NCBI RefSeq assembly: GCF_011040385.1 | Contig: NZ_JAAIKB010000006.1 | Coordinates: forward strand, 1-64,000 | Length of the DNA: 64,000 nucleotides | Direction of reading: 5' to 3' | Origin: Falsiroseomonas algicola | GTDB lineage: Bacteria; Pseudomonadota; Alphaproteobacteria; Acetobacterales; Acetobacteraceae | Part shown: positions 1 to 64,000 of the stretch, in pieces | Position numbering within the stretch: the first letter of the stretch is position 1 | Layout: each line of letters starts with the position of its first letter | Position numbers and translations under genes: made by a program | Notes under the pieces: generated by a model | What the model saw: only the letters and a program-made list of their open reading frames with translations | Database searches by the model: none | Told to the model about the DNA's origin: nothing

Positions 1-71
1 GGCCCGCAGTTCAAACCACACCGGCTCCGCGTCGCATCATCACGTCCGATTCAGCGCGGTCGGAAAAGCGT
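1..71. other. Window start, nothing identified
   Basis: 71 bases past the 3' end of the amidase gene. No hairpin or gene end can be supported. Confidence 0.5.
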
Positions 72-1469
72 CTAGGCCTGGGGGTCGATGGGGCTGGCGG
101 GGGTGCCCGCGGCCTCGATCGCCTCGGCGGCGGTGAAGAGCAGGTCTTCCCGGTAGCGGCCGGCGAGCAGCTGCACGCCGACGGGCACGCGGCCTACCAG
201 GCCCGTGGTCACCACCAGGCCGGGCAGGCCCATCAGCGGCAGGCCGACCTGCGTCAGCTGCGCCTCCATGATGCGGCGGAAGCTCTCCGTCGATTCCACA
301 TCCGACTGGTCGCGGAAGGGCAGCTCCGCGGAAACCGGCGTGATGGCGACAGGGTATTTCTCGAAGAACTGCATCCAGACGCGGACGAAATGCGCGCGCT
401 TCTGCAGGCCATCCTGGAAGGCGTTGAGGTCCGGCGTCGGGCAGAGCTCCTCCATCGCGGTGAAGATGAAGGTTGCGTCGGCGTCGTTCTCCTGGTGCAG
501 CGCGGCGTTGAGGCCGCGGCGGCTCTCGGCCAGCCAGAGCATGGCCTGGATGGCGGCGGGCTCCCGCAGCGGGGGCACGTCCACCTCCTCCACCGTCCAG
601 CCGGCGGCCTCCAGCCGGCGGGCGGCGTCGCGCAGCGCGGCCTCGACCTCCGGCGTCGTCGGCATGCCCTCCGGCCGCACGCAGAGCGCGGCGCGCTTCG
701 GCGCGGGCGGACCCTCGGCGGGGGCATCGACCCACCAGGGATCGCGGATGTCCCGCTGGCTCATCGCGGCGAAGGAGAGGCGGAGGTCGCCGATGGTGCG
801 CGCGAGGGGGCCGGAGACGGCCATGATCTGGCCACCGATCGCACGCTCCGCGCCGCTGGCGTTCCAGACGGGGATCCGCCCCAGTGTGGGCCGCAGGCCA
901 TGGATGCCGCAGGCATAGGCGGGGTAGCGGATGGAGCCGCCGATGTCGGTGCCGTGGCCGACCGCGCCGATGCCCGCCGCCGTGGCGGAGGCCGCACCGC
1001 CAGAGGAGCCGCCCGGCGTGATGGACGGATCGCGCGGATTCTTCGTGTGGCCGTGGAGCGAGTTGCGGCAGAACCAGCGCAGGCTGAAGGCCGGCGTGTT
1101 GGTGCGCCCCAGCAGCACGGCGCCGGCCTTGCGGAAATTCGCAACGACCGGATTGTCCTGCTTCGCGACCAGGTCCTTCTGGATACGAAGACCGTTGGTG
1201 GTGGCGTAGCCTTCCTGGTCCACATTCACCTTGATAGTGACGGGCACGCCGGCCATGGGGCCCGGATTCTCGCCGCGGGCGATGACGGCATCGATCGCCG
1301 CGGCCTGGGCGAGCACATCGGCGGGGCGATGGTCCACCACGGCGTTGAGGGCGGGGTTCACCGCATCGAGCCGCGCGAGGGCATCCTTCGCGACCTCCGT
1401 CGCGCTGGCCTGGCGCGTGCGGACCAGGGTGGCGATCTCGGTGGCGGGAAGGCGCCAGAAGGTGGTCAT
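72..1469 (-). CDS. Amidase signature family protein
   Basis: Predicted 465-residue amidohydrolase of the amidase signature family (GatA/AtzF/FAAH type), which hydrolyses carboxamides with a Ser-cisSer-Lys triad. The triad can be read directly: Lys80 in VPVTIKVNV, the cis-Ser in TPGGSSGG (about 155) and the nucleophile Ser179 in GTDIGGSI. Length is normal for the family. The ATG at 1469 is chosen over one nine codons upstream because a GGAGA Shine-Dalgarno lies about 8 nt before it. It stands alone, and the next minus-strand gene upstream starts about 80 bp away. The substrate cannot be told from sequence. The lack of gatB/gatC neighbours argues against tRNA amidation. Confidence 0.9.
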   Translation of the reverse strand: MTTFWRLPATEIATLVRTRQASATEVAKDALARLDAVNPALNAVVDHRPADVLAQAAAIDAVIARGENPGPMAGVPVTIKVNVDQEGYATTNGLRIQKDLVAKQDNPVVANFRKAGAVLLGRTNTPAFSLRWFCRNSLHGHTKNPRDPSITPGGSSGGAASATAAGIGAVGHGTDIGGSIRYPAYACGIHGLRPTLGRIPVWNASGAERAIGGQIMAVSGPLARTIGDLRLSFAAMSQRDIRDPWWVDAPAEGPPAPKRAALCVRPEGMPTTPEVEAALRDAARRLEAAGWTVEEVDVPPLREPAAIQAMLWLAESRRGLNAALHQENDADATFIFTAMEELCPTPDLNAFQDGLQKRAHFVRVWMQFFEKYPVAITPVSAELPFRDQSDVESTESFRRIMEAQLTQVGLPLMGLPGLVVTTGLVGRVPVGVQLLAGRYREDLLFTAAEAIEAAGTPASPIDPQA

Positions 1470-1546
1470 GGGCAGATCTCCGCGGACTTCGCCCATTATG
1501 GCTGGCCTGATGCCGCCGGCCAGACCCGATGCCCGGGAAACCGCCG

Positions 1547-1969
1547 TTAGTCGATTTGGTTGGCCTGCAGGAAAAGAGCCTGCGACAACGCCTCATAAAA
1601 GCGCTGGAATGGCGCCGGATCGGACAATTCGTGCTGATTCAACTGGCCGGAAGCGCGGACGATGGTGCGGGGGCCGCGGCCAGGCCGGACCGTGACCGTG
1701 AATCGCACGACGCCGTTGCCGAAGCGTGTGGCCGACACCGTCCCAAGGGTCGGGTCGGCTCGATCGACGACGAAGCCGAGATCCTGCAGGGCCGAGAGGA
1801 CGCCACGAAAGACGGTGGCCCGATCCTCGGTGTCGAAGGCCCGTGTGGAGATCGCGCGCTGGGCCACCTGGCTGTTCGTCGTTGCCAGGACGTGCTGGCG
1901 GCTGTCGGTCTGGCATGCGCCGAGGATGGACAGGAGCAGCAACAGGGAAAACCGCGACAGGCGGGGCAT
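1547..1969 (-). CDS. Small lipoprotein, 'LQDLGF' family member 1
   Basis: 140-residue predicted lipoprotein of unrecognised function. A hydrophobic signal ends in the lipobox LGAC, giving lipidation at Cys19. The mature part carries RAFDT, then SALQDLGFVVDRAD, then a VR-rich beta-type stretch and a C-terminal FYEALSQALF segment. It is last in a five-gene minus-strand operon and is clearly related to the products at 1974-2441, 2857-3411 and 3415-3963. The +2 residue after Cys is Gln, so an outer-membrane destination is likely if Lol rules apply. Probably an envelope protein; no catalytic motif is visible. Confidence 0.8.
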   Translation of the reverse strand: MPRLSRFSLLLLLSILGACQTDSRQHVLATTNSQVAQRAISTRAFDTEDRATVFRGVLSALQDLGFVVDRADPTLGTVSATRFGNGVVRFTVTVRPGRGPRTIVRASGQLNQHELSDPAPFQRFYEALSQALFLQANQID

Positions 1970-1973
1970 GGTC

Positions 1974-2441
1974 TCAGATCTCGTGCGCGGTCAGGAAGGC
2001 AGATTGAGCGATGCGGTCGAAGAATCCTTGATAGAGCAGGGGATCGTCCAGCGTCTCGCCCAGTGCAAGCATCGCACCGGGCCGGGGCACGATGCGCTGA
2101 AAAGTGGCGCGCACGACTGAGAAGGGCTGAGCCGGCACGCGGCGCACGGAAACCTGCGCCCGTATGCGGCCCCCGGCCACCTTCGATCCGACGATGACGC
2201 CAGCGTCGGCCTGACTTTCCTCGATGGTGAAGCCGAGATCCTGCAGCGCCCCGAGGGCCGCCTGCATCATCATGGCTTGGTCGGTCGTGTCGAAGCGGCG
2301 CGACTGCCGAGCCCTGGCGGCAACGGCCGTGCTGGTGGGCGTGAAGGCGCTCGCCTGCTGGTCGGCGGTGGGCGCAATGCAACCAGCCAGCAACAACGGA
2401 GATCCTGCCAGCATGCACAGCATCCGGCGGCGACGGTTCAT
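1974..2441 (-). CDS. Small lipoprotein, 'LQDLGF' family member 2
   Basis: 155-residue predicted lipoprotein with lipobox LAGC (Cys21). It shares the family core: SRRFDTTD, GALQDLGFTIEES, a G-V-I-V-G turn, a VRATFQRIV strand and a terminal FFDRIAQSAFL helix. The core is closest to the product at 3415-3963, which has the same LQDLGFTIEES wording. Its start overlaps the stop of the upstream BamE-like gene by one base (TGATG), so translation is probably coupled. It ends only 4 bp before the next gene of the operon. Function unknown. Confidence 0.8.
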   Translation of the reverse strand: MNRRRRMLCMLAGSPLLLAGCIAPTADQQASAFTPTSTAVAARARQSRRFDTTDQAMMMQAALGALQDLGFTIEESQADAGVIVGSKVAGGRIRAQVSVRRVPAQPFSVVRATFQRIVPRPGAMLALGETLDDPLLYQGFFDRIAQSAFLTAHEI

Positions 2442-2860
2442 CAGAAGGAGGAGGAGCGGTAGTTGAAGTCGCGCACCGTGCCCGCTTCCGAGAATCGGAT
2501 GATGACGGTCAGCGAGCGCTGTGTGGTCTGGCTGGCGCCGGAACGGCCCGAAACGCCGGCGAGAAACAGGGCATTCACGCCGCCGGCCGAGTTCGAATAG
2601 ACTTGCTCGGTCGCGATCCGGTCATAGACCCAGGTCTCGCGCCGGCGTTCGTCGCTCGTCACCATGTTGGGCGCGCCGAGGACGGCCGCGACTTCGGCGC
2701 CGCTCATGCCTTCGCGGATCTCGCGCTGCACGGTCCCGAGTGTCAAGCGGTCGCGCGAGTCACGGGACGAGACTTCCCGGGCATGCTCGCTCGCGGGCGT
2801 GCAGGCGCCTGCGATCAGCGCGAGGAGCAGCATGGCCGGAAGCCGGATGCGAGGCATCAT
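2441..2860 (-). CDS. BamE/SmpA-like lipoprotein
   Basis: 139-residue lipoprotein with lipobox IAGAC (Cys20). The segment LGTVQREIREGMSGAEVAAVLGAPN followed by ETWVYDR resembles the SmpA/OmlA (BamE) fold, in which a short helix pair with G-M-S-xx-E-V and the L-G-x-P turn precede a WxYxR strand. BamE proteins belong to the beta-barrel assembly machinery, but many paralogues exist and this one should not be taken as BamE itself. It lies third in the five-lipoprotein operon, with a 4-base ATGA overlap to the upstream gene and a 1-base overlap to the downstream one. Confidence 0.72.
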   Translation of the reverse strand: MMPRIRLPAMLLLALIAGACTPASEHAREVSSRDSRDRLTLGTVQREIREGMSGAEVAAVLGAPNMVTSDERRRETWVYDRIATEQVYSNSAGGVNALFLAGVSGRSGASQTTQRSLTVIIRFSEAGTVRDFNYRSSSF

Positions 2861-3411
2861 CGGGCGGGTGCTCCTGCGGCGGGGGGCGCTTGCGTAGCGG
2901 TCACGGGCGCGGAGGCGCGGCCAGCGGCTTCGCGTTCACGCAGCGTGTTCAGTTCGGCCACCGGGCGCGGCGCATCGGGCGACGCATCGGTGGCAGGAAG
3001 AGCAGCGAGCGCTCGGCCGAAGGTGGCTTCCAGCGGCTCGAAGAAGTTGCGCCGATAAAATTCTGGACTGTCCACCTGCGATTCCTGGAAGGCGGCCACG
3101 ATGGAGGCGTTGGCCCGCACGGTGCTGCTGCCCTGGTCACGCGGTTGCACGACAACGGCCATACGCAAGGCGGTCTGGCGCGTGGCGGAGACGGTGCGCG
3201 CCTCTGGCTCCACGCGTGTGATCCTGTAGCCGAGGTCGTGCAGCGTCGCGATCACCGCCCGCATGGCGGTATCAGCATCCGCGGGGATGACGCGTGCCTG
3301 CATGGCACGAAGTTCCACCGCGCTGCGCTGGCTTGCGATGAACTGGGTCTGCGGCGGCGCGCAGGCCGCCAGGGTGATGGCAATCGCGATGGCAGGCAGG
3401 AAGCGAGTCAT
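2857..3411 (-). CDS. Small lipoprotein, 'LQDLGF' family member 3 (divergent)
   Basis: 184-residue predicted lipoprotein, lipobox TLAAC (Cys17). It is the most diverged family copy: the core reads IATLHDLGYRITRVEPEA, followed by TVSATRQ (compare TVSATRF in the first copy), a STVRANASIV strand and YRRNFFEPLEATF. It also has an extra Ala/Pro-rich tail of about 50 residues after the core, probably disordered. An ATGA overlap joins it to the BamE-like gene, and its start follows the upstream gene's stop by 3 bp. Function unknown. Confidence 0.78.
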   Translation of the reverse strand: MTRFLPAIAIAITLAACAPPQTQFIASQRSAVELRAMQARVIPADADTAMRAVIATLHDLGYRITRVEPEARTVSATRQTALRMAVVVQPRDQGSSTVRANASIVAAFQESQVDSPEFYRRNFFEPLEATFGRALAALPATDASPDAPRPVAELNTLREREAAGRASAPVTATQAPPAAGAPAR

Positions 3412-3414
3412 GGC

Positions 3415-3963
3415 TCAGGCCTGCCTGGCGAGGCCGGTGCGGACCCGGTCGAAGAAGCCGGTTGAGAATTCCGCCTCGGTGAGCTGTTCCACGCGCGTGC
3501 CGCCCTTGTTGTTGGTGACGATGCGCTCGAAGGACACGCGCAGTATCGAATCGCGCTGGCCTGCGGGCTGCGTCGTCAGCGTCGCGCGGATGATCTGGTC
3601 CGTGTCCCAGATCGGATCGTAGCGGGCACCGAGCAGGGCGAACGCAATGGTCAGCGCGACCTGGCCAACCACCTGCGGCGTCTCCACGGCGTCGCGATCC
3701 TTCGCCCCTGCCAGCACGCCGTGACGAGCGGCACTCTCCTCGATCGTGAATCCGAGGTCCTGGAGAACCTGCGTCGCTTCGACCAGCAGCCTGGTTTCAG
3801 GAACGCCGTCGAAGCGGGCGGTCTGCCGCTGCCGGATCGCAGCCGCATCCGGGCGGGGCGCGCCGATTTCCAGCGCCGCCCGGTTGGCCCAGTCAGGCTG
3901 CTGGCAGGCGGCAAGGGCAAGGAGCGGAAGCGTAGCCAGTAGCCTGAGACGCGGCAACGACAT
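3415..3963 (-). CDS. Small lipoprotein, 'LQDLGF' family member 4, first gene of the operon
   Basis: 182-residue predicted lipoprotein with lipobox ALAAC (Cys20). The family core is intact (TARFDGV, VLQDLGFTIEES, SFERIV, FSTGFFDRV). An insertion of about 25 residues lies between the first strand and the VR strand, containing VVGQVALTIAFALLGARYD, long enough to be a hydrophobic hairpin. It is the promoter-proximal gene; the roughly 50 bases upstream (3964-4015) separate it from the crotonase gene's stop. Function unknown. Confidence 0.8.
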   Translation of the reverse strand: MSLPRLRLLATLPLLALAACQQPDWANRAALEIGAPRPDAAAIRQRQTARFDGVPETRLLVEATQVLQDLGFTIEESAARHGVLAGAKDRDAVETPQVVGQVALTIAFALLGARYDPIWDTDQIIRATLTTQPAGQRDSILRVSFERIVTNNKGGTRVEQLTEAEFSTGFFDRVRTGLARQA

Positions 3964-4015
3964 GACATATCCGGTTCATTACTGATTCGAATATGCATTG
4001 ATCCAGTCTAGTCGG

Positions 4016-4810
4016 TCAACTCCCCTGCGTTGTCTTCTTCCGGCCGAAGACCGGCGCGCGCTTCTCCATGAAGGCCGTCCGGCCTTCGATGTGGTCGGCG
4101 CTGAGGAAGCACATGGTCTGCCAGTCGCGCTCGCGCTCCAGCGCCGCGTCCAGGCCCTCCGCCAGCATGCGCTTGGTCAGCGCGATGGGCAGCGGGGCCT
4201 GGTCGGCCAGGAAACGCGCCAGCTCCCGCGCCTTCTCCAGCGCACCGCCCTTGGGGACGATCCGGTCCACCAGGCCGATGCGCGCGGCCTCCGCGCCATC
4301 GATCTGGTCGGGGTAGAGCAGCATCTGCTTGGCGCGCACAGGGCCGATGCGGTTGGGGAGCGTCCAGGGCAGGCCGAGATCGGCCATCAGGCCGACGCGG
4401 CCGAAGCCGGCGGCGAAGCGCGCATCCTCCGCTGCCACGATGGTGTCGCAGGCGCAGGCCATGGAAAGGCCGGCGCCGACGCACCAGCCCTCCACCGCCG
4501 CCACCAGCGGGATGCGGCCGCCGATCATCAGGCGGATCATGCGGTGCGTGCGGCGCATGCGTTCCCGCCCCTGCTCGGCATCCCGCACATCCATGCCGGA
4601 GATGTCGCCACCGGAGCAGAAATTGCCGCCCTCGCCCGTCAGGACGATGGCGCGGAGACCGTCGTCACCCTGCGCGGCTTCGAGGATGCCGAACATCTGC
4701 TCCCGCAGCGCGACATTCAGCGCATTGCGGCGAGAGGGATAGTCGAGCGTCAGCGTCAGGACCGCGCCGTCGCGCTGCTCCGTGACCCGGCAAACCTGCG
4801 TCGTGCTCAT
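4016..4810 (-). CDS. Crotonase-family protein (enoyl-CoA hydratase/isomerase)
   Basis: 264 residues with the crotonase fold: SRRNALN near 30, the oxyanion-hole segment NFCSGGDIS (63-71) and GWCVGAGLSMACACD (109-122). The two glutamates of classical enoyl-CoA hydratases are absent: Ser116 replaces the first, and FGRVGL lacks the second. Asp144 in LMADLG instead matches the acid of isomerase-type (PaaG-like) members, an alignment made from memory. An isomerase or another crotonase reaction is therefore more likely than hydration. The start ATG overlaps the stop of the CoA-transferase B gene by 4 bases (ATGA), which fixes the start. Confidence 0.88.
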   Translation of the reverse strand: MSTTQVCRVTEQRDGAVLTLTLDYPSRRNALNVALREQMFGILEAAQGDDGLRAIVLTGEGGNFCSGGDISGMDVRDAEQGRERMRRTHRMIRLMIGGRIPLVAAVEGWCVGAGLSMACACDTIVAAEDARFAAGFGRVGLMADLGLPWTLPNRIGPVRAKQMLLYPDQIDGAEAARIGLVDRIVPKGGALEKARELARFLADQAPLPIALTKRMLAEGLDAALERERDWQTMCFLSADHIEGRTAFMEKRAPVFGRKKTTQGS

Positions 4811-5451
4811 GCGTCGGTATGCAGCGTTGCGCCGGTCTTGGCCTGCAACTCGGTCAGCGACAGCCCCGGCACGATCTCCCGCACCACGAAGCCGCGGCCG
4901 CGCACCACGTCGATGACGGCGAGGTTGGTGTAGATGCGCTGCACGGCGCAATGCGCGGTCAGCGGATAGCCGCAGGTCTCGACCAGCTTCGGGCGGCCAT
5001 CCTTCGTCGTGTGGTCCATCACGACCCAGAGCCGCTTGGCACCGGCGGCCAGGTCCATGGCGCCGCCGACGGCTGGCGCGCTGTCATTCTCGCTGGTTGC
5101 CCAGTTCGCGATGTCGCCATTCTCCGCGACCTCGAAGGCGCCGAGGACGCAGAGGTCGATGTGCCCGCCGCGGATCATCCCGAAGCTGTCGGCGTGGTGG
5201 AAGAAGCTGCCGCCGGGGCGGAGCGTGACGGGCTGCTTGCCGGCGTTGATGAGCCAGGGTGTCGCCTGCTCCGGCGCGGGCGCGGGGCCCATGCCGAGGA
5301 TACCGTTTTCCGAATGCAGGATGACCTCGCGCTCCATCGGCACGTAGTCCGCGATCATGGTCGGGATGCCGATGCCGAGGTTGACGAACCAGCCCTCGGG
5401 AATGTCCTGCGCGACGCGGGCGGCCATCTGCTGGCGGGTGAAGCTCGACAT
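4807..5451 (-). CDS. scoB: 3-oxoacid CoA-transferase subunit B
   Basis: 214 residues, the normal size for a separate beta subunit of succinyl-CoA:3-oxoacid CoA-transferase. LGIGIPTMIADY near 25-36 and HSENGILGMGP around the catalytic Glu48 (which forms the glutamyl-CoA thioester) are diagnostic of family I CoA-transferases. It would move CoA between a dicarboxyl-CoA donor and a 3-oxoacid or related short acid, with subunit A. It sits 14 bp after subunit A and overlaps the crotonase gene. The operon suggests activation or breakdown of a short or branched organic acid; acetoacetate use alone would not need the MaoC and crotonase partners. Confidence 0.93.
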   Translation of the reverse strand: MSSFTRQQMAARVAQDIPEGWFVNLGIGIPTMIADYVPMEREVILHSENGILGMGPAPAPEQATPWLINAGKQPVTLRPGGSFFHHADSFGMIRGGHIDLCVLGAFEVAENGDIANWATSENDSAPAVGGAMDLAAGAKRLWVVMDHTTKDGRPKLVETCGYPLTAHCAVQRIYTNLAVIDVVRGRGFVVREIVPGLSLTELQAKTGATLHTDA

Positions 5452-5465
5452 TGCCGTTCCTCCCT

Positions 5466-6146
5466 TCAGTTCCAAGGCGCGCCGCGGACGACGTGCACGA
5501 CGCGGCTCACGAAGATGCCGGGGGTATGGACGTTGTCCGGCGCGATGTCGCCGAGTTCGCGGATGTGGTGCGCCTGCGCCACCGTGAGCTTGGCGGCCAT
5601 GGCCATGACCGGGTTGAAGTTCCGGCCGCTCTGGCGATAGGTCAGGTTGCCCCAGCGATCGGCCTCCCAGGCCTCCACCAGCGCGACATCGCCGGGCAGC
5701 GAGAGCTCCATGATGTGCGGGCGGCCGTTGAACTCCCGCGTCTCCTTGCCCTGGGCGAGCTTCGTGCCCGCGCCGGTCGGCGTGTAGAAGGCGGGGATGC
5801 CGGCGCCGGCGGCGCGCATGCGCTCCGCCAGCGTGCCCTGCGGCACGATCTCGAGCTCCAGCTTGCCGGCGCGGTACAGCTCCTCGAACACCGTCGATCC
5901 GGCGGAGCGGGGGAAGGAGCAGATGATCTTCCGGACGCGCCCCATCTCCATCAGCTTCGCCAGGCCGACGCGGCCGGCACCGGCGTTGTTGGCGACGACG
6001 GTGAGGTCCTTCGCACCCTGCTCGATCAGGCCCTCGATCAAATCGTCGGGCTGGCCGGCGGCGCCGAAGCCGCCCATCAGGACGGTGGAGCCATCCTTGA
6101 TGCCGGAGAGCGCCTCCGCGATGGACTGGACGATCTTGTTGATCAT
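5466..6146 (-). CDS. scoA: 3-oxoacid CoA-transferase subunit A
   Basis: 226-residue alpha subunit. The family I signature GGFGAAGQPDDLI at 25-37 is clear, as are CSFPRSAGSTVFEELYRAG and the AFYTPTGAGT loop. The ATG at 6146 begins MINKIVQS, the expected start for this subunit; the frame stays open upstream but that stretch reads as arginine-rich shadow sequence. About 95 bp separate it from the MaoC gene upstream, the widest gap in the acyl-CoA operon, so an internal promoter is possible. Confidence 0.93.
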   Translation of the reverse strand: MINKIVQSIAEALSGIKDGSTVLMGGFGAAGQPDDLIEGLIEQGAKDLTVVANNAGAGRVGLAKLMEMGRVRKIICSFPRSAGSTVFEELYRAGKLELEIVPQGTLAERMRAAGAGIPAFYTPTGAGTKLAQGKETREFNGRPHIMELSLPGDVALVEAWEADRWGNLTYRQSGRNFNPVMAMAAKLTVAQAHHIRELGDIAPDNVHTPGIFVSRVVHVVRGAPWN

Positions 6147-6240
6147 GCGCGCTGCCGCTGCCTCCGCCACCCGATGCCCGCCCCATAGCCTCTGGGGGGT
6201 CGGGTCTCGGTAGCCGCTTGGGCCCTGGCCGTCCAGACGA

Positions 6241-7101
6241 TCACCGCAGCGCCAGGCGGCCGTTGGAGATGACCACCACGTCGCGCTCGACCACCTTGGC
6301 GCGGAAGGCGGCACCGTTGGCATCGGGCCAGATTTCCGTCGAGATGGTCTCGCCCGGGAAGACGGGGGCGGAGAAGCGGCATTCCATCTTCCCGAAGCGC
6401 GCGGGGTCGTTGCCGCAGACCAGGCGCAGCAGGGCGCGGCCGACGACGCCGAAGGTGCCGAGCCCGTGCAGGATGGGGCGCGGGAAGCCGGCCTTGGCGG
6501 CGAGCGAGGGGCTGCTGTGCAGCGGGTTGTGGTCGCCGTTCAGGCGATAGAGCAGCGCCATCTCCGGCCGGGTCGGCAGGTCGAGCATGAAGGCGGGCGC
6601 GCCTTCCGGTTCCGGCGCGGGCTTTCGCACAGGGCCGGTCGGGCCGCCGAAGCCGCCATCGCCGCGCAGGAAGATGGTCTGCTCCACCGTCGCCAGCCTC
6701 TGGCCGGTGGCAGCCTCGATCACCTCCCGCGCCACGTAGAGCAGCGCGCCCTTGCCGGCGCCGCGATCAACGAGGCCGGTGACGCGGGACCGGCCGATGA
6801 TCTCGCCCTCCACGGGGAGCGGCGCGTGGAGCTCGACGGATTGCTCCCCGGCCACCAGGCGCACGGCGTCCACGCCCGTCGCCGGATCGGCCAGCCAGAA
6901 GCCGGGATAGCCGAGCACGACGGGGATGGTCGGCAGCGCCTGCATCGAAGCCCCCTCCGTCACGAAGCGGAGGTCATCCTCATCCATCGGGTCCTGCCCG
7001 ACGCCGAGCGACAGGGCGTAGAGCGCCGTGTCCTGCCAGCGCAGCGTCTGGCGGATCTCGGGGATCGGGAAGTTCAGCAGCTTCTCGGTGACGATGGGCA
7101 T
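6241..7101 (-). CDS. MaoC-type double-hotdog acyl-CoA hydratase
   Basis: 286-residue protein with two hotdog repeats, like R-specific 2-enoyl-CoA hydratase 2. The C-terminal half holds the hydratase 2 motif LNGDHNPLHSSPSLA with candidate catalytic Asp190 and His195. The N-terminal half is the degenerate substrate-binding repeat. It would hydrate a trans-2-enoyl-CoA to the (R)-3-hydroxyacyl-CoA. The gene begins 2 bp after the stop of the NDP-forming acyl-CoA synthetase, so the two are co-translated. Together with the CoA-transferase and crotonase it points to an acyl-CoA degradation pathway whose substrate is not evident. Confidence 0.88.
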   Translation of the reverse strand: MPIVTEKLLNFPIPEIRQTLRWQDTALYALSLGVGQDPMDEDDLRFVTEGASMQALPTIPVVLGYPGFWLADPATGVDAVRLVAGEQSVELHAPLPVEGEIIGRSRVTGLVDRGAGKGALLYVAREVIEAATGQRLATVEQTIFLRGDGGFGGPTGPVRKPAPEPEGAPAFMLDLPTRPEMALLYRLNGDHNPLHSSPSLAAKAGFPRPILHGLGTFGVVGRALLRLVCGNDPARFGKMECRFSAPVFPGETISTEIWPDANGAAFRAKVVERDVVVISNGRLALR

Positions 7102-7103
7102 GG

Positions 7104-9188
7104 TCAGGCCTCGATCTCGATGACGGCATCGGCGGCGAAGGCGCCGTCTTGGGTGACGAGCAGCGGGTTCACCTCGGCGCTGAGAAGCCGCGGCCCGGCG
7201 CCGGCGGCGAAGCGGGACAGCGCCACCAGGGCCTGCGTCAGCGCCGCGACATCCGCCTTGGGCCGGCCGCGTGCGCCGTCCAGCAGCGGAAAGCCTTTCA
7301 GCGAGCGGATCATCGCTTCCGCCCGCGCCGGATCGACCGGGCAGCGGGCGAAGGCGACATCCTTGAAGACCTCGATGAAGACGCCGCCGAGGCCGACCAT
7401 GGCGACGGGGCCGAAGACGGGGTCGCGCACCACGCCGAGCGCCATCTCCACGCCGCCCGTCACCTGCTTCGCCACCAGCACGCCATCGATGCGCGCGCCC
7501 GGCGCGCGTTCGGCGGCGCGGGCGAGCAGCGTCGCATGCGCCTCCCGCAAACCGGCCTCGTCGGCGATGTTCAGGATGACGCCGCCGATCTCGCTCTTGT
7601 GCAGGATGTCGGGCGACAGGATTTTCGCGACCAGCGGGAAGCCGATGCGGCGCCCGGCGGCCAGCGTTTCCTCGAGCGTCGCGCAGGCGGCTTCGGGGAC
7701 CATGGGCACGCCGGCCTCGGCCAGGATGCGCTTGGCCTCGGCCTCGTTGGGCGCGGTGGCGGGCAGCGTGACGGGCGCGACGGTGTCAGGCGCCGGCGGC
7801 GGATTCGAGAAGGAATCGCCGAAGCGGCCCATGGCGGCGAGCGCGACGACGGCGCGGGACGGGTCCTCGATGCAGAGGAAGCCATCCGCCTCCCATTCCC
7901 GCACGCGATCGGTGTTGGCGAGGATGGAGAGGACAAACAGGCGATCCGGGTGCCGGTCCAGCACCTTCTTCAGCTCCGCCCGCAGGCGCGGCGCCATCGA
8001 CGGCGTGCCGCCCCAGGCGGTGAAGAAGGCGATGACGCTCTGGTAGCCGCCATCGGTGACCATGCTTTCGGCGAAGCTGCCGATCACGCTCATGTCGTTG
8101 AAGGCCTGCGCGGTGCAGTCCACGGGATTGAGCGGCGAGGCGAAGGGCACGAGTTTGCGCAGCGCATCCTGCGCGTGCTGCGGCATGGGCGGCATGGGCA
8201 GGCCGGCGGCCTCCGCGGCATCCGACATCAGCACGCCGGCGCCGCCGGAGATGGTCACCACGCCGAGCGTATTGCCCGCGGGGTAGATCCGCTTCTGCGC
8301 GACGTAGCAGACATCCAGCAGTTCCTCGGTCGTCCGCGCGCGATGGACGCCATACTCGGACAGGATCGCATCCATCACCCGGTCGTCGCCGGCGATGGAG
8401 GCGGTGTGGGATTGCGCGGCGGCCTGGCCGAGTGCGGATCGGCCAACCTTCATCATCACCACGGGCTTGCGGGCGGCGCGGGCGGCTTCCAGCGCGGCGA
8501 TGAAACGCGGGCCGTCCTTGATGCCCTCGGCATAGGCGGCGATGACCGCCACCTCCTCGCTCTCGGCCATCCAGCCGATGATGTCGGCCAGGTTGGTGTC
8601 GGCCTCGTTGCCCGTCGTCACCAGGACGGGGGTGCCGATGCCGCGGTCCCGCGCCGCGGCGAAGAGGTGGCTGCCATAGGCGCCGGACTGGCTCGCGATG
8701 CCGACCGCACCGGGCAGCGGCCAGCCGGCCTCGAAGCTCGCGGAGAAGATCGGGTAGTAGCCGAGTGCCGCGTTGAACAGGCCGAGGCAGTTGGGGCCCA
8801 TCAGGCGCATGCCGTGGCGGCGCGCGGCGGCGACGAGTCGCGCTTGCATCGCGGCGCCCGCCTCCCCCACTTCCGCGAAGCCCGCGGTGAAGACGATGGC
8901 GGCGCCGCAGCCGCGGGCGCCGAGGTCCTCCACCGCCTGGATCGCGCCCTCCCCGGGGATGGCGACGATGGCGGCATCGGGCGTCGTGGGCAGGGCGGCG
9001 ATGGAGGGGAAGGCCGGCAGGCCCTGCACCGTCGGCCGGTTCGGGTTCACCGGCATCAGTGGCCCGGCGAAGCCGCGCGTCTTCATATAGGCGATGGGCC
9101 GGCCGCCGATGCGCACCGGATCGTCGGAGGCGCCGATGACGGCGACGGCCTTCGGCCGCAGCAGCCGGTCGAGATCCTTGAAGGACAG
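7104..9188 (-). CDS. NDP-forming acyl-CoA synthetase (acetate-CoA ligase family)
   Basis: About 694 residues in the standard order: N-terminal CoA-binding Rossmann domain (KAVAVIGASDDP), the succinyl-CoA ligase-like domains (IASQSGAYGSHLF; KVGRSALGQAAAQSHTASIAG), then an ATP-grasp domain (GFPLVAKILSPDILHKSEIGG). It makes acyl-CoA from acid, CoA and NTP with a phosphohistidine intermediate; a His candidate is in QSHTAS. No in-frame ATG lies near the 5' end. A CTG at 9188 has a strong AGGGGAGG Shine-Dalgarno about 6 nt upstream and gives the family-typical start (M)SFKDLDRLL. A TTG at 9245 would add 19 atypical residues. First gene of the acyl-CoA operon. Confidence 0.88.
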   Translation of the reverse strand: MSFKDLDRLLRPKAVAVIGASDDPVRIGGRPIAYMKTRGFAGPLMPVNPNRPTVQGLPAFPSIAALPTTPDAAIVAIPGEGAIQAVEDLGARGCGAAIVFTAGFAEVGEAGAAMQARLVAAARRHGMRLMGPNCLGLFNAALGYYPIFSASFEAGWPLPGAVGIASQSGAYGSHLFAAARDRGIGTPVLVTTGNEADTNLADIIGWMAESEEVAVIAAYAEGIKDGPRFIAALEAARAARKPVVMMKVGRSALGQAAAQSHTASIAGDDRVMDAILSEYGVHRARTTEELLDVCYVAQKRIYPAGNTLGVVTISGGAGVLMSDAAEAAGLPMPPMPQHAQDALRKLVPFASPLNPVDCTAQAFNDMSVIGSFAESMVTDGGYQSVIAFFTAWGGTPSMAPRLRAELKKVLDRHPDRLFVLSILANTDRVREWEADGFLCIEDPSRAVVALAAMGRFGDSFSNPPPAPDTVAPVTLPATAPNEAEAKRILAEAGVPMVPEAACATLEETLAAGRRIGFPLVAKILSPDILHKSEIGGVILNIADEAGLREAHATLLARAAERAPGARIDGVLVAKQVTGGVEMALGVVRDPVFGPVAMVGLGGVFIEVFKDVAFARCPVDPARAEAMIRSLKGFPLLDGARGRPKADVAALTQALVALSRFAAGAGPRLLSAEVNPLLVTQDGAFAADAVIEIEA

Positions 9189-9247
9189 TTGTGCCTCCCC
9201 TGAGCCAATCGGCCGCAGGGTGGGCGAGCGGGGCGGATGCGACAAGA

Positions 9248-9266
9248 CCCGGGCCGGCGGCCCGGG
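9248..9266 (-). terminator. GC hairpin after the tail-anchored protein gene
   Basis: Perfect 8-bp stem CCCGGGCC / GGCCCGGG with a GGC loop, starting about 7 bases past the stop of the minus-strand gene at 9273. No proper T-run follows (GGGTCTTGTC on the minus strand), so it is a weak intrinsic terminator or an mRNA 3' stabiliser. Confidence 0.35.
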
Positions 9267-9272
9267 ATCGCG

Positions 9273-9626
9273 TCAGCGGATCAGCAGCGCGATCGCGACG
9301 ATGAAGAGGCTGAGGACGGCGAGCGCCTTGACGGCGGTCATGAGGTCGCTGGTCTTGCCGCGGCTTTCCTCATCCTCGCTGTCCCAACCGGAGGAGATGA
9401 CCGGATAGGCCGGGCGCTCGGGCGCCTTCTCGGCCACCTTCGGCGCAGCCTGGGATCGGGATGCCGGGGTGACCGGCGCGCGCGCCACCGGACCCTCGGC
9501 CAGGTCGGCCGGGGGACGGAGGCCTAGCAGAGCCTGGGGGGCCTGCCGTGTCGGAGCTTCCATCGCCATGTGGGCATTATCAACATCCCGACGAATCGTT
9601 CCACCATCCAATGGTCGAGTCGTCAT
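9273..9626 (-). CDS. Small tail-anchored membrane protein, unknown
   Basis: 117 residues. The first 90 are rich in Pro/Ala/Arg and look disordered; the last 24 (DLMTAVKALAVLSLFIVAIALL + IR) form one strong transmembrane helix ending two residues before the stop, so the protein is probably tail-anchored with its N terminus in the cytoplasm. The ATG at 9626 is preceded by GAGG about 9 nt upstream in a local AT-rich patch; ATGs at 9569 and 9563 are alternatives. No family recognised. Monocistronic between two GC hairpins. Confidence 0.6.
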   Translation of the reverse strand: MTTRPLDGGTIRRDVDNAHMAMEAPTRQAPQALLGLRPPADLAEGPVARAPVTPASRSQAAPKVAEKAPERPAYPVISSGWDSEDEESRGKTSDLMTAVKALAVLSLFIVAIALLIR

Positions 9627-9741
9627 ATTTTTTCGACCTCGGGATCGTGACCCGAGGCAGGAATTCACAACCTGGACGTGCATCGCGTGACGCATCCCGC
9701 CCGCGCGGGTGATGGTGCCGCGTCATGCGCGATGAGACAGG

Positions 9742-9760
9742 CCCGGGGTCAGACCCCGGG
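9742..9760 (-). terminator. Palindrome over the lytic transglycosylase stop codon
   Basis: CCCGGGGTC and GACCCCGGG face each other around one base. The TGA stop of the lytic transglycosylase lies inside it (9749-9751). It may act as a terminator or 3' protecting hairpin; no T-run follows. Confidence 0.3.
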
Positions 9761-11113
9761 TGCGACGATCATGCAGGCGCCGCGAGCGCGCAGCCGCTCG
9801 CAGGCCTGTTCGGCGGCGCCGCGATTGGACAGGCCGGTGACGCGGGCGCGGTAGAGCACGCCGCGCCCCTGGCCGGAGGGTTCCACCATGGCGCGGGTGC
9901 CGCTGGCGCCGACCTGGTCACGCGCCTGGCCGGCGGCGGCGCGGGCCAGGTTCTCGGACGCGAAGGCCCCGACCTGGATGCCCCAGGCACCGCCGCCCGC
10001 CGGGGCCGGTGCGGCCTGGCGCGGGACGGCCGGCAGGGTGCCGGCATGCGCCTGCGGGATCAGGGAGAAACCGCGGGTTGCCGGCACCGGCGCGGCGGCC
10101 AGCGCGAGGGGCGCGCGCGTCGGGGCCGGCGGCGGCGCCAGCGACTCGGCGCGGATCGGGGCCATGCCGGGGTCGCCGGGGCTCGCCACGGGCTCCATCC
10201 GCGTCACGCGGTCGCCGGGGCTCTCGATGGGCTCCATGCGGGACTGGAAGTCGCCGGGGCTGGCGATGGGTGCCATCGCGACGACGCTGCCGGCCGAGGC
10301 GACCTGGACGCGGGGCGCGGGCGGCGGCGGCGGGCTGAGCGCGGAGGCGTAGCTGGTGCTGCCATCCGGGATCGGTTCCATCCGCACCACCGGGCCGGCG
10401 GGCAGCTGGGCCAGCTGGACGCCCGGATCCACCGCGCGGCGCTGTTCGCGCAGCGCCAGCATGGTGGCGGCATCGCCGCGGCGCGGACCGGCGGGGATGT
10501 CGAGCGGGATCTCGGCGGCGGCATAGACTTCCGGCGCCGCGCGGCGGTTCGGGCTGACGCCGGCGATGCGCGGCCCGATGCGGGCGACGTAGTTGCGCGT
10601 CTCGTTCGGCAGGCCGCGGCCGCCCCAGAGATAGTCCTCCAGCCGCCGCGGGCCGGCATTGTAGGCGGCCAGGAAGGCGGGCGCGCCGTAGAGCTCATAC
10701 ATCTCCCGCACATAGGCGGTACCGGCCATCAGGTTGTCCCAGGGGTGGTAGGGGTCCGGGCCCAGGCCGTAGCGCGCCTGCAATTCGCGGTAGGTGCCGG
10801 GCATGACCTGCATCAGGCCCATGGCGCCGACACGGGAGGTGGCGCCGACGCGGCCGGCGGATTCCTGGCGCATCACCTCGCGGATCCACCGCTCCGGCAC
10901 GTCGAAGCGGCGGGAGGCGGCGGAGATGTAGGGCCCCCAGGGATCATGGGACGGACCCGGCGGGTCGTAGCTGGTGGGACGGGCCCATTCGCCGGAGGCG
11001 GAGGGCGCGTGCGTCACGGCCCGTTGCGGGGATTGCCCGCAGGCGGCGAGCGCCCCCACCAGCAGGCACGCGGCCAACGGGCGAACGAGGCCCGCAGCGC
11101 TGAACCCGACCAT
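9749..11113 (-). CDS. Lytic transglycosylase lipoprotein with SLT and SPOR domains
   Basis: 454-residue murein hydrolase. A signal peptide ends in lipobox ALAAC (Cys25). The SLT domain runs from about 60 to 185, with catalytic Glu84 in MRQESAGR, then GAMGLMQVMPGTY and AYNAGPRRLEDYL. A Pro/Ala-rich linker follows, carrying three copies of a 13-residue repeat of the type MEPIESPGD. The last 75 residues (WGIQVGAFASENLARAAA ... YRARVTGLSN) form a SPOR domain, which binds denuded peptidoglycan and targets proteins to the septum. The ATG at 11113 is chosen for its lipoprotein signal and upstream GGAGAGCAAGG. Likely acts in cell-wall remodelling at division. Confidence 0.9.
   Translation of the reverse strand: MVGFSAAGLVRPLAACLLVGALAACGQSPQRAVTHAPSASGEWARPTSYDPPGPSHDPWGPYISAASRRFDVPERWIREVMRQESAGRVGATSRVGAMGLMQVMPGTYRELQARYGLGPDPYHPWDNLMAGTAYVREMYELYGAPAFLAAYNAGPRRLEDYLWGGRGLPNETRNYVARIGPRIAGVSPNRRAAPEVYAAAEIPLDIPAGPRRGDAATMLALREQRRAVDPGVQLAQLPAGPVVRMEPIPDGSTSYASALSPPPPPAPRVQVASAGSVVAMAPIASPGDFQSRMEPIESPGDRVTRMEPVASPGDPGMAPIRAESLAPPPAPTRAPLALAAAPVPATRGFSLIPQAHAGTLPAVPRQAAPAPAGGGAWGIQVGAFASENLARAAAGQARDQVGASGTRAMVEPSGQGRGVLYRARVTGLSNRGAAEQACERLRARGACMIVAPGV
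10160..10288 (-). repeat. 39-bp coding repeat in the lytic transglycosylase linker
   Basis: Three tandem copies with a 39-base period; the segment gtcgccggggct recurs at 10172, 10211 and 10250. They encode a 13-residue unit M-(E/A)-P-(I/V)-x-S-P-G-D plus 4 residues. A fourth, degenerate M-E-P-I lies further upstream in the protein. The unit is predicted to be disordered, so it is a length-variable spacer candidate between the catalytic and SPOR domains. Confidence 0.75.
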
Positions 11114-11494
11114 GCCTTGCTCTCCGTCCGTTGACGGAACCGGAGTCCCCGAGGCCCGCCCCCCCGGCCATGGCGCACCGCCCCCGCGATGCGACCTGGC
11201 CCAGGCCAACCCCCGATATCCGTCCCGTTCGTTCAAGCCATCCCGCACCGGGCGGCCTTGCGGGCCATCTGGCATGGGGTTCGTGAAGGAACGCCAAAAA
11301 ATTCGGCGAGGGCAAGGCCTACCGCAGCCCGGTGGGCGGAGGCAAGGACGAGATCAAGGCAAGTTCCGCCCTGTTGCCGCCACGGTAACAGTTGAAACAG
11401 CACGCAATCATCCGGGGCGGGCATTCCGGCCCGGGATGCGCTACCTGTCTGTCGATCCGTCGCCTGGCGACGCACCACCACGAAGGGCCCCACC
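11114..11494. other. 381-bp divergent intergenic region
   Basis: This gap separates the lytic transglycosylase (minus) from the glycine-zipper lipoprotein (plus) and must hold both promoters. It shows an A-run (11295-11300) and a slightly lower GC stretch with ttgaaa at 11392-11397, but no convincing -35/-10 pair. A minus-strand open frame across it has Cys/Ala/Arg-rich composition and no Shine-Dalgarno, so it was not called a gene. Confidence 0.5.
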
Positions 11495-12025
11495 ATGCGC
11501 CTGAACACCCGCCTCATCCCCGCGCTTTCGGCGCTTGCGCTGCTCGCCGCCGTGCCGGCCTGCGCGCCCGCCAATACGGGCACGACCTATTCCGCCGGCG
11601 CGCTGGGCGGTGCCGCCTATGTGAACTACGGCACCATCGTCGGCACCCGGCCGGTGACAGTGGCCGGCAGCCAGTCCGGCGTCGGCACCGTGGGTGGCGC
11701 CGTGGCGGGCGGCCTGGCCGGCAGCTTCATCGGCGGCGACTGGCGGTCCAACGCCATCGCGGGTGTCGGCGGCGCCATCCTGGGCGGCCTGGCGGGCACG
11801 GCGATCGAGCGCGGCGTGACCCAGGGCAATGCCATCGAGTTCATCGTCCGCCAGGACCGCGGCGGCGACATCGCCGTGGTGCAGACCAATGAGGAAGGGC
11901 TGCAGGCCGGCGACCGCGTGGTGATCACCCGCGGCGACCGCGTGCGCCTGTCCCGCGCCGCCGGCGGCCCCGTGCCGCCGATGACGACGCAGCCCATGGG
12001 CCAGCCGGCCTCGCTCAGCAAGTAG
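11495..12025 (+). CDS. Glycine-zipper outer-membrane lipoprotein (SlyB/Pcp type)
   Basis: 176-residue lipoprotein with lipobox VPAC (Cys23). Two Gly-rich segments, GTVGGAVAGGLAGSFIGG and GVGGAILGGLAGTAIERG, form the 'glycine zipper 2TM' domain of SlyB/Pcp proteins, followed by a small basic beta-type tail (GDRVVITRGDRVRLSR). Such proteins are abundant outer-membrane components induced under envelope stress in enterobacteria; the role here is inferred from family only. A GAAGGG Shine-Dalgarno precedes the ATG. It lies just before the glycan exporter genes but is probably a separate unit. Confidence 0.85.
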   Translation: MRLNTRLIPALSALALLAAVPACAPANTGTTYSAGALGGAAYVNYGTIVGTRPVTVAGSQSGVGTVGGAVAGGLAGSFIGGDWRSNAIAGVGGAILGGLAGTAIERGVTQGNAIEFIVRQDRGGDIAVVQTNEEGLQAGDRVVITRGDRVRLSRAAGGPVPPMTTQPMGQPASLSK

Positions 12026-12080
12026 GGGCGCGGCGGGGCTTCCTCTGGCCCGCCCCGGATGGGCGGGCTATGAGGCGGCC

Positions 12081-12923
12081 ATGCTCGACCGAACCGCGGC
12101 GGCGACGCCGGCCTATATCGTCGATGCGTCGGACCCGCAGCATCTGCGCCGCGCCATCGCCGACCTGACCACCGGCTTCAGCCGCTGGCGGCTGGCCCGT
12201 GCGCTGGCTTGGCTCGACCTTCGCAACCGCTACCGCGGCTCCGTGCTCGGCCCCTTCTGGCTGACGCTGTCCACCGCCGCCATGCTGCTCGGCCTCGGCG
12301 TGCTCTACGCCGCGCTGTTCCGCATGTCGCTCGGCGAATACCTGCCGCACCTCGCGGTCAGCCTGGTGATCTGGAACGCCATCGCGCAGATGGTGAACGA
12401 GGCGACCAACAGCCTGACGGCGTCGGAGGGCATCATCCGGCAGATGCCCCTGCCCTACACCGTGCACGCGCTGCGCTGCGTGATGCGCAACGGCCTGGTG
12501 GCGGCGCACAACCTGCCGCTGATCGCCGTGGTCTTCCTGGCCTGCGGCCACTTGCCGGGGCCGGAGGCGCTGCTGGCCATCCCGGGCTTCATCCTGATCG
12601 CGATCAATGCCTTCGCCGCGGCGCTACTGCTCGGCATGATCTGCGCGCGCTTCCGCGACATCGGGCCGATCGTGGCCAGCGTGATGCAGCTGGCCTTCTT
12701 CCTGACGCCCATCCTGTGGAAGCCGCGGCTGCTCGGGCATTGGGAGGTGCTGATGCCCCTCAACCCCTTCTACGCGGTGCTGGAGACGGTGCGCGGGCCG
12801 CTGGTGGAAGGGGGCGGGCCGATGCTCGCCTGGATCGCGGCCGTGACCTACACAGTGCTGCTGGTGGCCATCGCCGGCGCCTTCTTCGTCCGCTTCCGCG
12901 GGCGCGTGGCCTTCTGGGTCTGA
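12081..12923 (+). CDS. ABC-2 polysaccharide exporter permease (Wzm/KpsM type)
   Basis: 280 residues with about six transmembrane helices, preceded by a cytoplasmic amphipathic stretch ending WLDLRNRYRGSVLGPFWLTLS, the hallmark of Wzm/KpsM/TagG permeases. It would move an undecaprenyl- or lipid-linked glycan across the inner membrane. The ATPase gene follows 6 bp downstream. No Wzx/Wzy genes are visible, so the locus appears to use the ABC-dependent export route. It opens the glycan locus, and all the sugar genes follow on the right. Confidence 0.9.
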   Translation: MLDRTAAATPAYIVDASDPQHLRRAIADLTTGFSRWRLARALAWLDLRNRYRGSVLGPFWLTLSTAAMLLGLGVLYAALFRMSLGEYLPHLAVSLVIWNAIAQMVNEATNSLTASEGIIRQMPLPYTVHALRCVMRNGLVAAHNLPLIAVVFLACGHLPGPEALLAIPGFILIAINAFAAALLLGMICARFRDIGPIVASVMQLAFFLTPILWKPRLLGHWEVLMPLNPFYAVLETVRGPLVEGGGPMLAWIAAVTYTVLLVAIAGAFFVRFRGRVAFWV

Positions 12924-12929
12924 CGGGCG

Positions 12930-13661
12930 ATGGCGCTGATCGAGGCTTCGGGGCTCTGCCTCGACTTCCCCTTCTACCACCTCGGCGCGCGGTCGCTGAA
13001 GAAGCGGCTGCTGCGCGGTGCGCGGCTGCACACCGACGATTCCAACCGGGTCGTGGTGACGGCGCTGCGCAACCTGGATTTCCGCATCACGACCGGGGAG
13101 CGCGTGGCGCTGGTCGGCCCGAATGGCGCGGGCAAGACGACGCTGCTGCGCACGCTCGCCGGCGTCTATGAGCCCGTGCAGGGGCGCATCGCGGTGGAAG
13201 GCCAGATCGGCGCGCTGATCGATGTCGCGGCCGGGATGGACCCCGATTCGACGGGGCGGGAGAACGTGACGCTGCGCGGCCTCTATCGCGGCCTGTCGGA
13301 TGCGGAATGCGTGGAACTGGTGGAGGAGGTGGCGGCCTTCTCCGGCCTCGGCGATTTCTTCGACGTGCCGATCCGCACCTATTCCGCGGGCATGGGCGTG
13401 CGCCTGGCCTTCGCGCTGGCCACCGCCATGCAGCCGCAGGTGCTGCTGATGGATGAGTGGTTCCTGGCCGGGGACGCCGCCTTCATGGCGAAGGCCGAGG
13501 AAAGGCTGGCGCGGCTGGTGGGCGGCGCGGACATCCTGGTCATCGCGACGCATGACTTCAACGTGGTGCGCCGCTGGTGCAACCGCGCCATCCGGATGGA
13601 GGGCGGCGTGATCGTCGCCGACGGGCCGGCGGAGGAGATCCTGGCGTCGATGGGCGCCTGA
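12930..13661 (+). CDS. ABC polysaccharide exporter ATPase (KpsT/Wzt type)
   Basis: 243-residue ATPase. Walker A GPNGAGKTT at 63-71, signature YSAGMGVRLAFALA, Walker B VLLMDEW and the H-loop IATHD are all present. YSAGM in place of LSGGQ and the insertion before Walker A are typical of the polysaccharide exporter subfamily. It stops right after the ATPase core and lacks the C-terminal carbohydrate-binding domain of O-antigen Wzt proteins, so it resembles the capsule-type KpsT. Pairs with the permease just upstream. Confidence 0.9.
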   Translation: MALIEASGLCLDFPFYHLGARSLKKRLLRGARLHTDDSNRVVVTALRNLDFRITTGERVALVGPNGAGKTTLLRTLAGVYEPVQGRIAVEGQIGALIDVAAGMDPDSTGRENVTLRGLYRGLSDAECVELVEEVAAFSGLGDFFDVPIRTYSAGMGVRLAFALATAMQPQVLLMDEWFLAGDAAFMAKAEERLARLVGGADILVIATHDFNVVRRWCNRAIRMEGGVIVADGPAEEILASMGA

Positions 13662-13706
13662 CGCGCCCCGACGCCGCCAGGCGCAGCAGGGAGGGGCTGC
13701 GGCCCC

Positions 13707-16700
13707 TCAGCCGCTCCAACTCCACCAATGCTGCTCATATCGGTTGTCGTTGAAGACCTCGTACCAGGGCGGGTCCTTCAGCGTCAGCGTCACCTGGTGG
13801 CGCGCAGGCAGTTGGCGGCGCAGGCGGTGGACGGCGCGGCTGCTGTGCAGCGTCATGCCGGCGCGGCCCAGTATCTCATCCGGCAGCAATTCGACGGACC
13901 GGATATCTGCCAGCGCTTCCCGCGCCGCAGCCAGCGCGCCCTGGGCAAAGGCGGGGGCATAGCCGCGCTTCACGAGGTGGGTCGCCAGCGCCTCGGCCAG
14001 GTCGAAATCCGTGCTGAGATGGCCGCAATAGGATTTGCGGTAGGAGAAGCAGGCGCGCAGCAGCGCCACTGCTTCCTCCGCCGGACGATGGCCGAAGGCG
14101 TAGTCCATGCCCGCCGGGGTGCGCCACAGATACCAGGCGCGCAGATCCTCGATCTCCGCCCGCGGATGCTGCGTCGTGCGCTCCTCCGGGTAGTTGTTGA
14201 AGACGCCCAGCATCTCCGGGACATGGACGGACCGGATATGCGGCATGACGCGGTTCTTGAATTCCGTGTCGCCGGCGGCGCGGTAGGTCTCGTCGTAATA
14301 GCCGAAGCGTTCATGGATGGAGCGGCGATAGAGGCCGCCGACCCAGCTGAGGTAGCAGGTCTCGAGATACACAAGGTCCTGGCTGTAGCCCGTGCGGTCA
14401 TAGGGCATGACGTCGGCATCGAAGACGCCCTGTTCATCGACCGAGGTGACGACGCTGTCGGCCATGGCCCAGTCCACGCCGGGGTCGCGGTCCAGCGCGG
14501 CGGCGAGCTTCGTCAGCGCCTCCGGGTGCACGCCCTCATCGGCGCCGAGGAAGGACAGGTAGGGGGCGCGCGCCAGGTGAATGCCGCGGTTCCAGGCGGC
14601 CTGGATCGTCTCCCGCCCCGCGGAACGGGCATAGACGATCGGGATGGCGGAGCGGCGGGAGGCCTGCCAGCGGCGCAGCGCCGCGCCCTCATCCTTCGGA
14701 GAGTTGCTGTCCACCAGGATGATCTCGAGCCCGCCCGCCTTGGCCAGCGATTGCTGCGCGAGGTTGTCGAGCAGCGTCGGCAGCTTGTCCGACGCATTGT
14801 AGAGCGAGACGATGACGGCGACGCGCGCCACGGTATCGGGCTTGCGCGGATCGTCCAGGATGGCGAGGGGCTGGCGCGCCTTGGCGCGGTTGCGCTCAAA
14901 GGCGTCCTGCATCAGCGCGCGGCAGGCGGCATCGCGTTCCGCCGGCGGCAGGCCGAACATGGCATGCGCCGTGGCGGCTTCGTGCCGGAAGCCGTTGGCA
15001 GCGAGGGTGGCGGTGACGAAGGGCAGGTCGCCCGTCCGGTCCTCCCCCAGCCAGCGGATGATGCGCAGCATGTAGGTGGCGGCGATCAGGTCGTTGCCCT
15101 GGCGCCGCTCCAGGCTGGCGAGTTCGCGGAACAGGCGGACGCGGTCCACGAGGCGCCAGGGAATCTCCCGTGACAGTTCCGCGATCTTCGCCTTGATGTC
15201 CTCCGGCGTCGTCTCCGGCATGGTGAACATGGTGCGGCGGAACCGCGGGAGGGAGGAGGCGCCGACGACCTGCTGCAGGGTGCGCGGCGAGACGCCGGTG
15301 AGGTCACGCATCCGCGTCTTGATGCGTTCCTTGGTGAGTTCGCCCATGCTCGCGCGATGGCGCATGCGCCAGAGCGCGGCGGCGTTGCGCGCGAGTTTCA
15401 CGGCCGGCCGGCGCAGGGGGGCGGGCACATGGGCGGCGGCCGTCGTCGCGGTGGAAAGCCCCGTCTCCAGCGTGCGCAGCACGGCGCGGCGCGGCAGGGA
15501 GGGTTCGCGCAGATCCGCCAGCATGGCGAAGCGCGCGGCCAGGTCCACGACCGTCTGCCGCGCCTCGGCATCCTGCATCCCTGCCGGCGTCCAGATGCGG
15601 TCGAGCGTGCCGCGATCCGCGCGCGGCCTGGCGCGGGCGAGCGCGGCCAGCACCAGGCCGCGATGGCGGTCATAGTCCCGCAGCACCGCCTCCACCTGCC
15701 CGGCGGTGACGCGGCTGCAATCGAGGGAGACGACGGACCAGGCGAGGTCCGGCAGGTTCCGGCGCAGCCAATGCGCGTAGCCCGAGCGGTCGGAGGCCAT
15801 GACGACGCAGCCCTGGCCGAGCGCTTCCAGCGCCGTCAGGTTGAAGGTGTCGTGGCGGGAGGGCAGCAGCAGCAGGCTCCGGCCGCGGAACAGGGCGCGG
15901 AGTTCGGCGGTGGGCAGGCCATCCACGATCTCGGGCGTCAGCGCCCGACGGCGGGCGATGCCGGCCAGCGTTTCCGTGGAGCCGATGCCCTGGCGGTTCG
16001 GTCCATCCGGGCCGATGACGCGAAGCCTGTTGCGGGACGCCGGGTCCATGCACCAGGCGAAGTCGAGGAAGAGGTCGGGGCCCTTCCACTTCTCCCGCCG
16101 CCCGACGAAGACGAGGTCCGGCGCGCCGCCGGCCGGCGCCGCCACCGGCGTGAAGTCATCGACGATGCAGAGCGGGTCGAGGATGTTCACCGGCAGGTCG
16201 GCCGTTTCCTGCCATTCCGCGGCATAGAGTTCGCTGATGGCGTAGCGCGCATCGGCGGCGCGGAACTGCAGTTCCTCCCGCTCCCGCATCCTCGTGACGG
16301 TGCCATCGGCATCCGGCGCGCCGGGCCAGCCGGCGGCGAAGGCGGAGGAGAGGGTGCCATGCAGCGCGACGGCGACCGTGCCCACGGTGATGCCCTCTGC
16401 CGCCAGGGCCTGGCGGATGAACAGCGTGTGCTGGCTGTAGTCAGGGCCGTCGGCCACATCGAAATGCTGCCGCGCGGCATGGGCGGCGACGGAAGCCGCG
16501 AGGTTGCGGCATTCGACATACTGCGTGAGCAGGTGGCCGCCGCGCTCCTGCATCTCCGGCGGCGCCTGCCAGGCGCGGGCATAGGGGATCGCGACCGCAT
16601 TCGGCGGGCGCGCCGCATCGGCGGGTTCGCGTCGCGCGAAGTAGTAGAAGGTGTCCTGCGGGCGGCCGGCGATGATGCGCTTGTAGGTGGACTGGCCGCC

Positions 16701-16781
16701 GCCGACGCGATGGTAGAGATCGAATTCCAGCAGCAGCACATGCCGGCCGGCGGAATCAGGCATCGTTGCCGGCATGGCCAT
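13707..16781 (-). CDS. Bifunctional glycosyltransferase: GT4 domain fused to GT2 domain
   Basis: 1024 residues, about the length of two enzymes. Residues 1-450 look like a GT4-type enzyme of GT-B fold: REKWKGPDLFLDF and the donor-site segment LPSRHDTFNLTALEALGQG (about 310-330). After a helical linker, a GT2 (GT-A fold) domain starts near 650 with VAVIVSLYNASDKLPTLL, ILVDSNSPKDEG and ARAPYLSFLGADEG. The C-terminal 150 residues match nothing recognised. The ATG at 16781 lies 2 bp after the kinase stop with GAAGG before it. It probably adds two sugars in succession during glycan assembly and is the last gene of the long heptose operon. Confidence 0.87.
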   Translation of the reverse strand: MAMPATMPDSAGRHVLLLEFDLYHRVGGGQSTYKRIIAGRPQDTFYYFARREPADAARPPNAVAIPYARAWQAPPEMQERGGHLLTQYVECRNLAASVAAHAARQHFDVADGPDYSQHTLFIRQALAAEGITVGTVAVALHGTLSSAFAAGWPGAPDADGTVTRMREREELQFRAADARYAISELYAAEWQETADLPVNILDPLCIVDDFTPVAAPAGGAPDLVFVGRREKWKGPDLFLDFAWCMDPASRNRLRVIGPDGPNRQGIGSTETLAGIARRRALTPEIVDGLPTAELRALFRGRSLLLLPSRHDTFNLTALEALGQGCVVMASDRSGYAHWLRRNLPDLAWSVVSLDCSRVTAGQVEAVLRDYDRHRGLVLAALARARPRADRGTLDRIWTPAGMQDAEARQTVVDLAARFAMLADLREPSLPRRAVLRTLETGLSTATTAAAHVPAPLRRPAVKLARNAAALWRMRHRASMGELTKERIKTRMRDLTGVSPRTLQQVVGASSLPRFRRTMFTMPETTPEDIKAKIAELSREIPWRLVDRVRLFRELASLERRQGNDLIAATYMLRIIRWLGEDRTGDLPFVTATLAANGFRHEAATAHAMFGLPPAERDAACRALMQDAFERNRAKARQPLAILDDPRKPDTVARVAVIVSLYNASDKLPTLLDNLAQQSLAKAGGLEIILVDSNSPKDEGAALRRWQASRRSAIPIVYARSAGRETIQAAWNRGIHLARAPYLSFLGADEGVHPEALTKLAAALDRDPGVDWAMADSVVTSVDEQGVFDADVMPYDRTGYSQDLVYLETCYLSWVGGLYRRSIHERFGYYDETYRAAGDTEFKNRVMPHIRSVHVPEMLGVFNNYPEERTTQHPRAEIEDLRAWYLWRTPAGMDYAFGHRPAEEAVALLRACFSYRKSYCGHLSTDFDLAEALATHLVKRGYAPAFAQGALAAAREALADIRSVELLPDEILGRAGMTLHSSRAVHRLRRQLPARHQVTLTLKDPPWYEVFNDNRYEQHWWSWSG

Positions 16782-16783
16782 GC

Positions 16784-17776
16784 TCAGCCCTTCAGGATGG
16801 TCGCGCCGACGGTGTCGAGCGCGATGGGGATGATGGAGTGGCCTTCCATGCCCTCCCGGAAGGCGGCCTGTCGTTCCGGCGGCACCAGCATCAGCAGGAA
16901 GCCGCCGGCGCCGGCGCCGCAGAGCTTGCCGCCCAGCGCGCCGGCGGAACGCGCCTGCGCATAGAGGCTGTCGATATGCGGGTTGGAGACCTTGGAGGAG
17001 AGGCGCTTCTTCGTCTCCCACCCCTCATGCAGCATGGCGCCGAAATCGCGCAGCATCGCCTCGGGATCGTCGGATTCCAGCACCGTCTGCGCCTGGTCGA
17101 CCAGCGCCAGCAGGTGGCTGAGATCCTTGTCGGCGGCGCCGGACTTCGTCTTCTCCATCTGCTCGCCAAGCGTGGCGGAGGCGAAGCGCGTCATGCCGGT
17201 ATAGACGAGGAAGAGGGAGGTGTTCAGCGCATCCTGGCAGGGCGCCGTCATCTGGATCGGGCTGATGCGCGTGCGGCCGCCTTCGAAGTCGAAGCGGTTG
17301 AGGCCGCCGAAGGCCGCGTGGTGCTGGTCCTGCACCCCCACATTCTCCTGCAGCACGTCACGCTCGATCCGCACGGCCTCGCGCGCCAGGTCCATCTTGG
17401 TGGCGCCGCGGCCCTGCAGGGCGAAGATCAGGTTGATGAAGCCGACGGCGAAGGAGGAGGAGGAGCCGAGGCCGCTGCGCGCCGGCAGGTCCGCCATGAT
17501 GGAGATGTCGAGCGGGCGGTCATAGCCGTAGAGGCGGATCGCTTCCCGCACCACCGGATGCTGGATCTGGTCAAGTTCCGCCACCTGCTCCATGCGGGAG
17601 TAGGAGACGCGGTAGCGGTAGTCGAGGATGGTGGCGAGGCGGAGCGCGGCGACATAGACATACTGGTCGATGCCCATGCCAAGCACGGCGCCGCGCGCGC
17701 GGGCGAAATATTCCGGATAGTCGGTGCCGCCGCCGAAGAAGGACACGCGCAGCGGCGTGCGGGAGACGATCATCAT
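16784..17776 (-). CDS. hddA: D-glycero-D-manno-heptose 7-phosphate kinase (GHMP family)
   Basis: 330-residue GHMP kinase. The start reads MMIVSRTPLRVSFFGGGTDYPEYF-like, characteristic of HddA/fucokinase-type sugar kinases; the phosphate-binding motif LPARSGLGSSSS lies near 98-109 and GGKLCGAGAGGF near 290. HddA phosphorylates D-glycero-D-manno-heptose 7-phosphate at C1 in the GDP-heptose route. The assignment is supported by gmhA and the hddC/phosphatase fusion in the same operon. The start overlaps the preceding stop (ATGA at 17773-17776). It could act on another sugar phosphate, but the gene set argues for heptose. Confidence 0.85.
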   Translation of the reverse strand: MMIVSRTPLRVSFFGGGTDYPEYFARARGAVLGMGIDQYVYVAALRLATILDYRYRVSYSRMEQVAELDQIQHPVVREAIRLYGYDRPLDISIMADLPARSGLGSSSSFAVGFINLIFALQGRGATKMDLAREAVRIERDVLQENVGVQDQHHAAFGGLNRFDFEGGRTRISPIQMTAPCQDALNTSLFLVYTGMTRFASATLGEQMEKTKSGAADKDLSHLLALVDQAQTVLESDDPEAMLRDFGAMLHEGWETKKRLSSKVSNPHIDSLYAQARSAGALGGKLCGAGAGGFLLMLVPPERQAAFREGMEGHSIIPIALDTVGATILKG

Positions 17777-18711
17777 GGCGCGATGGCTTCCCCGTAATCG
17801 GCGGCGAGCACCTGCGCGACGCCGGCTTCGACGCTGAGCCTCGGCGTCCAGCCGGTGGCGGCCAGGAAGCGGGAGGAATCGAGGCTCTTGTAGCCCGCGC
17901 CCTGGAAGGATCCGGGCGGGCTGACGATGCGCGCGTCCCATTTCAGGGCGCGCAGGATGGCCGTGGCGCAGTCCCCGATCTCGACGGGGGCGTTGGGCGT
18001 CACGTTGATGATGCGGTCCTCGAAGTGCTTGTCGGCGAGGAGGACGGCATCGATCTGGTCATGGGCATGCAGCAGGTCCCGCACCGTGCGCGGGTTGCCC
18101 CAGACCTCGAATTCCATGGCGCCCGACCGCTTCGTGCGCACGGCGCGGTCGATCATCGCGGCCATGAAGTGGGCACGGGTGTCTTCGGTGTGGGCGTGGG
18201 GCCCGTAGACGGTGGCGAGGACGCAATGCAGCCAGTGCAGGCCGTACTGCTTGCCATAGGTCTCGCAGCCCGTGGCCAGCAGCTGCTTCGCCAGCGCGTA
18301 GCCCTGGACGGAGGGATGCGGGCGGCCGATGCCGAATTCCTCCTCCGGCGTCGGATGATCCGCTTCGGCGTAGGTGCAGGAGGAGCCGAGCGAGACGAGC
18401 TTCGCCTGCGGCTGGTGGTGGCGCCAGGCTTCCAGGATGTTCAGGTGGATGCTGGCATTGTCGCGCAGCAGCTCCCCCTGGATGCCCCACTGGATGTTGC
18501 CGGTGCGCTGCTTGGTGATGACGTGGAAGATGCGCCCGGCCTTGGGCGCTTCGCGGAAGACGCGGTCCACCACGGCCGGGTCGGTGAAGTCGCCGGCGGC
18601 GCGGCCGACGGGGTGGCAGGGCCAGCCTTCGGCGCGCCAGCGATCCACCAGGTTCCGGCCGAGGAAGCCATCGGCGCCGAGGATGATGGTGGGGCTAGCG
18701 GCGTAGGGCAT
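17773..18711 (-). CDS. NAD(P)-dependent sugar epimerase/reductase, GDP-fucose synthase-like
   Basis: 312-residue extended SDR protein. ILGADGFLGRN (10-20) is the nucleotide site; the catalytic set reads SLGSSCTY (Ser110/111) and Y138-x3-K142 in YALAK. The wording around SSCTYAEADHP.PE and the lack of a long N-terminal insertion recall GDP-L-fucose synthases, which epimerise and reduce GDP-4-keto-6-deoxymannose. Here the partner substrate may be a GDP-heptose derivative (GDP-6-deoxyheptose routes use such enzymes), which is inference. It overlaps its upstream neighbour by 17 bp and the kinase by 4. Confidence 0.8.
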   Translation of the reverse strand: MPYAASPTIILGADGFLGRNLVDRWRAEGWPCHPVGRAAGDFTDPAVVDRVFREAPKAGRIFHVITKQRTGNIQWGIQGELLRDNASIHLNILEAWRHHQPQAKLVSLGSSCTYAEADHPTPEEEFGIGRPHPSVQGYALAKQLLATGCETYGKQYGLHWLHCVLATVYGPHAHTEDTRAHFMAAMIDRAVRTKRSGAMEFEVWGNPRTVRDLLHAHDQIDAVLLADKHFEDRIINVTPNAPVEIGDCATAILRALKWDARIVSPPGSFQGAGYKSLDSSRFLAATGWTPRLSVEAGVAQVLAADYGEAIAP

Positions 18712-19648
18712 CGCGATACCAGGCCAGCGTTTCGGCCATGCCGTCTTCCAGGCTGCGGAAGGGGGCGAGGCCCGGCAGCAACTCCCGCAGGCGGGCCGCG
18801 GTGGCGCGGCGCACCTTCACGCCGCGATTGCCCGCGGCGGGCGGCGAGGTGAGCTTGATCGGCCGTTGCTTTCCGGCGGCCTGCATCGTTGCGATGGCAA
18901 GGTGGCGCACCGTCCTCGTCTGGCCGTGCGCGAGGTTCACCGCCGCGGTGGTGCCACGCAGCGTCAGCGACTCGACAAAGGCCTCGGCGGCATCGCCGGC
19001 ATAGATGAAGTCGCGCTCGGCATCGGGGTCGCCGCGGACCTCGAATTCTGGGGCGTCGCCGCAGGCGCGGATGACGAAGGCGGTGGCGACATGCGCCTCG
19101 GCCTCGTCCAGCGTGTCATGGGGGCCGTAGGGGTTGGTCAGGCGGAAGCTGATGGTGCTGATGCCGGCGCGGCGGGACCAGAGTTCGCCCGTGATCTCGC
19201 CCCAGCGCTTCGACCAGGCGTAGGCGGCCTCGCCATCATGCGGCCAGGCATTGAGGTCGAGGGGCAGCGCATCGTCCTGCAGGTCCCAGGACGCCGGATA
19301 GACGGCGGAGGAGGAGGCGGCGCGCACCTCCGTGATTCCGCGCGCCATGGCGAAGCGGTAGACGGCCTCCGTCATCGCCAGGTTGGCCGAGAGGATCTCC
19401 GCCTGCTGCTTGCCGAAGATGGAGGCAAAGTAGCGGAAGGCCGCGACGTGGATGATCGCCGTGCCGGCGGGCAGCGCCGGCAGCGCGTCCACCGCATGCG
19501 CCGCGACGGTCTGCGTGCAGCCGGGGACGGGCGTGCCGGAGGCGTTGACGCCGATGATCGTCGCGACGCGCCCTTGCAGCGCATCCACCACGTTGCGTCC
19601 GATGAAGCCGCTGGCGCCCCAGACGACAACCGCCTCCGGGAGACTCAC
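18695..19648 (-). CDS. NAD-dependent sugar epimerase/dehydratase
   Basis: 317-residue extended SDR protein with VVWGASGFIGRNVV (8-21), SSSAVY (112-117) and Y143-x3-K147 in YAWSK. NPYGPHDTLDEAEAHV and the DAERDFIYAGDAAEAF signature are typical of sugar-nucleotide epimerases. The start is a GTG at 19648 inside a GTGA overlap with the C-methyltransferase stop, with GGAAGG about 6 nt upstream; no ATG fits. Probably 3- or 4-epimerisation of the NDP-sugar made in this operon; the exact substrate is not readable. Confidence 0.82.
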   Translation of the reverse strand: MSLPEAVVVWGASGFIGRNVVDALQGRVATIIGVNASGTPVPGCTQTVAAHAVDALPALPAGTAIIHVAAFRYFASIFGKQQAEILSANLAMTEAVYRFAMARGITEVRAASSSAVYPASWDLQDDALPLDLNAWPHDGEAAYAWSKRWGEITGELWSRRAGISTISFRLTNPYGPHDTLDEAEAHVATAFVIRACGDAPEFEVRGDPDAERDFIYAGDAAEAFVESLTLRGTTAAVNLAHGQTRTVRHLAIATMQAAGKQRPIKLTSPPAAGNRGVKVRRATAARLRELLPGLAPFRSLEDGMAETLAWYRDALRR

Positions 19649-20922
19649 GCGTCGGCCTTCCCATAGGTCTTCACCTTCGGGATCGGCACGATGAGTTCGC
19701 CGCCGCCCGCCAGGTACGCCTTCTCCTTCACGAGGAACTCGTTGATGAAGTTCCAGGCGAGGACGAGGTAGGCGTCGGGGCGGGCGCCCTCCTCCGCCTC
19801 GATCGGGATGCGCACGCCGGGGATGGCGAGGCCGACCTTCATGGCGTTCTTCTCGACCGCCTTCTGAACCAGGTCGGGCCCGATGCCGAAGCTGTTGAGC
19901 AGCGTGGCGCCCTTGGCCGGCGCGCCATAGGCCCACACCGACTTGCCTTCCGCCTTGTAGCCTTCGAGCAGCGCGACGAGGCGCTTGCGCAGGTCGAGCA
20001 CGTTGCCCGCGAAGCTGCGGTAGGTCTCGATCTCGCCGAAGCCCTTGCGGATTTCCTCGGCCTGCATGGCGCGGACGCTGTCGCCGACGGGGCGCACGCC
20101 CTTGCGGGTCACATGCGCCTCGATGCTCCCGCCATGGATGTCGACGAGGTTGGCCTCGAAGACCTCCAGCCCGTGCTGGGCAAGCAGGGCGGAGAGGGAC
20201 TTCAGCGTGTAGTAGCAGAGATGCTCGTGATAGACCTGATCGAAGGCGGTGTTCTCCACCATGCCGCCGAGATAGATGGCCTGCACGACGAAGACGCCAT
20301 CATCGGCGAGGAGGGAGGCGATGCCCTCCACCACGCTGTGCAGCTCCTCCAGGTGGAAGAAGACGCCGGCGGCGGTGATGACCTTGGCCGGGCCGTGTTC
20401 CTTCAGGATGTCGGCGCAGCAGGCCGCGTTGAAGAAGCGGTGCCAGGTCGGCACGCCGGCCTCCTGCGCCAGCTTGGCCACGTTGCCCGCGGCTTCCACG
20501 CCCAGCACGCGGGCGCCGGAGAAGGCCCATTGCTTCAGCCAAGTGCCGTCATTGCTGCCGATATCGACGACGAGGTCGCCTGCCTTCACGCCATAGGCGG
20601 AAGCGATGCGCCTGCTGGTCTCCAGGAAATGCGCCGGCAGCGTCTTGGTGGTGCCCGACACGTAGGGATAGTCGGTGAACATCGATTCCTTGGGAATCGT
20701 ATGGTCGATCTGCACCATGGTGCAGTCCCGGCAGAAGCCGACGCGCAGCGGATAATGCGGCTCCACGCCCGGGGCCAGGTCAGGCCGCACCAGGCGGTTG
20801 CAATGCGGCTGGTCGCCGAGGTCGATGACGAGCTCGACATTCCGCCCGCCGCAGCAGCGGCAGGCCATGTCGAGCTTCACGCCCGGCGGGGGCACGACCA
20901 TGCGCGAGGCGACCTCAGACAT
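19645..20922 (-). CDS. Sugar C-methyltransferase (NovU/TylC3-like)
   Basis: 425 residues with the three parts of sugar C-methyltransferases: an N-terminal zinc site (Cys21, Cys24, Cys64, Cys67), a SAM-binding core with VVDIGSNDGTWLK (118-130) and VYHEHLCYYTLKSL, and a C-terminal domain with AYGAPAKGATLLN. These enzymes add a methyl to C3 or C5 of a 4-keto NDP-sugar, giving branched sugars. Its place between two epimerases suggests the operon makes a C-methylated sugar. It overlaps the upstream epimerase by 8 bp. The family assignment is firm; the methylated position is unknown. Confidence 0.88.
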   Translation of the reverse strand: MSEVASRMVVPPPGVKLDMACRCCGGRNVELVIDLGDQPHCNRLVRPDLAPGVEPHYPLRVGFCRDCTMVQIDHTIPKESMFTDYPYVSGTTKTLPAHFLETSRRIASAYGVKAGDLVVDIGSNDGTWLKQWAFSGARVLGVEAAGNVAKLAQEAGVPTWHRFFNAACCADILKEHGPAKVITAAGVFFHLEELHSVVEGIASLLADDGVFVVQAIYLGGMVENTAFDQVYHEHLCYYTLKSLSALLAQHGLEVFEANLVDIHGGSIEAHVTRKGVRPVGDSVRAMQAEEIRKGFGEIETYRSFAGNVLDLRKRLVALLEGYKAEGKSVWAYGAPAKGATLLNSFGIGPDLVQKAVEKNAMKVGLAIPGVRIPIEAEEGARPDAYLVLAWNFINEFLVKEKAYLAGGGELIVPIPKVKTYGKADA

Positions 20923-21847
20923 TCGCGAAGCGCCCGTTGCGCAGCATGCGGTAGCCCTTGATCAGCTCCTGGATGCCCTTGTCGAGGCCGTGGTCCGGCA
21001 TCCAGCCCGTGGCTTCCAGCTTGTCGTTGGAGACGATGTAGTCCCGCTTGTCCGGATCCTCGCCGACCGGCGCTTCCAGCCAGACGAAGCCGGGGACGTG
21101 CTTGGCGATGCGCTCGCAGAGCTGGGCCTTCGAGAGGTTGGCCTCCGACAGACCCACATTGTACGCCTGCCCGCGCATGGCGCCGACATTGTCGATGCCG
21201 TGCAGGAAGGCCTTCACCACGTCCCGGATGTGGATGTAGTTGCGGCGGAAATGCGCCTCGAACAGCACCACCGCGCGGTCGTTCACCGCGCGCCAGGTGA
21301 AGTCGTTCACCAGCAGGTCGAGCCGCATGCGCGGCGCCATGCCGAAGACGGTGGCGAGGCGGAAGGAGAGGCTGTTGGCATGCCCCAGCACCGCCTCCTC
21401 CGCCTCCACCTTCGTCCGGCCATAGAGGGAGACGGGGCGGAGCGGCGATTCCTCGGTGCAGGCGGCGTTGCCCTCACCGATGCCGTAGCCGGAATTGGTG
21501 GTGGGGTAGGCGATCAGCTGGTCGCGGCCCGCGAGCTTCACCAGGTTCACCACCGCGTCCCGGTTCAGGGTGGTGGCACCGATCTCGTCCCGGGCGCAGA
21601 GCGGCGCGCCGACCAGGGCGGCCAGGGGGATGACGACATCCGCCTGCTTCATCAGCGGCTCGAGCACCCGCATGTCGCGGGCATCGCCCCGCACCGGGTT
21701 GAAGTTCGGATCGGCGCAGCAATGGGCCAGGAAGGTGTCGCCGGCCGCGAAGGTATCCAGCACGGTCACCTGCCAGCCGCGACCCAGCATCGCCGGAACC
21801 AGCATCGAACCGATATAGCCGGCCCCGCCGGTGACAAGCACACGCAT
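20915..21847 (-). CDS. NAD-dependent epimerase/dehydratase
   Basis: 310-residue extended SDR protein: VTGGAGYIGSM (5-15), TTNSGYG around 116, Y142-x3-K146 in LYGRTK. The rest reads like UDP-sugar epimerases of surface polysaccharide loci (FRLATVFGMAPRMRLDLLVNDF; FRRNYIHIRDV). The start ATG opens the overlapping four-gene block running down to the GT4-GT2 fusion; an 80-bp gap (21848-21927) separates it from the glycosyltransferase upstream. Substrate unknown. Confidence 0.85.
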   Translation of the reverse strand: MRVLVTGGAGYIGSMLVPAMLGRGWQVTVLDTFAAGDTFLAHCCADPNFNPVRGDARDMRVLEPLMKQADVVIPLAALVGAPLCARDEIGATTLNRDAVVNLVKLAGRDQLIAYPTTNSGYGIGEGNAACTEESPLRPVSLYGRTKVEAEEAVLGHANSLSFRLATVFGMAPRMRLDLLVNDFTWRAVNDRAVVLFEAHFRRNYIHIRDVVKAFLHGIDNVGAMRGQAYNVGLSEANLSKAQLCERIAKHVPGFVWLEAPVGEDPDKRDYIVSNDKLEATGWMPDHGLDKGIQELIKGYRMLRNGRFANV

Positions 21848-21927
21848 CGAGCAATTTCCCTCAGCTACCCGGCAATGCCGCGCGTATAGAGTCTGTGACC
21901 ACCCCGGGCAACCGGAGCGCCGTGTTA

Positions 21928-23169
21928 TCAGGTTGCAACGAATACCCGGAAAAGCGCGTCAGGATTGTGTTCGTCGCGCCATGTTCGTGCCATGGATCGA
22001 GACGCGGCGGACAATCCGGGCAAGTGGTCGATGGCCTGGGACAGCGCCCTTGCCAAGTCCTCCGCCCCTGCGGCTTGCGGGATCGTGACCGCGCGGTCAG
22101 GGCCCGCCACGCTTTCCATCCAGCCTCCGGCGGGGATGATGGCCGGCACCCCCAGCGCCAGGCCCTCCGCCAGGATACCGCTGCTCCGCGCGCCATAGGT
22201 GGGCCCGTCATAGGGCAGCAGCAGCATATCCGCGCTGGCGAGCAGGGCGGCATAGTCGTCGCCGTCCAGCGCGGTTTCCACCAGGACGAGGCCAGGCCCC
22301 TGCCGCGCCTTCAGCCTGCGATGGGCCCGCTGGACCAGCGGGTCCGATTCCGGACCGATGGGGCCGGACTGGACGGTGAAGCGCGCTCGGCCCGCCACGG
22401 CGGCCAGGGCATCCGGCAACAGGTGGTACCCCTTCTCCAGACGCGCGCCGCCGGCGAAGACGATATGTGGCAGGCCGGCCGGGGCGTGCGGCGCGGCGTC
22501 CGGCACCACGATGGGCAGCGGCACCGTCCGCACCGGCAGGCCCGACAGCGCGCTGAAATCCTCGGCCAGTTGCGCGGTGTCGGCGAAGAGGCGAAGCCGC
22601 GCGCCGAAGCGAGCGACCAGGCGCCGCAGCAGCACGGGCAGCGGATCGGGGGCGGCGTCGTCGGCCTCCATCTCGGCCGGCATGCGCCGCAGCACCACCA
22701 GCACCGTGACGCCATGCAGGTCCGGCCCCTCGGCCAGGGAGGCGAGGTTGGCGCCGGAGACGCTGTGCAGCAGCAGCCAGTCGCCGGGCCCGGCGTGCAG
22801 GGTCCCGAGCGCGGCATGCAGTTCCGCCGCCAGCCCATCCGGCGCGCGGGGGGAGATGCGTCGGCGCGCGGCGCGGATCAGGCCGGCGGCCGCGGCGGCC
22901 AGGGGGGCCGGCAGATGGGACAGGGTGCCGAACAGCGCCCGCCGCAGCGCGCCACCGCCGCCCGCGGATTGGTAGGCCGTGCCAAGGACCGAATGGCATT
23001 CGATGCCGGGGATGCATCCGGTGAAGCCGCGCGCCGCGAGGATCACCGGGGGCGTGCCCGCCCTCCGCGCTGCTTCCGCCACCGATTGCGAATAGGAGAG
23101 GTGGTGGCCGAGGGGGCCGGTCAGGCCCGGATCGGCGATGAAGAAGCGAGGGGGCAAGGCCACCCTCAC
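21928..23169 (-). CDS. Glycosyltransferase, GT4-like
   Basis: 413 residues of GT-B type. The N-terminal half starts FFIADPGLTGPLGHHLSYSQS, an acceptor-domain opening; the C-terminal half has IVFAGGARLEKGYHLLPDAL, then LLASADMLLLPYDGPTYG and ARSSGILAEGLALGVPAI, the usual donor-binding region. The likely start is a GTG at 23169 that overlaps the upstream stop (GTGA) and is preceded by GAGAGG; GTG 23163 is possible. It shares an operon with gmhA and the hddC fusion, so the GDP-heptose product may be its donor. This is inference. Confidence 0.83.
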   Translation of the reverse strand: MRVALPPRFFIADPGLTGPLGHHLSYSQSVAEAARRAGTPPVILAARGFTGCIPGIECHSVLGTAYQSAGGGGALRRALFGTLSHLPAPLAAAAAGLIRAARRRISPRAPDGLAAELHAALGTLHAGPGDWLLLHSVSGANLASLAEGPDLHGVTVLVVLRRMPAEMEADDAAPDPLPVLLRRLVARFGARLRLFADTAQLAEDFSALSGLPVRTVPLPIVVPDAAPHAPAGLPHIVFAGGARLEKGYHLLPDALAAVAGRARFTVQSGPIGPESDPLVQRAHRRLKARQGPGLVLVETALDGDDYAALLASADMLLLPYDGPTYGARSSGILAEGLALGVPAIIPAGGWMESVAGPDRAVTIPQAAGAEDLARALSQAIDHLPGLSAASRSMARTWRDEHNPDALFRVFVAT

Positions 23170-24413
23170 CCAACCCTCTCCCCCCGTTGGGGTGGGAGGG
23201 CCTTGTCGATCAACCGGGCGATGAAGGCGTCGAGGTCGCCGCCGGGGAAGAGATGCCCGGGCAGCCCCGCGGCCTTCGCGGCCTCGATATCCGTCTCCTT
23301 GTCGCCGACCAGGAAGGACCGGCTGGCATCGATCGGCCAGGCCGCCAGCAGGTCCCGGATCATGCCGGGCTGGGGCTTCCGCCGCCCGCAATCCACGCGG
23401 TAGCGATCCTCCACCGCGTTGGGATGGTTCGGGCAGTATTCGAAGGCGTCCACATGCGCGCCGGCGGCGGCGAATTCGCCGGCCATCCAGCCATGCATGA
23501 CGCCGACCTGGCTTTCCGGGAAGTAGCCCTTGGCGACGCCCGCCTGGTTGGTGACGACGAAGACCAGCCACCCGGCATCGTTCAGCCGCTTCACCGCCGC
23601 CGCGGCGCCGGGCATCCAGCGCGCCTCCGCCGGCTTGTGGGGCCAACCCGTATCCTCGATCAGCACGCCATCGCGGTCGAAGAACACCGCGGGGCGGCGG
23701 GCCATGGCGGGGATCATGGTCTGGGAGGCGGCGAGGTCCTCCGGGATGCCGATGTCGATGAAATCGCCGTCATAGAGCGCGCCGCGCAGCGCGCCCTGCT
23801 CTGCCAATTTCGGGAAGACATCCGATTCCATGGAGACGGGGCCATCGCCGATATGGCCGATGATCGCCTTGTCGAGGCAGTAGATGCCGCCATTGATGGG
23901 GCCGGAGCGCTCCGGCGACCGCGCGGCGAAGCCCCGGATGCGGCCCGTGCCATCGACCTCCACCGTGCCGTAGCGCGCCCCCGGTGCCGTGCGGCGCAGC
24001 GCCAGCGTAGCGAGGGCATCCCCCGCATGCAGCGGCAGGTCCAGCAGGTTCACGTCGAAGCGGGTGTCGCCATTGAGCAGGAGGAAGCGATCCTCCAGCC
24101 GGTCGGCGAAGAGCTTGAGGCCGCCGGCGGTGCCGAGCGGCTGGGGCTCGATCACCACGTCGATCGTCGACTCCCGCACCCGCTTGCCGTCATAGCGTTC
24201 GGCGATGGTGTGGCCGAGATAGCCGGCCAGCAGCGTGATCCGGGGAAAGCCGAAACGGGACACCTCCTCGACCAGCCAGTCGAGGAAGGGGCGGCCGGCG
24301 ACCTCCACCATGGGCTTCGGGATGGCGTCCGTCAGCGACCCGAGGCGGGTGCCGCGGCCGCCGACCAGGATGGCGGCCTGGCCCGGAACCCCGGTCGAAG
24401 GCACCTCAGGCAT
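23166..24413 (-). CDS. Fused heptose-1-phosphate guanylyltransferase and HAD heptose-bisphosphatase
   Basis: 415-residue fusion. Residues 1-235 are a sugar-phosphate nucleotidyltransferase (ILVGGRGTRLGSLTD at 15-29, KPMVEVAGRPFLDW, LLNGDTRFD), as in HddC. Residues 240-415 are a HAD histidinol-phosphatase/GmhB-type phosphatase with FFDRDGVL (Asp246, Asp248), VVTNQAGVAKG, RRKPQPGM and VGDKETDIEAA. The zinc loop is degraded: Cys327 and Cys342 remain, but the positions equivalent to His94 and Cys109 of E. coli GmhB (recalled) are Asn329 and Arg344. One polypeptide would therefore do the dephosphorylation and GDP-transfer steps around HddA. It overlaps gmhA by 8 bp and the next gene by 4. Confidence 0.87.
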   Translation of the reverse strand: MPEVPSTGVPGQAAILVGGRGTRLGSLTDAIPKPMVEVAGRPFLDWLVEEVSRFGFPRITLLAGYLGHTIAERYDGKRVRESTIDVVIEPQPLGTAGGLKLFADRLEDRFLLLNGDTRFDVNLLDLPLHAGDALATLALRRTAPGARYGTVEVDGTGRIRGFAARSPERSGPINGGIYCLDKAIIGHIGDGPVSMESDVFPKLAEQGALRGALYDGDFIDIGIPEDLAASQTMIPAMARRPAVFFDRDGVLIEDTGWPHKPAEARWMPGAAAAVKRLNDAGWLVFVVTNQAGVAKGYFPESQVGVMHGWMAGEFAAAGAHVDAFEYCPNHPNAVEDRYRVDCGRRKPQPGMIRDLLAAWPIDASRSFLVGDKETDIEAAKAAGLPGHLFPGGDLDAFIARLIDKALPPQRGERVG

Positions 24414-24978
24414 CCGCCAGCCGTTCCTCCACCGCCGCGCAGTAGCAGTGGTAGAGCGCCAGATGGACCTGCTGGATGGCGGGGGTGGAACGCGACGGCA
24501 CGGCCAGCAGATGGTCGCAGAGCGCGGCCATCTTGCCGCCGCCCTCGCCCGTCAGGCCGATCGTCGCCATGCCGATCTTCCGCGCGGCTTCCAGCGCCTT
24601 CACGACATTGCCGGAATTGCCGGAGGTGGAAAGGCCGAGCAGGACGCCGCCGGCCTCCCCATAGGCTTCGACCTGGCGGGAGAAGACCGTCTCATAGCTG
24701 TAGTCGTTGGACCAGGCGGTCAGGACGGCGGGGTTGGAGGAGAGGCAGATGGCCTTCAGCGCCCGGCGCTCCTTCAGGAAGCGGCCCACCATTTCGCCGA
24801 CGATATGCTGGGCGTCGGCGGCGGAGCCGCCATTGCCGCAGACCAGCAGCGGGCGATTGGCCGCCAGCGCCGTGACGGTGGCATCCACCGCGGCCTGCAT
24901 GGTGGCATCGAGCCCCCGGGCCCGGGTGGCCGCGAGCACCGCGGCGGCGTCCGACAACCAGGCGTCGAGCGTGATCAT
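24406..24978 (-). CDS. gmhA: Sedoheptulose 7-phosphate isomerase
   Basis: 190-residue SIS-domain protein with CGNGGSAADAQHIVGEMVGRF, SSNPAVLTAWSNDYSYE and LSTSGNSGNVVKAL, all diagnostic of GmhA. It converts sedoheptulose 7-phosphate to D-glycero-D-manno-heptose 7-phosphate, the first step of heptose synthesis. The ATG at 24978 has GGAGAG at optimal distance; two ATGs further upstream (24990, 25002) lack one. First gene of the minus-strand heptose operon, divergent from the RTX/FG-GAP gene. Confidence 0.92.
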   Translation of the reverse strand: MITLDAWLSDAAAVLAATRARGLDATMQAAVDATVTALAANRPLLVCGNGGSAADAQHIVGEMVGRFLKERRALKAICLSSNPAVLTAWSNDYSYETVFSRQVEAYGEAGGVLLGLSTSGNSGNVVKALEAARKIGMATIGLTGEGGGKMAALCDHLLAVPSRSTPAIQQVHLALYHCYCAAVEERLADA

Positions 24979-25226
24979 GCGTCTCTCCATCACCGGGTTC
25001 ATCGGCCCGGGTCAACGCGCCGGTTTAGGGCGGCCGGGCGGCCGCGTCACCCCCTGTGGGCGGCAGGCGCGGGTGGGCGCCGACGGCCCCGCGCCGGCCC
25101 CGGGGCCTTCCCCCGACCGGCACCGGAAGGCGACGAAGGGAGATCGAGCCACCTTCGAATTCGTGATGGAGCCGCAAGAAGCGGGTTGCGTTCCGAAGGC
25201 TTCCGATCCCACCAAGGCGCATCGAC
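24979..25226. promoter_or_regulatory. Divergent promoter region gmhA / RTX gene
   Basis: 248 bp between two divergent transcription units of the glycan locus, so both promoters should lie here. AAGG before the RTX start and GGAGAG before gmhA are seen. GC is high in the half near gmhA and lower near 25150-25200. No sigma boxes or operator could be assigned. Confidence 0.4.
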
Positions 25227-26876
25227 ATGCTCATCACCGGCACTGACGGCCCCGACTCGCTGCTCGGGACAGGCTCCGACGACACCATCATCGGCGCCGC
25301 CGGTGATGACTTCATCAATGGGGCGGGGGGCTTCGACATCGCGGCCTACTGGACCTCTCCCTTCGGGATTGTGGTGAGGCTCTTCGCCAACACCACGGAT
25401 AATGACGGCTTCGGCGGACGCGACACGCTGGAGAACATCTCCGGCATCGCCGGCACCGGCCATGACGACCTGATCTACGGGAGTGACCTGGGCAACTACA
25501 TCCAGGGCTTCATGGGCAACGACACCATCTTCGCGCTCGGCGGCGACGATCTGGTGCGCGCTGGCGAGGGCGATGACTACATCGATGGGGGCGCGGGTAC
25601 CGACCGGGTCTTCTTCCTCGGCAATCGCGCCGACTATACCGTCACCGCGATCGATGGCGGCTTCCAGATCACCGATACCGTCGCCGACCGCTACGGGTCC
25701 AACACCGTCCTGAACTTCGAGCTGTTCCAGTTCAGCGATCGCCAGGTGACGGCGGCGGAGATCCTGAACCCGAACGCGCCGGGCGATGGGCTGCCCTATC
25801 CCCGCGACTCCGCGCCGCCCGAGGGGACGCCGACGACCCCGACCGCGCCGGCGACGCCGTCTGGCTTCGCGCCCGCGACGCTGGCCTCCACCCAGTTCGG
25901 CATCGACGCGGGTTGGAACAATGAGAGGGTCCTCTCCCGGCATCTGGCCGACGTCAATGGCGATGGCCGTGCCGACATCATCGCCTTCGGCAATGCCGGC
26001 GCCTTCGTGGCACTTGGCGATGCCAGCGGCGGCTTCGGCAATGCCTCGCTCCGCACCACCCAGTTCAGCGTGAACTCGGGCTGGGCCAACGAGAACGTCT
26101 TCTCCCGCCACATGGCCGATGTGAATGGCGACGGTCGCGCGGACATCATCGGCTTCGGCAATGCCGGCGCCTTCGTGGCGCTCGGCGATGCCAGCGGCGG
26201 CTTCGCCAATGCCTCGCTGCGCACCACGCAGTTCAGCATCGACTCCGGCTGGAAGGACGAGAACGCCTTCTCCCGCCACATGGCCGATGTGAACGGCGAC
26301 GGGCGGGCGGATATCGTGGGCTTCGGCAATGCCGGTGCCTTCGTGGCGCTCGGCGATGCCAGCGGCGGCTTCGGCAATGCGACGCTCGCCACCACCCAGT
26401 TCGGCATCGATGCCGGCTGGAACAATGAGAACGTCTATTCCCGCCACATGGCCGATGTGAACGGCGACGGGCGGGCTGACATCGTGGGCTTCGGCAATGC
26501 CGGCGCCTATGTGGCGCTGGGCAATGCCAGCGGCGGCTTCGGCAATGCGACGCTCGCCACCACGCAGTTCGGCATCGATGCGGGCTGGAACAACGAGAAC
26601 GTCTATTCCCGCCACCTGGCCGACGTGAACGGCGACGGGCGCGCGGACATCATCGGCTTCAGCAATGCCGGCGCCTTCGTGGCGCTCGGCGATGCCAGCG
26701 GTGGCTTCGCCGCCGCAACGCTGGTCACCGACCAGTTCGGCATCGACGCCGGATGGGCCAATGAGAACGTCTTCGCCCGCAACATCGCCGATGTGAATGG
26801 CGACGGGCGCGGCGACATCGTGGGCTTCGGTAATGCCGGCGTCTGGGTGGCGGAAGCCGGCAGCGTCTGGGGCTGA
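25227..26876 (+). CDS. RTX / FG-GAP (VCBS) repeat surface protein
   Basis: 549 residues. Residues 1-125 hold degenerate RTX nonapeptides (GTDGPDSLLG, GSDDTIIGAAGDD, MGNDTIFALGGDD, GEGDDYIDGGAG) that bind calcium in a beta-roll. After a Thr/Pro linker (about 195-212), six 56-residue repeats follow, each with the FG-GAP/VCBS calcium loop ADVNGDGRADI and GFGNAGAFVALGDASGGF, as in integrin-like beta-propellers. There is no N-terminal signal peptide, so RTX-type type I secretion is likely, but no T1SS genes are in the window. AAGG precedes the ATG. It lies inside the glycan locus, divergent from gmhA. Probably an adhesin or cell-surface-associated protein. Confidence 0.85.
   Translation: MLITGTDGPDSLLGTGSDDTIIGAAGDDFINGAGGFDIAAYWTSPFGIVVRLFANTTDNDGFGGRDTLENISGIAGTGHDDLIYGSDLGNYIQGFMGNDTIFALGGDDLVRAGEGDDYIDGGAGTDRVFFLGNRADYTVTAIDGGFQITDTVADRYGSNTVLNFELFQFSDRQVTAAEILNPNAPGDGLPYPRDSAPPEGTPTTPTAPATPSGFAPATLASTQFGIDAGWNNERVLSRHLADVNGDGRADIIAFGNAGAFVALGDASGGFGNASLRTTQFSVNSGWANENVFSRHMADVNGDGRADIIGFGNAGAFVALGDASGGFANASLRTTQFSIDSGWKDENAFSRHMADVNGDGRADIVGFGNAGAFVALGDASGGFGNATLATTQFGIDAGWNNENVYSRHMADVNGDGRADIVGFGNAGAYVALGNASGGFGNATLATTQFGIDAGWNNENVYSRHLADVNGDGRADIIGFSNAGAFVALGDASGGFAAATLVTDQFGIDAGWANENVFARNIADVNGDGRGDIVGFGNAGVWVAEAGSVWG
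25872..26876 (+). repeat. Six tandem 168-bp repeats inside the RTX/FG-GAP gene
   Basis: Units start at 25872, 26040, 26208, 26376, 26544 and 26712, exactly 168 bases apart, and are nearly identical in DNA for long stretches (for example the segments around gtgaacggcgacgggcgggc). The codons are conserved as well as the residues, which points to recent duplication or gene conversion. The last copy is the most diverged. Copy number could change by recombination. Confidence 0.92.
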
Positions 26877-27054
26877 GGCTTCGGGCGGCGGGGAGCCGCA
26901 AGGCCTTCGCCGCCGCCCGCACCGATGGGTCATTGCCCTGCTTGCCGCTGACACCGTCCCGGACCGTCAGCCCCGATCCCCAGGCCGGCGCGGGCTGCGC
27001 TGGCCGATCAGGGGCGCTATGATGGGACGGTGATCAGGGCGGGGAAGCTTGGCA
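26877..27054 (+). other. 178-bp intergenic region with a GC-rich inverted repeat
   Basis: A GC-rich inverted repeat (CGGGCGGCG at about 26883, facing CGCCGCCGCCC near 26910-26920) follows the RTX gene stop and may terminate it. No T-run is present. The rest holds the leader of the acetyltransferase gene with GGGGAAG at 27041-27047. Confidence 0.4.
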
Positions 27055-27717
27055 TTGAAGGACATCGTCGTCTTCGGCACCGGCCCGATCGCGGAACTCG
27101 CCGCGCTGTACTTCCGGGAGGATGCGGCGCGCCGCGTGGCCGGATTCACGGTCGACTCGGCCTATGCCACCACGCCCGATTTCGCCGGCCTGCCGCTGGT
27201 GGCGTTCGAGGAGCTGGAGGCGCGCTTCCCCCCGGCCGAATACGAGCTTTTCGTCGCCCTGGCCTACACGAAGCTCAACAAGCTGCGCCGCGCCCGCGTC
27301 GATGAGGGGAAGGCACGGGGCTACGGCATCGCCCACTACGTCAGCAGCCGCGCCACCCGCTTCTCCACCTTCGAACCCGCCGAGAACCAGTTCATCCTGG
27401 AGGACAACACGATCCAGCCCTTCGCCAGCGTGGGGCGGAACGTGACGCTGTGGTCGGGCAACCATATCGGCCACCACAGCACCATCGCGGAGGATGTGTT
27501 CATCGCCTCCCATGTCGTGGTGTCCGGCGGGGTGACCATCGGGGCGCGCAGCTTCATCGGCGTGAACGTGACCATCCGGGACCATGTGACGATCGGCGCG
27601 GATTGCGTGATCGGCGCCGGCGCGCTGGTGCTGCAGGACATTCCGGACGGGTCGGTGCTCTCGCCGGGCGGCACCGAGATCTCCAAGGTGCCGAGCCACC
27701 GGCTGAAGCGGATCTGA
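27055..27717 (+). CDS. PglD-like sugar O/N-acetyltransferase
   Basis: About 220 residues. An N-terminal Rossmann-like PglD_N domain (DIVVFGTGPIAELAALYF) is followed by a left-handed beta-helix of hexapeptide repeats (VGRNVTLWSGNHIGHHSTIAEDV onwards), with the catalytic His in GHHS. Such enzymes acetylate amino or hydroxyl groups of NDP-sugars or glycans. With the aminotransferase of the same locus it could make an acetamido sugar. No ATG fits: TTG at 27055 is 7 nt after GGGGAAG, while TTG at 27049 is too close. The stop overlaps the next start (TGATG). Confidence 0.85.
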   Translation: MKDIVVFGTGPIAELAALYFREDAARRVAGFTVDSAYATTPDFAGLPLVAFEELEARFPPAEYELFVALAYTKLNKLRRARVDEGKARGYGIAHYVSSRATRFSTFEPAENQFILEDNTIQPFASVGRNVTLWSGNHIGHHSTIAEDVFIASHVVVSGGVTIGARSFIGVNVTIRDHVTIGADCVIGAGALVLQDIPDGSVLSPGGTEISKVPSHRLKRI

Positions 27718-28625
27718 TGGCCTGGCGGCGGATCGGGCGCGTCTTCGCGCCACCCGCACCCGGCGCCGATCCCGCGCTGGCCAGCCATGCCGCGCTGCCC
27801 GTCGCGCACCCGCTGGGGGGCGACCTGGTGCGCGTCTTCTACAGCGGGCGGGATGCGGCGAACCGCTCCGCCATCGGGTCCCTCGTGCTGCGGGTGGGCG
27901 AAGCGCCCCGGCTGGAGGAGGCGCCACCGCGGCCGGTGCTCACGCCTGGCGGCCTCGGCGCCTTCGACGATGCGGGATGTGGCATGGGCTGCGTGGTGCC
28001 GGGGCCGGATGGCGACCGGCTCTACTACATGGGTTGGAATGTCGGGGGTTCGGTGCCCTGGCGGAACGCCATCGGCGTCGCCGTCGGCGATGCGCAGACC
28101 GGGCGGTTCGAGCGGCTCTCGGCCGGGCCGGTCATGGACCGCGACATCACCGATCCCTACAGCCTGTCCTACCCCTGGGTGCTGCGTCTGGCCGCGGATG
28201 ACTGGCGCCTGTGGTACGGCACGCACCAATCCTGGGGCGCCGCCAAGGCCGACATGAGCCACGCCATCCGCGCCGCGCGGTCGACCGACGGCATCACCTG
28301 GCGGCGGGAGGCGGAGATCTGCATCCCACCCGAGGGGGAGGAGATCGCAACGGTCCGTCCCTCCGTGGTCCGGGACGGGGACGGCTTCGCCATGTGGTTC
28401 GCGGCGCGGACCGAAAGCGGGCCCTATGGAATCGGCCGCGCGACCAGCGCGGATGGGCTGGCCTGGCGGCGGCACCCCGGCGGCATCACCGCGGAACCCG
28501 ATGGCTGGGAAGCCGGCGCCGTCACCTATCCCGGCGTCTTCGACCTGCTCGGCCGGCGCTGGCTGCTGTTCAACGGCGCGGGCTACGGCGCGACAGGCTT
28601 CGGGCTCGCGGTCTGGGAGGGGTGA
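27717..28625 (+). CDS. Five-bladed beta-propeller glycosidase-like protein (GH43/GH32 fold)
   Basis: 302 residues with repeated blades of the type 'D-G-x-x-W' and 'x-M-W-F-A-A-R': CVVPGPDGDRLYYMGWN, YPWVLRLAADDWRLWYGTH, RPSVVRDGDGFAMWFAAR, ATSADGLAWRR. This is the GH43/GH32/GH62-like propeller seen in glycan loci; whether it hydrolyses or only binds sugars cannot be told. It is translationally coupled to the acetyltransferase (TGATG). Its 3' end overlaps the convergent methyltransferase gene by 43 bp. Confidence 0.75.
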   Translation: MAWRRIGRVFAPPAPGADPALASHAALPVAHPLGGDLVRVFYSGRDAANRSAIGSLVLRVGEAPRLEEAPPRPVLTPGGLGAFDDAGCGMGCVVPGPDGDRLYYMGWNVGGSVPWRNAIGVAVGDAQTGRFERLSAGPVMDRDITDPYSLSYPWVLRLAADDWRLWYGTHQSWGAAKADMSHAIRAARSTDGITWRREAEICIPPEGEEIATVRPSVVRDGDGFAMWFAARTESGPYGIGRATSADGLAWRRHPGGITAEPDGWEAGAVTYPGVFDLLGRRWLLFNGAGYGATGFGLAVWEG

Positions 28626-29239
28626 CGGACCAGCAGCGTGAACTCCCAGAGGCCGTAATCCTGCAAGACGGCCGCGTGGCGGCCATGGCGCGCGATCATC
28701 GCGGCCAGCATGGCGGCGGGGTCGGCATAGTGCAGGTCCGGCCGGCGGCGCTCCGGGTCGCTGTTCAGGCTCAGCATGTTGAAGGCGAAGCCGCGGCGGG
28801 ATGCGCGGGCCAGGCCCTCGATCACGCCATCGACATAGGCCTGCCAGGCGGGGGCATCGGCGCCGCGGATGACGTTCAGGATGCCGCTCGCGATGGCGTA
28901 GTCCGCGGGCTCCGGGCTTTCCGTGCCGAGGAAGAAGGCTCGGTCCGGACCCTCGCCATGCAGGCGCCGCGCGGCCTCCACCATGGCGGGTGCGACATCC
29001 AGCCCGACGTAGCGCCCGCGATGGCCATGGGCGCGGAGGAAGGGCAGGAAATCGCCATAGCCGCAGCCGAGATCGAGGATGCTGGCCTCCGGGTCATGCT
29101 CCACCAACCGCAGGAACTGGCGGTGGCGCAGGCGCTGCCCGTCCTCGTCCTTCCAGTCCACGCCCTTGGCGGTCGTGCCATGGGCGGCCAGCGCCTGCTC
29201 GTAATGGGCCGTGACGGCGGCGAGGATCGGGTCGGCCAT
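28583..29239 (-). CDS. Class I SAM methyltransferase
   Basis: 218-residue methyltransferase: ILDLGCGYGDFLPFL is motif I, then VGLDVAPAMVEAARR, and DYAIASGILNVI as the post-I region. The opening MADPILAAVTAHYEQALAAHG looks like methyltransferases of sugar or small-molecule loci. The start overlaps the dioxygenase stop by one base (TGATG), and the 3' end overlaps the convergent propeller gene. Substrate unknown; probably an O- or N-methylation of a glycan residue. Confidence 0.82.
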   Translation of the reverse strand: MADPILAAVTAHYEQALAAHGTTAKGVDWKDEDGQRLRHRQFLRLVEHDPEASILDLGCGYGDFLPFLRAHGHRGRYVGLDVAPAMVEAARRLHGEGPDRAFFLGTESPEPADYAIASGILNVIRGADAPAWQAYVDGVIEGLARASRRGFAFNMLSLNSDPERRRPDLHYADPAAMLAAMIARHGRHAAVLQDYGLWEFTLLVRHPSQTASPKPVAP

Positions 29240-30054
29240 CAGCGACGGGTCTTTCCGAGGCGCGCGGCGCGCTGGGCACGCCAGGCATCCGCGCTGGGGG
29301 CGGGCTGGTAGTCCAGGCCGAGGCGTCGGCGCAGCGCGGGCTCGAGCCCCGGCCGGTCCTTGAACGCCACCTGCTGCGCCAGCAGCGGAATACCGTGCAG
29401 CGTGTTGATGGCACGGCGCGGGCGGGTTCCGCGATTCACGCCGCCGCGATGGAAGCACATGGCATCGAACACCACGATGGCACCGGCCGGCGCATGGGCC
29501 GGGACCGCCCAGCGATCGACGAAGGCCTGGGAGGGGAAATCCGCATGCATCTGCGAACCCGGCAGGAACAGGGTCGATCCGCTGGTCGCGTCGAAATCAT
29601 CCAGTACCGTCAGCGCGCCGAGCGCGATGGGCTTCGTGCTGACCCAGGACTGGTAGGGCAGGTCGCGGTGCCAGCTCTGCTGGTGGTGTTCCGCCGCATC
29701 GGGCGGCATGACGATGCCGTTCTGCTGCATGACCAGCGCCGCGGGGCCGAGCACCGCCTCCATCACCGCCGTCAGGGCGGGGACGCGGAGGATCTCGAGG
29801 AAGATGTCGTCCTCCTCCAGCAGCGCGCGGGCCTGGCCGGCATCGCCGATGGCGGAGAGGGCTTCTTCCCCCCCGAAGCGCGCGGTCTGGTCGGCCAGCA
29901 CGCGGTCCAGCGCATCCCGCATCGCCGCCACGGTCGCGGGCGGCAGGGCATCCCGCAGCACCGTGAAGCCGATCCGGGACAGTTCCTCCAGCGCCAGCGC
30001 CAAAGCGGGGTCGGCGGCGAGGGGCGCGGGGGTGGTGATGCCGTAGGATTTCAT
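29239..30054 (-). CDS. Phytanoyl-CoA dioxygenase (PhyH) family Fe(II)/2-oxoglutarate oxygenase
   Basis: 271 residues with the iron-binding facial triad His129-x-Asp131 in SWHRDLPYQ and distal His202 in CFHRGGVNRG; the following arginines (RPRRAI) fit 2-oxoglutarate binding. Length is normal. PhyH proteins in polysaccharide or natural-product clusters hydroxylate or oxidatively modify sugars or lipids. It sits between two methyltransferases in an operon with an aminotransferase and WbqC, which suggests a late tailoring step. The gap to the upstream gene is 10 bp. Confidence 0.85.
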   Translation of the reverse strand: MKSYGITTPAPLAADPALALALEELSRIGFTVLRDALPPATVAAMRDALDRVLADQTARFGGEEALSAIGDAGQARALLEEDDIFLEILRVPALTAVMEAVLGPAALVMQQNGIVMPPDAAEHHQQSWHRDLPYQSWVSTKPIALGALTVLDDFDATSGSTLFLPGSQMHADFPSQAFVDRWAVPAHAPAGAIVVFDAMCFHRGGVNRGTRPRRAINTLHGIPLLAQQVAFKDRPGLEPALRRRLGLDYQPAPSADAWRAQRAARLGKTRR

Positions 30055-30064
30055 GGCCGGGCTC

Positions 30065-31174
30065 TCATCGGGGGATCAGGTCGTCCCAGCGGATGACGTG
30101 GCAGTCGGCGAAGCGGGCGGCAAGGGAAGGTTGCACGCCCGGGCGGAGCGCCAGCAGCAGGCTGTCCCGGGCCGGGTCGAGCGCGGCGGGCGGGATGAAG
30201 GGTTTCGCCAGCCCTTCCACCCCGGCGCGGTCGTCCGCCGTCAGCGCGGCGATGCGCGCCCAGGTCGCGGGGGCGAAGGCGCGGAGCAGCCGCGCCACCT
30301 CCCCCACCCCGAAGCCGACGAGGCGGCGGTCCGGATCGAGCCGCGCGGCGAGCGTCGCATCGAGGGCGCGCCAGGCCGCCAGGTAATCCCGGCGCGGGAC
30401 GGCGGGGATGGCGGCACGGGGCGGCGGCAGGCGCTTCGGCAAGGCGGGGCGCAGCAGCAGGGCCTGGAAGCCGCCGGGGGCAGGATCTCGCGCGACGACG
30501 CGGAACCCGGCCTCGGTGGCGAGCCGTTCCAGCGCGGCGGGGGAGAGGGACCAGCGATGGTCGGCCATCAGCAGCTCGATCCAGGGCTGGCTGCCATCGG
30601 GGCAGATGACGATCGCGGCGCCGCCGGGCGCCACGGCGCGGCGCAGGCTGGCCAGGAAGGCGCCTGGGTCCGGCGTGTGCTCCACGACATTGACCGAGAG
30701 CACCAGCGCCGCGCGCATGCCGGGCCGGAGCGCGGGCGCGACGGGGATGCCCGTGGCGCGGGCCGCGGCCGCGACGCGGGGTGCGACCTCCACGCCCATG
30801 CGCCGGGCTTCGGGCCAGAGCGCCCGCAGCGCGCCCAGCAGCGCGCCATTGCCGCAGCCGACATCGAGGAGAGAGGCCGGCGGCGACCCGGCCCAGAGCC
30901 GGGCGATGCGGGCCGCGTAGCCGCCGGCGCGGGCGATGTCGGCCGCCGTCGGCGGGGCGGCGCCGAGCGCATAGGCATCGCCGAAGGTGCGCCGCGGCAG
31001 GCGCGCGGCCTCGTGTGCCGGCAGCCAGCCAGCGCCGCAGGCGCGGCAATGCAGCCGCTCGACCACCACGCCCACCAGCGCGCCGTCGCTGAGCATCGAC
31101 CGCCGGCGGGGTGCGGCGACGGGCAGGGCGCCCGGCGCGGCGCAGAGGGGGCAGCGCAACGCTTCGCTAGGCAC
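30065..31174 (-). CDS. SAM methyltransferase with N-terminal zinc ribbon
   Basis: About 369 residues. The N terminus has CPLCAAPG and, 30 residues on, CRACGAGW, a likely zinc ribbon; the methyltransferase core has LLDVGCGNGALLGAL, and VNVVEHTPDPGAFLASL at motif post II, as in type 11/12 methyltransferases. A C-terminal domain of about 120 residues follows. The start is uncertain: GTG at 31174 overlaps the WbqC stop by 8 bp, and ATG at 31195 is possible. Neither has a good Shine-Dalgarno. Confidence 0.75.
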   Translation of the reverse strand: MPSEALRCPLCAAPGALPVAAPRRRSMLSDGALVGVVVERLHCRACGAGWLPAHEAARLPRRTFGDAYALGAAPPTAADIARAGGYAARIARLWAGSPPASLLDVGCGNGALLGALRALWPEARRMGVEVAPRVAAAARATGIPVAPALRPGMRAALVLSVNVVEHTPDPGAFLASLRRAVAPGGAAIVICPDGSQPWIELLMADHRWSLSPAALERLATEAGFRVVARDPAPGGFQALLLRPALPKRLPPPRAAIPAVPRRDYLAAWRALDATLAARLDPDRRLVGFGVGEVARLLRAFAPATWARIAALTADDRAGVEGLAKPFIPPAALDPARDSLLLALRPGVQPSLAARFADCHVIRWDDLIPR

Positions 31175-31874
31175 CCAGCACCGCCCGCGCGCCATCCGGC
31201 CCCAGCGTCAGGATCGGGTCGAGCACGGAGACCGCCGGTTCGAAACCGCCCCAGAGCTGCGGATACTCCGGCAGCCCCGCATAGCTCATCCACTCCACCG
31301 CCATGCCGCGCGCGGCGAAGGCGCCCTCATCCAGATAGGCCTGGGCGGAGGGGCCGGAGAGGTAGTGCGTCGCCCCCGTGGCGGCGGCGAGTTCGACCAG
31401 GCGCTGCGTCGGGTCCAGCGCGTCCAGCCTCTCCCGCGGCAGCAACTCCACGTCCCGCAGGAAGGGGGTCGTGATGCCGAGCAGGGCGCAGAGCGCCTCC
31501 GTCAGGTGCTGGTTCACGGCCGAGAGCATCGGCTGGTCCGCCACCGCTGCGTAGGCGGCGCGGACCGCGTCGATGACTGATGAAAAACCGGCGCCGCGGC
31601 GATAGGCGCCCTCGATGCTGCGCAGGTGCTTGGCGGCCCAGCCGGGCTCCGCGATCTCCATCGCGTCGATGGGGGCGAGGTAGTTGCCCTTCTGCTTCAC
31701 CGGGATCGTCAGCCAGAGCGGGCCCTGCGCGGTCTTGATGCGGTTGCGCGTGCGCCAGTCCCGTCGCGTGAACTGCACGCTGTCCAGGAAGACGAAGGCG
31801 TCGCAGCGCGCCATCATGGCGAAGGCGCCGCGCCAGGGGATGTAGCTGGACTGGACGATGGCAACCCTTTTCAC
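31167..31874 (-). CDS. WbqC family protein
   Basis: 235-residue member of the WbqC family, recognised from VAIVQSSYIPWRGAFAMMARCDAF-type opening, FLDSVQFTRRDWRTRNRIK and LTIPVK. These proteins occur in O-antigen and sugar-amine loci, often next to aminotransferases, and are thought to act with an amino sugar; the biochemical role of the family is poorly defined. It overlaps the aminotransferase stop by 4 bp (ATGA). Confidence 0.88.
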   Translation of the reverse strand: MKRVAIVQSSYIPWRGAFAMMARCDAFVFLDSVQFTRRDWRTRNRIKTAQGPLWLTIPVKQKGNYLAPIDAMEIAEPGWAAKHLRSIEGAYRRGAGFSSVIDAVRAAYAAVADQPMLSAVNQHLTEALCALLGITTPFLRDVELLPRERLDALDPTQRLVELAAATGATHYLSGPSAQAYLDEGAFAARGMAVEWMSYAGLPEYPQLWGGFEPAVSVLDPILTLGPDGARAVLGA

Positions 31875-33043
31875 GCGTTCTTCCCATAGAAGGCCGCGAT
31901 GGCGTCGATGACGCGCGCCACCTCGCCCTCGCCCAGGCCGAGATACATGGGCAGCCGCACCAGGCGGGATGCGATATCATCCGTCACGGACAGGTTCCCA
32001 TGCGCGCGGGCGTAGCGCAGGCCGGCAGGGGCGGAATGCAGGGGGACGTAGTGGAAGACGGCGTTGATGCCCCGCCCGTTCAGATGCGCCAGCAGCGCCG
32101 CGCGTGCCGCCGCATCCTTGGCCAGCAGCCAGAAGATGTGGCCATTCGCCTCATCCGCCGTGGCCGCGGGCAGGGTCACGTGCCCGGCCCGCGCCAGGCT
32201 CGCCAGGCCGGTGCGATAGGCCTCGTAGCTCGCGCGCCGGGCGGCGATGATACCCTCCGCCTGTTCGAACTGGGCGTAGAGGAAGGCGGAGACGATCTCG
32301 CCGGGGCAGTAGGAGCTGCCGATGTCCCGCCAGGTGTACTTGTCCACCTCGCCACGGAAGAAGCGGCTGCGGTCGGTGCCCTTCTCCCGCAGGATTTCCG
32401 CGCGCTCGATCATGCGCCCGTCATTCACCAGCAGCGCGCCGCCCTCGCCGGAGATGATGTTCTTCGTCTCGTGGAAGGACAGGCAGCCGAGATGGCCGAT
32501 GGTGCCGAGCGCCCGGCCCTTGTAGTGGGACAGGTGCGCCTGCGCCGCATCCTCCACCACCAGCAGCTTGTGGCGGTCCGCGATGGCCATGATCTCGTCC
32601 ATCGCGCAGGCGACGCCGGCGTAATGGACGGGCACGATGGCGCGGGTGCGGGGCGTGATGGCGGGCTCGATCAGCGCCTCGTCGATGTTCAGCGTATCGG
32701 GCCGGACATCGACGAAGACCGGCGTGGCGCCGCGCAGCACGAAGGCCGTGGCGGTGGAGGAGAAGGTGAAGGAGGGCATGATGACCTCATCACCCGGCCC
32801 GACCTCCGCCAGCATCGCCGCCATCTCCAGCGCGGCGGTGCAGGAATGGGCCATCAGCGCGCGGCGGGCCGGCAGTTCGCGCTCCAGCCAGGCCTCGCAG
32901 CGCTTCATGAAGGGGCCGCCGCCGGCGATGGTGCCGTTGCGGATCGCCTCCTCGATATAGGCGAGTTCCCGTCCCACCATGGTCGGGCGGCCGAAGGGGA
33001 TCTTCTCCGGCGCGGGGCCGGACGGCACGGCAGCATCGGTCAT
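31871..33043 (-). CDS. PLP-dependent sugar aminotransferase (WecE/RffA type)
   Basis: 390-residue DegT/DnrJ/EryC1 family enzyme. The PLP lysine is Lys194 in SFHETKNIISGEGG, wording typical of dTDP-4-amino-4,6-dideoxygalactose transaminase. VEDAAQAH supplies the pyridine-nitrogen Asp. It would transfer an amino group to a 4-keto NDP-sugar. The matching dTDP-glucose synthetase/dehydratase genes (rfbA/rfbB) are not in the window, so the keto sugar must be made elsewhere or come from the GDP-sugar genes here. First gene of its minus-strand operon, divergent from 33156. Confidence 0.9.
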   Translation of the reverse strand: MTDAAVPSGPAPEKIPFGRPTMVGRELAYIEEAIRNGTIAGGGPFMKRCEAWLERELPARRALMAHSCTAALEMAAMLAEVGPGDEVIMPSFTFSSTATAFVLRGATPVFVDVRPDTLNIDEALIEPAITPRTRAIVPVHYAGVACAMDEIMAIADRHKLLVVEDAAQAHLSHYKGRALGTIGHLGCLSFHETKNIISGEGGALLVNDGRMIERAEILREKGTDRSRFFRGEVDKYTWRDIGSSYCPGEIVSAFLYAQFEQAEGIIAARRASYEAYRTGLASLARAGHVTLPAATADEANGHIFWLLAKDAAARAALLAHLNGRGINAVFHYVPLHSAPAGLRYARAHGNLSVTDDIASRLVRLPMYLGLGEGEVARVIDAIAAFYGKNA

Positions 33044-33155
33044 GCCAGCCGTGTCGGGCAGCGGGGGCGCAGCGTCAACCCGCAGTGGTTCTTGCCCCGC
33101 CCGATTGTCGCCACGGTAGACCCTGACCGGGGCCTCCTCTACAGCTAGGTTCGCC

Positions 33156-34694
33156 ATGCCTGACCTGTCCCTGCCCGCCGAGGATGCCGGCACGCTGATC
33201 CGCCGCTTCACCGCGCTGGGCGGCGATGCGGCCCGGGCGGCGCATGACGCCTTCGCGGCCGACCTCCGGGCGCTGCTGGCCCTGCCGCCTGCCGCGGTGC
33301 CGGACCGCGCGGCCTGGGTCGCGGCGATCCGCCACGCCCATGCCTATTACGCCTGGTCCTGGGATGCGCGCGCCAAGGCGCTGGTGCCGGCCATCACCGC
33401 GGCGCTGGAGGCCTGGGGCGCGGAGCCAGCGCCGGATGTGCCTGCCCTGCTGGAACTGGCGGACCTGCTCTTCTTCATCGGCTGGTGCTTCGAGGCCTCC
33501 AACCGCGCGCAATGCGACCTGGTGCTGCCGGGCATGCAGGCGGCGGCGCGGGGCCTCGCACGGCAGGCCAAGCCCCTCCGCGCGCCGCGGCGCGGCCGGC
33601 CGCGCATCGCCTTCCTGCTGATGTTCACCGGCCTGCGGGACGTGATGGCCCTCGGCCCGCGGCTGCTGATGGACGCCTTGCGGCGCCTGCCCGGCGGCGC
33701 GGAGCTGCATGTCGTCGCCTGGCGCTTCCACGATGAGGAGCATTTCCTCGACCTGCGGTCCCAGGGCATCGCCGTGACCGCGACGGGCGGGGAGACGCCG
33801 GCCGATCGGCTGGCGCAGGCGGAAGCCGCGCTGGCCGCGATCCAGCCCGACATCCTGGTGACGGAGATGAACAACGCAGTGCCCGTGGCGGTCTTCGCCC
33901 GACGGGCGGCGCCGGCGCAGATCTTCCTGCAGGGGGGGCTGCCGGCCTTCCCGCAGCCGGGGCTGGATGCGGTCTTCGACAGCTTCGGAATCGGCGCCGC
34001 CGGCACGGGCTGGGGCGAGGCGCGGCTGCTGCCCTGGCGAAGCCCGTGGGATCTGGCGATGCTCGCCCCGCCGCCCGATGCCGCGCAGCTGGCGGCGGAG
34101 CGGGCGGCGCTGGCCGGGGAGGGTCCGGTCTTCGGCGTCTATGGCCGCCTGGTGAAGCTCACGCCCGACTACCTCCGCGCGGTGGAGCGCATCCTGCAGG
34201 CCGTGCCGGGGGCGCGCTTCGTCACCGGCGGCAGCGGCGATCCCGCGCCGGTCGAGGCCTTCGCCAGGGCGAGCCCGGTTGGCGACCGCATGCAGGTCCA
34301 TGCCCGCTTCGTGCCGGGCCATGCCTGGGGGCGCATCCTCGACCTTTTCCTGGACACCTGGCCGCTGACGGGCGGCGAGAGCGTGCGGGAGACCATGGCC
34401 AAGGGCTGCCCCGTGGTGGCGCTCCGCTCCCGGGAGATGCCGGCCATGGACCTGCAACGCGACCCGGCGCTGCTGGCGACGGATTGGGACGGGTTCTGCG
34501 ACCTGGCGATCCGGCTGCTGCGGGACGAGGCAGCGCGCCGCCAGGCCGGCGCCGATGCCGCCGCCTTCGCGCGCCGCATGGCGGATCCGGCGCCCTTCGC
34601 GGCCGATGTCGCCGCGGCGGTGACGGCCGTGCTGGGCGATGCGCGCCACCGCGCCCCCGGGCTGATGGCGCGGCTGTTCGGCGGGCGGTCCTGA
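33156..34694 (+). CDS. Glycosyltransferase, GT41-like C-terminal domain
   Basis: 512 residues. An alpha-helical N-terminal part of about 145 residues precedes a GT-B fold: RPRIAFLLMFTGLRDVM, DILVTEMNNAVPVAVFARR, VFGVYGRLVKLTPDYLRAV and the donor-site region FLDTWPLTGGESVRETMAKGCPVV. The last resembles the UDP-binding segment of O-GlcNAc-transferase-like (GT41) enzymes and of HMW1C-type protein glucosyltransferases. Protein glycosylation is therefore a real possibility, relevant because two repeat proteins lie in this locus. No TPR repeats are obvious. First gene of a plus-strand run to 41093. Confidence 0.75.
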   Translation: MPDLSLPAEDAGTLIRRFTALGGDAARAAHDAFAADLRALLALPPAAVPDRAAWVAAIRHAHAYYAWSWDARAKALVPAITAALEAWGAEPAPDVPALLELADLLFFIGWCFEASNRAQCDLVLPGMQAAARGLARQAKPLRAPRRGRPRIAFLLMFTGLRDVMALGPRLLMDALRRLPGGAELHVVAWRFHDEEHFLDLRSQGIAVTATGGETPADRLAQAEAALAAIQPDILVTEMNNAVPVAVFARRAAPAQIFLQGGLPAFPQPGLDAVFDSFGIGAAGTGWGEARLLPWRSPWDLAMLAPPPDAAQLAAERAALAGEGPVFGVYGRLVKLTPDYLRAVERILQAVPGARFVTGGSGDPAPVEAFARASPVGDRMQVHARFVPGHAWGRILDLFLDTWPLTGGESVRETMAKGCPVVALRSREMPAMDLQRDPALLATDWDGFCDLAIRLLRDEAARRQAGADAAAFARRMADPAPFAADVAAAVTAVLGDARHRAPGLMARLFGGRS

Positions 34695-34779
34695 GCCGCC
34701 GGGCTGGCCAGCGCCGCCGCGCGATGGCAGGGAAGGCCGCGAGGCGCGCCCCGTGGCGCGGCCGATCCAGGGAATGGCG

Positions 34780-35790
34780 ATGAACGACGATCCGCGCGCG
34801 GCCTTCGACGCGGCCCTGATCCCCGGCATGCGGGACCGCCTGGCCGATGCCTACCGGGAGTTCCGGGCGCGGGAGGCGGAGGCGATCGCGACCCTGGCGC
34901 CCCCCGCTTCCGGCGGCTCCATCGGGGCCTACCGGGACCGGGACTGCCCGATCTGCGGCACCCCCGCCGGCGCCGCGCGACCCGTGCTGCAGGCGCATGG
35001 CCTGACGCTGCTGGACTGCCCGGGCTGCGGCCTGACCTACACGCGGCAGGTGATGGAGGAAGCCGCCGATGCCGGGCGCTACCGCGCCTCCGCGCTGGAC
35101 GAGGCGCTGATCGCGCTGCGGCTCTCCGAGCCCTATCTGGAGCTGGAGACGGCGCGGGCGCGCTACTACCTGGACCGCCTGGCGGCGCAGGGCGCGGCGG
35201 GCGGGCGGCTGCTGGAGATCGGCAGCGGCTTCGGCACGCTGCTGGTGGAGGCAGGCCAGCGCGGCTGGCAGGCGCTGGGGCTGGAACCGGGCAGGCTCGG
35301 CGCCACCGCCACGCGGCGGCGGGGTGCCACGGTGGTGGAGGGCTACTTCCCGCAGGATCTGCCCGACCCCGCGGCGCGGTTCGAGGCGATCGCGGCGCTC
35401 GACGTGCTGGAGCACATGGCGAGCCCCCTGCCCTTCCTGGCGGATATCCGGCAGAGGCTGGCCCCGGGCGGGCTTCTGTTCATCCAGGTGCCGAACTGGG
35501 ACAGCCTGCTGGTGCGGCTGGAAGGGGCGGCGAGCAGCGTGGTCTGCCCTGGCCACTGGTCCTATTTCACCCCCGCGACGCTCACCGGCCTGCTGGCCCG
35601 CGCCGGCTTCCGGGCGCTGGAGGTCGGCACGGTGCAGAGCGAGATCGACCGCCAGGCGGCCTTCGCGCCGGAGGCGGTGGCGGCGGCGCTGAACCAGCTC
35701 CGGCCGGGGGAGGCGGGCGTGCCGGATGCGGCGCGGCTGCATGCGCTGAAGCTGGGCTACAAGCTGGTGGGCGTCTTCGCGCCGGGCTGA
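34780..35790 (+). CDS. SAM methyltransferase with zinc ribbon
   Basis: 336 residues. CPICGTPAG and CPGCGLTYTRQ (about 56-88) make a zinc ribbon; the core has LLEIGSGFGTLLVEA and ALDVLEHMASPLPFL, followed by PGGLLFIQVPNWDSL and a GHWSYFTPATL segment, as in type 12 methyltransferases of glycan loci. The ATG at 34780 is chosen because AGGGA lies 6 nt before it; ATG 34774 and GTG 34753 are alternatives. Similar in layout to the methyltransferase at 30065-31174. Confidence 0.82.
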   Translation: MNDDPRAAFDAALIPGMRDRLADAYREFRAREAEAIATLAPPASGGSIGAYRDRDCPICGTPAGAARPVLQAHGLTLLDCPGCGLTYTRQVMEEAADAGRYRASALDEALIALRLSEPYLELETARARYYLDRLAAQGAAGGRLLEIGSGFGTLLVEAGQRGWQALGLEPGRLGATATRRRGATVVEGYFPQDLPDPAARFEAIAALDVLEHMASPLPFLADIRQRLAPGGLLFIQVPNWDSLLVRLEGAASSVVCPGHWSYFTPATLTGLLARAGFRALEVGTVQSEIDRQAAFAPEAVAAALNQLRPGEAGVPDAARLHALKLGYKLVGVFAPG

Positions 35791-35840
35791 GCGGCCGGGC
35801 TGTTTGCTGGACAGCCCCGCAACACTCCGCCACAAGCGGC

Positions 35841-35866
35841 GGGGGCCGCCCTCCGGCGGGCCCTTT
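35841..35866 (+). terminator. Candidate intrinsic terminator before the FkbM gene
   Basis: GGGGGCCGCC, loop CTCC, GGCGGGCCC, then TTT: an imperfect GC stem with a short T-run, 50 bases after the methyltransferase stop. It could end that transcript or attenuate the downstream genes. Confidence 0.4.
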
Positions 35867-35880
35867 CGTCGCCAGAACGG

Positions 35881-37101
35881 ATGCATGACCTGATGCGCCA
35901 ACTCATCCTCGACACCTTCCGTCGCGCCGCCGGCACCAAGCAGCTTCGCGGCACCGTGGAGGCGCTGGCCACGGAGGTCTCGACCCTGCTCGGAACCCAG
36001 GGGCCGGGGAGCGAGGTGACGAAGCGGCGGGAGGTGATGGAGCGGCTTGTCCGCGTGGGCGACTTCCCGCTGCAGGCCTGGTGGGAACGCTCCTACTGGG
36101 AACCGGTCGTGCAGATGGCGGTGCGGGACCATGTGCGGCCCGGCGACATCGCCTTCGACGTGGGATCCAATGCCGGCGCCTTCGCCATGCAGATGTCCCG
36201 CCAGGCCGGCCCGCGCGGCATCGTCTGCGCCTTCGAGGCCAGCCCCCGCATCATCGGGCGCACGCAGCACAACCTGGTGCAGGCCGGCTGCAGCAACGTC
36301 ACGCTCTACCACCGCGCCATCTGGCACCGCAGCGGCGACTTCGTGCATATCGAGGCCGGGTCGCACCTGAACGACCGCGTGGCGGAAGGCGCGGGCGGCA
36401 TGCCGGTGCCGACGCTGGCGCTCGACGACTTCATCGCGGCCACCGGGCTCTCCCCCAGCTTCGTGAAGATGGACATCGAGGGCGCGGAGCTGGATGCGCT
36501 GCGCGGCTGCCCGAAGCTGCTGGCGGAAGGCCGGCCGGTGATGGCGCTGGAACAGGCGCCGGACGACATGCGCTGCCACGCCCTGCTGGTGGCGGCGGGC
36601 TACGTGGCCGTGGACCTCTCCACGGGCAGGCGCATCCGCCAGGCCAGCGACTTCTCCTCCCCCACCGGCGTCGTCAACGTCCTCTTCGTGCCGAAGGAGA
36701 AGGCGGCCACCAACCCCTATTGCGACGAGCGGCAGGAGGTGGTGATGACGATCCCGGGCAGCCGCTTCACGCGCGATGCCGCGGGCGGCGCGACGCTGGC
36801 CGATCCGCCGGTCCTGCCGGCAGGCCGCTACGTGGTGCGCGCCGATTTCGCCGCCGCCGGCAAGGACAATGAGGTCTTCGCCGGGCTGGAGGCGGATGGC
36901 GAGGTCGTGTTTCGCTACCACACCCACACCGCCTTCCTCGCGGAATGCTATCGCGAATGGGTGGTGCAGCTGGACCAGCCGGCGAAGGTCGCGCCCTTCC
37001 TGCGCTTCCTGAACGGGTCCGACCCGACGCTCGACTGGCGGGGCGTCGAGATCATCCGCCTGCCGGGCTTCGACGGCGTGGCCGGGCCATTGGTCTTCTG
37101 A
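35881..37101 (+). CDS. FkbM family methyltransferase with C-terminal beta domain
   Basis: 406 residues. The FkbM core covers about 75-265: DIAFDVGSNAGAFAMQM (SAM site), FEASPRIIGRTQHNL, LDDFIAATGLSPSFVKMDIEGAE. The C-terminal 130 residues (GSRFTRDAAGGATLADPP onward) look like a beta-sandwich of unknown role. The N-terminal 30 residues closely parallel those of the next gene (see findings). FkbM enzymes O-methylate sugars or polyketides. Separated by 90 bp from the upstream gene with a terminator-like hairpin between. Confidence 0.85.
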   Translation: MHDLMRQLILDTFRRAAGTKQLRGTVEALATEVSTLLGTQGPGSEVTKRREVMERLVRVGDFPLQAWWERSYWEPVVQMAVRDHVRPGDIAFDVGSNAGAFAMQMSRQAGPRGIVCAFEASPRIIGRTQHNLVQAGCSNVTLYHRAIWHRSGDFVHIEAGSHLNDRVAEGAGGMPVPTLALDDFIAATGLSPSFVKMDIEGAELDALRGCPKLLAEGRPVMALEQAPDDMRCHALLVAAGYVAVDLSTGRRIRQASDFSSPTGVVNVLFVPKEKAATNPYCDERQEVVMTIPGSRFTRDAAGGATLADPPVLPAGRYVVRADFAAAGKDNEVFAGLEADGEVVFRYHTHTAFLAECYREWVVQLDQPAKVAPFLRFLNGSDPTLDWRGVEIIRLPGFDGVAGPLVF

Positions 37102-37143
37102 CCAGCCAACTCAGCCAGCTTTGAACCGACAGGTGGAACACGC

Positions 37144-38154
37144 ATGCGCCGCATGATCCTCGACCCGCTGCGGCGGATGGCCGGCACCGGGCATTTGATC
37201 CGGGAAGTGGACAGCCTGCGGGCGGAGGTGTCCGAGCTGCGGGCCGCGATCGCCCGTGCCAATGCGACGGCGGAGGCGACACTGGCGGCCATCAAGCCGC
37301 CGCTGCCGCAGTTGCCCGGCACGCCCTACGCCACCGTCGCCGTCCCGATGGAATACCCGCCATCCCGTGACATGCGGCCGCGCTGGGGGGAGACGAAGCC
37401 CTTGCTGCAGCCGATCGTGGACTGGATCCGGCCGCATGAGGCCGACTACCGCGCGGTGCTGGCCGCCATCCGGGCGCGGGCACCGCAGCTGTCCCGCATC
37501 GCGCTCGACTTCGACCCGGCCCGGCTGCCGGAACCCGCCTGGCGCGGGGTGCCCATCGCGCCCTTCGACAGCGCCGCACTCTACACCCTGGTGGGGGAGC
37601 GCAAGCCGAAGCTCTACCTGGAGATCGGCTCCGGCGTCACCACCGCCTTCGCCTGGCGGTCGGTCCAGGACCATGGCCTGTCCACGCGCATCGTCTCCAT
37701 CGACCCAGAACCGCGCGCCGCCATCGACGGCATCTGCGACGAGGTCGTTCGCGCGGGCCTCGAGACCTGCGACCTCTCGGTCTTCGACCAGCTGGAGGCC
37801 GGCGACATCCTGTTCCTGGATGGCTCGCACCGCGTCTTCATGAACAGCGACGTGACGGTCTTCATGCTGGACGTGCTGCCGCGGGTGAAGCCGGGCGTGC
37901 TGATCCATGTCCATGACATCCAGCTGCCCTGGGACTACCCGGACATGTTCACCAACTGGTACTGGAGCGAGGCCTACATCCTGGCGGCCTACATCATCGG
38001 GGCGGCGGACAAGCTGCGCCCCGTGCTCCCCACCGCCTGGGTGTGCCGGGACGCCGCCTTCGAGTCCTGGTTCGCGACACCGCCGGTCGATCTCGGCCCG
38101 CAGAACGATGGCTGGCGCGGGGGCGGGTCCATGTGGTTCGAGAAGCGCGCCTGA
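37144..38154 (+). CDS. Class I SAM methyltransferase (Methyltransf_24-like)
   Basis: 336 residues. LYLEIGSGVTTAFAWRS is the SAM site; VSIDPEPRAAIDGICDEVV and DILFLDGSHRVFMNSDVTVF follow, then VLIHVHDIQLPWDYPDM, the pattern of Methyltransf_24 enzymes of glycan loci. The first 50 residues are a short basic helix plus a coiled-coil-like heptad stretch (REVDSLRAEVSELRAAIA). An AGGTGG Shine-Dalgarno lies 7 nt before the ATG. Substrate unknown. Confidence 0.8.
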   Translation: MRRMILDPLRRMAGTGHLIREVDSLRAEVSELRAAIARANATAEATLAAIKPPLPQLPGTPYATVAVPMEYPPSRDMRPRWGETKPLLQPIVDWIRPHEADYRAVLAAIRARAPQLSRIALDFDPARLPEPAWRGVPIAPFDSAALYTLVGERKPKLYLEIGSGVTTAFAWRSVQDHGLSTRIVSIDPEPRAAIDGICDEVVRAGLETCDLSVFDQLEAGDILFLDGSHRVFMNSDVTVFMLDVLPRVKPGVLIHVHDIQLPWDYPDMFTNWYWSEAYILAAYIIGAADKLRPVLPTAWVCRDAAFESWFATPPVDLGPQNDGWRGGGSMWFEKRA

Positions 38155-38232
38155 CCGCGCCGCGGGGAAGCGCCACGGATCGCGCGGCGGCGACTTAACC
38201 GCGGTTTCACCGCGGGCTGATAGGCAGGAGCC

Positions 38233-39510
38233 ATGGCCCAACAGGGGTCATGGGGACCTTCCTGCATGTCTGCGACGCTCTCGGCGGATACGGCGACCGA
38301 CAGCATCTTCACCTGGACCTTCACGGCCAACTCCGGCGACAGCTGGGGGGGCACGCTGGTCGATGACAGCACCCGCTACGATGTCGGCTCCGTCCTGAAC
38401 ACTGCCTTCGGGCGCTACACCATCGTGGCGGAGGTGGTCCAGGCGACCGACATGTCCCCCTTCGGCCAGGACGAGGGCTGGATCGCCGTCGCCTGGTACC
38501 GGGACTCCTCCGGCGTCTTCCTGGTGACCCGCAACGGGCAGGGTGCGGCCGCCGGCATCGCCGGCCTGGGGTCGGAGACCGACGCCGCCTGGAACGGCAG
38601 CGCCTGGGACAGCTTCGGCAGTGGCGGGGCGGACCAGGCGGACCCCGGTGAGGTGGCGGACAGCCTCTTCACCTGGACCTTCACCGCCGACAGCGGCGAC
38701 ATCATGCAGGGCACCCTGCTGGCCGATACGCGCGACTGGAATGTCGGCGACACCTTCCGCACGGCGCATGGCACCTACCGCATCGACACCGAAAGCCCCT
38801 ATGGCCGGGACCTGGGCAGCGCCGGGGTCGAGGGCACGATCACCATCGTCAGCTACACGGATTTCCACGCCGACATCCAGTTCACGCTGGAGACGGGATC
38901 GACAGGCCCCGCAGGCTATGGCGGCTTCGGCACCGAATGGGACCGGGCCTGGAACGGCACCGCCTGGGTGCCGGTGGGCCAGGGGGGCGCGCTGCAGGCG
39001 GACCGGCAGCCCGACCGGGTCTTCGCCTGGCGCTTCACCGCCGACAATGGCGACCAATGGGTCGGCACCACCGTGGGCCACAGCACGGCCTACAGCGTCG
39101 GCGACACCATCGATACCGATCACGGCCAGTACCTGATCATGCGGGAGGTGGACTATGCCGGGCCGGTGCAGGCGCAGGGCGCGGTCTGGGTCTTCGGCTA
39201 CTACGATGCCTCCGCCGACACCTGGCTCGGCACCTACAAGTTCAACGTGACCGGCCAGGCCAGCGGGACCCGCGGCCTGGGGAGCGAGGTCGATACCGCC
39301 TGGGACGGCGACGAATGGGACGATTTCGGCCTGGGGGGTGCCCTGCTGGCGAGTGTCGAACGATCGCTCGCCTATGCCTGGCGGTTCACGGCGACCAACG
39401 GCGACCAGTGGGTCGGCACCACCATTGCCGATGAATCGGAATACGGCATCGGCGACACCCTCGCCGGCGCCGGCGGCACCTACCTCATCATGCGCCAGGG
39501 GGGCCTATGA
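38233..39510 (+). CDS. Seven-repeat secreted-type protein, N-terminal part (ends at a frameshift)
   Basis: As sequenced, a 425-residue frame with three and a half copies of a repeat of about 117 residues. Each unit begins near FAWRFTA.NGDQWVGTT, passes through GDT...GTYLIMRE and GYYDASADTWL.TY, and ends GLGSE.D.AWDGDEWDDFG.GGALLA. The unit is rich in Asp, Gly, Trp and Tyr, lacks Cys, and looks like an extracellular beta-rich domain. No signal peptide. Reading stops at TGA 39508-39510 in mid-repeat 4, just after a run of six G (39498-39503); one base less would join it to the next entry. ATG 38266 is an alternative start. No family recognised. Confidence 0.75.
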   Translation: MAQQGSWGPSCMSATLSADTATDSIFTWTFTANSGDSWGGTLVDDSTRYDVGSVLNTAFGRYTIVAEVVQATDMSPFGQDEGWIAVAWYRDSSGVFLVTRNGQGAAAGIAGLGSETDAAWNGSAWDSFGSGGADQADPGEVADSLFTWTFTADSGDIMQGTLLADTRDWNVGDTFRTAHGTYRIDTESPYGRDLGSAGVEGTITIVSYTDFHADIQFTLETGSTGPAGYGGFGTEWDRAWNGTAWVPVGQGGALQADRQPDRVFAWRFTADNGDQWVGTTVGHSTAYSVGDTIDTDHGQYLIMREVDYAGPVQAQGAVWVFGYYDASADTWLGTYKFNVTGQASGTRGLGSEVDTAWDGDEWDDFGLGGALLASVERSLAYAWRFTATNGDQWVGTTIADESEYGIGDTLAGAGGTYLIMRQGGL

Positions 39511-40780
39511 CGGGCCGGCGACCCACCAGGGGCTGACCTGGGTCTATGGCTACTACGACAGCTCGTCCGATACCTGGCTCGCCACCTACAACCTCAATGT
39601 CCTCGGCACGGTCAGCGGCCGGCAGGGCCTGGGCAGCGAACGCGACCAGGCCTGGGACGGCTATGAATGGGACAGCTTCGGCGGCGGCGGCCAATTCGCG
39701 AATGTGGACCGGCTGAGGGCTTTCGCCTGGCGCCTGACGGCCAGCAACGGGGACCAGTATGTCGGCACCACCATCGCCGACCACGACGCCTATGCGATCG
39801 GCGACACGATCCCCGCCGCCCAGGGCCACTACACCATCCTGAGGGAAGCCGTCTTCGAGGCGCCGGGCAGCAATCGCGGCCTGACCTGGATCTATGGCTA
39901 CTACGACAGTTCCGTCGATACCTGGCTTGCCACCTACAACCTCAACGTCCTCGGCACGGTCAGCGGGACGGCGGGGCTTGGCAGCGAACGCGACCAGGCC
40001 TGGGATGGCGATGAATGGGACCCGATCGGCCTGGGCGGCACGATGCTGGCGAACATCGAGCGGCCCAAGGTCTTCGCCTGGCGCTTCACGGCCAGCAATG
40101 GCGACCAGTGGAACGGCTCCACCATCGCCGACAGCCTCACCATGGCGGTCGGCAACACCATCACGACGGCGAACGGGCAGTACAGCATCCTGCGGGAGGC
40201 GGCCTATGAGGGGCCATCCGGCGCGCTCGGCACGGTCTGGATCTTCAACTACTACGACGCCTCCGCCGGCATGACGCTGAACACCTACAACCTCAACGTC
40301 GCCGGGACCGCCAGCGGCACGAATGGCCTGGGCAGCGAACGCGACCAGGCCTGGGACGGCGACGAATGGGACAGCTTCGGGCTCGGGGGCGCGCTGCTGG
40401 CCAATGTCGAGCGGCCCATGATGGTGAACTGGATCTTCCGCGCCACCAGCGGCGATGCCTATACCGGCATCGTGCTGGCCGATGCCGATACCTACGCCCC
40501 GGGCGACACGATCGCGCGGCCCAACGGCACCTACACGATCCAGTCCGAGACGGCGACGACGCGCACCGATGTCGGCATCGGCACGGTGTGGACCGCGGCC
40601 TATTACGATGCAGGCTCCGCCACCTGGCTCACCACCTACTACTACGGCCACCTCAATGGCCAGCCGAGCGGCCGCAGCGGGCTCGGCAGCGAATACGACT
40701 ATGCCTGGGATGGCGATGAATGGGACGATTTCGGCGCGGCCGGGCTGCACCAGGCGGATGTGGAACGCGCCTCCGCGCCG
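38290..40780 (+). repeat. Seven tandem repeats of about 350 bp
   Basis: Repeats 3 to 6 are the most alike (shared residues GTT-IAD, NLNVLGTVSG, GLGSERDQAWDGDEWD), while 1, 2 and 7 at the edges have diverged. This is the usual pattern when internal copies are homogenised by recombination. The unit is about 117 residues. Confidence 0.85.
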
Positions 40781-40795
40781 GAAGTCCTGGGATAG
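39503..40795 (+). pseudogene. Seven-repeat protein, C-terminal part in the shifted frame
   Basis: Continues the repeat protein in the +1-shifted frame from the G-run: the second half of repeat 4, then repeats 5, 6 and 7, ending VERASAPEVLG. The frame is open upstream to an ATG at 39338, but that stretch is arginine/proline-rich shadow sequence, so independent translation from there is unlikely. With the frameshift repaired, 38233-40795 would encode about 853 residues. It may be a real frameshift, a phase-variable tract, ribosomal frameshifting, or a base-call error in a homopolymer. Confidence 0.75.
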
Positions 40796-40877
40796 AGGCG
40801 GTTCACCCCTCGCCCGGCGGCGCTTGCCCGGCCGCCGCGCATGGGCCAGAAGGGCGCCTCATCGGGAAAGGCGGGGC

Positions 40878-41093
40878 ATGATCCGGGCGCTGCGTGTGGT
40901 GTGCTTCATCGGCTTCACCTTCATCGGGTTGCTGATGCTCGGCGCGTCCTTCTGGCGGGCGCTGTTTGGCACCCTGGCACTGGCGGCGCTGCGCTTCACG
41001 CCCACCCCGGCCAATGTCGTCTATGGCATCGGTGCCGTCGTGTTCGGGCTCGGCATCCTGCAATGGAGCACCGGGGTCGTCATCCCGCGCTGA
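40878..41093 (+). CDS. Small membrane protein, two transmembrane helices
   Basis: 71 residues: a first helix VVCFIGFTFIGLLMLGASF, a short loop with RFTPTPANVV, and a second helix YGIGAVVFGLGILQWS. It is too short for a transporter and no family was recognised. The ATG at 40878 is preceded by AAAGGCGGGG. Its last 14 bases overlap the 3' end of the convergent glycosyltransferase gene. Confidence 0.6.
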   Translation: MIRALRVVCFIGFTFIGLLMLGASFWRALFGTLALAALRFTPTPANVVYGIGAVVFGLGILQWSTGVVIPR

Positions 41094-42183
41094 GGCTTCC
41101 TTGACGCACCACCGCGTCGAGGCCTTCGACCAGCCGGCCCACCTCCGCCCCCCAGTCCGGCCCGCCGGCCGCGCGTGCTTCCTGGCCGAGCCTCGCCAGG
41201 GCACCAGGTTCCGCCAGGCGGTCGAGAGCCGCGGCGAAGGCTGCCGCCGTCACCGCGCCGGCCAGCACGCCGCCCTCGCCCTCCCGCACCTGTTCGGTCA
41301 GGCCGCCGACAGGCGTCGCCACCACGGGGATGCCGAGCGCCAGGGCCTGGGGCGCGACGCCGGACTGGCTCGCCTCCCGGTAGGGCAGCACCACCGCATC
41401 GGCCTCGGCCAGCAGCGCGCCGATGCCATCCTCCGCCACCCAGCGCGCCTCCACCGTGACGCCGGGCAGGGCGGAAAGCCCCGGCGCGCAGGCCTCCGCA
41501 TCCCCTTCCCCCACCACGCGCAGCGTCGCCCCGGGATGGCCGGCGTGGAACTGCCGGAAGGCGTCGCGCAGCAGGTCGAGGCCCTTATAGGCCCGCAACC
41601 GGCCGAAGAAGAGCAGGCGGATCCCCTGGCCTGGGCCACGCGGCGCCGGCGTGGGCGCCTCGATCAGGGCCGGCAGCGCCATGCGGATCAGGGGCAGGCC
41701 TGGAGCCTCCCGCCCCAGGGTCGCGGCGACGGCGTCGGACAGCGCCACGGCGGCGCGGGCCGCCCCCAATTCGCGCCGCAGCCTCCAGCCCCAGGCGAAG
41801 GCCGGATCGCCGGGATGCGGCGCCGCGTCGTGCACCACAGGCACGAAGGGAATGCCCGCCCTTGCCAGGGCGGGCGCCACCAGCGGGGTCCAGGTATGGG
41901 TCATGCCGGAGAGCACGAGGTCGGCGCCCCGCGCCTGATCCACCAGTCGGTGCGCCAGGCCAGGAACGCGGAGCAGCCCGGTGGCGAATCCGGCAAGGCC
42001 GCGATAGGTGTCAACCATGTCGATCGGCGCGCCGATGGCCCGGAATCCATCCAGCAACTCGCCCTGTGCGGAGACGGACAGGCTGAGCCCGATATCGGGC
42101 CGGCCCGCCAGCTCGCGCGCGAGGCCGAGCGAGAATTGGGCGCCGCCGCCGCGCCGGCCCCAGTACCACAGCAGGATCCGCAT
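41080..42183 (-). CDS. Glycosyltransferase family 4 protein
   Basis: 367 residues of GT-B type. It opens MRILLWYWGRRGGGAQFSLG; the donor half has LLFFGRLRAYKGLDLL, then LLAEADAVVLPYREASQSGV and LALGIPVVATPVGGLTEQV, the standard GT4 donor site with the conserved Glu in YREASQSG. A frame upstream stays open to 42267, but its residues are not glycosyltransferase-like. It marks the right edge of the glycan locus and is divergent from pepA. Confidence 0.87.
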   Translation of the reverse strand: MRILLWYWGRRGGGAQFSLGLARELAGRPDIGLSLSVSAQGELLDGFRAIGAPIDMVDTYRGLAGFATGLLRVPGLAHRLVDQARGADLVLSGMTHTWTPLVAPALARAGIPFVPVVHDAAPHPGDPAFAWGWRLRRELGAARAAVALSDAVAATLGREAPGLPLIRMALPALIEAPTPAPRGPGQGIRLLFFGRLRAYKGLDLLRDAFRQFHAGHPGATLRVVGEGDAEACAPGLSALPGVTVEARWVAEDGIGALLAEADAVVLPYREASQSGVAPQALALGIPVVATPVGGLTEQVREGEGGVLAGAVTAAAFAAALDRLAEPGALARLGQEARAAGGPDWGAEVGRLVEGLDAVVRQGSLSAG

Positions 42184-42376
42184 GCGCTGCCCTACCACCG
42201 GGCCGGACGGCCAGGAAGGGCATGCCGCGGGGCCGCGGAACAGCCCCCACCAGCGGGTGTATCGCAACCGTGATCACGCCATCATGGGTTGCATCATGCG
42301 GGGATGTTAAGACATCGTTCAGAATCCATCGGGGAATCTGGACAATCCTGGCGGAGCGACCGCCACCGGAGACGCG
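42184..42376. promoter_or_regulatory. Divergent promoter region between glycosyltransferase and pepA
   Basis: 193 bp with a stretch of reduced GC at 42260-42350. It must contain both promoters; GGAG lies 6 nt before the pepA ATG. No operator or clear sigma-70 boxes could be assigned by eye. Confidence 0.4.
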
Positions 42377-43777
42377 ATGCTTGATTGCCTGATCCCGGCT
42401 TCCCTGGCCGGGACCGATGCGGCGGCCTTGCCGCTGCACCTCGTGACCAAGGCCGGGTTGCCGGCGCTTCTGGACCGCCTGGCGCCCGGCCAGGCGGCCT
42501 TCCTGCGCGCCAGCGGCTTCGCCGCCAAGGCGAATGAGGTGCGGCTGCTGCCCGGCGGCACGGGGATCGAGGGCGCCGTGGCCGGACTGGGCGAGGAGCC
42601 ATCCTCCCCCTGGAGCTATGGCGGGCTGCCGATGGCGCTGCCGGAAGGCACGGATTGGCGGCTGGAGGGGGAGGCCGACGCCCCCGCCGCGCTGCTGGGC
42701 TGGTGCCTGGGCGCCTACCGCTATTCCCGCTTCAAGACGCCGCCCCGGCAGCCCGCGCGGCTGATGCAGCCGCCCGGAACGGACACCGCCCTGGCCGAGG
42801 CCCGCGCGATCTGCCGCGGGCGGGACCTGATCAACACGCCCGCCGGGCATCTGGGGCCGGAGGAGCTGGCGGAGGCGGTCCGCGCCCTGGCCGCCGACTA
42901 CGGCGCGAGTTGCGAGGTGATCGAGGGGCAGGCGCTGGCGGAGGGGTTCCCCGCCGTCGCCGTGGTGGGCCAGGGCAGCCCGCGCGCACCCCGCGTCGCC
43001 GTGCTGCGCTGGCAGGGGCCGGGGGCGGGCGCCGATGCGCCGCTGCTCGCGCTCTGCGGCAAGGGTGTGTGCTTCGACACCGGCGGGCTGGACCTGAAGC
43101 CCGCGGCCGCCATGCTGCGGATGAAGAAGGACATGGGCGGCGCCGCCACCATGATCGCGGTGGCGGAGATGCTGATGGCCGCCGCCACGCCGATCCGGCT
43201 GCTGCTGCTGGTGGGGGCGGTGGAGAATTCGGTGTCCGGCACCGCCTTCCGGCCGATGGACGTCATCGCGACCCGCAAGGGGCTGACGGTCGAGATCGGC
43301 AATACCGATGCGGAAGGCCGGCTGGTGCTGTGCGACCTGCTGGCCTTCGCGGCGGAACAGTCACCTGCATTGGTGATCGATGCGGCAACCCTGACGGGAG
43401 CAGCGCGTGTCGCGCTCGGGCCTGATCTGCCGGCCTTGTTCTCCGACGACGCGGAAGTGGCGAAGACCATTCTCCGTTACGGCCTGGACGTGCAGGATCC
43501 CGTGTGGCAGCTGCCATTACATAGAAGTTACGTTTCTTGGCTGGACAGCAACATCGCCGATCTCAACAACGTCGCAACGAAGCCCATGGCAGGTGCCGTG
43601 ATCGCCGCACTGTTCCTGCGCCGCTTCGTGCCGGACGATCTGCCATGGGCGCATGTCGATTTGTACGCCTACAACGACCAGACCCGACCCGGACGCCCGG
43701 AGGGGGGGGAAATCCAGGCTGCGCGCGCCCTCGCACGCGCCGTGACCGCCCTGCTCCTTCACCGTGACAACCCTTGA
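42377..43777 (+). CDS. pepA: Leucyl aminopeptidase (M17 family)
   Basis: 466-residue M17 aminopeptidase. The metal and active sites read GKGVCFDTGGLDLKPA, MKKDMGGAA and the family signature NTDAEGRLVL; a DNA-binding-type N-terminal domain of about 170 residues precedes them. It removes N-terminal residues from peptides in the cytosol using two metal ions. Codons 380-387 (43514-43537) are a cluster of rare AT-rich codons, including TTA and AGA, in an otherwise GC-rich gene. The start has GGAG at a good distance. Confidence 0.93.
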   Translation: MLDCLIPASLAGTDAAALPLHLVTKAGLPALLDRLAPGQAAFLRASGFAAKANEVRLLPGGTGIEGAVAGLGEEPSSPWSYGGLPMALPEGTDWRLEGEADAPAALLGWCLGAYRYSRFKTPPRQPARLMQPPGTDTALAEARAICRGRDLINTPAGHLGPEELAEAVRALAADYGASCEVIEGQALAEGFPAVAVVGQGSPRAPRVAVLRWQGPGAGADAPLLALCGKGVCFDTGGLDLKPAAAMLRMKKDMGGAATMIAVAEMLMAAATPIRLLLLVGAVENSVSGTAFRPMDVIATRKGLTVEIGNTDAEGRLVLCDLLAFAAEQSPALVIDAATLTGAARVALGPDLPALFSDDAEVAKTILRYGLDVQDPVWQLPLHRSYVSWLDSNIADLNNVATKPMAGAVIAALFLRRFVPDDLPWAHVDLYAYNDQTRPGRPEGGEIQAARALARAVTALLLHRDNP

Positions 43778-43955
43778 CGGTAACGAAATCGAGATGAAAC
43801 GGGAACTTTCTGCCTCAAAACGCTCTCAGAAGAGCATACAGCGGCAGCACCTTTCACAGAGCGATTCATCGGAAGGGCGCGCCAAGGGCCGCCAGGGCGC
43901 GCCATCGAAGGCGGCACCCGGTAGCCGGAAGCGCGCCGAGGAAGGATTTGAGACC
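43778..43955 (+). other. Leader of the MarR gene, lower GC
   Basis: 178 bp with visibly lower GC (tgaaacgggaactttctgcc and on). A frame in phase with the regulator is open through it from an ATG at 43764, but the residues (Ser/Lys/Gln-rich) do not look like part of a MarR protein. A small hairpin ctctcagaagag is at 43830-43841. It probably contains the regulator's promoter, a candidate autoregulation site. Confidence 0.4.
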
Positions 43956-44354
43956 ATGGCAACGCAAACTTCGGCCGACCAGCTTGTCGGCATCCTACGC
44001 GACACCGTCGTCGCCCTTGTCCGCCGGGATGGGCCCGACCTTTCCGCCCGGCAGCTCGGCGTGTTCCTGACGGTCTACCTGACCGACGGCCCGCACACCG
44101 TGCGCGGCCTGGCGGCGGAGCTGAACGTCTCCAAACCCGCCATCACGCGGGCGCTGGACCGACTCGGCGAACTCGATCTGGCCCGCCGCAAGGTGGACCC
44201 GATGGACCGCCGCAGCGTGCTGGTGCAGCGCACCCTGAAGGGCGCGTCCTTCCTTCGGGACATGCGCAGCATCATGGCGCAGGCCGAGCAGACGGCGCGC
44301 GAGAGCGCCCCGGCTGCCGAGGCGCCGGCCGCCGAGGCTCGCCGCGCGGGCTGA
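43956..44354 (+). CDS. MarR-family transcriptional regulator
   Basis: 132 residues. The winged helix reads LSARQLGVFLTVYLTDGPHTVRGLAAELNVSKPAITRALDRLGELDLARRKVDPMDRRSVLVQRT, that is the helix-turn-helix with recognition helix SKPAITRALDRL and the wing DPMDRRSV. An Ala/Glu-rich tail follows. The ATG at 43956 follows GAGGAAGGA by 9 nt; an in-frame ATG at 43764 would add 64 poorly conserved residues. Ligand and targets unknown. Confidence 0.85.
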   Translation: MATQTSADQLVGILRDTVVALVRRDGPDLSARQLGVFLTVYLTDGPHTVRGLAAELNVSKPAITRALDRLGELDLARRKVDPMDRRSVLVQRTLKGASFLRDMRSIMAQAEQTARESAPAAEAPAAEARRAG

Positions 44355-44364
44355 TACCGCGCAT

Positions 44365-44390
44365 CGACCTCGCCCGACAGGGCGAGGTCG
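44365..44390. terminator. Bidirectional terminator-like hairpin
   Basis: Perfect 11-bp stem CGACCTCGCCC / GGGCGAGGTCG with loop GACA, placed between the convergent marR and hydroxyacid dehydrogenase genes, 10 bp after the marR stop. No T-run on either side. Confidence 0.55.
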
Positions 44391-44431
44391 GCGACCGGTT
44401 CGGGGCCGCAACCAGAATCGTTACTTCGGCG

Positions 44432-45364
44432 TCAGTAGCCCGCGTTGAAATCCACCAGGTTCATGAGCGGCTCGCCCGCCCGGGCACGGCGGAGATTCTC
44501 GACCACCTGCGGCGCAGCGCTTTCGGGAATCGTGATGCTCGCGGCATGCGGCGTCATCACCACCTTCGGGTGCGACCAATAGGGGTGCTCGGCCGGGAGC
44601 GGTTCCGGCTGGAACACGTCCAGCGCCGCGGCTGCCACCTGCCCGCTCTCCAGTGCCGCCAGCAGGTCGGCGTCCACGACGTGGCCGCCCCGCGCTCCGT
44701 TGATCAGGAAGGCGCCCTTCGGCAGGCGGGACAGCAGGGACGCATCGACGATGCCCCGCGTCTCCGGCGTCAGCGGCAGCAGGCAGACCAGGATGTTGGA
44801 CCGGGCCGCCATCGCGGCCAGGCCCTCGGCGCCATGGAAGTTCTGCACCCCCTCCACCGTCTTGGGCCGTCGCGTCCAGCCCATGACGGGGAAGCCGAGC
44901 CGCGTCAGCAGCCCGGCCGCATGGGTGCCGAGTTCGCCCAGGCCGAGGATGCCGATGCGGGTCTCCGCCGTGACGGGGGCCGGCAGCTCCTCCCACCGCT
45001 TCGCCGCCTGCAGCGCGCGATACTCCAGGTCCTGGCGATGGAAGCGCAGCACGTTGAGCAGCACCCATTCGCCCATCTGCGTGGTCAGCATCCGGTCCAC
45101 GAGCCGCGCCACGGGGATGCCCGGCGGCGGTCCGGGCGGACGCAGCAGGTGGTCCACGCCCGCACCCATGGAGACGATGAGCTTCAGGTTGGGGTAGCGG
45201 CGCAGCTCCGCCATGTCATGCGCCGTCCAGACCACCGCGGCCTCGATCGCCGCGGGGTCGCCGGCATCGGGGAACATCCGGATATCCAGCGTCGGATCGA
45301 CGGCCAGCAGCGCGCGGCGCCACCAATCCATCGTCGCGGCCTTGGTGGAGAGCAGAACGGCCAT
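44432..45364 (-). CDS. 2-hydroxyacid dehydrogenase, GhrA-like (glyoxylate/hydroxypyruvate reductase)
   Basis: 310-residue D-2-hydroxyacid dehydrogenase. The Rossmann motif is RIGILGLGELGTHAA; catalytic Arg in INGARGGHVVD, Glu in FQPEPLPAEHP and His in TPHAAS. The short N-terminal domain and HPYWSHPKVVMTPH wording match GhrA, which reduces glyoxylate and hydroxypyruvate with NADPH. It is the last gene of the yej operon, coupled to the two-helix protein by TGATG, an unusual partner for a peptide importer. Confidence 0.87.
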   Translation of the reverse strand: MAVLLSTKAATMDWWRRALLAVDPTLDIRMFPDAGDPAAIEAAVVWTAHDMAELRRYPNLKLIVSMGAGVDHLLRPPGPPPGIPVARLVDRMLTTQMGEWVLLNVLRFHRQDLEYRALQAAKRWEELPAPVTAETRIGILGLGELGTHAAGLLTRLGFPVMGWTRRPKTVEGVQNFHGAEGLAAMAARSNILVCLLPLTPETRGIVDASLLSRLPKGAFLINGARGGHVVDADLLAALESGQVAAAALDVFQPEPLPAEHPYWSHPKVVMTPHAASITIPESAAPQVVENLRRARAGEPLMNLVDFNAGY

Positions 45365-45821
45365 CAGGCAGTTTCCCTGGTCAGCAGGCGCACGAAGCCG
45401 CGCCAATCGTCACGCCGCGTGGCGGCGAATTTCCGGCCGTCCGGCAGCTCGGCATAGAGGCTGAGGACACCCTTGGCCCAGAGCGCGTCGAAATACTCTT
45501 CCGACTGCAGGGCGAAGGCGCTGGTGCGTTCGAAGACGCCATCGCGGATGCGCGGCTGCACCTTGGCGATCCACCACCAGCAGCCCACGGCCAGGATCGC
45601 GGCACCGACATACCAATGCACCAGCGCGGTACCCGCGAAGGAGGCGGTGAGGATGCCGGCCGCCGGCCAGATGTTCTCGGCGTATTGGTACACGGGGCTG
45701 CCCGGCGAATTCATCTTGCGGATATGGACGCCGAGCTTCAGCACCTGGCTGTCCAGTAGCGCGCGCAGCAGATCGAGCGGCGGCCGGGGATCCGGCTCCT
45801 GCTCCGGCAATGGCGCATCAC

Positions 45822-45825
<4 letters not shown>
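45364..45825 (-). CDS. Two-helix membrane protein, unknown
   Basis: 153 residues. Two adjacent hydrophobic helices (about 52-70, IWPAAGILTASFAGTALVHW; and 72-88, VGAAILAVGCWWWIAKV) with a cytoplasmic tail carrying EEYFDALWAKGVLSLYAEL. No family recognised. It overlaps the stop of yejF by ATGA and the start of the dehydrogenase by one base, so it is locked into this operon. Confidence 0.7.
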
Positions 45826-47431
<1,606 letters not shown>

Positions 47432-47435
<4 letters not shown>

Positions 47436-48466
47436 CGTCCTCCTCCCGGAAGTTTCCGCGGATCGAAGGCATCCCGCACCGCCTCGCCCACGAAGATCAG
47501 CAGCGTCAGCACGCCGCCCAGCACGCAGAAGGCGGTGATGCCGAGCCAGGGGGCCTGGAGGTTGTTCTTGCCCTGCGACACCAGTTCCCCCAGCGAGGCA
47601 CTGCCCGGCGGCAGGCCGAAGCCAAGGAAATCGAGGCTCGCCAGCACCGTTACCGAGCCCGACAGGATGAACGGAAGAAACGTCAGCGTGGCCACCATCG
47701 CATTCGGCAGGATGTGGCGGACCATCAGCGCCGTGTCCGACACCCCCATCGCCCGCGCCGCCCGCACATAGTCGAGGTTCCGGCCCCGCAGGAACTCCGC
47801 CCGCACCACCCCCGTCAGCCCCATCCAGCTGAACAGCAGCAGGAAGACCAGCAGGGTCCAGAAGCTGGGCTCGATCACGCTGGCCAGGATGATCAGCAGA
47901 TAAAGCTGCGGCATCCCCGACCAGACCTCGATGAAGCGCTGGAAGCCGAGATCGACCCAGCCCCCGTAATACCCCTGCACCGCCCCCGCCGCGATGCCGA
48001 TCACCGAACTCACCAGGGTCAGCGAGAAGCCGAACAGCACGGATATCCGGAACCCGTAGATCACCCGCGCCAGCACGTCCCGCCCCTGGTCGTCCGTGCC
48101 CAGCCAATTCCTTGCCGAGGGCGGCGCCGGCGACGGCCGGCCGAGATCACGCACCACCGTGTCATGGCGGTAGGGAATGATCGGCCAGACCGCCCAGCCC
48201 CCGCGATCCGCGAATTCCTTCCGCAACTCCGGATCATGCCAGTCCATCGTCACCGGCAAGCCATCCGGCAGGACCTCCTCCTCCGCATAACCCACCACGA
48301 CCGGGAACAACCACTTCCCATCGACCCGCGCGACCAAGGGCCGGTCATTCGCAATACCCTCGGCAAACAAGGTCACCACGAACAACAACAGGAAAATCCA
48401 GAGCGACCAGAACCCCCGCCGATTGGCGCGAAAGTTGGCGAGGCGCCTGCGTGTGATGGGGGTCAT
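47432..48466 (-). CDS. yejE: Peptide/microcin C ABC transporter permease
   Basis: 344 residues. An N-terminal transmembrane helix (FWSLWIFLLLFVVTLFAEGIA) is followed by the extra periplasmic part typical of YejE (WLFPVVVGYAEEEVLPDG; HDPELRKEFADRGGW) and five further helices. The EAA loop RAARAMGVSDTALMVRHILPNA contacts the ATPase. WLGTDDQGRDVLARVIYG is the DppC/OppC-type signature. Start chosen at ATG 48466; the frame upstream runs into the hairpin region. Confidence 0.92.
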
Positions 48467-48477
48467 GGCACGGTCCC

Positions 48478-48533
48478 GCAGGGGGGCGTTGCCCCCCTGC
48501 ACCCCCCACCAGGAGGCAGCGGCCTCCTGGACC
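48478..48533 (+). repeat. Double-hairpin module, copy 1 (plus orientation)
   Basis: Stem 1: GCAGGGGGGC, loop GTT, GCCCCCCTGC (48478-48500). Spacer ACCCCCCA (48501-48508). Stem 2: CCAGGAGGC, loop AGCG, GCCTCCTGG (48509-48530), then ACC. The same layout recurs at 48606-48657, 60657-60713 and 60735-60793. Confidence 0.75.
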
Positions 48534-48543
48534 TCAGGCCTTG

Positions 48544-48591
48544 AACGCCGAAGGTGAGGGGGGCACTTCGGCCCCCCTCACCTTCGGCGTT
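48544..48591. repeat. Perfect 21-bp hairpin with a 6-base loop
   Basis: Arms 48544-48564 and 48571-48591 are exact reverse complements; the loop is ACTTCG. The arm begins AACGCCGAAGGTGAGG. With 21 GC-rich pairs this is far beyond what chance gives and stronger than needed for termination. It sits exactly between two inverted double-hairpin modules in the yejB-yejE gap. Confidence 0.85.
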
Positions 48592-48605
48592 GAAAGTTCC
48601 GGCGG

Positions 48606-48657
48606 GGTCCGGGGGGGGCCACGCCCCCCGGCGGGGGTGCGGGGGCAGCGCCCCCGC
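48606..48657 (-). repeat. Double-hairpin module, copy 2 (minus orientation)
   Basis: Read on the minus strand: stem 1 GCGGGGGC, loop GCT, GCCCCCGC (48657-48639), spacer ACCCCCG, stem 2 CCGGGGGGC, loop GTG, then GCCCCCCCCGG (two extra C), then ACC. Same order of parts as copy 1, pointing toward it. Confidence 0.7.
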
Positions 48658-48677
48658 GGGACCGCGCATGGCCGCCA

Positions 48678-49802
48678 TTACCGCCGCGCCTCGAAGTCGA
48701 TGCGGGGGTCGATGATGGTGTACATGACGTCGCCGACGATCTGCATGATCAGGCCGAGCAGGGTGAAGATGTAGAGGGTGGCGAACATGATGGGGTAGTC
48801 GCGGCGGATTGCGGCTTCGAAGCCCAGCAGGCCGAGCCCGTCCAGCGAGAAGACGATTTCTACCAGCAGGGCGCCGGTGAAGAGGATCCCGATGAAGGCC
48901 GCGGGGAAGCCCGCGATGATCAGCAGCATCGCGTTGCGGAAGACGTGGCCGTAGAGGACGCGGTTCTCGGTGTTGCCCTTGGCCCGCGCCGTGACGACGT
49001 ATTGCTTGCCGATCTCATCGAGGAAGCTGTTTTTCGTCAGCATCACGAGGCCCGCGAAACCGCCGATGACCAGCGCCAGGGTCGGCAGCGCCATGTGCCA
49101 GGCGTAGTCCGCCGCCCGCTGCCAGAAGGGCCAGGTTTCGGAGCCGGAGGTGGCGAGGCCGCGCAGCGGGAACCACTGCAGGAAGGAACCGCCGGCGAAG
49201 AAGACGACGAGCATGATGGCGAAGAGGAAGCCCGGGATCGCGTAGCCCACGAGGACGACGCCGGAGGTCCAGAGGTCGAAGCGCGATCCGTCCCGGACGG
49301 CCTTGCGGATGCCGAGCGGGATGGAGACGAGGTAGATGATCAGCGTGGACCAGAGGCCCAGGCTGATGGAGACGGGCATCTTCTCGATGATGAGGTCCAC
49401 CACCGGGCGGTCCCGGAACAGGCTGCGGCCGAAGTCGAAGGTCAGGTAGCCCGTCATCATCTCCTGGAAGCGGACATGGGCGGGCTTGTCGAAGCCGAAC
49501 ATGCGCTCGATGTCGCGGACGATGGCGGGATCGAGCCCCCGCGCGCCGCGATAGTTGCCGACCGGGCCGCCGCTGGATGAATCGCCGGAGCCCATGCCGG
49601 GGCCGGCGCTGCCGGGCTGCCGTGTCTCCCCGCCCCCTTCACCGGTGAGGCGGCCGAGCACCTGGCCCTCGCCGCGGAGTTCGGCGAGCATCTGCTCCAC
49701 CGGGCCGCCGGGGGCGAACTGCACCACGGCGAAGTTGATGAGGATGATCCCGAACAGCGTCGGGATCACCAGCAGCAGCCGGCGGACGATATAGGCGGCC
49801 AT
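48678..49802 (-). CDS. yejB: Peptide/microcin C ABC transporter permease
   Basis: 374 residues. The N-terminal helix [24 protein letters not shown] is the DppB/OppB form; a Gly/Ser-rich insertion follows (about 48-85), as in YejB, before [13 protein letters not shown] and five transmembrane helices. The EAA loop reads [26 protein letters not shown]. It forms the membrane channel with YejE. It starts 15 bp after the binding-protein gene. Confidence 0.93.
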
Positions 49803-49817
49803 GCGGCGGGCTGGGCG

Positions 49818-51674
49818 CTACAGGCTGCGGCGCGCGTCGGGCAGGGCGCGCTCCCGCTCCGCATCCACCCACCACCAGTCGAGGGAGAGGTTGTAGCGGG
49901 GGTTGCGTTCGGGCCGCACCAGCTTGTCCCAGTAGGCGATGCGGAAGGTCCGGCTGTGCCAGTTGGGGATCAGGTAGTTGTAGGACAGCAGCACGCGGTC
50001 CAGCGCCCGGGTCCGCGCCACCAGTTCCTGCCGGTCCGGCGCCGTGACCACGAGTTCGACGAGCTCGTCGATCGCGGGGTCGCAGATGCCGGCCACGTTC
50101 TGGCTGCCGGGCTCCCGCGCCTTCTCGCAGGTGAAGAAGTCCCGCTGTTCGTTGCCGGGGGAGAGCGACTGGCCGATGACGTCGATCGTCATGTCGTAGT
50201 CGAACTCGTCCATCCGCTTCTGGTATTGCGCGGGATCGACCGTGCGGACGCGCACCGCCATGCCGAGCCGTTCCAGCCACTGGACATAGGGCAGCGCCAC
50301 GCGTTCGAAGGTGGCGCCCTGGAGCAGGATCTCGAACTCGAAGCGCTGTCCCTGCGCATTCACCAGGCGGCGGTCGCGCACCTGCCAGCCGGCGGATTGC
50401 AGCAGCGTGAGGGCGCGGCGGAGGCCGTCGCGGTTGTTGCCGGAACCGTCGGTGACGGGCAGGCGGTATTCGGTGGTGAAGACCTCCGCCGGCACGCGGC
50501 CGCGGAAGCGTTCCAGGATCTCCAGCTCCCGCCCCTGCGGCAGGCCGGAGGAGGCGAGTTCGGAGTTGGAGAAGTAGGAGTTCGTCCGCGCATAGGCGCC
50601 GAAGAAGACGTTGGCGTTGAGCCATTCGAAGTCGAAGACTTCCACCAATGCGCGCCGGACGCGGGCATCCTGGAAGATGGGGCGGCGCAGGTTCATGGCG
50701 AAGGCCTGCATGCCCGTCGGCAGCTCGTGGCGGATTTCCTCGAGTTTCACCAGGCCGCGGCGACGGGCCGGGAAGTCATAGGCGGTCGCCCAGTCGCGGG
50801 CCACGTTCTCCGTGCGGAAGTCGATCTGCCCGGCCTTGAAGGCTTCCAGCGCGACCGTGTTGTCGCGGAAGTATTCGAAGCGGCGGACATCGACATTGTG
50901 CTGGCCGCGGAGCGAGGGGATGTCCTTCGCCCACCAATCGGCGACGCGGCGATAGACGATGCTGCGCCCGGCCTCGAAGCGCTCGATCCGGTAGGGGCCG
51001 GAGCCCAGCGGCGGGTCGAGGGTCGGCCGGGCGAAGTCGCGGCCCTCCCACCAATGGCGCGGCAGGACCACCATCTGGCCCAGGATCAGCGCCAATTCGC
51101 GGTTCTGGTCGTCCTTGAAGCGGAAGGTGACCCGGCGCTCGGATTCGGCCACCACCTCCGTCACATCGGCGTAGTAGCCGCGGAAGCCCGGACGGCCGTG
51201 CTGGCGGAGCGTGTTGAAGGTCCAGACCACGTCGGCCGCGGTGACGGGGCGGCCATCATGCCAGCGGGCGGCGGGGTTCAGCTCGAAGGTCACGCCCTTC
51301 CGGTCGGCGGGCAGTTCGACCCATTGCGCGAGGTAGGGGTATTCGGTGCTGGCCTCGTCCGCGCTTTCCTTCAGCAGCGTGTCGTAGAGCAGGTTGGTGC
51401 CGACCGCCGCGGTGCCGCGGATGACGAAGCCGTTGAAGCTGTCGAAGCTGCCGAGTGCGGTCAGTGCGACCTCGCCGCCCTTGGGGGCGTTGGGGTTCAC
51501 CCAGGGAAAGTGGGTGAAATCGGCCGGCAGCGCGGGCTCCCCCAGCAGGGACAGCGCATGGGTGCGCACCGCCTGGCCCGGGGCGGCGCTGCCGCCGGCG
51601 GGGGTGACGGCGCGGGAGGCCGTGGGGGCGAGCCCCAGGGCGGCGGAGAGGGAGAGAAGGTCGCGGCGGCGCAT
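49818..51674 (-). CDS. yejA: Extracellular solute-binding protein of the yej transporter
   Basis: About 618 residues, family 5 peptide-binding protein of YejA type. The ATG at 51674 gives a twin-arginine-like leader MRRRDLLSLSAALGLAP; a GTG at 51695 is an alternative. HALSLLGEPALPADFTHFPWVNPNAPKGG and GSFDSFNGFVIRG match the YejA opening, and the C terminus has NYLIPNWHSRTFRIAYWDKL. It delivers peptides (in E. coli, microcin C) to YejBEF. Confidence 0.92.
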   Translation of the reverse strand: MRRRDLLSLSAALGLAPTASRAVTPAGGSAAPGQAVRTHALSLLGEPALPADFTHFPWVNPNAPKGGEVALTALGSFDSFNGFVIRGTAAVGTNLLYDTLLKESADEASTEYPYLAQWVELPADRKGVTFELNPAARWHDGRPVTAADVVWTFNTLRQHGRPGFRGYYADVTEVVAESERRVTFRFKDDQNRELALILGQMVVLPRHWWEGRDFARPTLDPPLGSGPYRIERFEAGRSIVYRRVADWWAKDIPSLRGQHNVDVRRFEYFRDNTVALEAFKAGQIDFRTENVARDWATAYDFPARRRGLVKLEEIRHELPTGMQAFAMNLRRPIFQDARVRRALVEVFDFEWLNANVFFGAYARTNSYFSNSELASSGLPQGRELEILERFRGRVPAEVFTTEYRLPVTDGSGNNRDGLRRALTLLQSAGWQVRDRRLVNAQGQRFEFEILLQGATFERVALPYVQWLERLGMAVRVRTVDPAQYQKRMDEFDYDMTIDVIGQSLSPGNEQRDFFTCEKAREPGSQNVAGICDPAIDELVELVVTAPDRQELVARTRALDRVLLSYNYLIPNWHSRTFRIAYWDKLVRPERNPRYNLSLDWWWVDAERERALPDARRSL

Positions 51675-51716
51675 GCCCACAGTTTGGGGGTTCACCTTGC
51701 CCGCCGCAACGCCTGC

Positions 51717-52496
51717 CTAGCCCGCGAGGAGGCGGGAGATCTCCGGCAGCAGGGCGCGATCGCCGACGGCGAGCACCGTGCCATCGCTGTCGAGCCGCAG
51801 CGGCCGGCCGGCCCAGTCCGTGCAGCGGCCGCCGGCACCCTCAATGACGGGCACCAGCGCGGCCCAGTCCCAGGGCTTCATGGTGGCGTCCACCACCGCA
51901 TCCACCAGGCCGAGCGCCAGCAGGCCATAGGCGTAGCAGTCCCCGCCCCAGGTGGTGCGGCGCGCGGCGTCCTTGGCGGCGGCGAAGCGGGGCGCGGTCT
52001 CGGCGTCGAACATGTCGGGCGAGGTGCAGGAGAGCTCGGCCTCGGCCAGCGTCGCGCAGGGCCGGCAGCGCGGCGTGCCGCCGAACTCGGAGCGGAACTC
52101 GGCGGGCTGGCCGCTGAGGCCGATCCAGCGTTCGCGCGTGGCGGGCTGGTCGATCACGCCCAGCACGGGGACGCCCTTGTGGAGCAGGCCGATCAGCGTG
52201 CCGAAAAGGGGCCGGCCCGTGACGAAGGCGCGGGTGCCATCGATGGGGTCCAGCACCCAGACCCAGTCGGCGCCCGGGTTCGTCTCCCCGTATTCCTCGC
52301 CGATCACGCCGTGGTCGGGATGGCGGTCGGCGATCAGGGCGCGGATGGTGCGTTCGGCGGCCTTGTCGGCTTCCGTCACCGGGCTGGCATCGCCCTTGGC
52401 CTCGACCAGGAGCTGGGACCGGAAGAGCGGGCGGATGACGGCGCCTGCCGCATCCGCCGCCGCTTCGGCAGTGTCCCGAAAGGCTGCCGGGATCAG
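51717..52496 (-). CDS. hisN: Histidinol-phosphatase (inositol monophosphatase family)
   Basis: About 259 residues, normal for HisN. Metal site: GEEYGE, DPIDGTRAF and WDWAALVPVIEGAGG. An upstream segment reading AAFRDTAEAAADAAGAVIRPLF and VEAKGDASPVTEADK is clearly part of the protein, but the only in-frame ATG is far inside. A CTG at 52496, in a CTGA overlap with the cycM stop, gives the expected N terminus; the GTG at 52379 would lose about 39 conserved residues. It removes phosphate from histidinol phosphate; IMPase relatives share the motifs. Confidence 0.87.
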   Translation of the reverse strand: MIPAAFRDTAEAAADAAGAVIRPLFRSQLLVEAKGDASPVTEADKAAERTIRALIADRHPDHGVIGEEYGETNPGADWVWVLDPIDGTRAFVTGRPLFGTLIGLLHKGVPVLGVIDQPATRERWIGLSGQPAEFRSEFGGTPRCRPCATLAEAELSCTSPDMFDAETAPRFAAAKDAARRTTWGGDCYAYGLLALGLVDAVVDATMKPWDWAALVPVIEGAGGRCTDWAGRPLRLDSDGTVLAVGDRALLPEISRLLAG

Positions 52497-53029
52497 GGCA
52501 GCGGGACCGGGTTGGGCGACAGGGTGCGGAGGAAGGCGATGACGTCCGCGCGCTGGCCCGTGTTGCTGATGCCGGCGAAGGCCATGCGGGTGCCCGGCAT
52601 GGCGGTGGCGGGGCGGGCGAGGAAGGCGTTCAGCGCCTCGTAGTCCCAGGGCTTGTCGGCCAGGGCGCGGTTGGCGGCGGAGTAGTTGAAGCCGGCGACC
52701 TGGGCGTGGCCCTTGCCGACGATGCCGTAGAGGTTCGGTCCGACGCCGTTCGGCCCGCCCTGCGCGAAATTGTGGCAGGAGGCGCAGAGGCGGCCGGCGA
52801 GCGCCCGGCCATTATCGGCATTGGCCGCGGCCAGCAGCGGGCTGATCGGCTCCAGCGTCGGCGCGGCGGGGGCAGCCGCGGCCGCCGGCGCGGCGGCTTC
52901 CGGCGTGGCCAGCGCGCTGGTTTCCAGCTTGCGCGGGTGCACGATCAGGTCGCCGACCAGGCCGGTGACCATGAAGGCGATGCCAGCCGTGAGGACCGCG
53001 GCGGCGACCTTGTTGACTTCCAGACTCAT
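52493..53029 (-). CDS. cycM: Membrane-anchored cytochrome c
   Basis: 178 residues. One N-terminal transmembrane helix (AAAVLTAGIAFMVTGLVGDLIV) is followed by an Ala/Pro linker and a class I cytochrome c: heme site CASCHNF, GPNLYGIVGKG, and axial Met in PGTRMAFAG. CycM carries electrons from the bc1 complex to cytochrome oxidase in alphaproteobacteria. It is divergent from pheA, an arrangement common in the class, and its stop overlaps the hisN start. Confidence 0.9.
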   Translation of the reverse strand: MSLEVNKVAAAVLTAGIAFMVTGLVGDLIVHPRKLETSALATPEAAAPAAAAAPAAPTLEPISPLLAAANADNGRALAGRLCASCHNFAQGGPNGVGPNLYGIVGKGHAQVAGFNYSAANRALADKPWDYEALNAFLARPATAMPGTRMAFAGISNTGQRADVIAFLRTLSPNPVPLP

Positions 53030-53250
53030 CCTGGAATGGACCCTTCCGAAGCGCCCCGCCTCGAACCGGGGGCGGCGGCCATGCGGCGCTGCAACCCAGC
53101 CAGGACGATGCGATGCCAAGTGACGTTCAAGGCGCGCGGCAGCACCGGGCTTGCACCCCGCCCCGCCTGCCGTAAAACCCGCCGGACCATATAGGCCGCC
53201 GCCGGCAACGACAACCCGGCAGGCGCGCGACAGCAGGACAACGCCCTCAG

Positions 53251-54126
53251 ATGCCCAACAATTCCACCGGTCTGCCCAGCGGCATCATTGCCTTCCAGGG
53301 CCTGCCCGGCGCCTATTCGGACCTGTCCTGCCGCAAGGCCTATCCGGGCTGGACCACCCTGCCCTGCCCGTCCTTCGAAGCCGCGATGGATGCGGTGCGG
53401 GATGGCCGGGCGGGGTTGGCCATGCTGCCCTGCGAGAATTCGCTGGCCGGTCGCGTCCCCGACATCCATCGCCTGCTGCCCGATAGCGGCCTGCATGTGG
53501 TGGGGGAGCATTTCGAGCGGGTGGAGCATTGCCTCCTGGCCCCGAAGGGCGCCTCGATCGCCACGCTCAAGCGCGCCCACAGCCACCCGGTCGCCCTCGG
53601 CCAGGTGCTGAAGCTGATCAAGGAACTGTCCCTGCAGCCGGTGATCGAGGCCGATACCGCCGGCGCCGCCCACCTGATCGCGGAGCGCGGCGGCATCGAG
53701 GACGCGGCCATCGCCAGCGAACTGGCGGCCGAGATCTACGGGCTCGAGATCCTGCGGCGGAACGTGGAGGATGCGGCGCATAACACCACGCGCTTCTATG
53801 TCTGCCGCACCACGCCGCTGGAGGGGCCCTTCGAGGCCGGCGACTGGGTCACGACCTTCGTCTTCCGCGTCCGCAACATCCCGGCCGCGCTCTACAAGGC
53901 GCTGGGCGGCTTCGCGACCAATGGGGTGAACATGACCAAGCTCGAGAGCTACATGGTCGGCGGCGCCTTCACCGCGACGCAGTTCCTGGCCGATGTCGAT
54001 GGCCGGCCGGATGATCCCGCGCTGGCGCGGGCGCTGGAGGAGCTGGCCTTCTTCTCCGCCGATCTCCGGGTGCTCGGCACCTATCGCGCGCATCCCTACC
54101 GGCTGGCGCAGCGCGACGGGAACTGA
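53251..54126 (+). CDS. pheA: Prephenate dehydratase
   Basis: 291 residues. Prephenate dehydratase domain 1-190: AFQGLPGAYSDLSCRKAYPG, ENSLAGRVPDIHRLL, and the catalytic TRF in HNTTRFYV. A C-terminal ACT domain (TFVFRVRNIPAALYKALGGFATNGVNMTKLES) binds phenylalanine for feedback control; the ESYM variant of the ESRP motif is present. There is no chorismate mutase domain. Makes phenylpyruvate for phenylalanine synthesis. Confidence 0.95.
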   Translation: MPNNSTGLPSGIIAFQGLPGAYSDLSCRKAYPGWTTLPCPSFEAAMDAVRDGRAGLAMLPCENSLAGRVPDIHRLLPDSGLHVVGEHFERVEHCLLAPKGASIATLKRAHSHPVALGQVLKLIKELSLQPVIEADTAGAAHLIAERGGIEDAAIASELAAEIYGLEILRRNVEDAAHNTTRFYVCRTTPLEGPFEAGDWVTTFVFRVRNIPAALYKALGGFATNGVNMTKLESYMVGGAFTATQFLADVDGRPDDPALARALEELAFFSADLRVLGTYRAHPYRLAQRDGN

Positions 54127-54161
54127 CGCCGGGTTTATCAGCCCGGCTCCGCCCGATTTGC

Positions 54162-55829
54162 TCAGCCCGGCTCCGCCGGGAGGGGGGCCGGCTCTCGCGC
54201 CAGGGTCAGGACAAGGTCGGGGCTGGTGGCGAGGATGGCGGCCGGGTCCACGCCCGGCAGCGCCTCGCTGACCACGCATTCCGCGAAGAGGTGGCGCAGC
54301 CACCAGCCCGCCAGGGTCGGCGCGGCGCTGCCGCCGAGGCCCGGTTCCGTCATCACCACCAGGCGCCAGGGAATGGGCGCGGCGGCGCAGCACCAGGCTT
54401 CCAGCCCCGGCAGGGGCTGCGCCATCAGCCGGGGCGGCTGGCTGGCGAAGAGGTCGGCGGGCAGCGCCGGCTCCGTCTCCCGCACCGCGACGCCGAGGAA
54501 GGCGATGCCCTCCGCCGCGCCGGCTTCGTCGGGCACGTCCCGGCGCGGCAGGGCGGCGAGGTCGGCACGCGCCAGGATGGCAGCGGCGCGCGCCAGCTGG
54601 TCCTGCGCCTCCGGCCGCAGCGCGCGGAGGATGGCCAGCAGCGTCTCCACCAGCGCAAGGCCGCCCTCGATCGAAAGCCGTTCCCCATCCCGTCGCCAGA
54701 GCGAGGCCGGCTGCGGCAGTCGCGCGAAGGCCTGGCGGAGCGGCACCCAGCCCTGGGCGAGGGCGGGCTCCGCCGCGGCCGCCTGTTCGAGCGGGGTCGG
54801 CGCAGGATCCGAGAGAGCGGCGAGGACGCTGGCCCGGCGCGGCTGCAGCAGGTGCAGGGTCGCGGCCGGCCCGGCCGCCAGGCCGCGGGCGATCCGTAGC
54901 ATGGAGGAGAGCGGCGCCGGCAGGACGGGGTGGGAGGGCGGCGGCGGCGCTGTGACGGCGGGCGGCACGGGCTTTGGCGGCGGCGCGGCGACCGGCGGCG
55001 GCACGGGCTTTGGCGGCGGTGCGGCGGGGGGCGGCTCGGTCTGTGGCGGCGCGGCGACCGGGGGTGGCACGGGCTGTGGCGGCGGCGCGACCGGCGGCGC
55101 CACAGGCTGCGGCGGCGGCGCGGCGGGGGGCGGCACGGGTTGTGGCGGCGGCGCGACCGGGGGTGGCACGGGCTGCGGCGGCGGCGCTACCGGCGGCGGC
55201 ACGGGCTGCGGCGGCGGCGCGACCGGCGGCGGCACGGGCTGCGGCGGCGGCGAGGCGGGGGGCGGCACGGGCTGTGGCAGCGCGGTGACCGGGGGCGGCA
55301 CGGGCTGCGGTGGCGTGGCGACCGGGGGCGGCACAGGCTGTGGCGGCGGCACGACCGGCGGCGGCACGGGCTGCGGCGGCGCGGCGACCGGGGGCGGCAG
55401 GGGCTGCGGTGGCGCGGCGACCGGGGGCAGCACGGGCTGCGGCGGCGCGGCGATCGGCGGGGGCTCCGGCAGCGGGGCGCCTTCCGCCTCGGCCTCCAGC
55501 ACCTCGCGCATCAGCCGGGTCATGGCCAGCGTCGTCGCCACCGGGCGGCCCGGCAGCATGGCCCGGACCCGGACGCGGCCTTCCAGGAAGTCACGCGCGG
55601 TCAGGGGCACCGGGGATCGAAGGCGGAAGCCGGGCTTGCCGTCATCGCGCGCGACATCCGTGGCTGCCTCCGCCAGCACCTCCACCCCGCGCATCAGGCG
55701 GATGGTCGGGCGCGCCGCGGCGTCCTGCGGATCGGCGGCCCAGCCGACGACGACCTGGCCATCGCGCAGCGCATCGAGGAAGCCGGCCAGGCCCCGGGGC
55801 GGCGCGGGCGGGGAGGCGGCCTGCGACAT
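54162..55829 (-). CDS. Proline-rich repeat protein with two unrecognised flanking domains
   Basis: 555 residues. The N-terminal 100 (FLDALRDGQVVVGWAADPQ, RPTIRLMRGVEVLAEA, GFRLRSPVPL) look like a small beta domain seen in glycan-associated proteins. Residues 120-300 are 15 copies of an 11-residue unit PQPVPPPVAPP. The C-terminal 255 residues are Ala/Leu-rich with LEAWCCAAAPIPWRLVVMTEPGLGG and are not recognised. The long Gly-rich frame on the other strand is its shadow. The small lipoprotein and nudC lie upstream on the same strand. A spanning or spacer role for the Pro region is inferred. Confidence 0.7.
   Translation of the reverse strand: MSQAASPPAPPRGLAGFLDALRDGQVVVGWAADPQDAAARPTIRLMRGVEVLAEAATDVARDDGKPGFRLRSPVPLTARDFLEGRVRVRAMLPGRPVATTLAMTRLMREVLEAEAEGAPLPEPPPIAAPPQPVLPPVAAPPQPLPPPVAAPPQPVPPPVVPPPQPVPPPVATPPQPVPPPVTALPQPVPPPASPPPQPVPPPVAPPPQPVPPPVAPPPQPVPPPVAPPPQPVPPPAAPPPQPVAPPVAPPPQPVPPPVAAPPQTEPPPAAPPPKPVPPPVAAPPPKPVPPAVTAPPPPSHPVLPAPLSSMLRIARGLAAGPAATLHLLQPRRASVLAALSDPAPTPLEQAAAAEPALAQGWVPLRQAFARLPQPASLWRRDGERLSIEGGLALVETLLAILRALRPEAQDQLARAAAILARADLAALPRRDVPDEAGAAEGIAFLGVAVRETEPALPADLFASQPPRLMAQPLPGLEAWCCAAAPIPWRLVVMTEPGLGGSAAPTLAGWWLRHLFAECVVSEALPGVDPAAILATSPDLVLTLAREPAPLPAEPG
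54955..55455 (-). repeat. Fifteen 33-bp tandem repeats encoding PQPVPPPVAPP
   Basis: The plus strand shows the unit as ggcggcacgggctgcggcgg and variants, period 33. Three consecutive units are identical in protein sequence. The last unit has one extra proline. Copy number is likely to vary between strains. Confidence 0.88.
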
Positions 55830-55838
55830 CCCGGCGGC

Positions 55839-56138
55839 TCAGAAGCCGGAGCGGCGCACCGGCTCCACGCCGCCGCCGCGGGTGATGCCGCGCCGCGCCA
55901 GGCAATCCGCATAGGCACGGTTGACCACCTGCTCCCGCTCCCGCTCCACCCGGTCGCGGTTGTTGGGGTTCTCCAGGTTCAACTGCCGGAACATCGCCTG
56001 GGCGCCGGGCACGCGCTCGGCCTCCGCCCGGCATTCGGCCATGACGGGCGTTTCCGCCTGGCGCGGCGCGGGGTTGCCGCAGGCCGTCAGCACCATGACA
56101 GGCAGCAGCACGGGAAGGGCAGCGTAAAGGGGCTTCAT
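55839..56138 (-). CDS. Small lipoprotein, unknown
   Basis: 99 residues with a lipoprotein signal (MKPLYAALPVLLPVMVLTAC, Cys20). The mature part is helical and charged (AECRAEAERVPGAQAMFRQLN; NRDRVEREREQVVNRAYADCLARRGI) with two Cys that could pair. It overlaps the nudC stop by ATGA and ends 9 bp before the proline-rich gene. No family recognised. Confidence 0.75.
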   Translation of the reverse strand: MKPLYAALPVLLPVMVLTACGNPAPRQAETPVMAECRAEAERVPGAQAMFRQLNLENPNNRDRVEREREQVVNRAYADCLARRGITRGGGVEPVRRSGF

Positions 56139-57064
56139 GCGCCGTGCTCCAGCCAATCCTCGATCAGGCGTCGCGCGATGGAATCGATGCGGGGCAGGGA
56201 GAAACCATGCGCCGCGGCGTCGCGCATCTCCTCCCGCGTGAACCAGCGGGCGTCCTGCAATTCCTCGGGGTCGATGGTGATGGCGTCCGTGAGCCCCTCC
56301 GCGTGGAAGCCCAGCATGATGGAGGCCGGGAAGGGCCAGGGCTGGGAGGAGTGGTAGAGCACCTCGCCGACCTCGACGCCCGTCTCCTCCTTCACCTCGC
56401 GCCGCACCGCCTCCTCCAGGCTCTCGCCGGGCTCCACGAAGCCGGCGAGGGTCGAATACATCTTTGAATTGGGGAAGCGGTGGGAATGGCCGAGCAGCGC
56501 GCGGTCGCCGCGCACCACCAGCATGATCACGGCCGGGTCGGTGCGCGGGAAGTGCTGGGCGTTGCAGTTTGTGCAGACCATGACGTTGCCGGCGCTGCGC
56601 GGCGCGCATTCGCCCCCACAGACGCCGCAGAAGCGGTGCCGGGTGCGCCAATGCATCAGGCCGCGCGCATGGGCGAGGACCGAGGCCTCCCCGGCCGGCA
56701 GCAGGCCCGCGACCTGGCGGAGGTCGGTGAAGCCGCCCATGCCGTCCGGCAGCAGGGGCAGCGGATCCTCGGCCGCGGAGCAATCGACCGTGAAGACCGG
56801 ACGACCCTCCCACAGGCCGAGGAAGGCCCAGGGCCCGCCGGCCATGCGCACGGCCTCGGCCGCGGCGCCGGTCAGCAGCACGGCCTCCGGCTTCCCCGCC
56901 TCCACGCCCTTCATCAGGCTGCGGCTGCGCCAGACGGGGGCGAAGAGGGTCTCGGGATCGGCGAGGGCCTGGGCGATCCAGTCCTGGTCGTCGCGCCGGT
57001 GGCCGGCGCGATCGAGGGGGCTGCCCGTATAGGCATTGGGACGGCTGGCGGGGACGGAGAGCAT
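56135..57064 (-). CDS. nudC: NAD(+) diphosphatase
   Basis: 309 residues. The zinc ribbon FCGVCGG ... CTNC (about 140-165), the Nudix box GFVEPGESLEEAVRREVKEE and the NudC-specific SQPWPFPAS are all present. NudC hydrolyses NADH/NAD to NMNH and AMP and removes NAD caps from RNA. The ATG at 57064 starts MLSVPASRPNAYTGSPLDR; the open frame upstream runs back through the 23-bp repeats and is not coding. Confidence 0.93.
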   Translation of the reverse strand: MLSVPASRPNAYTGSPLDRAGHRRDDQDWIAQALADPETLFAPVWRSRSLMKGVEAGKPEAVLLTGAAAEAVRMAGGPWAFLGLWEGRPVFTVDCSAAEDPLPLLPDGMGGFTDLRQVAGLLPAGEASVLAHARGLMHWRTRHRFCGVCGGECAPRSAGNVMVCTNCNAQHFPRTDPAVIMLVVRGDRALLGHSHRFPNSKMYSTLAGFVEPGESLEEAVRREVKEETGVEVGEVLYHSSQPWPFPASIMLGFHAEGLTDAITIDPEELQDARWFTREEMRDAAAHGFSLPRIDSIARRLIEDWLEHGA

Positions 57065-57129
57065 CGCGGCCGACCCTGCCACGCGGCCCGCGGCCGGTCC
57101 AGGGAGGGAGATCACGAGCCGGGGTGTCG

Positions 57130-57231
57130 CCCTTGCGGCGCGGGGGGCATTGCCCTTGCGGCGCGGGGGACATTGCCCTTGCGACGCGGGGGACATTGCC
57201 CTGGCGGCGCGGGGGGCATTGCCCCAGGGCG
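57130..57231 (+). repeat. 23-bp tandem repeat, about four and a half copies
   Basis: Units start at 57130, 57153, 57176, 57199 and 57222 (partial). The unit reads cccttgcggcgcgggggaca plus ttg, with one to three changes per copy. The period of 23 is not a multiple of 3, so it is non-coding. Each copy contains GGGC-ATT-GCCC or a variant, able to form a small hairpin. It lies between the nudC start and the SRP RNA. Confidence 0.85.
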
Positions 57232-57253
57232 CCGGAGACCCGATATTGGGGGC

Positions 57254-57349
57254 GGAAGGTCGGCGACGGACGTGCTCCTCGCCAACCCGGTCAGGTCCGG
57301 AAGGAAGCAGCCGTAACGAGTTCTCGCGCGGGTCGCCCGCCGGCCTTCC
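57254..57349 (+). ncRNA. ffs: Signal recognition particle RNA (4.5S, small bacterial type)
   Basis: The conserved domain IV core ggtcaggtccggaaggaagc and agccgtaacgag is present at 57289-57320, with the GGAA tetraloop. The ends pair: GGAAGGTCGGCG at 57254 with CGCCGGCCTTCC ending at 57349 (one G-U). The resulting 96-nt hairpin fits the small bacterial SRP RNA. It binds Ffh for membrane targeting. The position just upstream of dnaX is conserved in many alphaproteobacteria. Ends are set by pairing and may be off by a few bases. Confidence 0.93.
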
Positions 57350-57398
57350 ACCTTTCTCTGGCCCCTTCTCCGGGCGCCCGCTAACCCCGGACAACCGC

Positions 57399-59330
57399 AT
57401 GGCCAGCGACATCTTCGGCAATCCGCTCCCGCCCGAGGCCCCCGAGGATGAGGGGCTGCCGCCGCCCCCGCCGCAGGAAGGACCGGGGCTGTTCGGGGAG
57501 CCCGATCCGCCGACCGCCGCTGCGCCGCCGCCGCCGCCCGCGCCGCCAGCGCCCGTTGCTGCCAGTGGCACGCCCTATCGCGTGCTCGCCCGCAAATACC
57601 GCCCGCAGAACTTCGCCGACCTGATCGGGCAGGAAGCACTCGTCCGAACGCTGAGAAACGCCTTCGCGCAGGGGCGGGTGCACCACGCCTTCATGCTCAC
57701 GGGGGTGCGCGGCGTCGGCAAGACGACGACGGCGCGCATCATCGCCCGCGCGCTGAACTGCATCGGCACCGACGGCAAGGGCGGGCCGACGCCCGATCCC
57801 TGCGGGGTCTGCGCGGAATGCCGCGCCATCCTGGCGGACCGGCACCCGGACGTGCAGGAGCTGGACGCCGCCAGCAACAACGGCATCGACGATGTGCGGG
57901 AATTGCGGGAGCGGCTGCGCTTCCGCCCCGCCCAGGGCCGCTTCAAGGTCATCATCCTGGACGAGGTCCATATGATGTCCACGGCCGCCTTCAACGCGCT
58001 GCTCAAGACTCTCGAGGAGCCGCCGCCGGACGTGAAGTTCATGCTGGCGACGACCGAGTTGCGGAAGGTGCCGACCACCATCCTCAGCCGCTGCCAGACC
58101 TTCCATCTGCGCCGCGTGCCCCAGGACCAGCTTCTCGGCCATTTCCAGCGCATCTGCGGGCTGGAGGAGGTGCCGGCGGAGGCGGAGGCACTGGCCATGG
58201 TGGCGCGGGCGGCCGATGGCTCCGTCCGCGACGGGCTCTCCATCCTCGACCAGGCCATCGCCATGGCGGGCGGCGGCGGCGTGACCGCGGAAGCCGTGGT
58301 GGACATGCTGGGCCTCGCGGAGCGGGGCTTGGCCGTCTCCCTCATGGAGGCGCTGATGGCGGGCGATGCGGCCGCCGCGCTGGCGCTGTCCGAACAGGCG
58401 CATGCCCGCGGCACCGACCCCGGCGTGGTGCTGTCCGACCTGCTGGAGCTGACGCATCTGCTGAGCCGGATGAAGTCGGTGCCCGCACTGCGGAAGGACC
58501 CCGCCCTGCCGGAGGCCGAGCGCGTGCGCGGCGCGCAGCTGGCCGATCGCCTCTCCATCCCCGTGCTGGCGCGCTGCTGGCAGATGCTGCTGAAGGGGAT
58601 GCAGGAGGTCGCGCAGGATGGCGTGGACCGCCGCGCGGCGGCCGAGATGGTGCTGATCCGCATCGCCCATGTGGCGGAGTTGCCGACGCCGGGGGACCTG
58701 GTGCGGCGGCTGACGGAACAGGGCGTCTCTGCGCCGGCCGGGCCCGCCGCACCGCCACCGGGCGGTGGCGGGCTGCGGGCGATTGCCGGAGGGGGCGCGG
58801 GCGGCGGCGCGGCGGTGGCCGTGGCGCAGGCCGTTGCGGCGCCGGTGGAAGCCGTGGCGCCGGTGGTGGCGAGCTATCGCGACATCGCGGCGCTGGCGCA
58901 TGGGCGGAAGCCGATGCTGCACGCCCACCTGGTGCACAGCGTCCATCCCGTGAAGGTCACGCCCGGACGGGTGGAGATCCGCACCAAGCCCGATGCCCCG
59001 CGCGACCTGGCGCAGCAGATCACGGCGCTGCTGCTGGAGTTCACCGGCACCCGCTGGACCGTGGCGCTGTCCAATGCCGAGGGCGAGCCGACGCTGGCCG
59101 ATCAGGGCCGCGCGGCGGAGCAGGACCGGCGCGCGCTGGCCCGCACCCATCCGCTGGTGCAGGCGGTGCTGGAAGCCTTTCCCGGGGCCACGATCGAGGC
59201 GGTGCGCGATGCCAGCCTCGACAATTACGGGCTGCCACCCCCCTCGATCGATTCCGACCCGGGGCGCGACTTCGCGCCGCCGGATGCGGAGCCGGTCGGG
59301 CTCGACGACGACATCTCACCGGAGGATTGA
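57399..59330 (+). CDS. dnaX: DNA polymerase III subunit gamma/tau
   Basis: 643 residues. An unusual Pro/Ala-rich N-terminal extension of about 55 residues precedes the AAA+ core: [19 protein letters not shown], Walker [11 protein letters not shown], a four-Cys zinc module including CGVCAEC, Walker B ILDEVHM, sensor [10 protein letters not shown]. Domain III and a tau-like C-terminal region ([18 protein letters not shown]) follow. It loads the beta clamp and links polymerase cores. No A-rich slippery site was seen, so a separate gamma form by frameshifting is not supported. Confidence 0.95.
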
Positions 59331-59338
59331 GCGACGCC

Positions 59339-59665
59339 ATGAAGAACCTCGGCAACATGCTGAAGCAGGCGCAGCAGATGCAGACCCGCATGCAGGAGAT
59401 GCAGGCGAAGCTGGAGGCCTCCGAGGTGGAGGGCGGCTCCGGCGGCGGGATGGTGAAGGTCCTGCTTTCCGGCAAGGGCGACCTGCGCCGCCTGACCATC
59501 GACCCGTCCCTGATGGATGACCGGGAGGTGCTGGAGGACCTGATCGTCGCCGCCCATGCCGACGCCAAGCAGAAGGTGGAGACGATGATGGCGGAGGAGA
59601 TGCAGAAGGCGACGGCCGGGCTGAACATCCCGGGCGGCCTCGGCGGGCTGAAGCTGCCGTTCTGA
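59339..59665 (+). CDS. ybaB: YbaB/EbfC nucleoid-associated protein
   Basis: 108 residues: [20 protein letters not shown] starts the helical dimerisation part; [21 protein letters not shown] and the ending [15 protein letters not shown] are diagnostic. It binds DNA as a dimer and is linked to recR in most bacteria. It lies 8 bp after dnaX. Its stop codon is part of the stem of the terminator that follows. Confidence 0.94.
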
Positions 59666-59710
59666 TGCCATCGGTCGCCTTCGGCGCCTCGATGGCATCA
59701 GACCGTTTTT
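59663..59710 (+). terminator. Intrinsic terminator after ybaB
   Basis: TGATGCCATCG pairs with CGATGGCATCA (11 bp), with an inner GCGCC-type stem, followed by gaccg and five T (59706-59710). The TGA of ybaB is the first three bases of the stem. It should separate ffs-dnaX-ybaB from recR. Confidence 0.7.
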
Positions 59711-59889
59711 GATGACCTCAAGCGCGTCGGGCCGTAGGCACGCCTTTGGCGTGACGCGCGGCCTCCGGCCGCTTGGCTCGCCGGACTGTCGGCGGGCCGC
59801 AGTCGCGGCCTCGCCCGCCGGTGGCGGGCGCATCGGAGCTTTTCTCGCACAAGCTCTCCCGCCCTACGGGAGAGTAGCAGGGCGTCCCC
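59711..59889 (+). other. Hairpin-rich leader of recR
   Basis: Four perfect stems in 179 bases: nested GCGCGTC/GACGCGC with CACGCC-TTT-GGCGTG (59722-59759), GCGGCC-TCC-GGCCGC (59758-59772), CGCCCGCC-GGT-GGCGGGCG (59812-59830) and CTCTCCCG-CCCTA-CGGGAGAG (59854-59874). The last ends 15 nt before the recR TTG start. No open frame of interest. It may be a repetitive extragenic element that carries recR's promoter. Confidence 0.55.
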
Positions 59890-60489
59890 TTGTCACTGCC
59901 GAATGATCCGATCGAGCGGCTGATCGCGCTGCTGGCGCGCACGCCCGGCCTTGGCCGGCGGAGCGCGCGGCGGGCGGTGCTGAAGATGCTGATGAAGCCG
60001 CAGGAGACGATGCTGCCGCTGGCGGAGGCGCTGACGGCGGCGGCCGAGGCCGTGCGGCCCTGCCAGGTCTGCGGCAACCTCGATGCGCAGTCGCCCTGCG
60101 GCATCTGCACCGACCCGCGGCGGGACCGGCACCTGGTCTGCGTGGTGGAGGGCGTGGCCGACCTCTGGGCGCTGGAACGCGCCCATGCGCATCACGGGCT
60201 CTACCATGTGCTGGGGGGCACGCTCTCGCCGCTGGCCGGCATCGGGCCGGAGGACCTCTCGATCCAGCCGCTGCTGCGGCGGGTGGAGCAGGAGGGGGTG
60301 AGCGAGGTGATCATCGCCCTGCCGGCGACGGTCGATGGCACGGCGACGGCGCATTACCTGACGGACCGGCTGAAGCCCGCGGATGTCACCGTCACCAGGC
60401 TGGCGCAGGGGGTGCCGATGGGCGGCGCGCTGGATGTGCTGGATGAGGGCACGCTGGCGGCGGCGCTGCGGGCGCGGCGGCCGGTGTAA
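59890..60489 (+). CDS. recR: Recombination mediator protein RecR
   Basis: 199 residues, normal size. Helix-hairpin-helix [18 protein letters not shown]; a zinc finger [16 protein letters not shown]; Toprim domain [15 protein letters not shown] through [20 protein letters not shown]; and a Walker-like end. With RecF/RecO it loads RecA on gapped DNA. The start is a TTG at 59890 ([14 protein letters not shown] follows) with CAGGG 8 nt upstream; no ATG is in place. Confidence 0.95.
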
Positions 60490-60492
60490 CTG

Positions 60493-60511
60493 GTCACGGG
60501 TGTGACTTTTT
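60493..60511 (+). terminator. Intrinsic terminator of recR
   Basis: Stem GTCAC / GTGAC with loop GGGT, followed directly by five T. It lies 4 bp past the recR stop. Confidence 0.65.
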
Positions 60512-60656
60512 AGTCGCTAAGTGACTTAAGCCGATTATGCCGTTTATGCGCGTTTAGCACCGTTTTCGAGGGGGTGCGGAGGTCGCAGAAGGGTGGCGGC
60601 GTGGTGAACATAGCCGGAACCCAAGGCGCGGCGCCAGCGCTTTCGCGGGCTACTTC

Positions 60657-60713
60657 GGGGGAGGCTTTGCCTCCCCCGGACCCCCACCACCAGGGCCGAA
60701 CCGGCCCTGGACC
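60657..60713 (+). repeat. Double-hairpin module, copy 3 (plus orientation)
   Basis: Stem 1 GGGGGAGGC, loop TTT, GCCTCCCCC (60657-60677). Spacer GGACCCCCACCA. Stem 2 CCAGGGCCG, loop AAC, CGGCCCTGG (60690-60710), then ACC. Matches the layout of copy 1. Confidence 0.75.
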
Positions 60714-60734
60714 GTCCTCGGTTTCATATCCGGC

Positions 60735-60793
60735 GGTCCAGGGTCGCCTTCGACCCTGGCGTGGGGGGTATCGGGGGGAGCGGCGCTCCCCCC
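60735..60793 (-). repeat. Double-hairpin module, copy 4 (minus orientation)
   Basis: Read on the minus strand: stem 1 GGGGGGAGC, loop GCC, GCTCCCCCC (60793-60773), spacer GATACCCCCCACG, stem 2 CCAGGGTCG, loop AAGG, CGACCCTGG (60759-60738), then ACC. Stem 1 lies 7 bases beyond the stop of the NIPSNAP gene and can end its transcript. Confidence 0.75.
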
Positions 60794-60800
60794 GGGCCGA

Positions 60801-61130
60801 TCAGCCGGCCTTGAACTTGCTGTAGAAGCCGGTCGGGCGGACGAAGCGGTTCTCCTGCTTCACCAGCAGGCCGCGGGAGGCGCTTTCCTTGAGGTAGGCG
60901 CCCCAGGCGGGATCGGCGGCCATGGCCGTGCGGCGGCGGTCGCGATCCGCCAAATCCGCATAGCCCCAGAGATGGACGACGGTGTTCAGCTCCCCCTCCA
61001 CCGTCGTGTACCAGCCCAGGCAGTTCTCCAGGTACTTGGTCTGCAGCGGCCAGGCCATGGTCTCGTAGAGCGAGACGAACTCGGCCAGCTTGCCGGGCGC
61101 CGTGGTGTAGATGCGCAAGTCGACGATCAT
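60801..61130 (-). CDS. NIPSNAP family protein
   Basis: 109 residues with the ferredoxin-like dimeric alpha/beta barrel fold of NIPSNAP proteins: [38 protein letters not shown], and RPTGFYSKF at the end. The role is not established; such proteins accompany small-molecule catabolism. The ATG at 61130 starts the conserved first strand and follows AGGGGGA. It is divergent from phnC. Confidence 0.85.
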
Positions 61131-61288
61131 CGGGCAGTTCCCCCTGGGGTTGGGCGCGGAGGATCGCCCAGGGCGGCGGAGCGCGGAAGGGCCCGCCCCT
61201 CGGAATTGCTGCCACGGGACCATCATCCCTCTGCAACGCCGATGTCATAGGGTGCATGTATAGGCCGCACCATCGAAGGGCGGCGGGG

Positions 61289-62116
61289 ATGCTGGAGCTT
61301 CAGGGTCTGACACGGCGATTCGGTTCGGTGACGGCGGTGAATGACGTCCGCCTCTCGATCCCGGATGGCCAGATGGTGGGGGTGATCGGTCGCTCCGGCG
61401 CGGGCAAGTCCACGCTGCTGCGGATGATCAACCGCCTGACCGAGCCCTCCGAGGGCCGCATCCTGCATGACGGCCAGGACATCACCGCGCTGCGCGGTTC
61501 CGCGCTGCGGCGCTGGCGCACCGACTGCGCCATGATCTTCCAGCAGTTCAATTTGGTGCAGCGGCTGGATGTGCTGACCAACGTCCTGGTCGGGCGGCTG
61601 AACCACCGGCCGGGCGTGATGGGCACGCTGACCAGCCTGCTCTGCCTCTTCACCGCGGAGGAACGGGCACTCGCCATCCAGGCGCTGGACCGCTTCGACC
61701 TGGCCGATACCGCGCTGCAGCGCGCCGATACGCTGTCCGGCGGCCAGCAGCAGCGCGTCGCGATCTGCCGCGCCCTGATGCAGGAGCCGAAATTCATCCT
61801 GGCCGATGAGCCGATCGCGAGCCTCGACCCGCGCAATGCGCGGACGGTGATGGAGGCGCTGCGCCAGGTGAACCGGGAGGATGGCATCACCGTGCTGACC
61901 AACCTCCATCACCTCGATACCGCCCGGCATTATTGCGACCGGATCGTCGCCATGCAGGCCGGGCGCGTGATGTTCGATGGCCCGCCCGCCGCGCTGACCG
62001 GGGAGAAGGTGCGCGAGATCTACGGCGTGTCCGAGGACGAGTTCGACGAGCAGGCCGAGGAGGCTGTGAAGCCCAAGGCCCAGCGCGCGCCGAAGGCCGG
62101 TCTCGCCATCGCCTGA
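61289..62116 (+). CDS. phnC: Phosphonate-type ABC transporter ATPase
   Basis: 275 residues. Walker [11 protein letters not shown]-loop [16 protein letters not shown], signature [15 protein letters not shown], Walker [12 protein letters not shown], and TNLHHLDTA in place of the plain H-loop, all typical of PhnC. The linker with [17 protein letters not shown] is a PhnC hallmark. The Lys/Ala-rich tail is extra. ATG 61289 is used; ATG 61256 would add 11 residues. The importer may carry phosphonate, phosphite or a related oxyanion. Confidence 0.92.
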
Positions 62117-62167
62117 GTGGCGTGCGGCGGGATCGGCGGCGTTCTTCCACCCAACGGAGAGACCCGC

Positions 62168-63133
62168 ATGATCACCCGTCGCCTGATGCTGGCCGCCGCC
62201 GCGGCGGCCCCCTTCCCCGCGCTTGCGCAAGCGCCCGCCCCGGCCATGCCCGCGGCCGGCCGCCGCGCCTGGGCGCAGCAGGTTCCCCAGATCCGCATCG
62301 GCCTGCTGGGCGGCGAGAACGAGTCCGACCGGCTCGGCCGCTACGACGCCTATCGCCAGCTCATCGAGACGACCTTCGGCGTGCCCGTGCGGCTTTTCCC
62401 GGCTTCCGACTATGCCGGCGTGATGCAGGCCTTCAGCGCGCGGCAGATCGAGATGTCCTCCATGGGCGCCTCCGCCTATGCCGGCGCCTGGCTCGACACC
62501 AATGGCGGCGTGGAGCCGCTCTTCGTGGCGCGGGAAGCGGATGGCAGCATCTCCTACATCGCCGTCATGGTGGTGCGGGCCGATAGCGGCATCACGAGCC
62601 TGGAGCAGCTGCGCGGCAAGTCGCTGGCCTGGGCGGACCCGAACAGCACCAGCGGCTACCTGGTGCCCCGCAGCGAGCTGCGGGCGGCCGGGATCAACAC
62701 GGAAAGCGGGCAGTACTTCTCCCGCACCGGCTTCGGCGGCGGGCATGAACAGGCGGTGGTCGCGGTGCTGCAGCGCCAGTATGATGCGGCCGTGACCTGG
62801 GCCTCCGGCCAGGGCGACGAAGCGCAGGGCTTCACCCGCGGCAACCTTCGCGCCATGGTCGAGAAGGGGATGCTGAACATGCGGGACCTGCGCATCATCT
62901 GGCGGTCGCGCCCGATCCTGAACGGGCCGATGACGGTGCGCGCCGACCTGCCGGCGGCCTTCAAGGCCGACATCACCGCCTTCCACCTGGCGCTGGCCAC
63001 CGCCCATCCGCAGATCTACGCGCAGGTCGAGCGCGGCGGCGGGCTCGGCTACGCGGCCGTGACGCATGCGCAGTTCGAGCCGATCGTGCAGCTGCGCCGC
63101 GAGGAAGCGGCCGAGCGGCGCCGGCGCAGCTGA
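62168..63133 (+). CDS. phnD: Phosphonate-type ABC transporter substrate-binding protein
   Basis: 321 residues. A signal peptide (MITRRLMLAAAAAAPFPALAQA) precedes a periplasmic binding fold: IRIGLLGGENESDRLGRYDAY, ASDYAGVMQAFSARQIEMSSMGASAYAGA, WADPNSTSGYLVPRSEL, as in PhnD. The S-T-S-G loop contacts the phosphonate group in relatives. GGAGAG lies 7 nt before the ATG. The gene follows phnC by 51 bp. Confidence 0.92.
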   Translation: MITRRLMLAAAAAAPFPALAQAPAPAMPAAGRRAWAQQVPQIRIGLLGGENESDRLGRYDAYRQLIETTFGVPVRLFPASDYAGVMQAFSARQIEMSSMGASAYAGAWLDTNGGVEPLFVAREADGSISYIAVMVVRADSGITSLEQLRGKSLAWADPNSTSGYLVPRSELRAAGINTESGQYFSRTGFGGGHEQAVVAVLQRQYDAAVTWASGQGDEAQGFTRGNLRAMVEKGMLNMRDLRIIWRSRPILNGPMTVRADLPAAFKADITAFHLALATAHPQIYAQVERGGGLGYAAVTHAQFEPIVQLRREEAAERRRRS

Positions 63134-63136
63134 TCC

Positions 63137-64000
63137 GTGTCCGCGGCGCTTCCCCTCCCCCGCCTTCCCGCCGTGCCGCGGATCGAGGCGGATTTCCAGG
63201 CGGCGCGCCGCGCCCGACGCAACGCCACCCTCCTCTGGGGTGGCGTCCTGCTGGTCTGCATCTATGTGGCAGCCCTGGTCAGCGAGGCCTCGCCGGCCGC
63301 GATCCTGGCCGGGCTGCCGCGCATCGGCGAGTATTTCTGGCGCACCCTGCCCACCTTCCGGTGGGAGGTGTTCTTCGCGAACTGGGAGACGGAGGGAAGC
63401 TTCGCCTCCTGGATGTACCGGGCCGACAAATGGGCCTGGCTGATCTTCGAGACGGCGCAGATGGCGCTGCTGGCGACGCTCGGCGGCACGCTGGTGGCGC
63501 TGCTGCTGTGCTTCCCGGCGGCGCGCAACATGGCGCCGAACGCCTGGGTCTATCACCTGGCGCGCCGCTTCCTGGAAGTATGCCGGACAGTGCCGGAGAT
63601 CGTCTTCGCGCTGATCTTCGTCTGGGCCTTCGGCATCGGGCCGCTCGCCGGCATCCTGGCCATCGCCATCCACACCATCGGCGCCAATGGCAAGCTCTTC
63701 GCCGAGGTGGTGGAGAATGCGGAGCCGGGGCCGGTGGAGGGCATCCGCGCCGCGGGCGGCAACTGGTTCCACCGCGCGCGCTTCGGCATCCTGCCGCAGG
63801 TCGCACCCAATTTCCTGAGCTACGCGCTGCTGCGATTCGAGGTGAATGTGCGCGGCGCCAGCGTGATCGGCTTCGTCGGCGCGGGCGGCATCGGGCAGGA
63901 GCTCTACCAGGTGATCGCGTTCAATTATTACGAGGAGATCAGCGCCATCGTCGTGCTGATCATCCTGGCGGTCGCGCTGATCGACGTGGTGTCGGAGAAG
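63137..64000 (+). CDS. phnE: Phosphonate-type ABC transporter permease, 3' end outside the window
   Basis: 288 codons are visible from a GTG at 63137, 3 bp after phnD, to the last base, with no stop. Helices are seen near 35-50 (GVLLVCIYVAALV) and from about 105 on. The EAA loop reads EGIRAAGGNWFHRARFGILPQ and is followed by SVIGFVGAGGIGQELYQV, the PhnE signature. It forms the membrane part of the importer. The rest of the gene, and any C-P lyase genes, lie beyond the window. Confidence 0.9.
   Translation, partial: MSAALPLPRLPAVPRIEADFQAARRARRNATLLWGGVLLVCIYVAALVSEASPAAILAGLPRIGEYFWRTLPTFRWEVFFANWETEGSFASWMYRADKWAWLIFETAQMALLATLGGTLVALLLCFPAARNMAPNAWVYHLARRFLEVCRTVPEIVFALIFVWAFGIGPLAGILAIAIHTIGANGKLFAEVVENAEPGPVEGIRAAGGNWFHRARFGILPQVAPNFLSYALLRFEVNVRGASVIGFVGAGGIGQELYQVIAFNYYEEISAIVVLIILAVALIDVVSEK

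Follow-up and report, generated by a model that had tools for sequence, protein, structure and literature searches.

A dispersed family of inverted hairpin modules with stem-matched third tracts, found between yejB and yejE of Falsiroseomonas algicola and at other gene ends of Acetobacteraceae

The yejB-yejE gap and its repeat family

The window, meaning the whole stretch of DNA analysed here, comprises 64,000 nucleotides of F. algicola (contig NZ_JAAIKB010000006.1, positions 1 to 64,000). Two genes for ABC transporter permeases of a peptide importer lie on its minus strand and are called yejB and yejE after an earlier note on this DNA and from gene order. The 211-bp gap between the yejB stop codon and the yejE ATG holds an inverted pair of double-hairpin modules around a perfect 21-bp hairpin, with the following features.

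47432..48466, minus strand: yejE, ABC transporter permease, the downstream gene
48467..48677, no strand: yejB-yejE gap with the element, 211 bp from the yejB stop to the yejE ATG
48468..48477, no strand: left outer arm, within the imperfect inverted repeat of 48468-48487 with 48648-48667 (85% complementary)
48478..48500, plus strand: hairpin 1 of the left module, a perfect 10-bp stem (48478-48487/48491-48500) with a loop of 3
48501..48508, plus strand: left spacer ACCCCCCA, G-rich on the minus strand, the proposed third strand of hairpin 1
48509..48530, plus strand: hairpin 2 of the left module, a perfect 9-bp stem (CCAGGAGGC/GCCTCCTGG) with a loop of 4
48531..48535, plus strand: tail ACCTC of the left module, a proposed short third strand of hairpin 2 (arm A,G,G,A,G opposite A,C,C,T,C)
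48544..48591, no strand: central hairpin, a perfect 21-bp stem (48544-48564/48571-48591) with a loop of 6
48604-48659, minus strand: right module as a whole, its stem 2 imperfect
48604..48608, minus strand: tail of the right module, ACCCC on that strand
48609..48631, minus strand: hairpin 2 of the right module, imperfect
48632..48638, minus strand: right spacer, ACCCCCG on that strand
48639..48657, minus strand: hairpin 1 of the right module, an 8-bp stem with a loop of 3
48658..48667, no strand: right outer arm, partner of the left outer arm (85% complementary)
48678..49802, minus strand: yejB, ABC transporter permease, the upstream gene

On re-reading the sequence, the modules and coordinates given in the earlier note were correct (the loop of the left stem 2 has 4 bases and not 3), and the perfect 21-bp stem that the note had placed between the facing modules was borne out. 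The central stems of other copies are of similar length and mostly of different sequence.

The minus strand of 48460-48670 (211 nt), folded as RNA, reached -176.7 kcal/mol against a mean of -118.0 for 200 shuffles, none of which was as low (z -13), and the element folded as DNA had a z of -10.7 against shuffles. Its outer arms are 85% complementary, and its G-rich strand carries several G runs. A search of Rfam over 48300-48800 gave 19 matches at E <= 10, none of which reached a gathering score. No terminator-like site was found at yej, and neither strand of 48467-48677 contains a GTAG or CGTC tag.

The earlier note had suggested that the element belongs to a repeat family and had asked for a covariance-model search of the genome. 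That search revealed other copies, and the claim is strongly supported. BLAST with the element gave 45 matches in the host genome and matches in each of the 14 other members of the genus. A covariance model built from a single module gave at least 145 host matches at E <= 0.01 (scoring covered the best 150 of 10552 candidates) and matches in 40 of 80 genera of Acetobacteraceae, the host's included. The host matches group into at least 113 loci, which are the best-scoring part of a longer candidate list and are biased to high-scoring copies. A 400-kb host sample outside the window held five module loci at E <= 0.001, two of which (C44:319896 and C55:319734) are absent from the 113, so that 113 is an undercount. 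Mixed-core module types in the family include GGAGAGGGG and GGGGAAGG.

The window itself holds a second copy, at 60656-60794, that was missing from the earlier note. It lies at a convergent gene junction, and in both of its modules an arm A stands opposite a spacer A.

60656..60715, plus strand: left module of the second element, E 3.6e-06, stem GGGGGAGGC, spacer CCCCCACCA
60733..60794, minus strand: right module of the second element, E 1e-07, stem GGGGGGAGC, spacer CCCCCCACG

Among the matches listed, all 32 module pairs lying within 600 nt in the host have the same inward order. Nine are spaced by 11-12 nt, one by 30 nt, and the rest by 61-70 or 83-93 nt. A central hairpin of 20-25 perfect bp occurs in 19 of the 22 wide pairs, and its sequence differs in nearly all of them. 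The nine pairs spaced by 11-12 nt (for example L027, L031, L033, and L043) form a compact class without a central hairpin, and the stem-2 tails of compact pairs are frequently ACCATCGT.

A spacer that mirrors its stem

Where stem 1 of a module departs from a plain run of G, the spacer that follows mirrors the 3' arm of that stem. The correspondence was tallied in 132 of 139 distinct arm-spacer types, namely those with GGG in the arm, a spacer of at least three C and 6 nt, and strict Watson-Crick stems. An arm G stood opposite a spacer C in 709 of 748 cases, and the 152 arm A faced a spacer T 75 times, A 52 times, C 20 times, and G 5 times. When spacers were permuted among types of equal length, A or T faced an arm A in 84.5 +- 4.6 cases compared with the observed 127 of 152, and none of 2000 permutations scored as high. 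The types are related by descent, and such shuffles therefore overstate significance; the controls of register and of a second set are stronger. In the register scan, which trims ends differently from the tally and thus counts 145 cases rather than 152, an arm A stood opposite A or T in 122 of 145 cases at the predicted register and, with a shift of one base, in 44 of 137 and 37 of 140. Two to four bases off, there were 2 to 9 matches per register (under 10%). The scan included 24 distinct mixed cores. Read in the antiparallel, direct-repeat sense, the same comparison gave 15-32% wherever a register held at least 74 cases; two sparse registers gave 16 of 47 and 7 of 16. The second set consisted of 59 types from other genera that had not been seen before, drawn from 29 module loci of the family-wide model search and from 40 places hand-picked among the listed matches. 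Here, 60 of 65 cases agreed in register, and a shift of one base lowered the agreement to 8 of 59 and 7 of 74.

The tail that follows stem 2 is likewise related to its arm, with 310 code matches against 243.6 +- 6.4 after permutation (none of 2000 as high) and, in the second set, 237 against 190.4 +- 4.8 (none of 1000 as high). Leaving aside 9 of the 77 stem-2 arms, which start with neither CC nor CT, the number of A directly behind the first two arm bases recurs at the start of the tail: a single A in 34 of 35 arms, two A in 9 of 13, and three A in 5 of 5. Of the 15 arms that lack such an A, however, 11 are followed by a tail that opens with one or two A all the same.

Such a mirror, with G for a G-C pair and A or T for an A-T pair, is, at the level of the letters, the purine-motif (reverse Hoogsteen) triple-helix code. 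As a statistical rule of the family, third tract and purine arm correspond in antiparallel register as G.GC, A.AT, or T.AT. Hairpin 1 of the yej copy is consistent with the code yet uninformative because its spacer tract is pure C and its stem pure G/C.

Other uses of the spacer were considered and rejected. In 48 inverted pairs, the A/T positions of the spacer match the arm of their own hairpin in 72 of 81 cases and that of the partner module in 11 of 161, which argues against pairing with the partner. A direct-repeat reading, in which the spacer would take part in an alternative, attenuator-like hairpin, fails in that 94 informative types comprise 74 mirror, 4 direct, and 16 tied cases. A pyrimidine-motif triplex, which can form in RNA, would not accept A. 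With A opposite A in 52 of 152 cases, nearly as often as T (75), the spacers fit a purine third strand and not a pyrimidine one, and a pyrimidine motif made by the C-rich strand or by RNA was dismissed.

The stems themselves co-vary. The 127 distinct sequences among 140 aligned matches show 334 two-sided changes, with G-U in 4 of 2012 cells and other mismatches in 25 of 2012, in an alignment that was fitted to the structure; the G-U count comes from model matches in which G-U was allowed, as strict Watson-Crick sets bias pairing upward. The near absence of G-U, together with the triplex code, points to a structure of DNA rather than a signal in RNA. From these comparisons of sequence, we infer that the third tract may fold onto its hairpin as a triplex.

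Gene ends, changing junctions, and how the element may act

Genes were called with a crude codon-usage model; the context was usable for 109 of the 113 host clusters, one of these 109 lacking a right-hand gene. Not one of these 109 best-scoring host loci lies inside a gene. Convergent junctions hold 53 of 108 loci, compared with 16 of 179 gaps of at least 50 bp in a 464-kb sample made up of the window and 20 stretches of 20 kb at even spacing (odds ratio 9.8, p 2e-14), and divergent junctions hold 4 of 108 loci compared with 51 of 179 gaps. The copies adjoin stop codons. At convergent junctions, 86 of 106 stop distances are within 30 nt, and 38 of 51 co-directional copies lie no more than 30 nt from the upstream stop codon. 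Convergent gaps shorter than 130 nt measure 59-85 nt from stop to stop in 27 of 30 cases, just over one module. Among nine single modules of one subtype found by BLAST, five start 0-1 nt past the stop codon of a gene in the same sense, one has no modelled upstream gene, and three have an upstream gene in the opposite sense. The element occupies only 4 of the 47 convergent junctions in the sample and would therefore be an optional boundary rather than a general terminator. Where single modules lie between co-directional genes, neither orientation is favored (16 versus 18), and a one-way "transcriptional diode" was rejected on this ground.

The proximity to stop codons and the very stable RNA fold are what one would expect of an RNA-level 3'-end element, similar to a BIME or REP, whose mRNA hairpins stop 3' exonucleases or aid termination and whose mirror tract is incidental or serves another use. 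However, only 4 G-U cells alongside 334 two-sided changes are unusual for RNA helices, and the register-specific spacer code is not predicted by such an element. In addition, runs of at least five T in 8 nt beside the modules number 0 of 75 on one side and 2 of 75 on the other and, with no terminator-like site at yej, a U-run intrinsic (Rho-independent) terminator was rejected. The excerpted text of Holder et al. (2015, PMC4666352) further states that purine triplexes do not form in RNA. We regard an action through RNA as unlikely.

The history of individual junctions bears on whether the element is mobile. The earlier note had allowed for the gap being conserved, ordinary leader DNA, which is improbable in light of the relatives. 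Named genomes supplied 80 yejB loci, 9 of them without YejE. In the 71 relatives with both genes, the gap measures -4 to 12 bp in 44, contains the element in 15, and is long without the element in 12. On a tree of YejB plus YejE with 72 rows of 81 (9 lacking YejE), the element is present in 16 and requires at fewest 6 changes, at least 4 of them forced. In Roseomonas sp. CECT 9278, the element has ATGA on both flanks and the sisters have ATGA overlaps; the filled yej site of Falsiroseomonas has GTGA and ATGA, and its sisters one RTGA. Two yej sites from distant parts of the tree thus carry RTGA on either side of the element (L090 versus L106, L092, and L098; L080 versus L086), in keeping with what would be an insertion with a 4-bp duplication. 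MITEs are recognized by terminal inverted repeats and a target-site duplication of constant length; RTGA flanks of this kind were seen at these two yej sites only.

Separately from these filled sites, yejB-yejE gaps of 727-924 bp (L095, L109, L119, L120, L125, L127, L139, and L153) contain a long extra stretch that looks coding and similar among them; they belong to Roseococcus, Rubritepida, Rhodovarius, and relatives.

Two further junctions were followed through the genus, at genes that we take, from reading their translations, to be gluQ, livF, and prfC. The gluQ/livF junction has the element in genomes G000 and G004, with a module after gluQ at a contig edge in G005 (3 of 15), and not in G006. 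The prfC junction has it in G000, G006, and G004 (3 of 15). Neither junction conserves the element across the genus. A second repeat, CCCTCCCCCGC..GCGGGGGAGGGTYGGGGTGGGGG, replaces it at both the gluQ and prfC junctions of G013 (L289 and L303), and by reading, neither repeat occurs in the 180 nt inspected at the prfC junction in 11 other genus genomes. The second repeat has the class II order of a triplex motif, and its T or A stand at positions that the code permits. It has 43 host matches with at most one mismatch in the G-rich half (for example L345:1501-1523 in G000). Of the 15 genus genomes, 13 contain it, and some copies form inverted pairs that lie close together.

The recurrence at the yej junction, the RTGA flanks at two distant yej sites, and the turnover at gluQ and prfC would all suit a selfish mobile repeat similar to a MITE or REPIN, which an unknown transposase would move by acting on its folded single strand and whose insertion is merely tolerated at gene ends. 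However, a search for Y1_Tnp, the RAYT/IS200-type transposase, found it in none of the 15 genus genomes, with matches in 5 of 14 known genomes as a control, and across the family it occurs in 4 of 40 genera with the module and 3 of 40 without; a RAYT/IS200 mobilizer was rejected accordingly. Moreover, the genes need both RTGA copies for their stop and start codons, so that the duplication may be selected, and spread alone leaves the enrichment at convergent junctions over other gaps of at least 50 bp unexplained. A purely selfish repeat is thus, in our estimate, improbable.

Quasipalindrome correction, the switching of template between the arms of an inverted repeat, keeps such repeats perfect by mutation. 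Upkeep of this kind without selection would produce concerted pair changes, a near absence of G-U, and the perfect central stems of 20-25 bp that differ in sequence in nearly all wide pairs (19 of 22 have one). However, template switching copies inverted or direct repeats, and it is not known to produce mirror repeats with A-to-A/T freedom in one register. Since the known mutational routes would yield inverted or direct repeats rather than mirror ones, the third tract is the best evidence for structural constraint, and we consider mutational upkeep a very remote prospect. A G-quadruplex or other G-rich structure, in which the G tracts matter and not a triplex, draws on the several G runs but does not predict A or T at the mirrored spacer position opposite a single arm A and is scarcely credible.

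The reading that we prefer, and to which we give about an even chance, is that the yej feature belongs to a compound element dispersed in Acetobacteraceae, which is built of class I intrastrand triplex motifs and acts as a gene-end boundary. Each module is a pair of hairpins, each with an adjacent short tract that would be its third strand. On the G-rich strand this tract lies 5' of its hairpin, which is the class I order, and each module would hold two such motifs. Where the G-rich strand is single, as at a replication fork or around a travelling RNA polymerase, it may snap into hairpins clamped by their third strands. The folded DNA would then form a two-way boundary at gene 3' ends that stalls polymerase and separates neighboring, often convergent, units. 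At yej, the element would have interrupted a gene overlap of 4 bp and may weaken the coupling of YejB and YejE synthesis. The dispersed family, its architecture, the co-variation of three tracts, the location at 3' ends, and the recurrence at the yej junction are direct observations, and the location at 3' ends fits a boundary role. The polymerase block, the boundary, and any effect on YejB and YejE are what we infer from them.

The strongest facts against a triplex boundary are the rarity of the element at convergent junctions, its turnover, and the E. coli data. As far as the excerpted text of Holder et al. goes (PMC4666352), promoter and terminator assays of the E. coli triplex motif were negative, in vivo DMS footprinting gave no stable triplex, and no triplex signals came from the double-stranded form.

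Intrastrand triplex motifs of bacteria are long known, yet no function has been agreed on, and their folding into triplexes in cells is an open question, the one in vivo footprint cited having seen none (PMC4666352, in the part drawn on). That the third strand varies along with its stem, obeying the triplex code in a single register, suggests on comparative grounds that a three-stranded state may be under selection. The family also offers exact controls, in the form of matched versus scrambled third tracts, and a natural site between convergent stop codons, which makes the old question directly testable. More broadly, and only tentatively since we lean against it, selection may read a DNA triplex code across some 40 genera, triplexes rather than RNA hairpins may mark gene-end boundaries, and triplex repeat families may replace each other at one junction.

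Comparison with known systems

Intrinsic bidirectional terminators are likewise hairpins between convergent stop codons; however, the element lacks a U-run in all but 2 of 75 modules. The RIME and ABC mosaic elements of Rhizobium and Sinorhizobium are alphaproteobacterial intergenic mosaics with palindromes and resemble the element in this respect, a likeness drawn by description only. REP, REPIN, and BIME sequences with RAYTs are short dispersed palindromes that form inverted dimers with structured spacers and lie mostly downstream of genes, as does the element (Di Nocera et al. 2013, PMC3733652, as excerpted). However, the window copy has no GTAG/CGTC tag, and no RAYT-type transposase was found in the genus; ACCGTC adjoins some other copies. 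According to the excerpted text of the same paper, CGTC repeats are missing in Acetobacteraceae (PMC3733652). The earlier note's idea of a mobile REP- or MITE-like unit therefore stands as regards dispersed short palindromes and inverted dimers outside genes and falls as regards a strict REP (Y1_Tnp in 0 of 15 genomes, no tag in the gap); that the yej element is a classical REP is not supported.

Among open-licence papers, searched in their main text, none reported repetitive extragenic palindromic or intergenic hairpin repeats for Roseomonas, and none linked Acetobacteraceae with triplex DNA. Lichenicola cladoniae is a member of Acetobacteraceae. RepRanger counted 1,369 REPs in that species (PMC12306157), and no mention of the element was found in the excerpted parts of the RepRanger paper and of a stem-loop survey (PMC2267715). 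Among the open-licence papers found for triplexes with compensatory change, only Holder et al. (PMC4666352) deals with triplex motifs of bacteria.

The closest likeness is to the intrastrand triplex motifs, also named PIT elements, BoxC, or TM-ECO. Earlier work on such motifs is said to have been done by Hoyne and Maher. As the excerpted text of Holder et al. describes them (2015, PMC4666352), these motifs join a hairpin and an adjacent G-rich third strand on one strand by the purine-motif code, as the element would. A triplex motif is there defined by three stems, each 6-15 nt long, and by loops of 1-6 nt, and the order third strand, purine arm, loop, pyrimidine arm is named class I (PMC4666352). 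By our reading, hairpin 1 and its spacer would form about 4 to 10 triplets, only some types reaching 6, and the tail of hairpin 2 is shorter. The pattern of TM-ECO, CCCTCNCCC-N3-6-GGGNGAGGG-N3-GGGNGAGGG, occurs 0 times without mismatch in the host, and 2 of the 15 genus genomes have a single occurrence each; with this count and the class I order of the element, identity with TM-ECO/BoxC was rejected. Both are dispersed as intergenic copies, sometimes in inverted pairs. However, in the part of the paper drawn on, TM-ECO is a class II motif (Y-R-third) of highly conserved sequence (PMC4666352), whereas the element is of class I order (third-R-Y), two per module. Unlike TM-ECO, the element has variable stems with a third strand that follows them, modules inverted around a long central hairpin, and a place at the 3' ends of genes.
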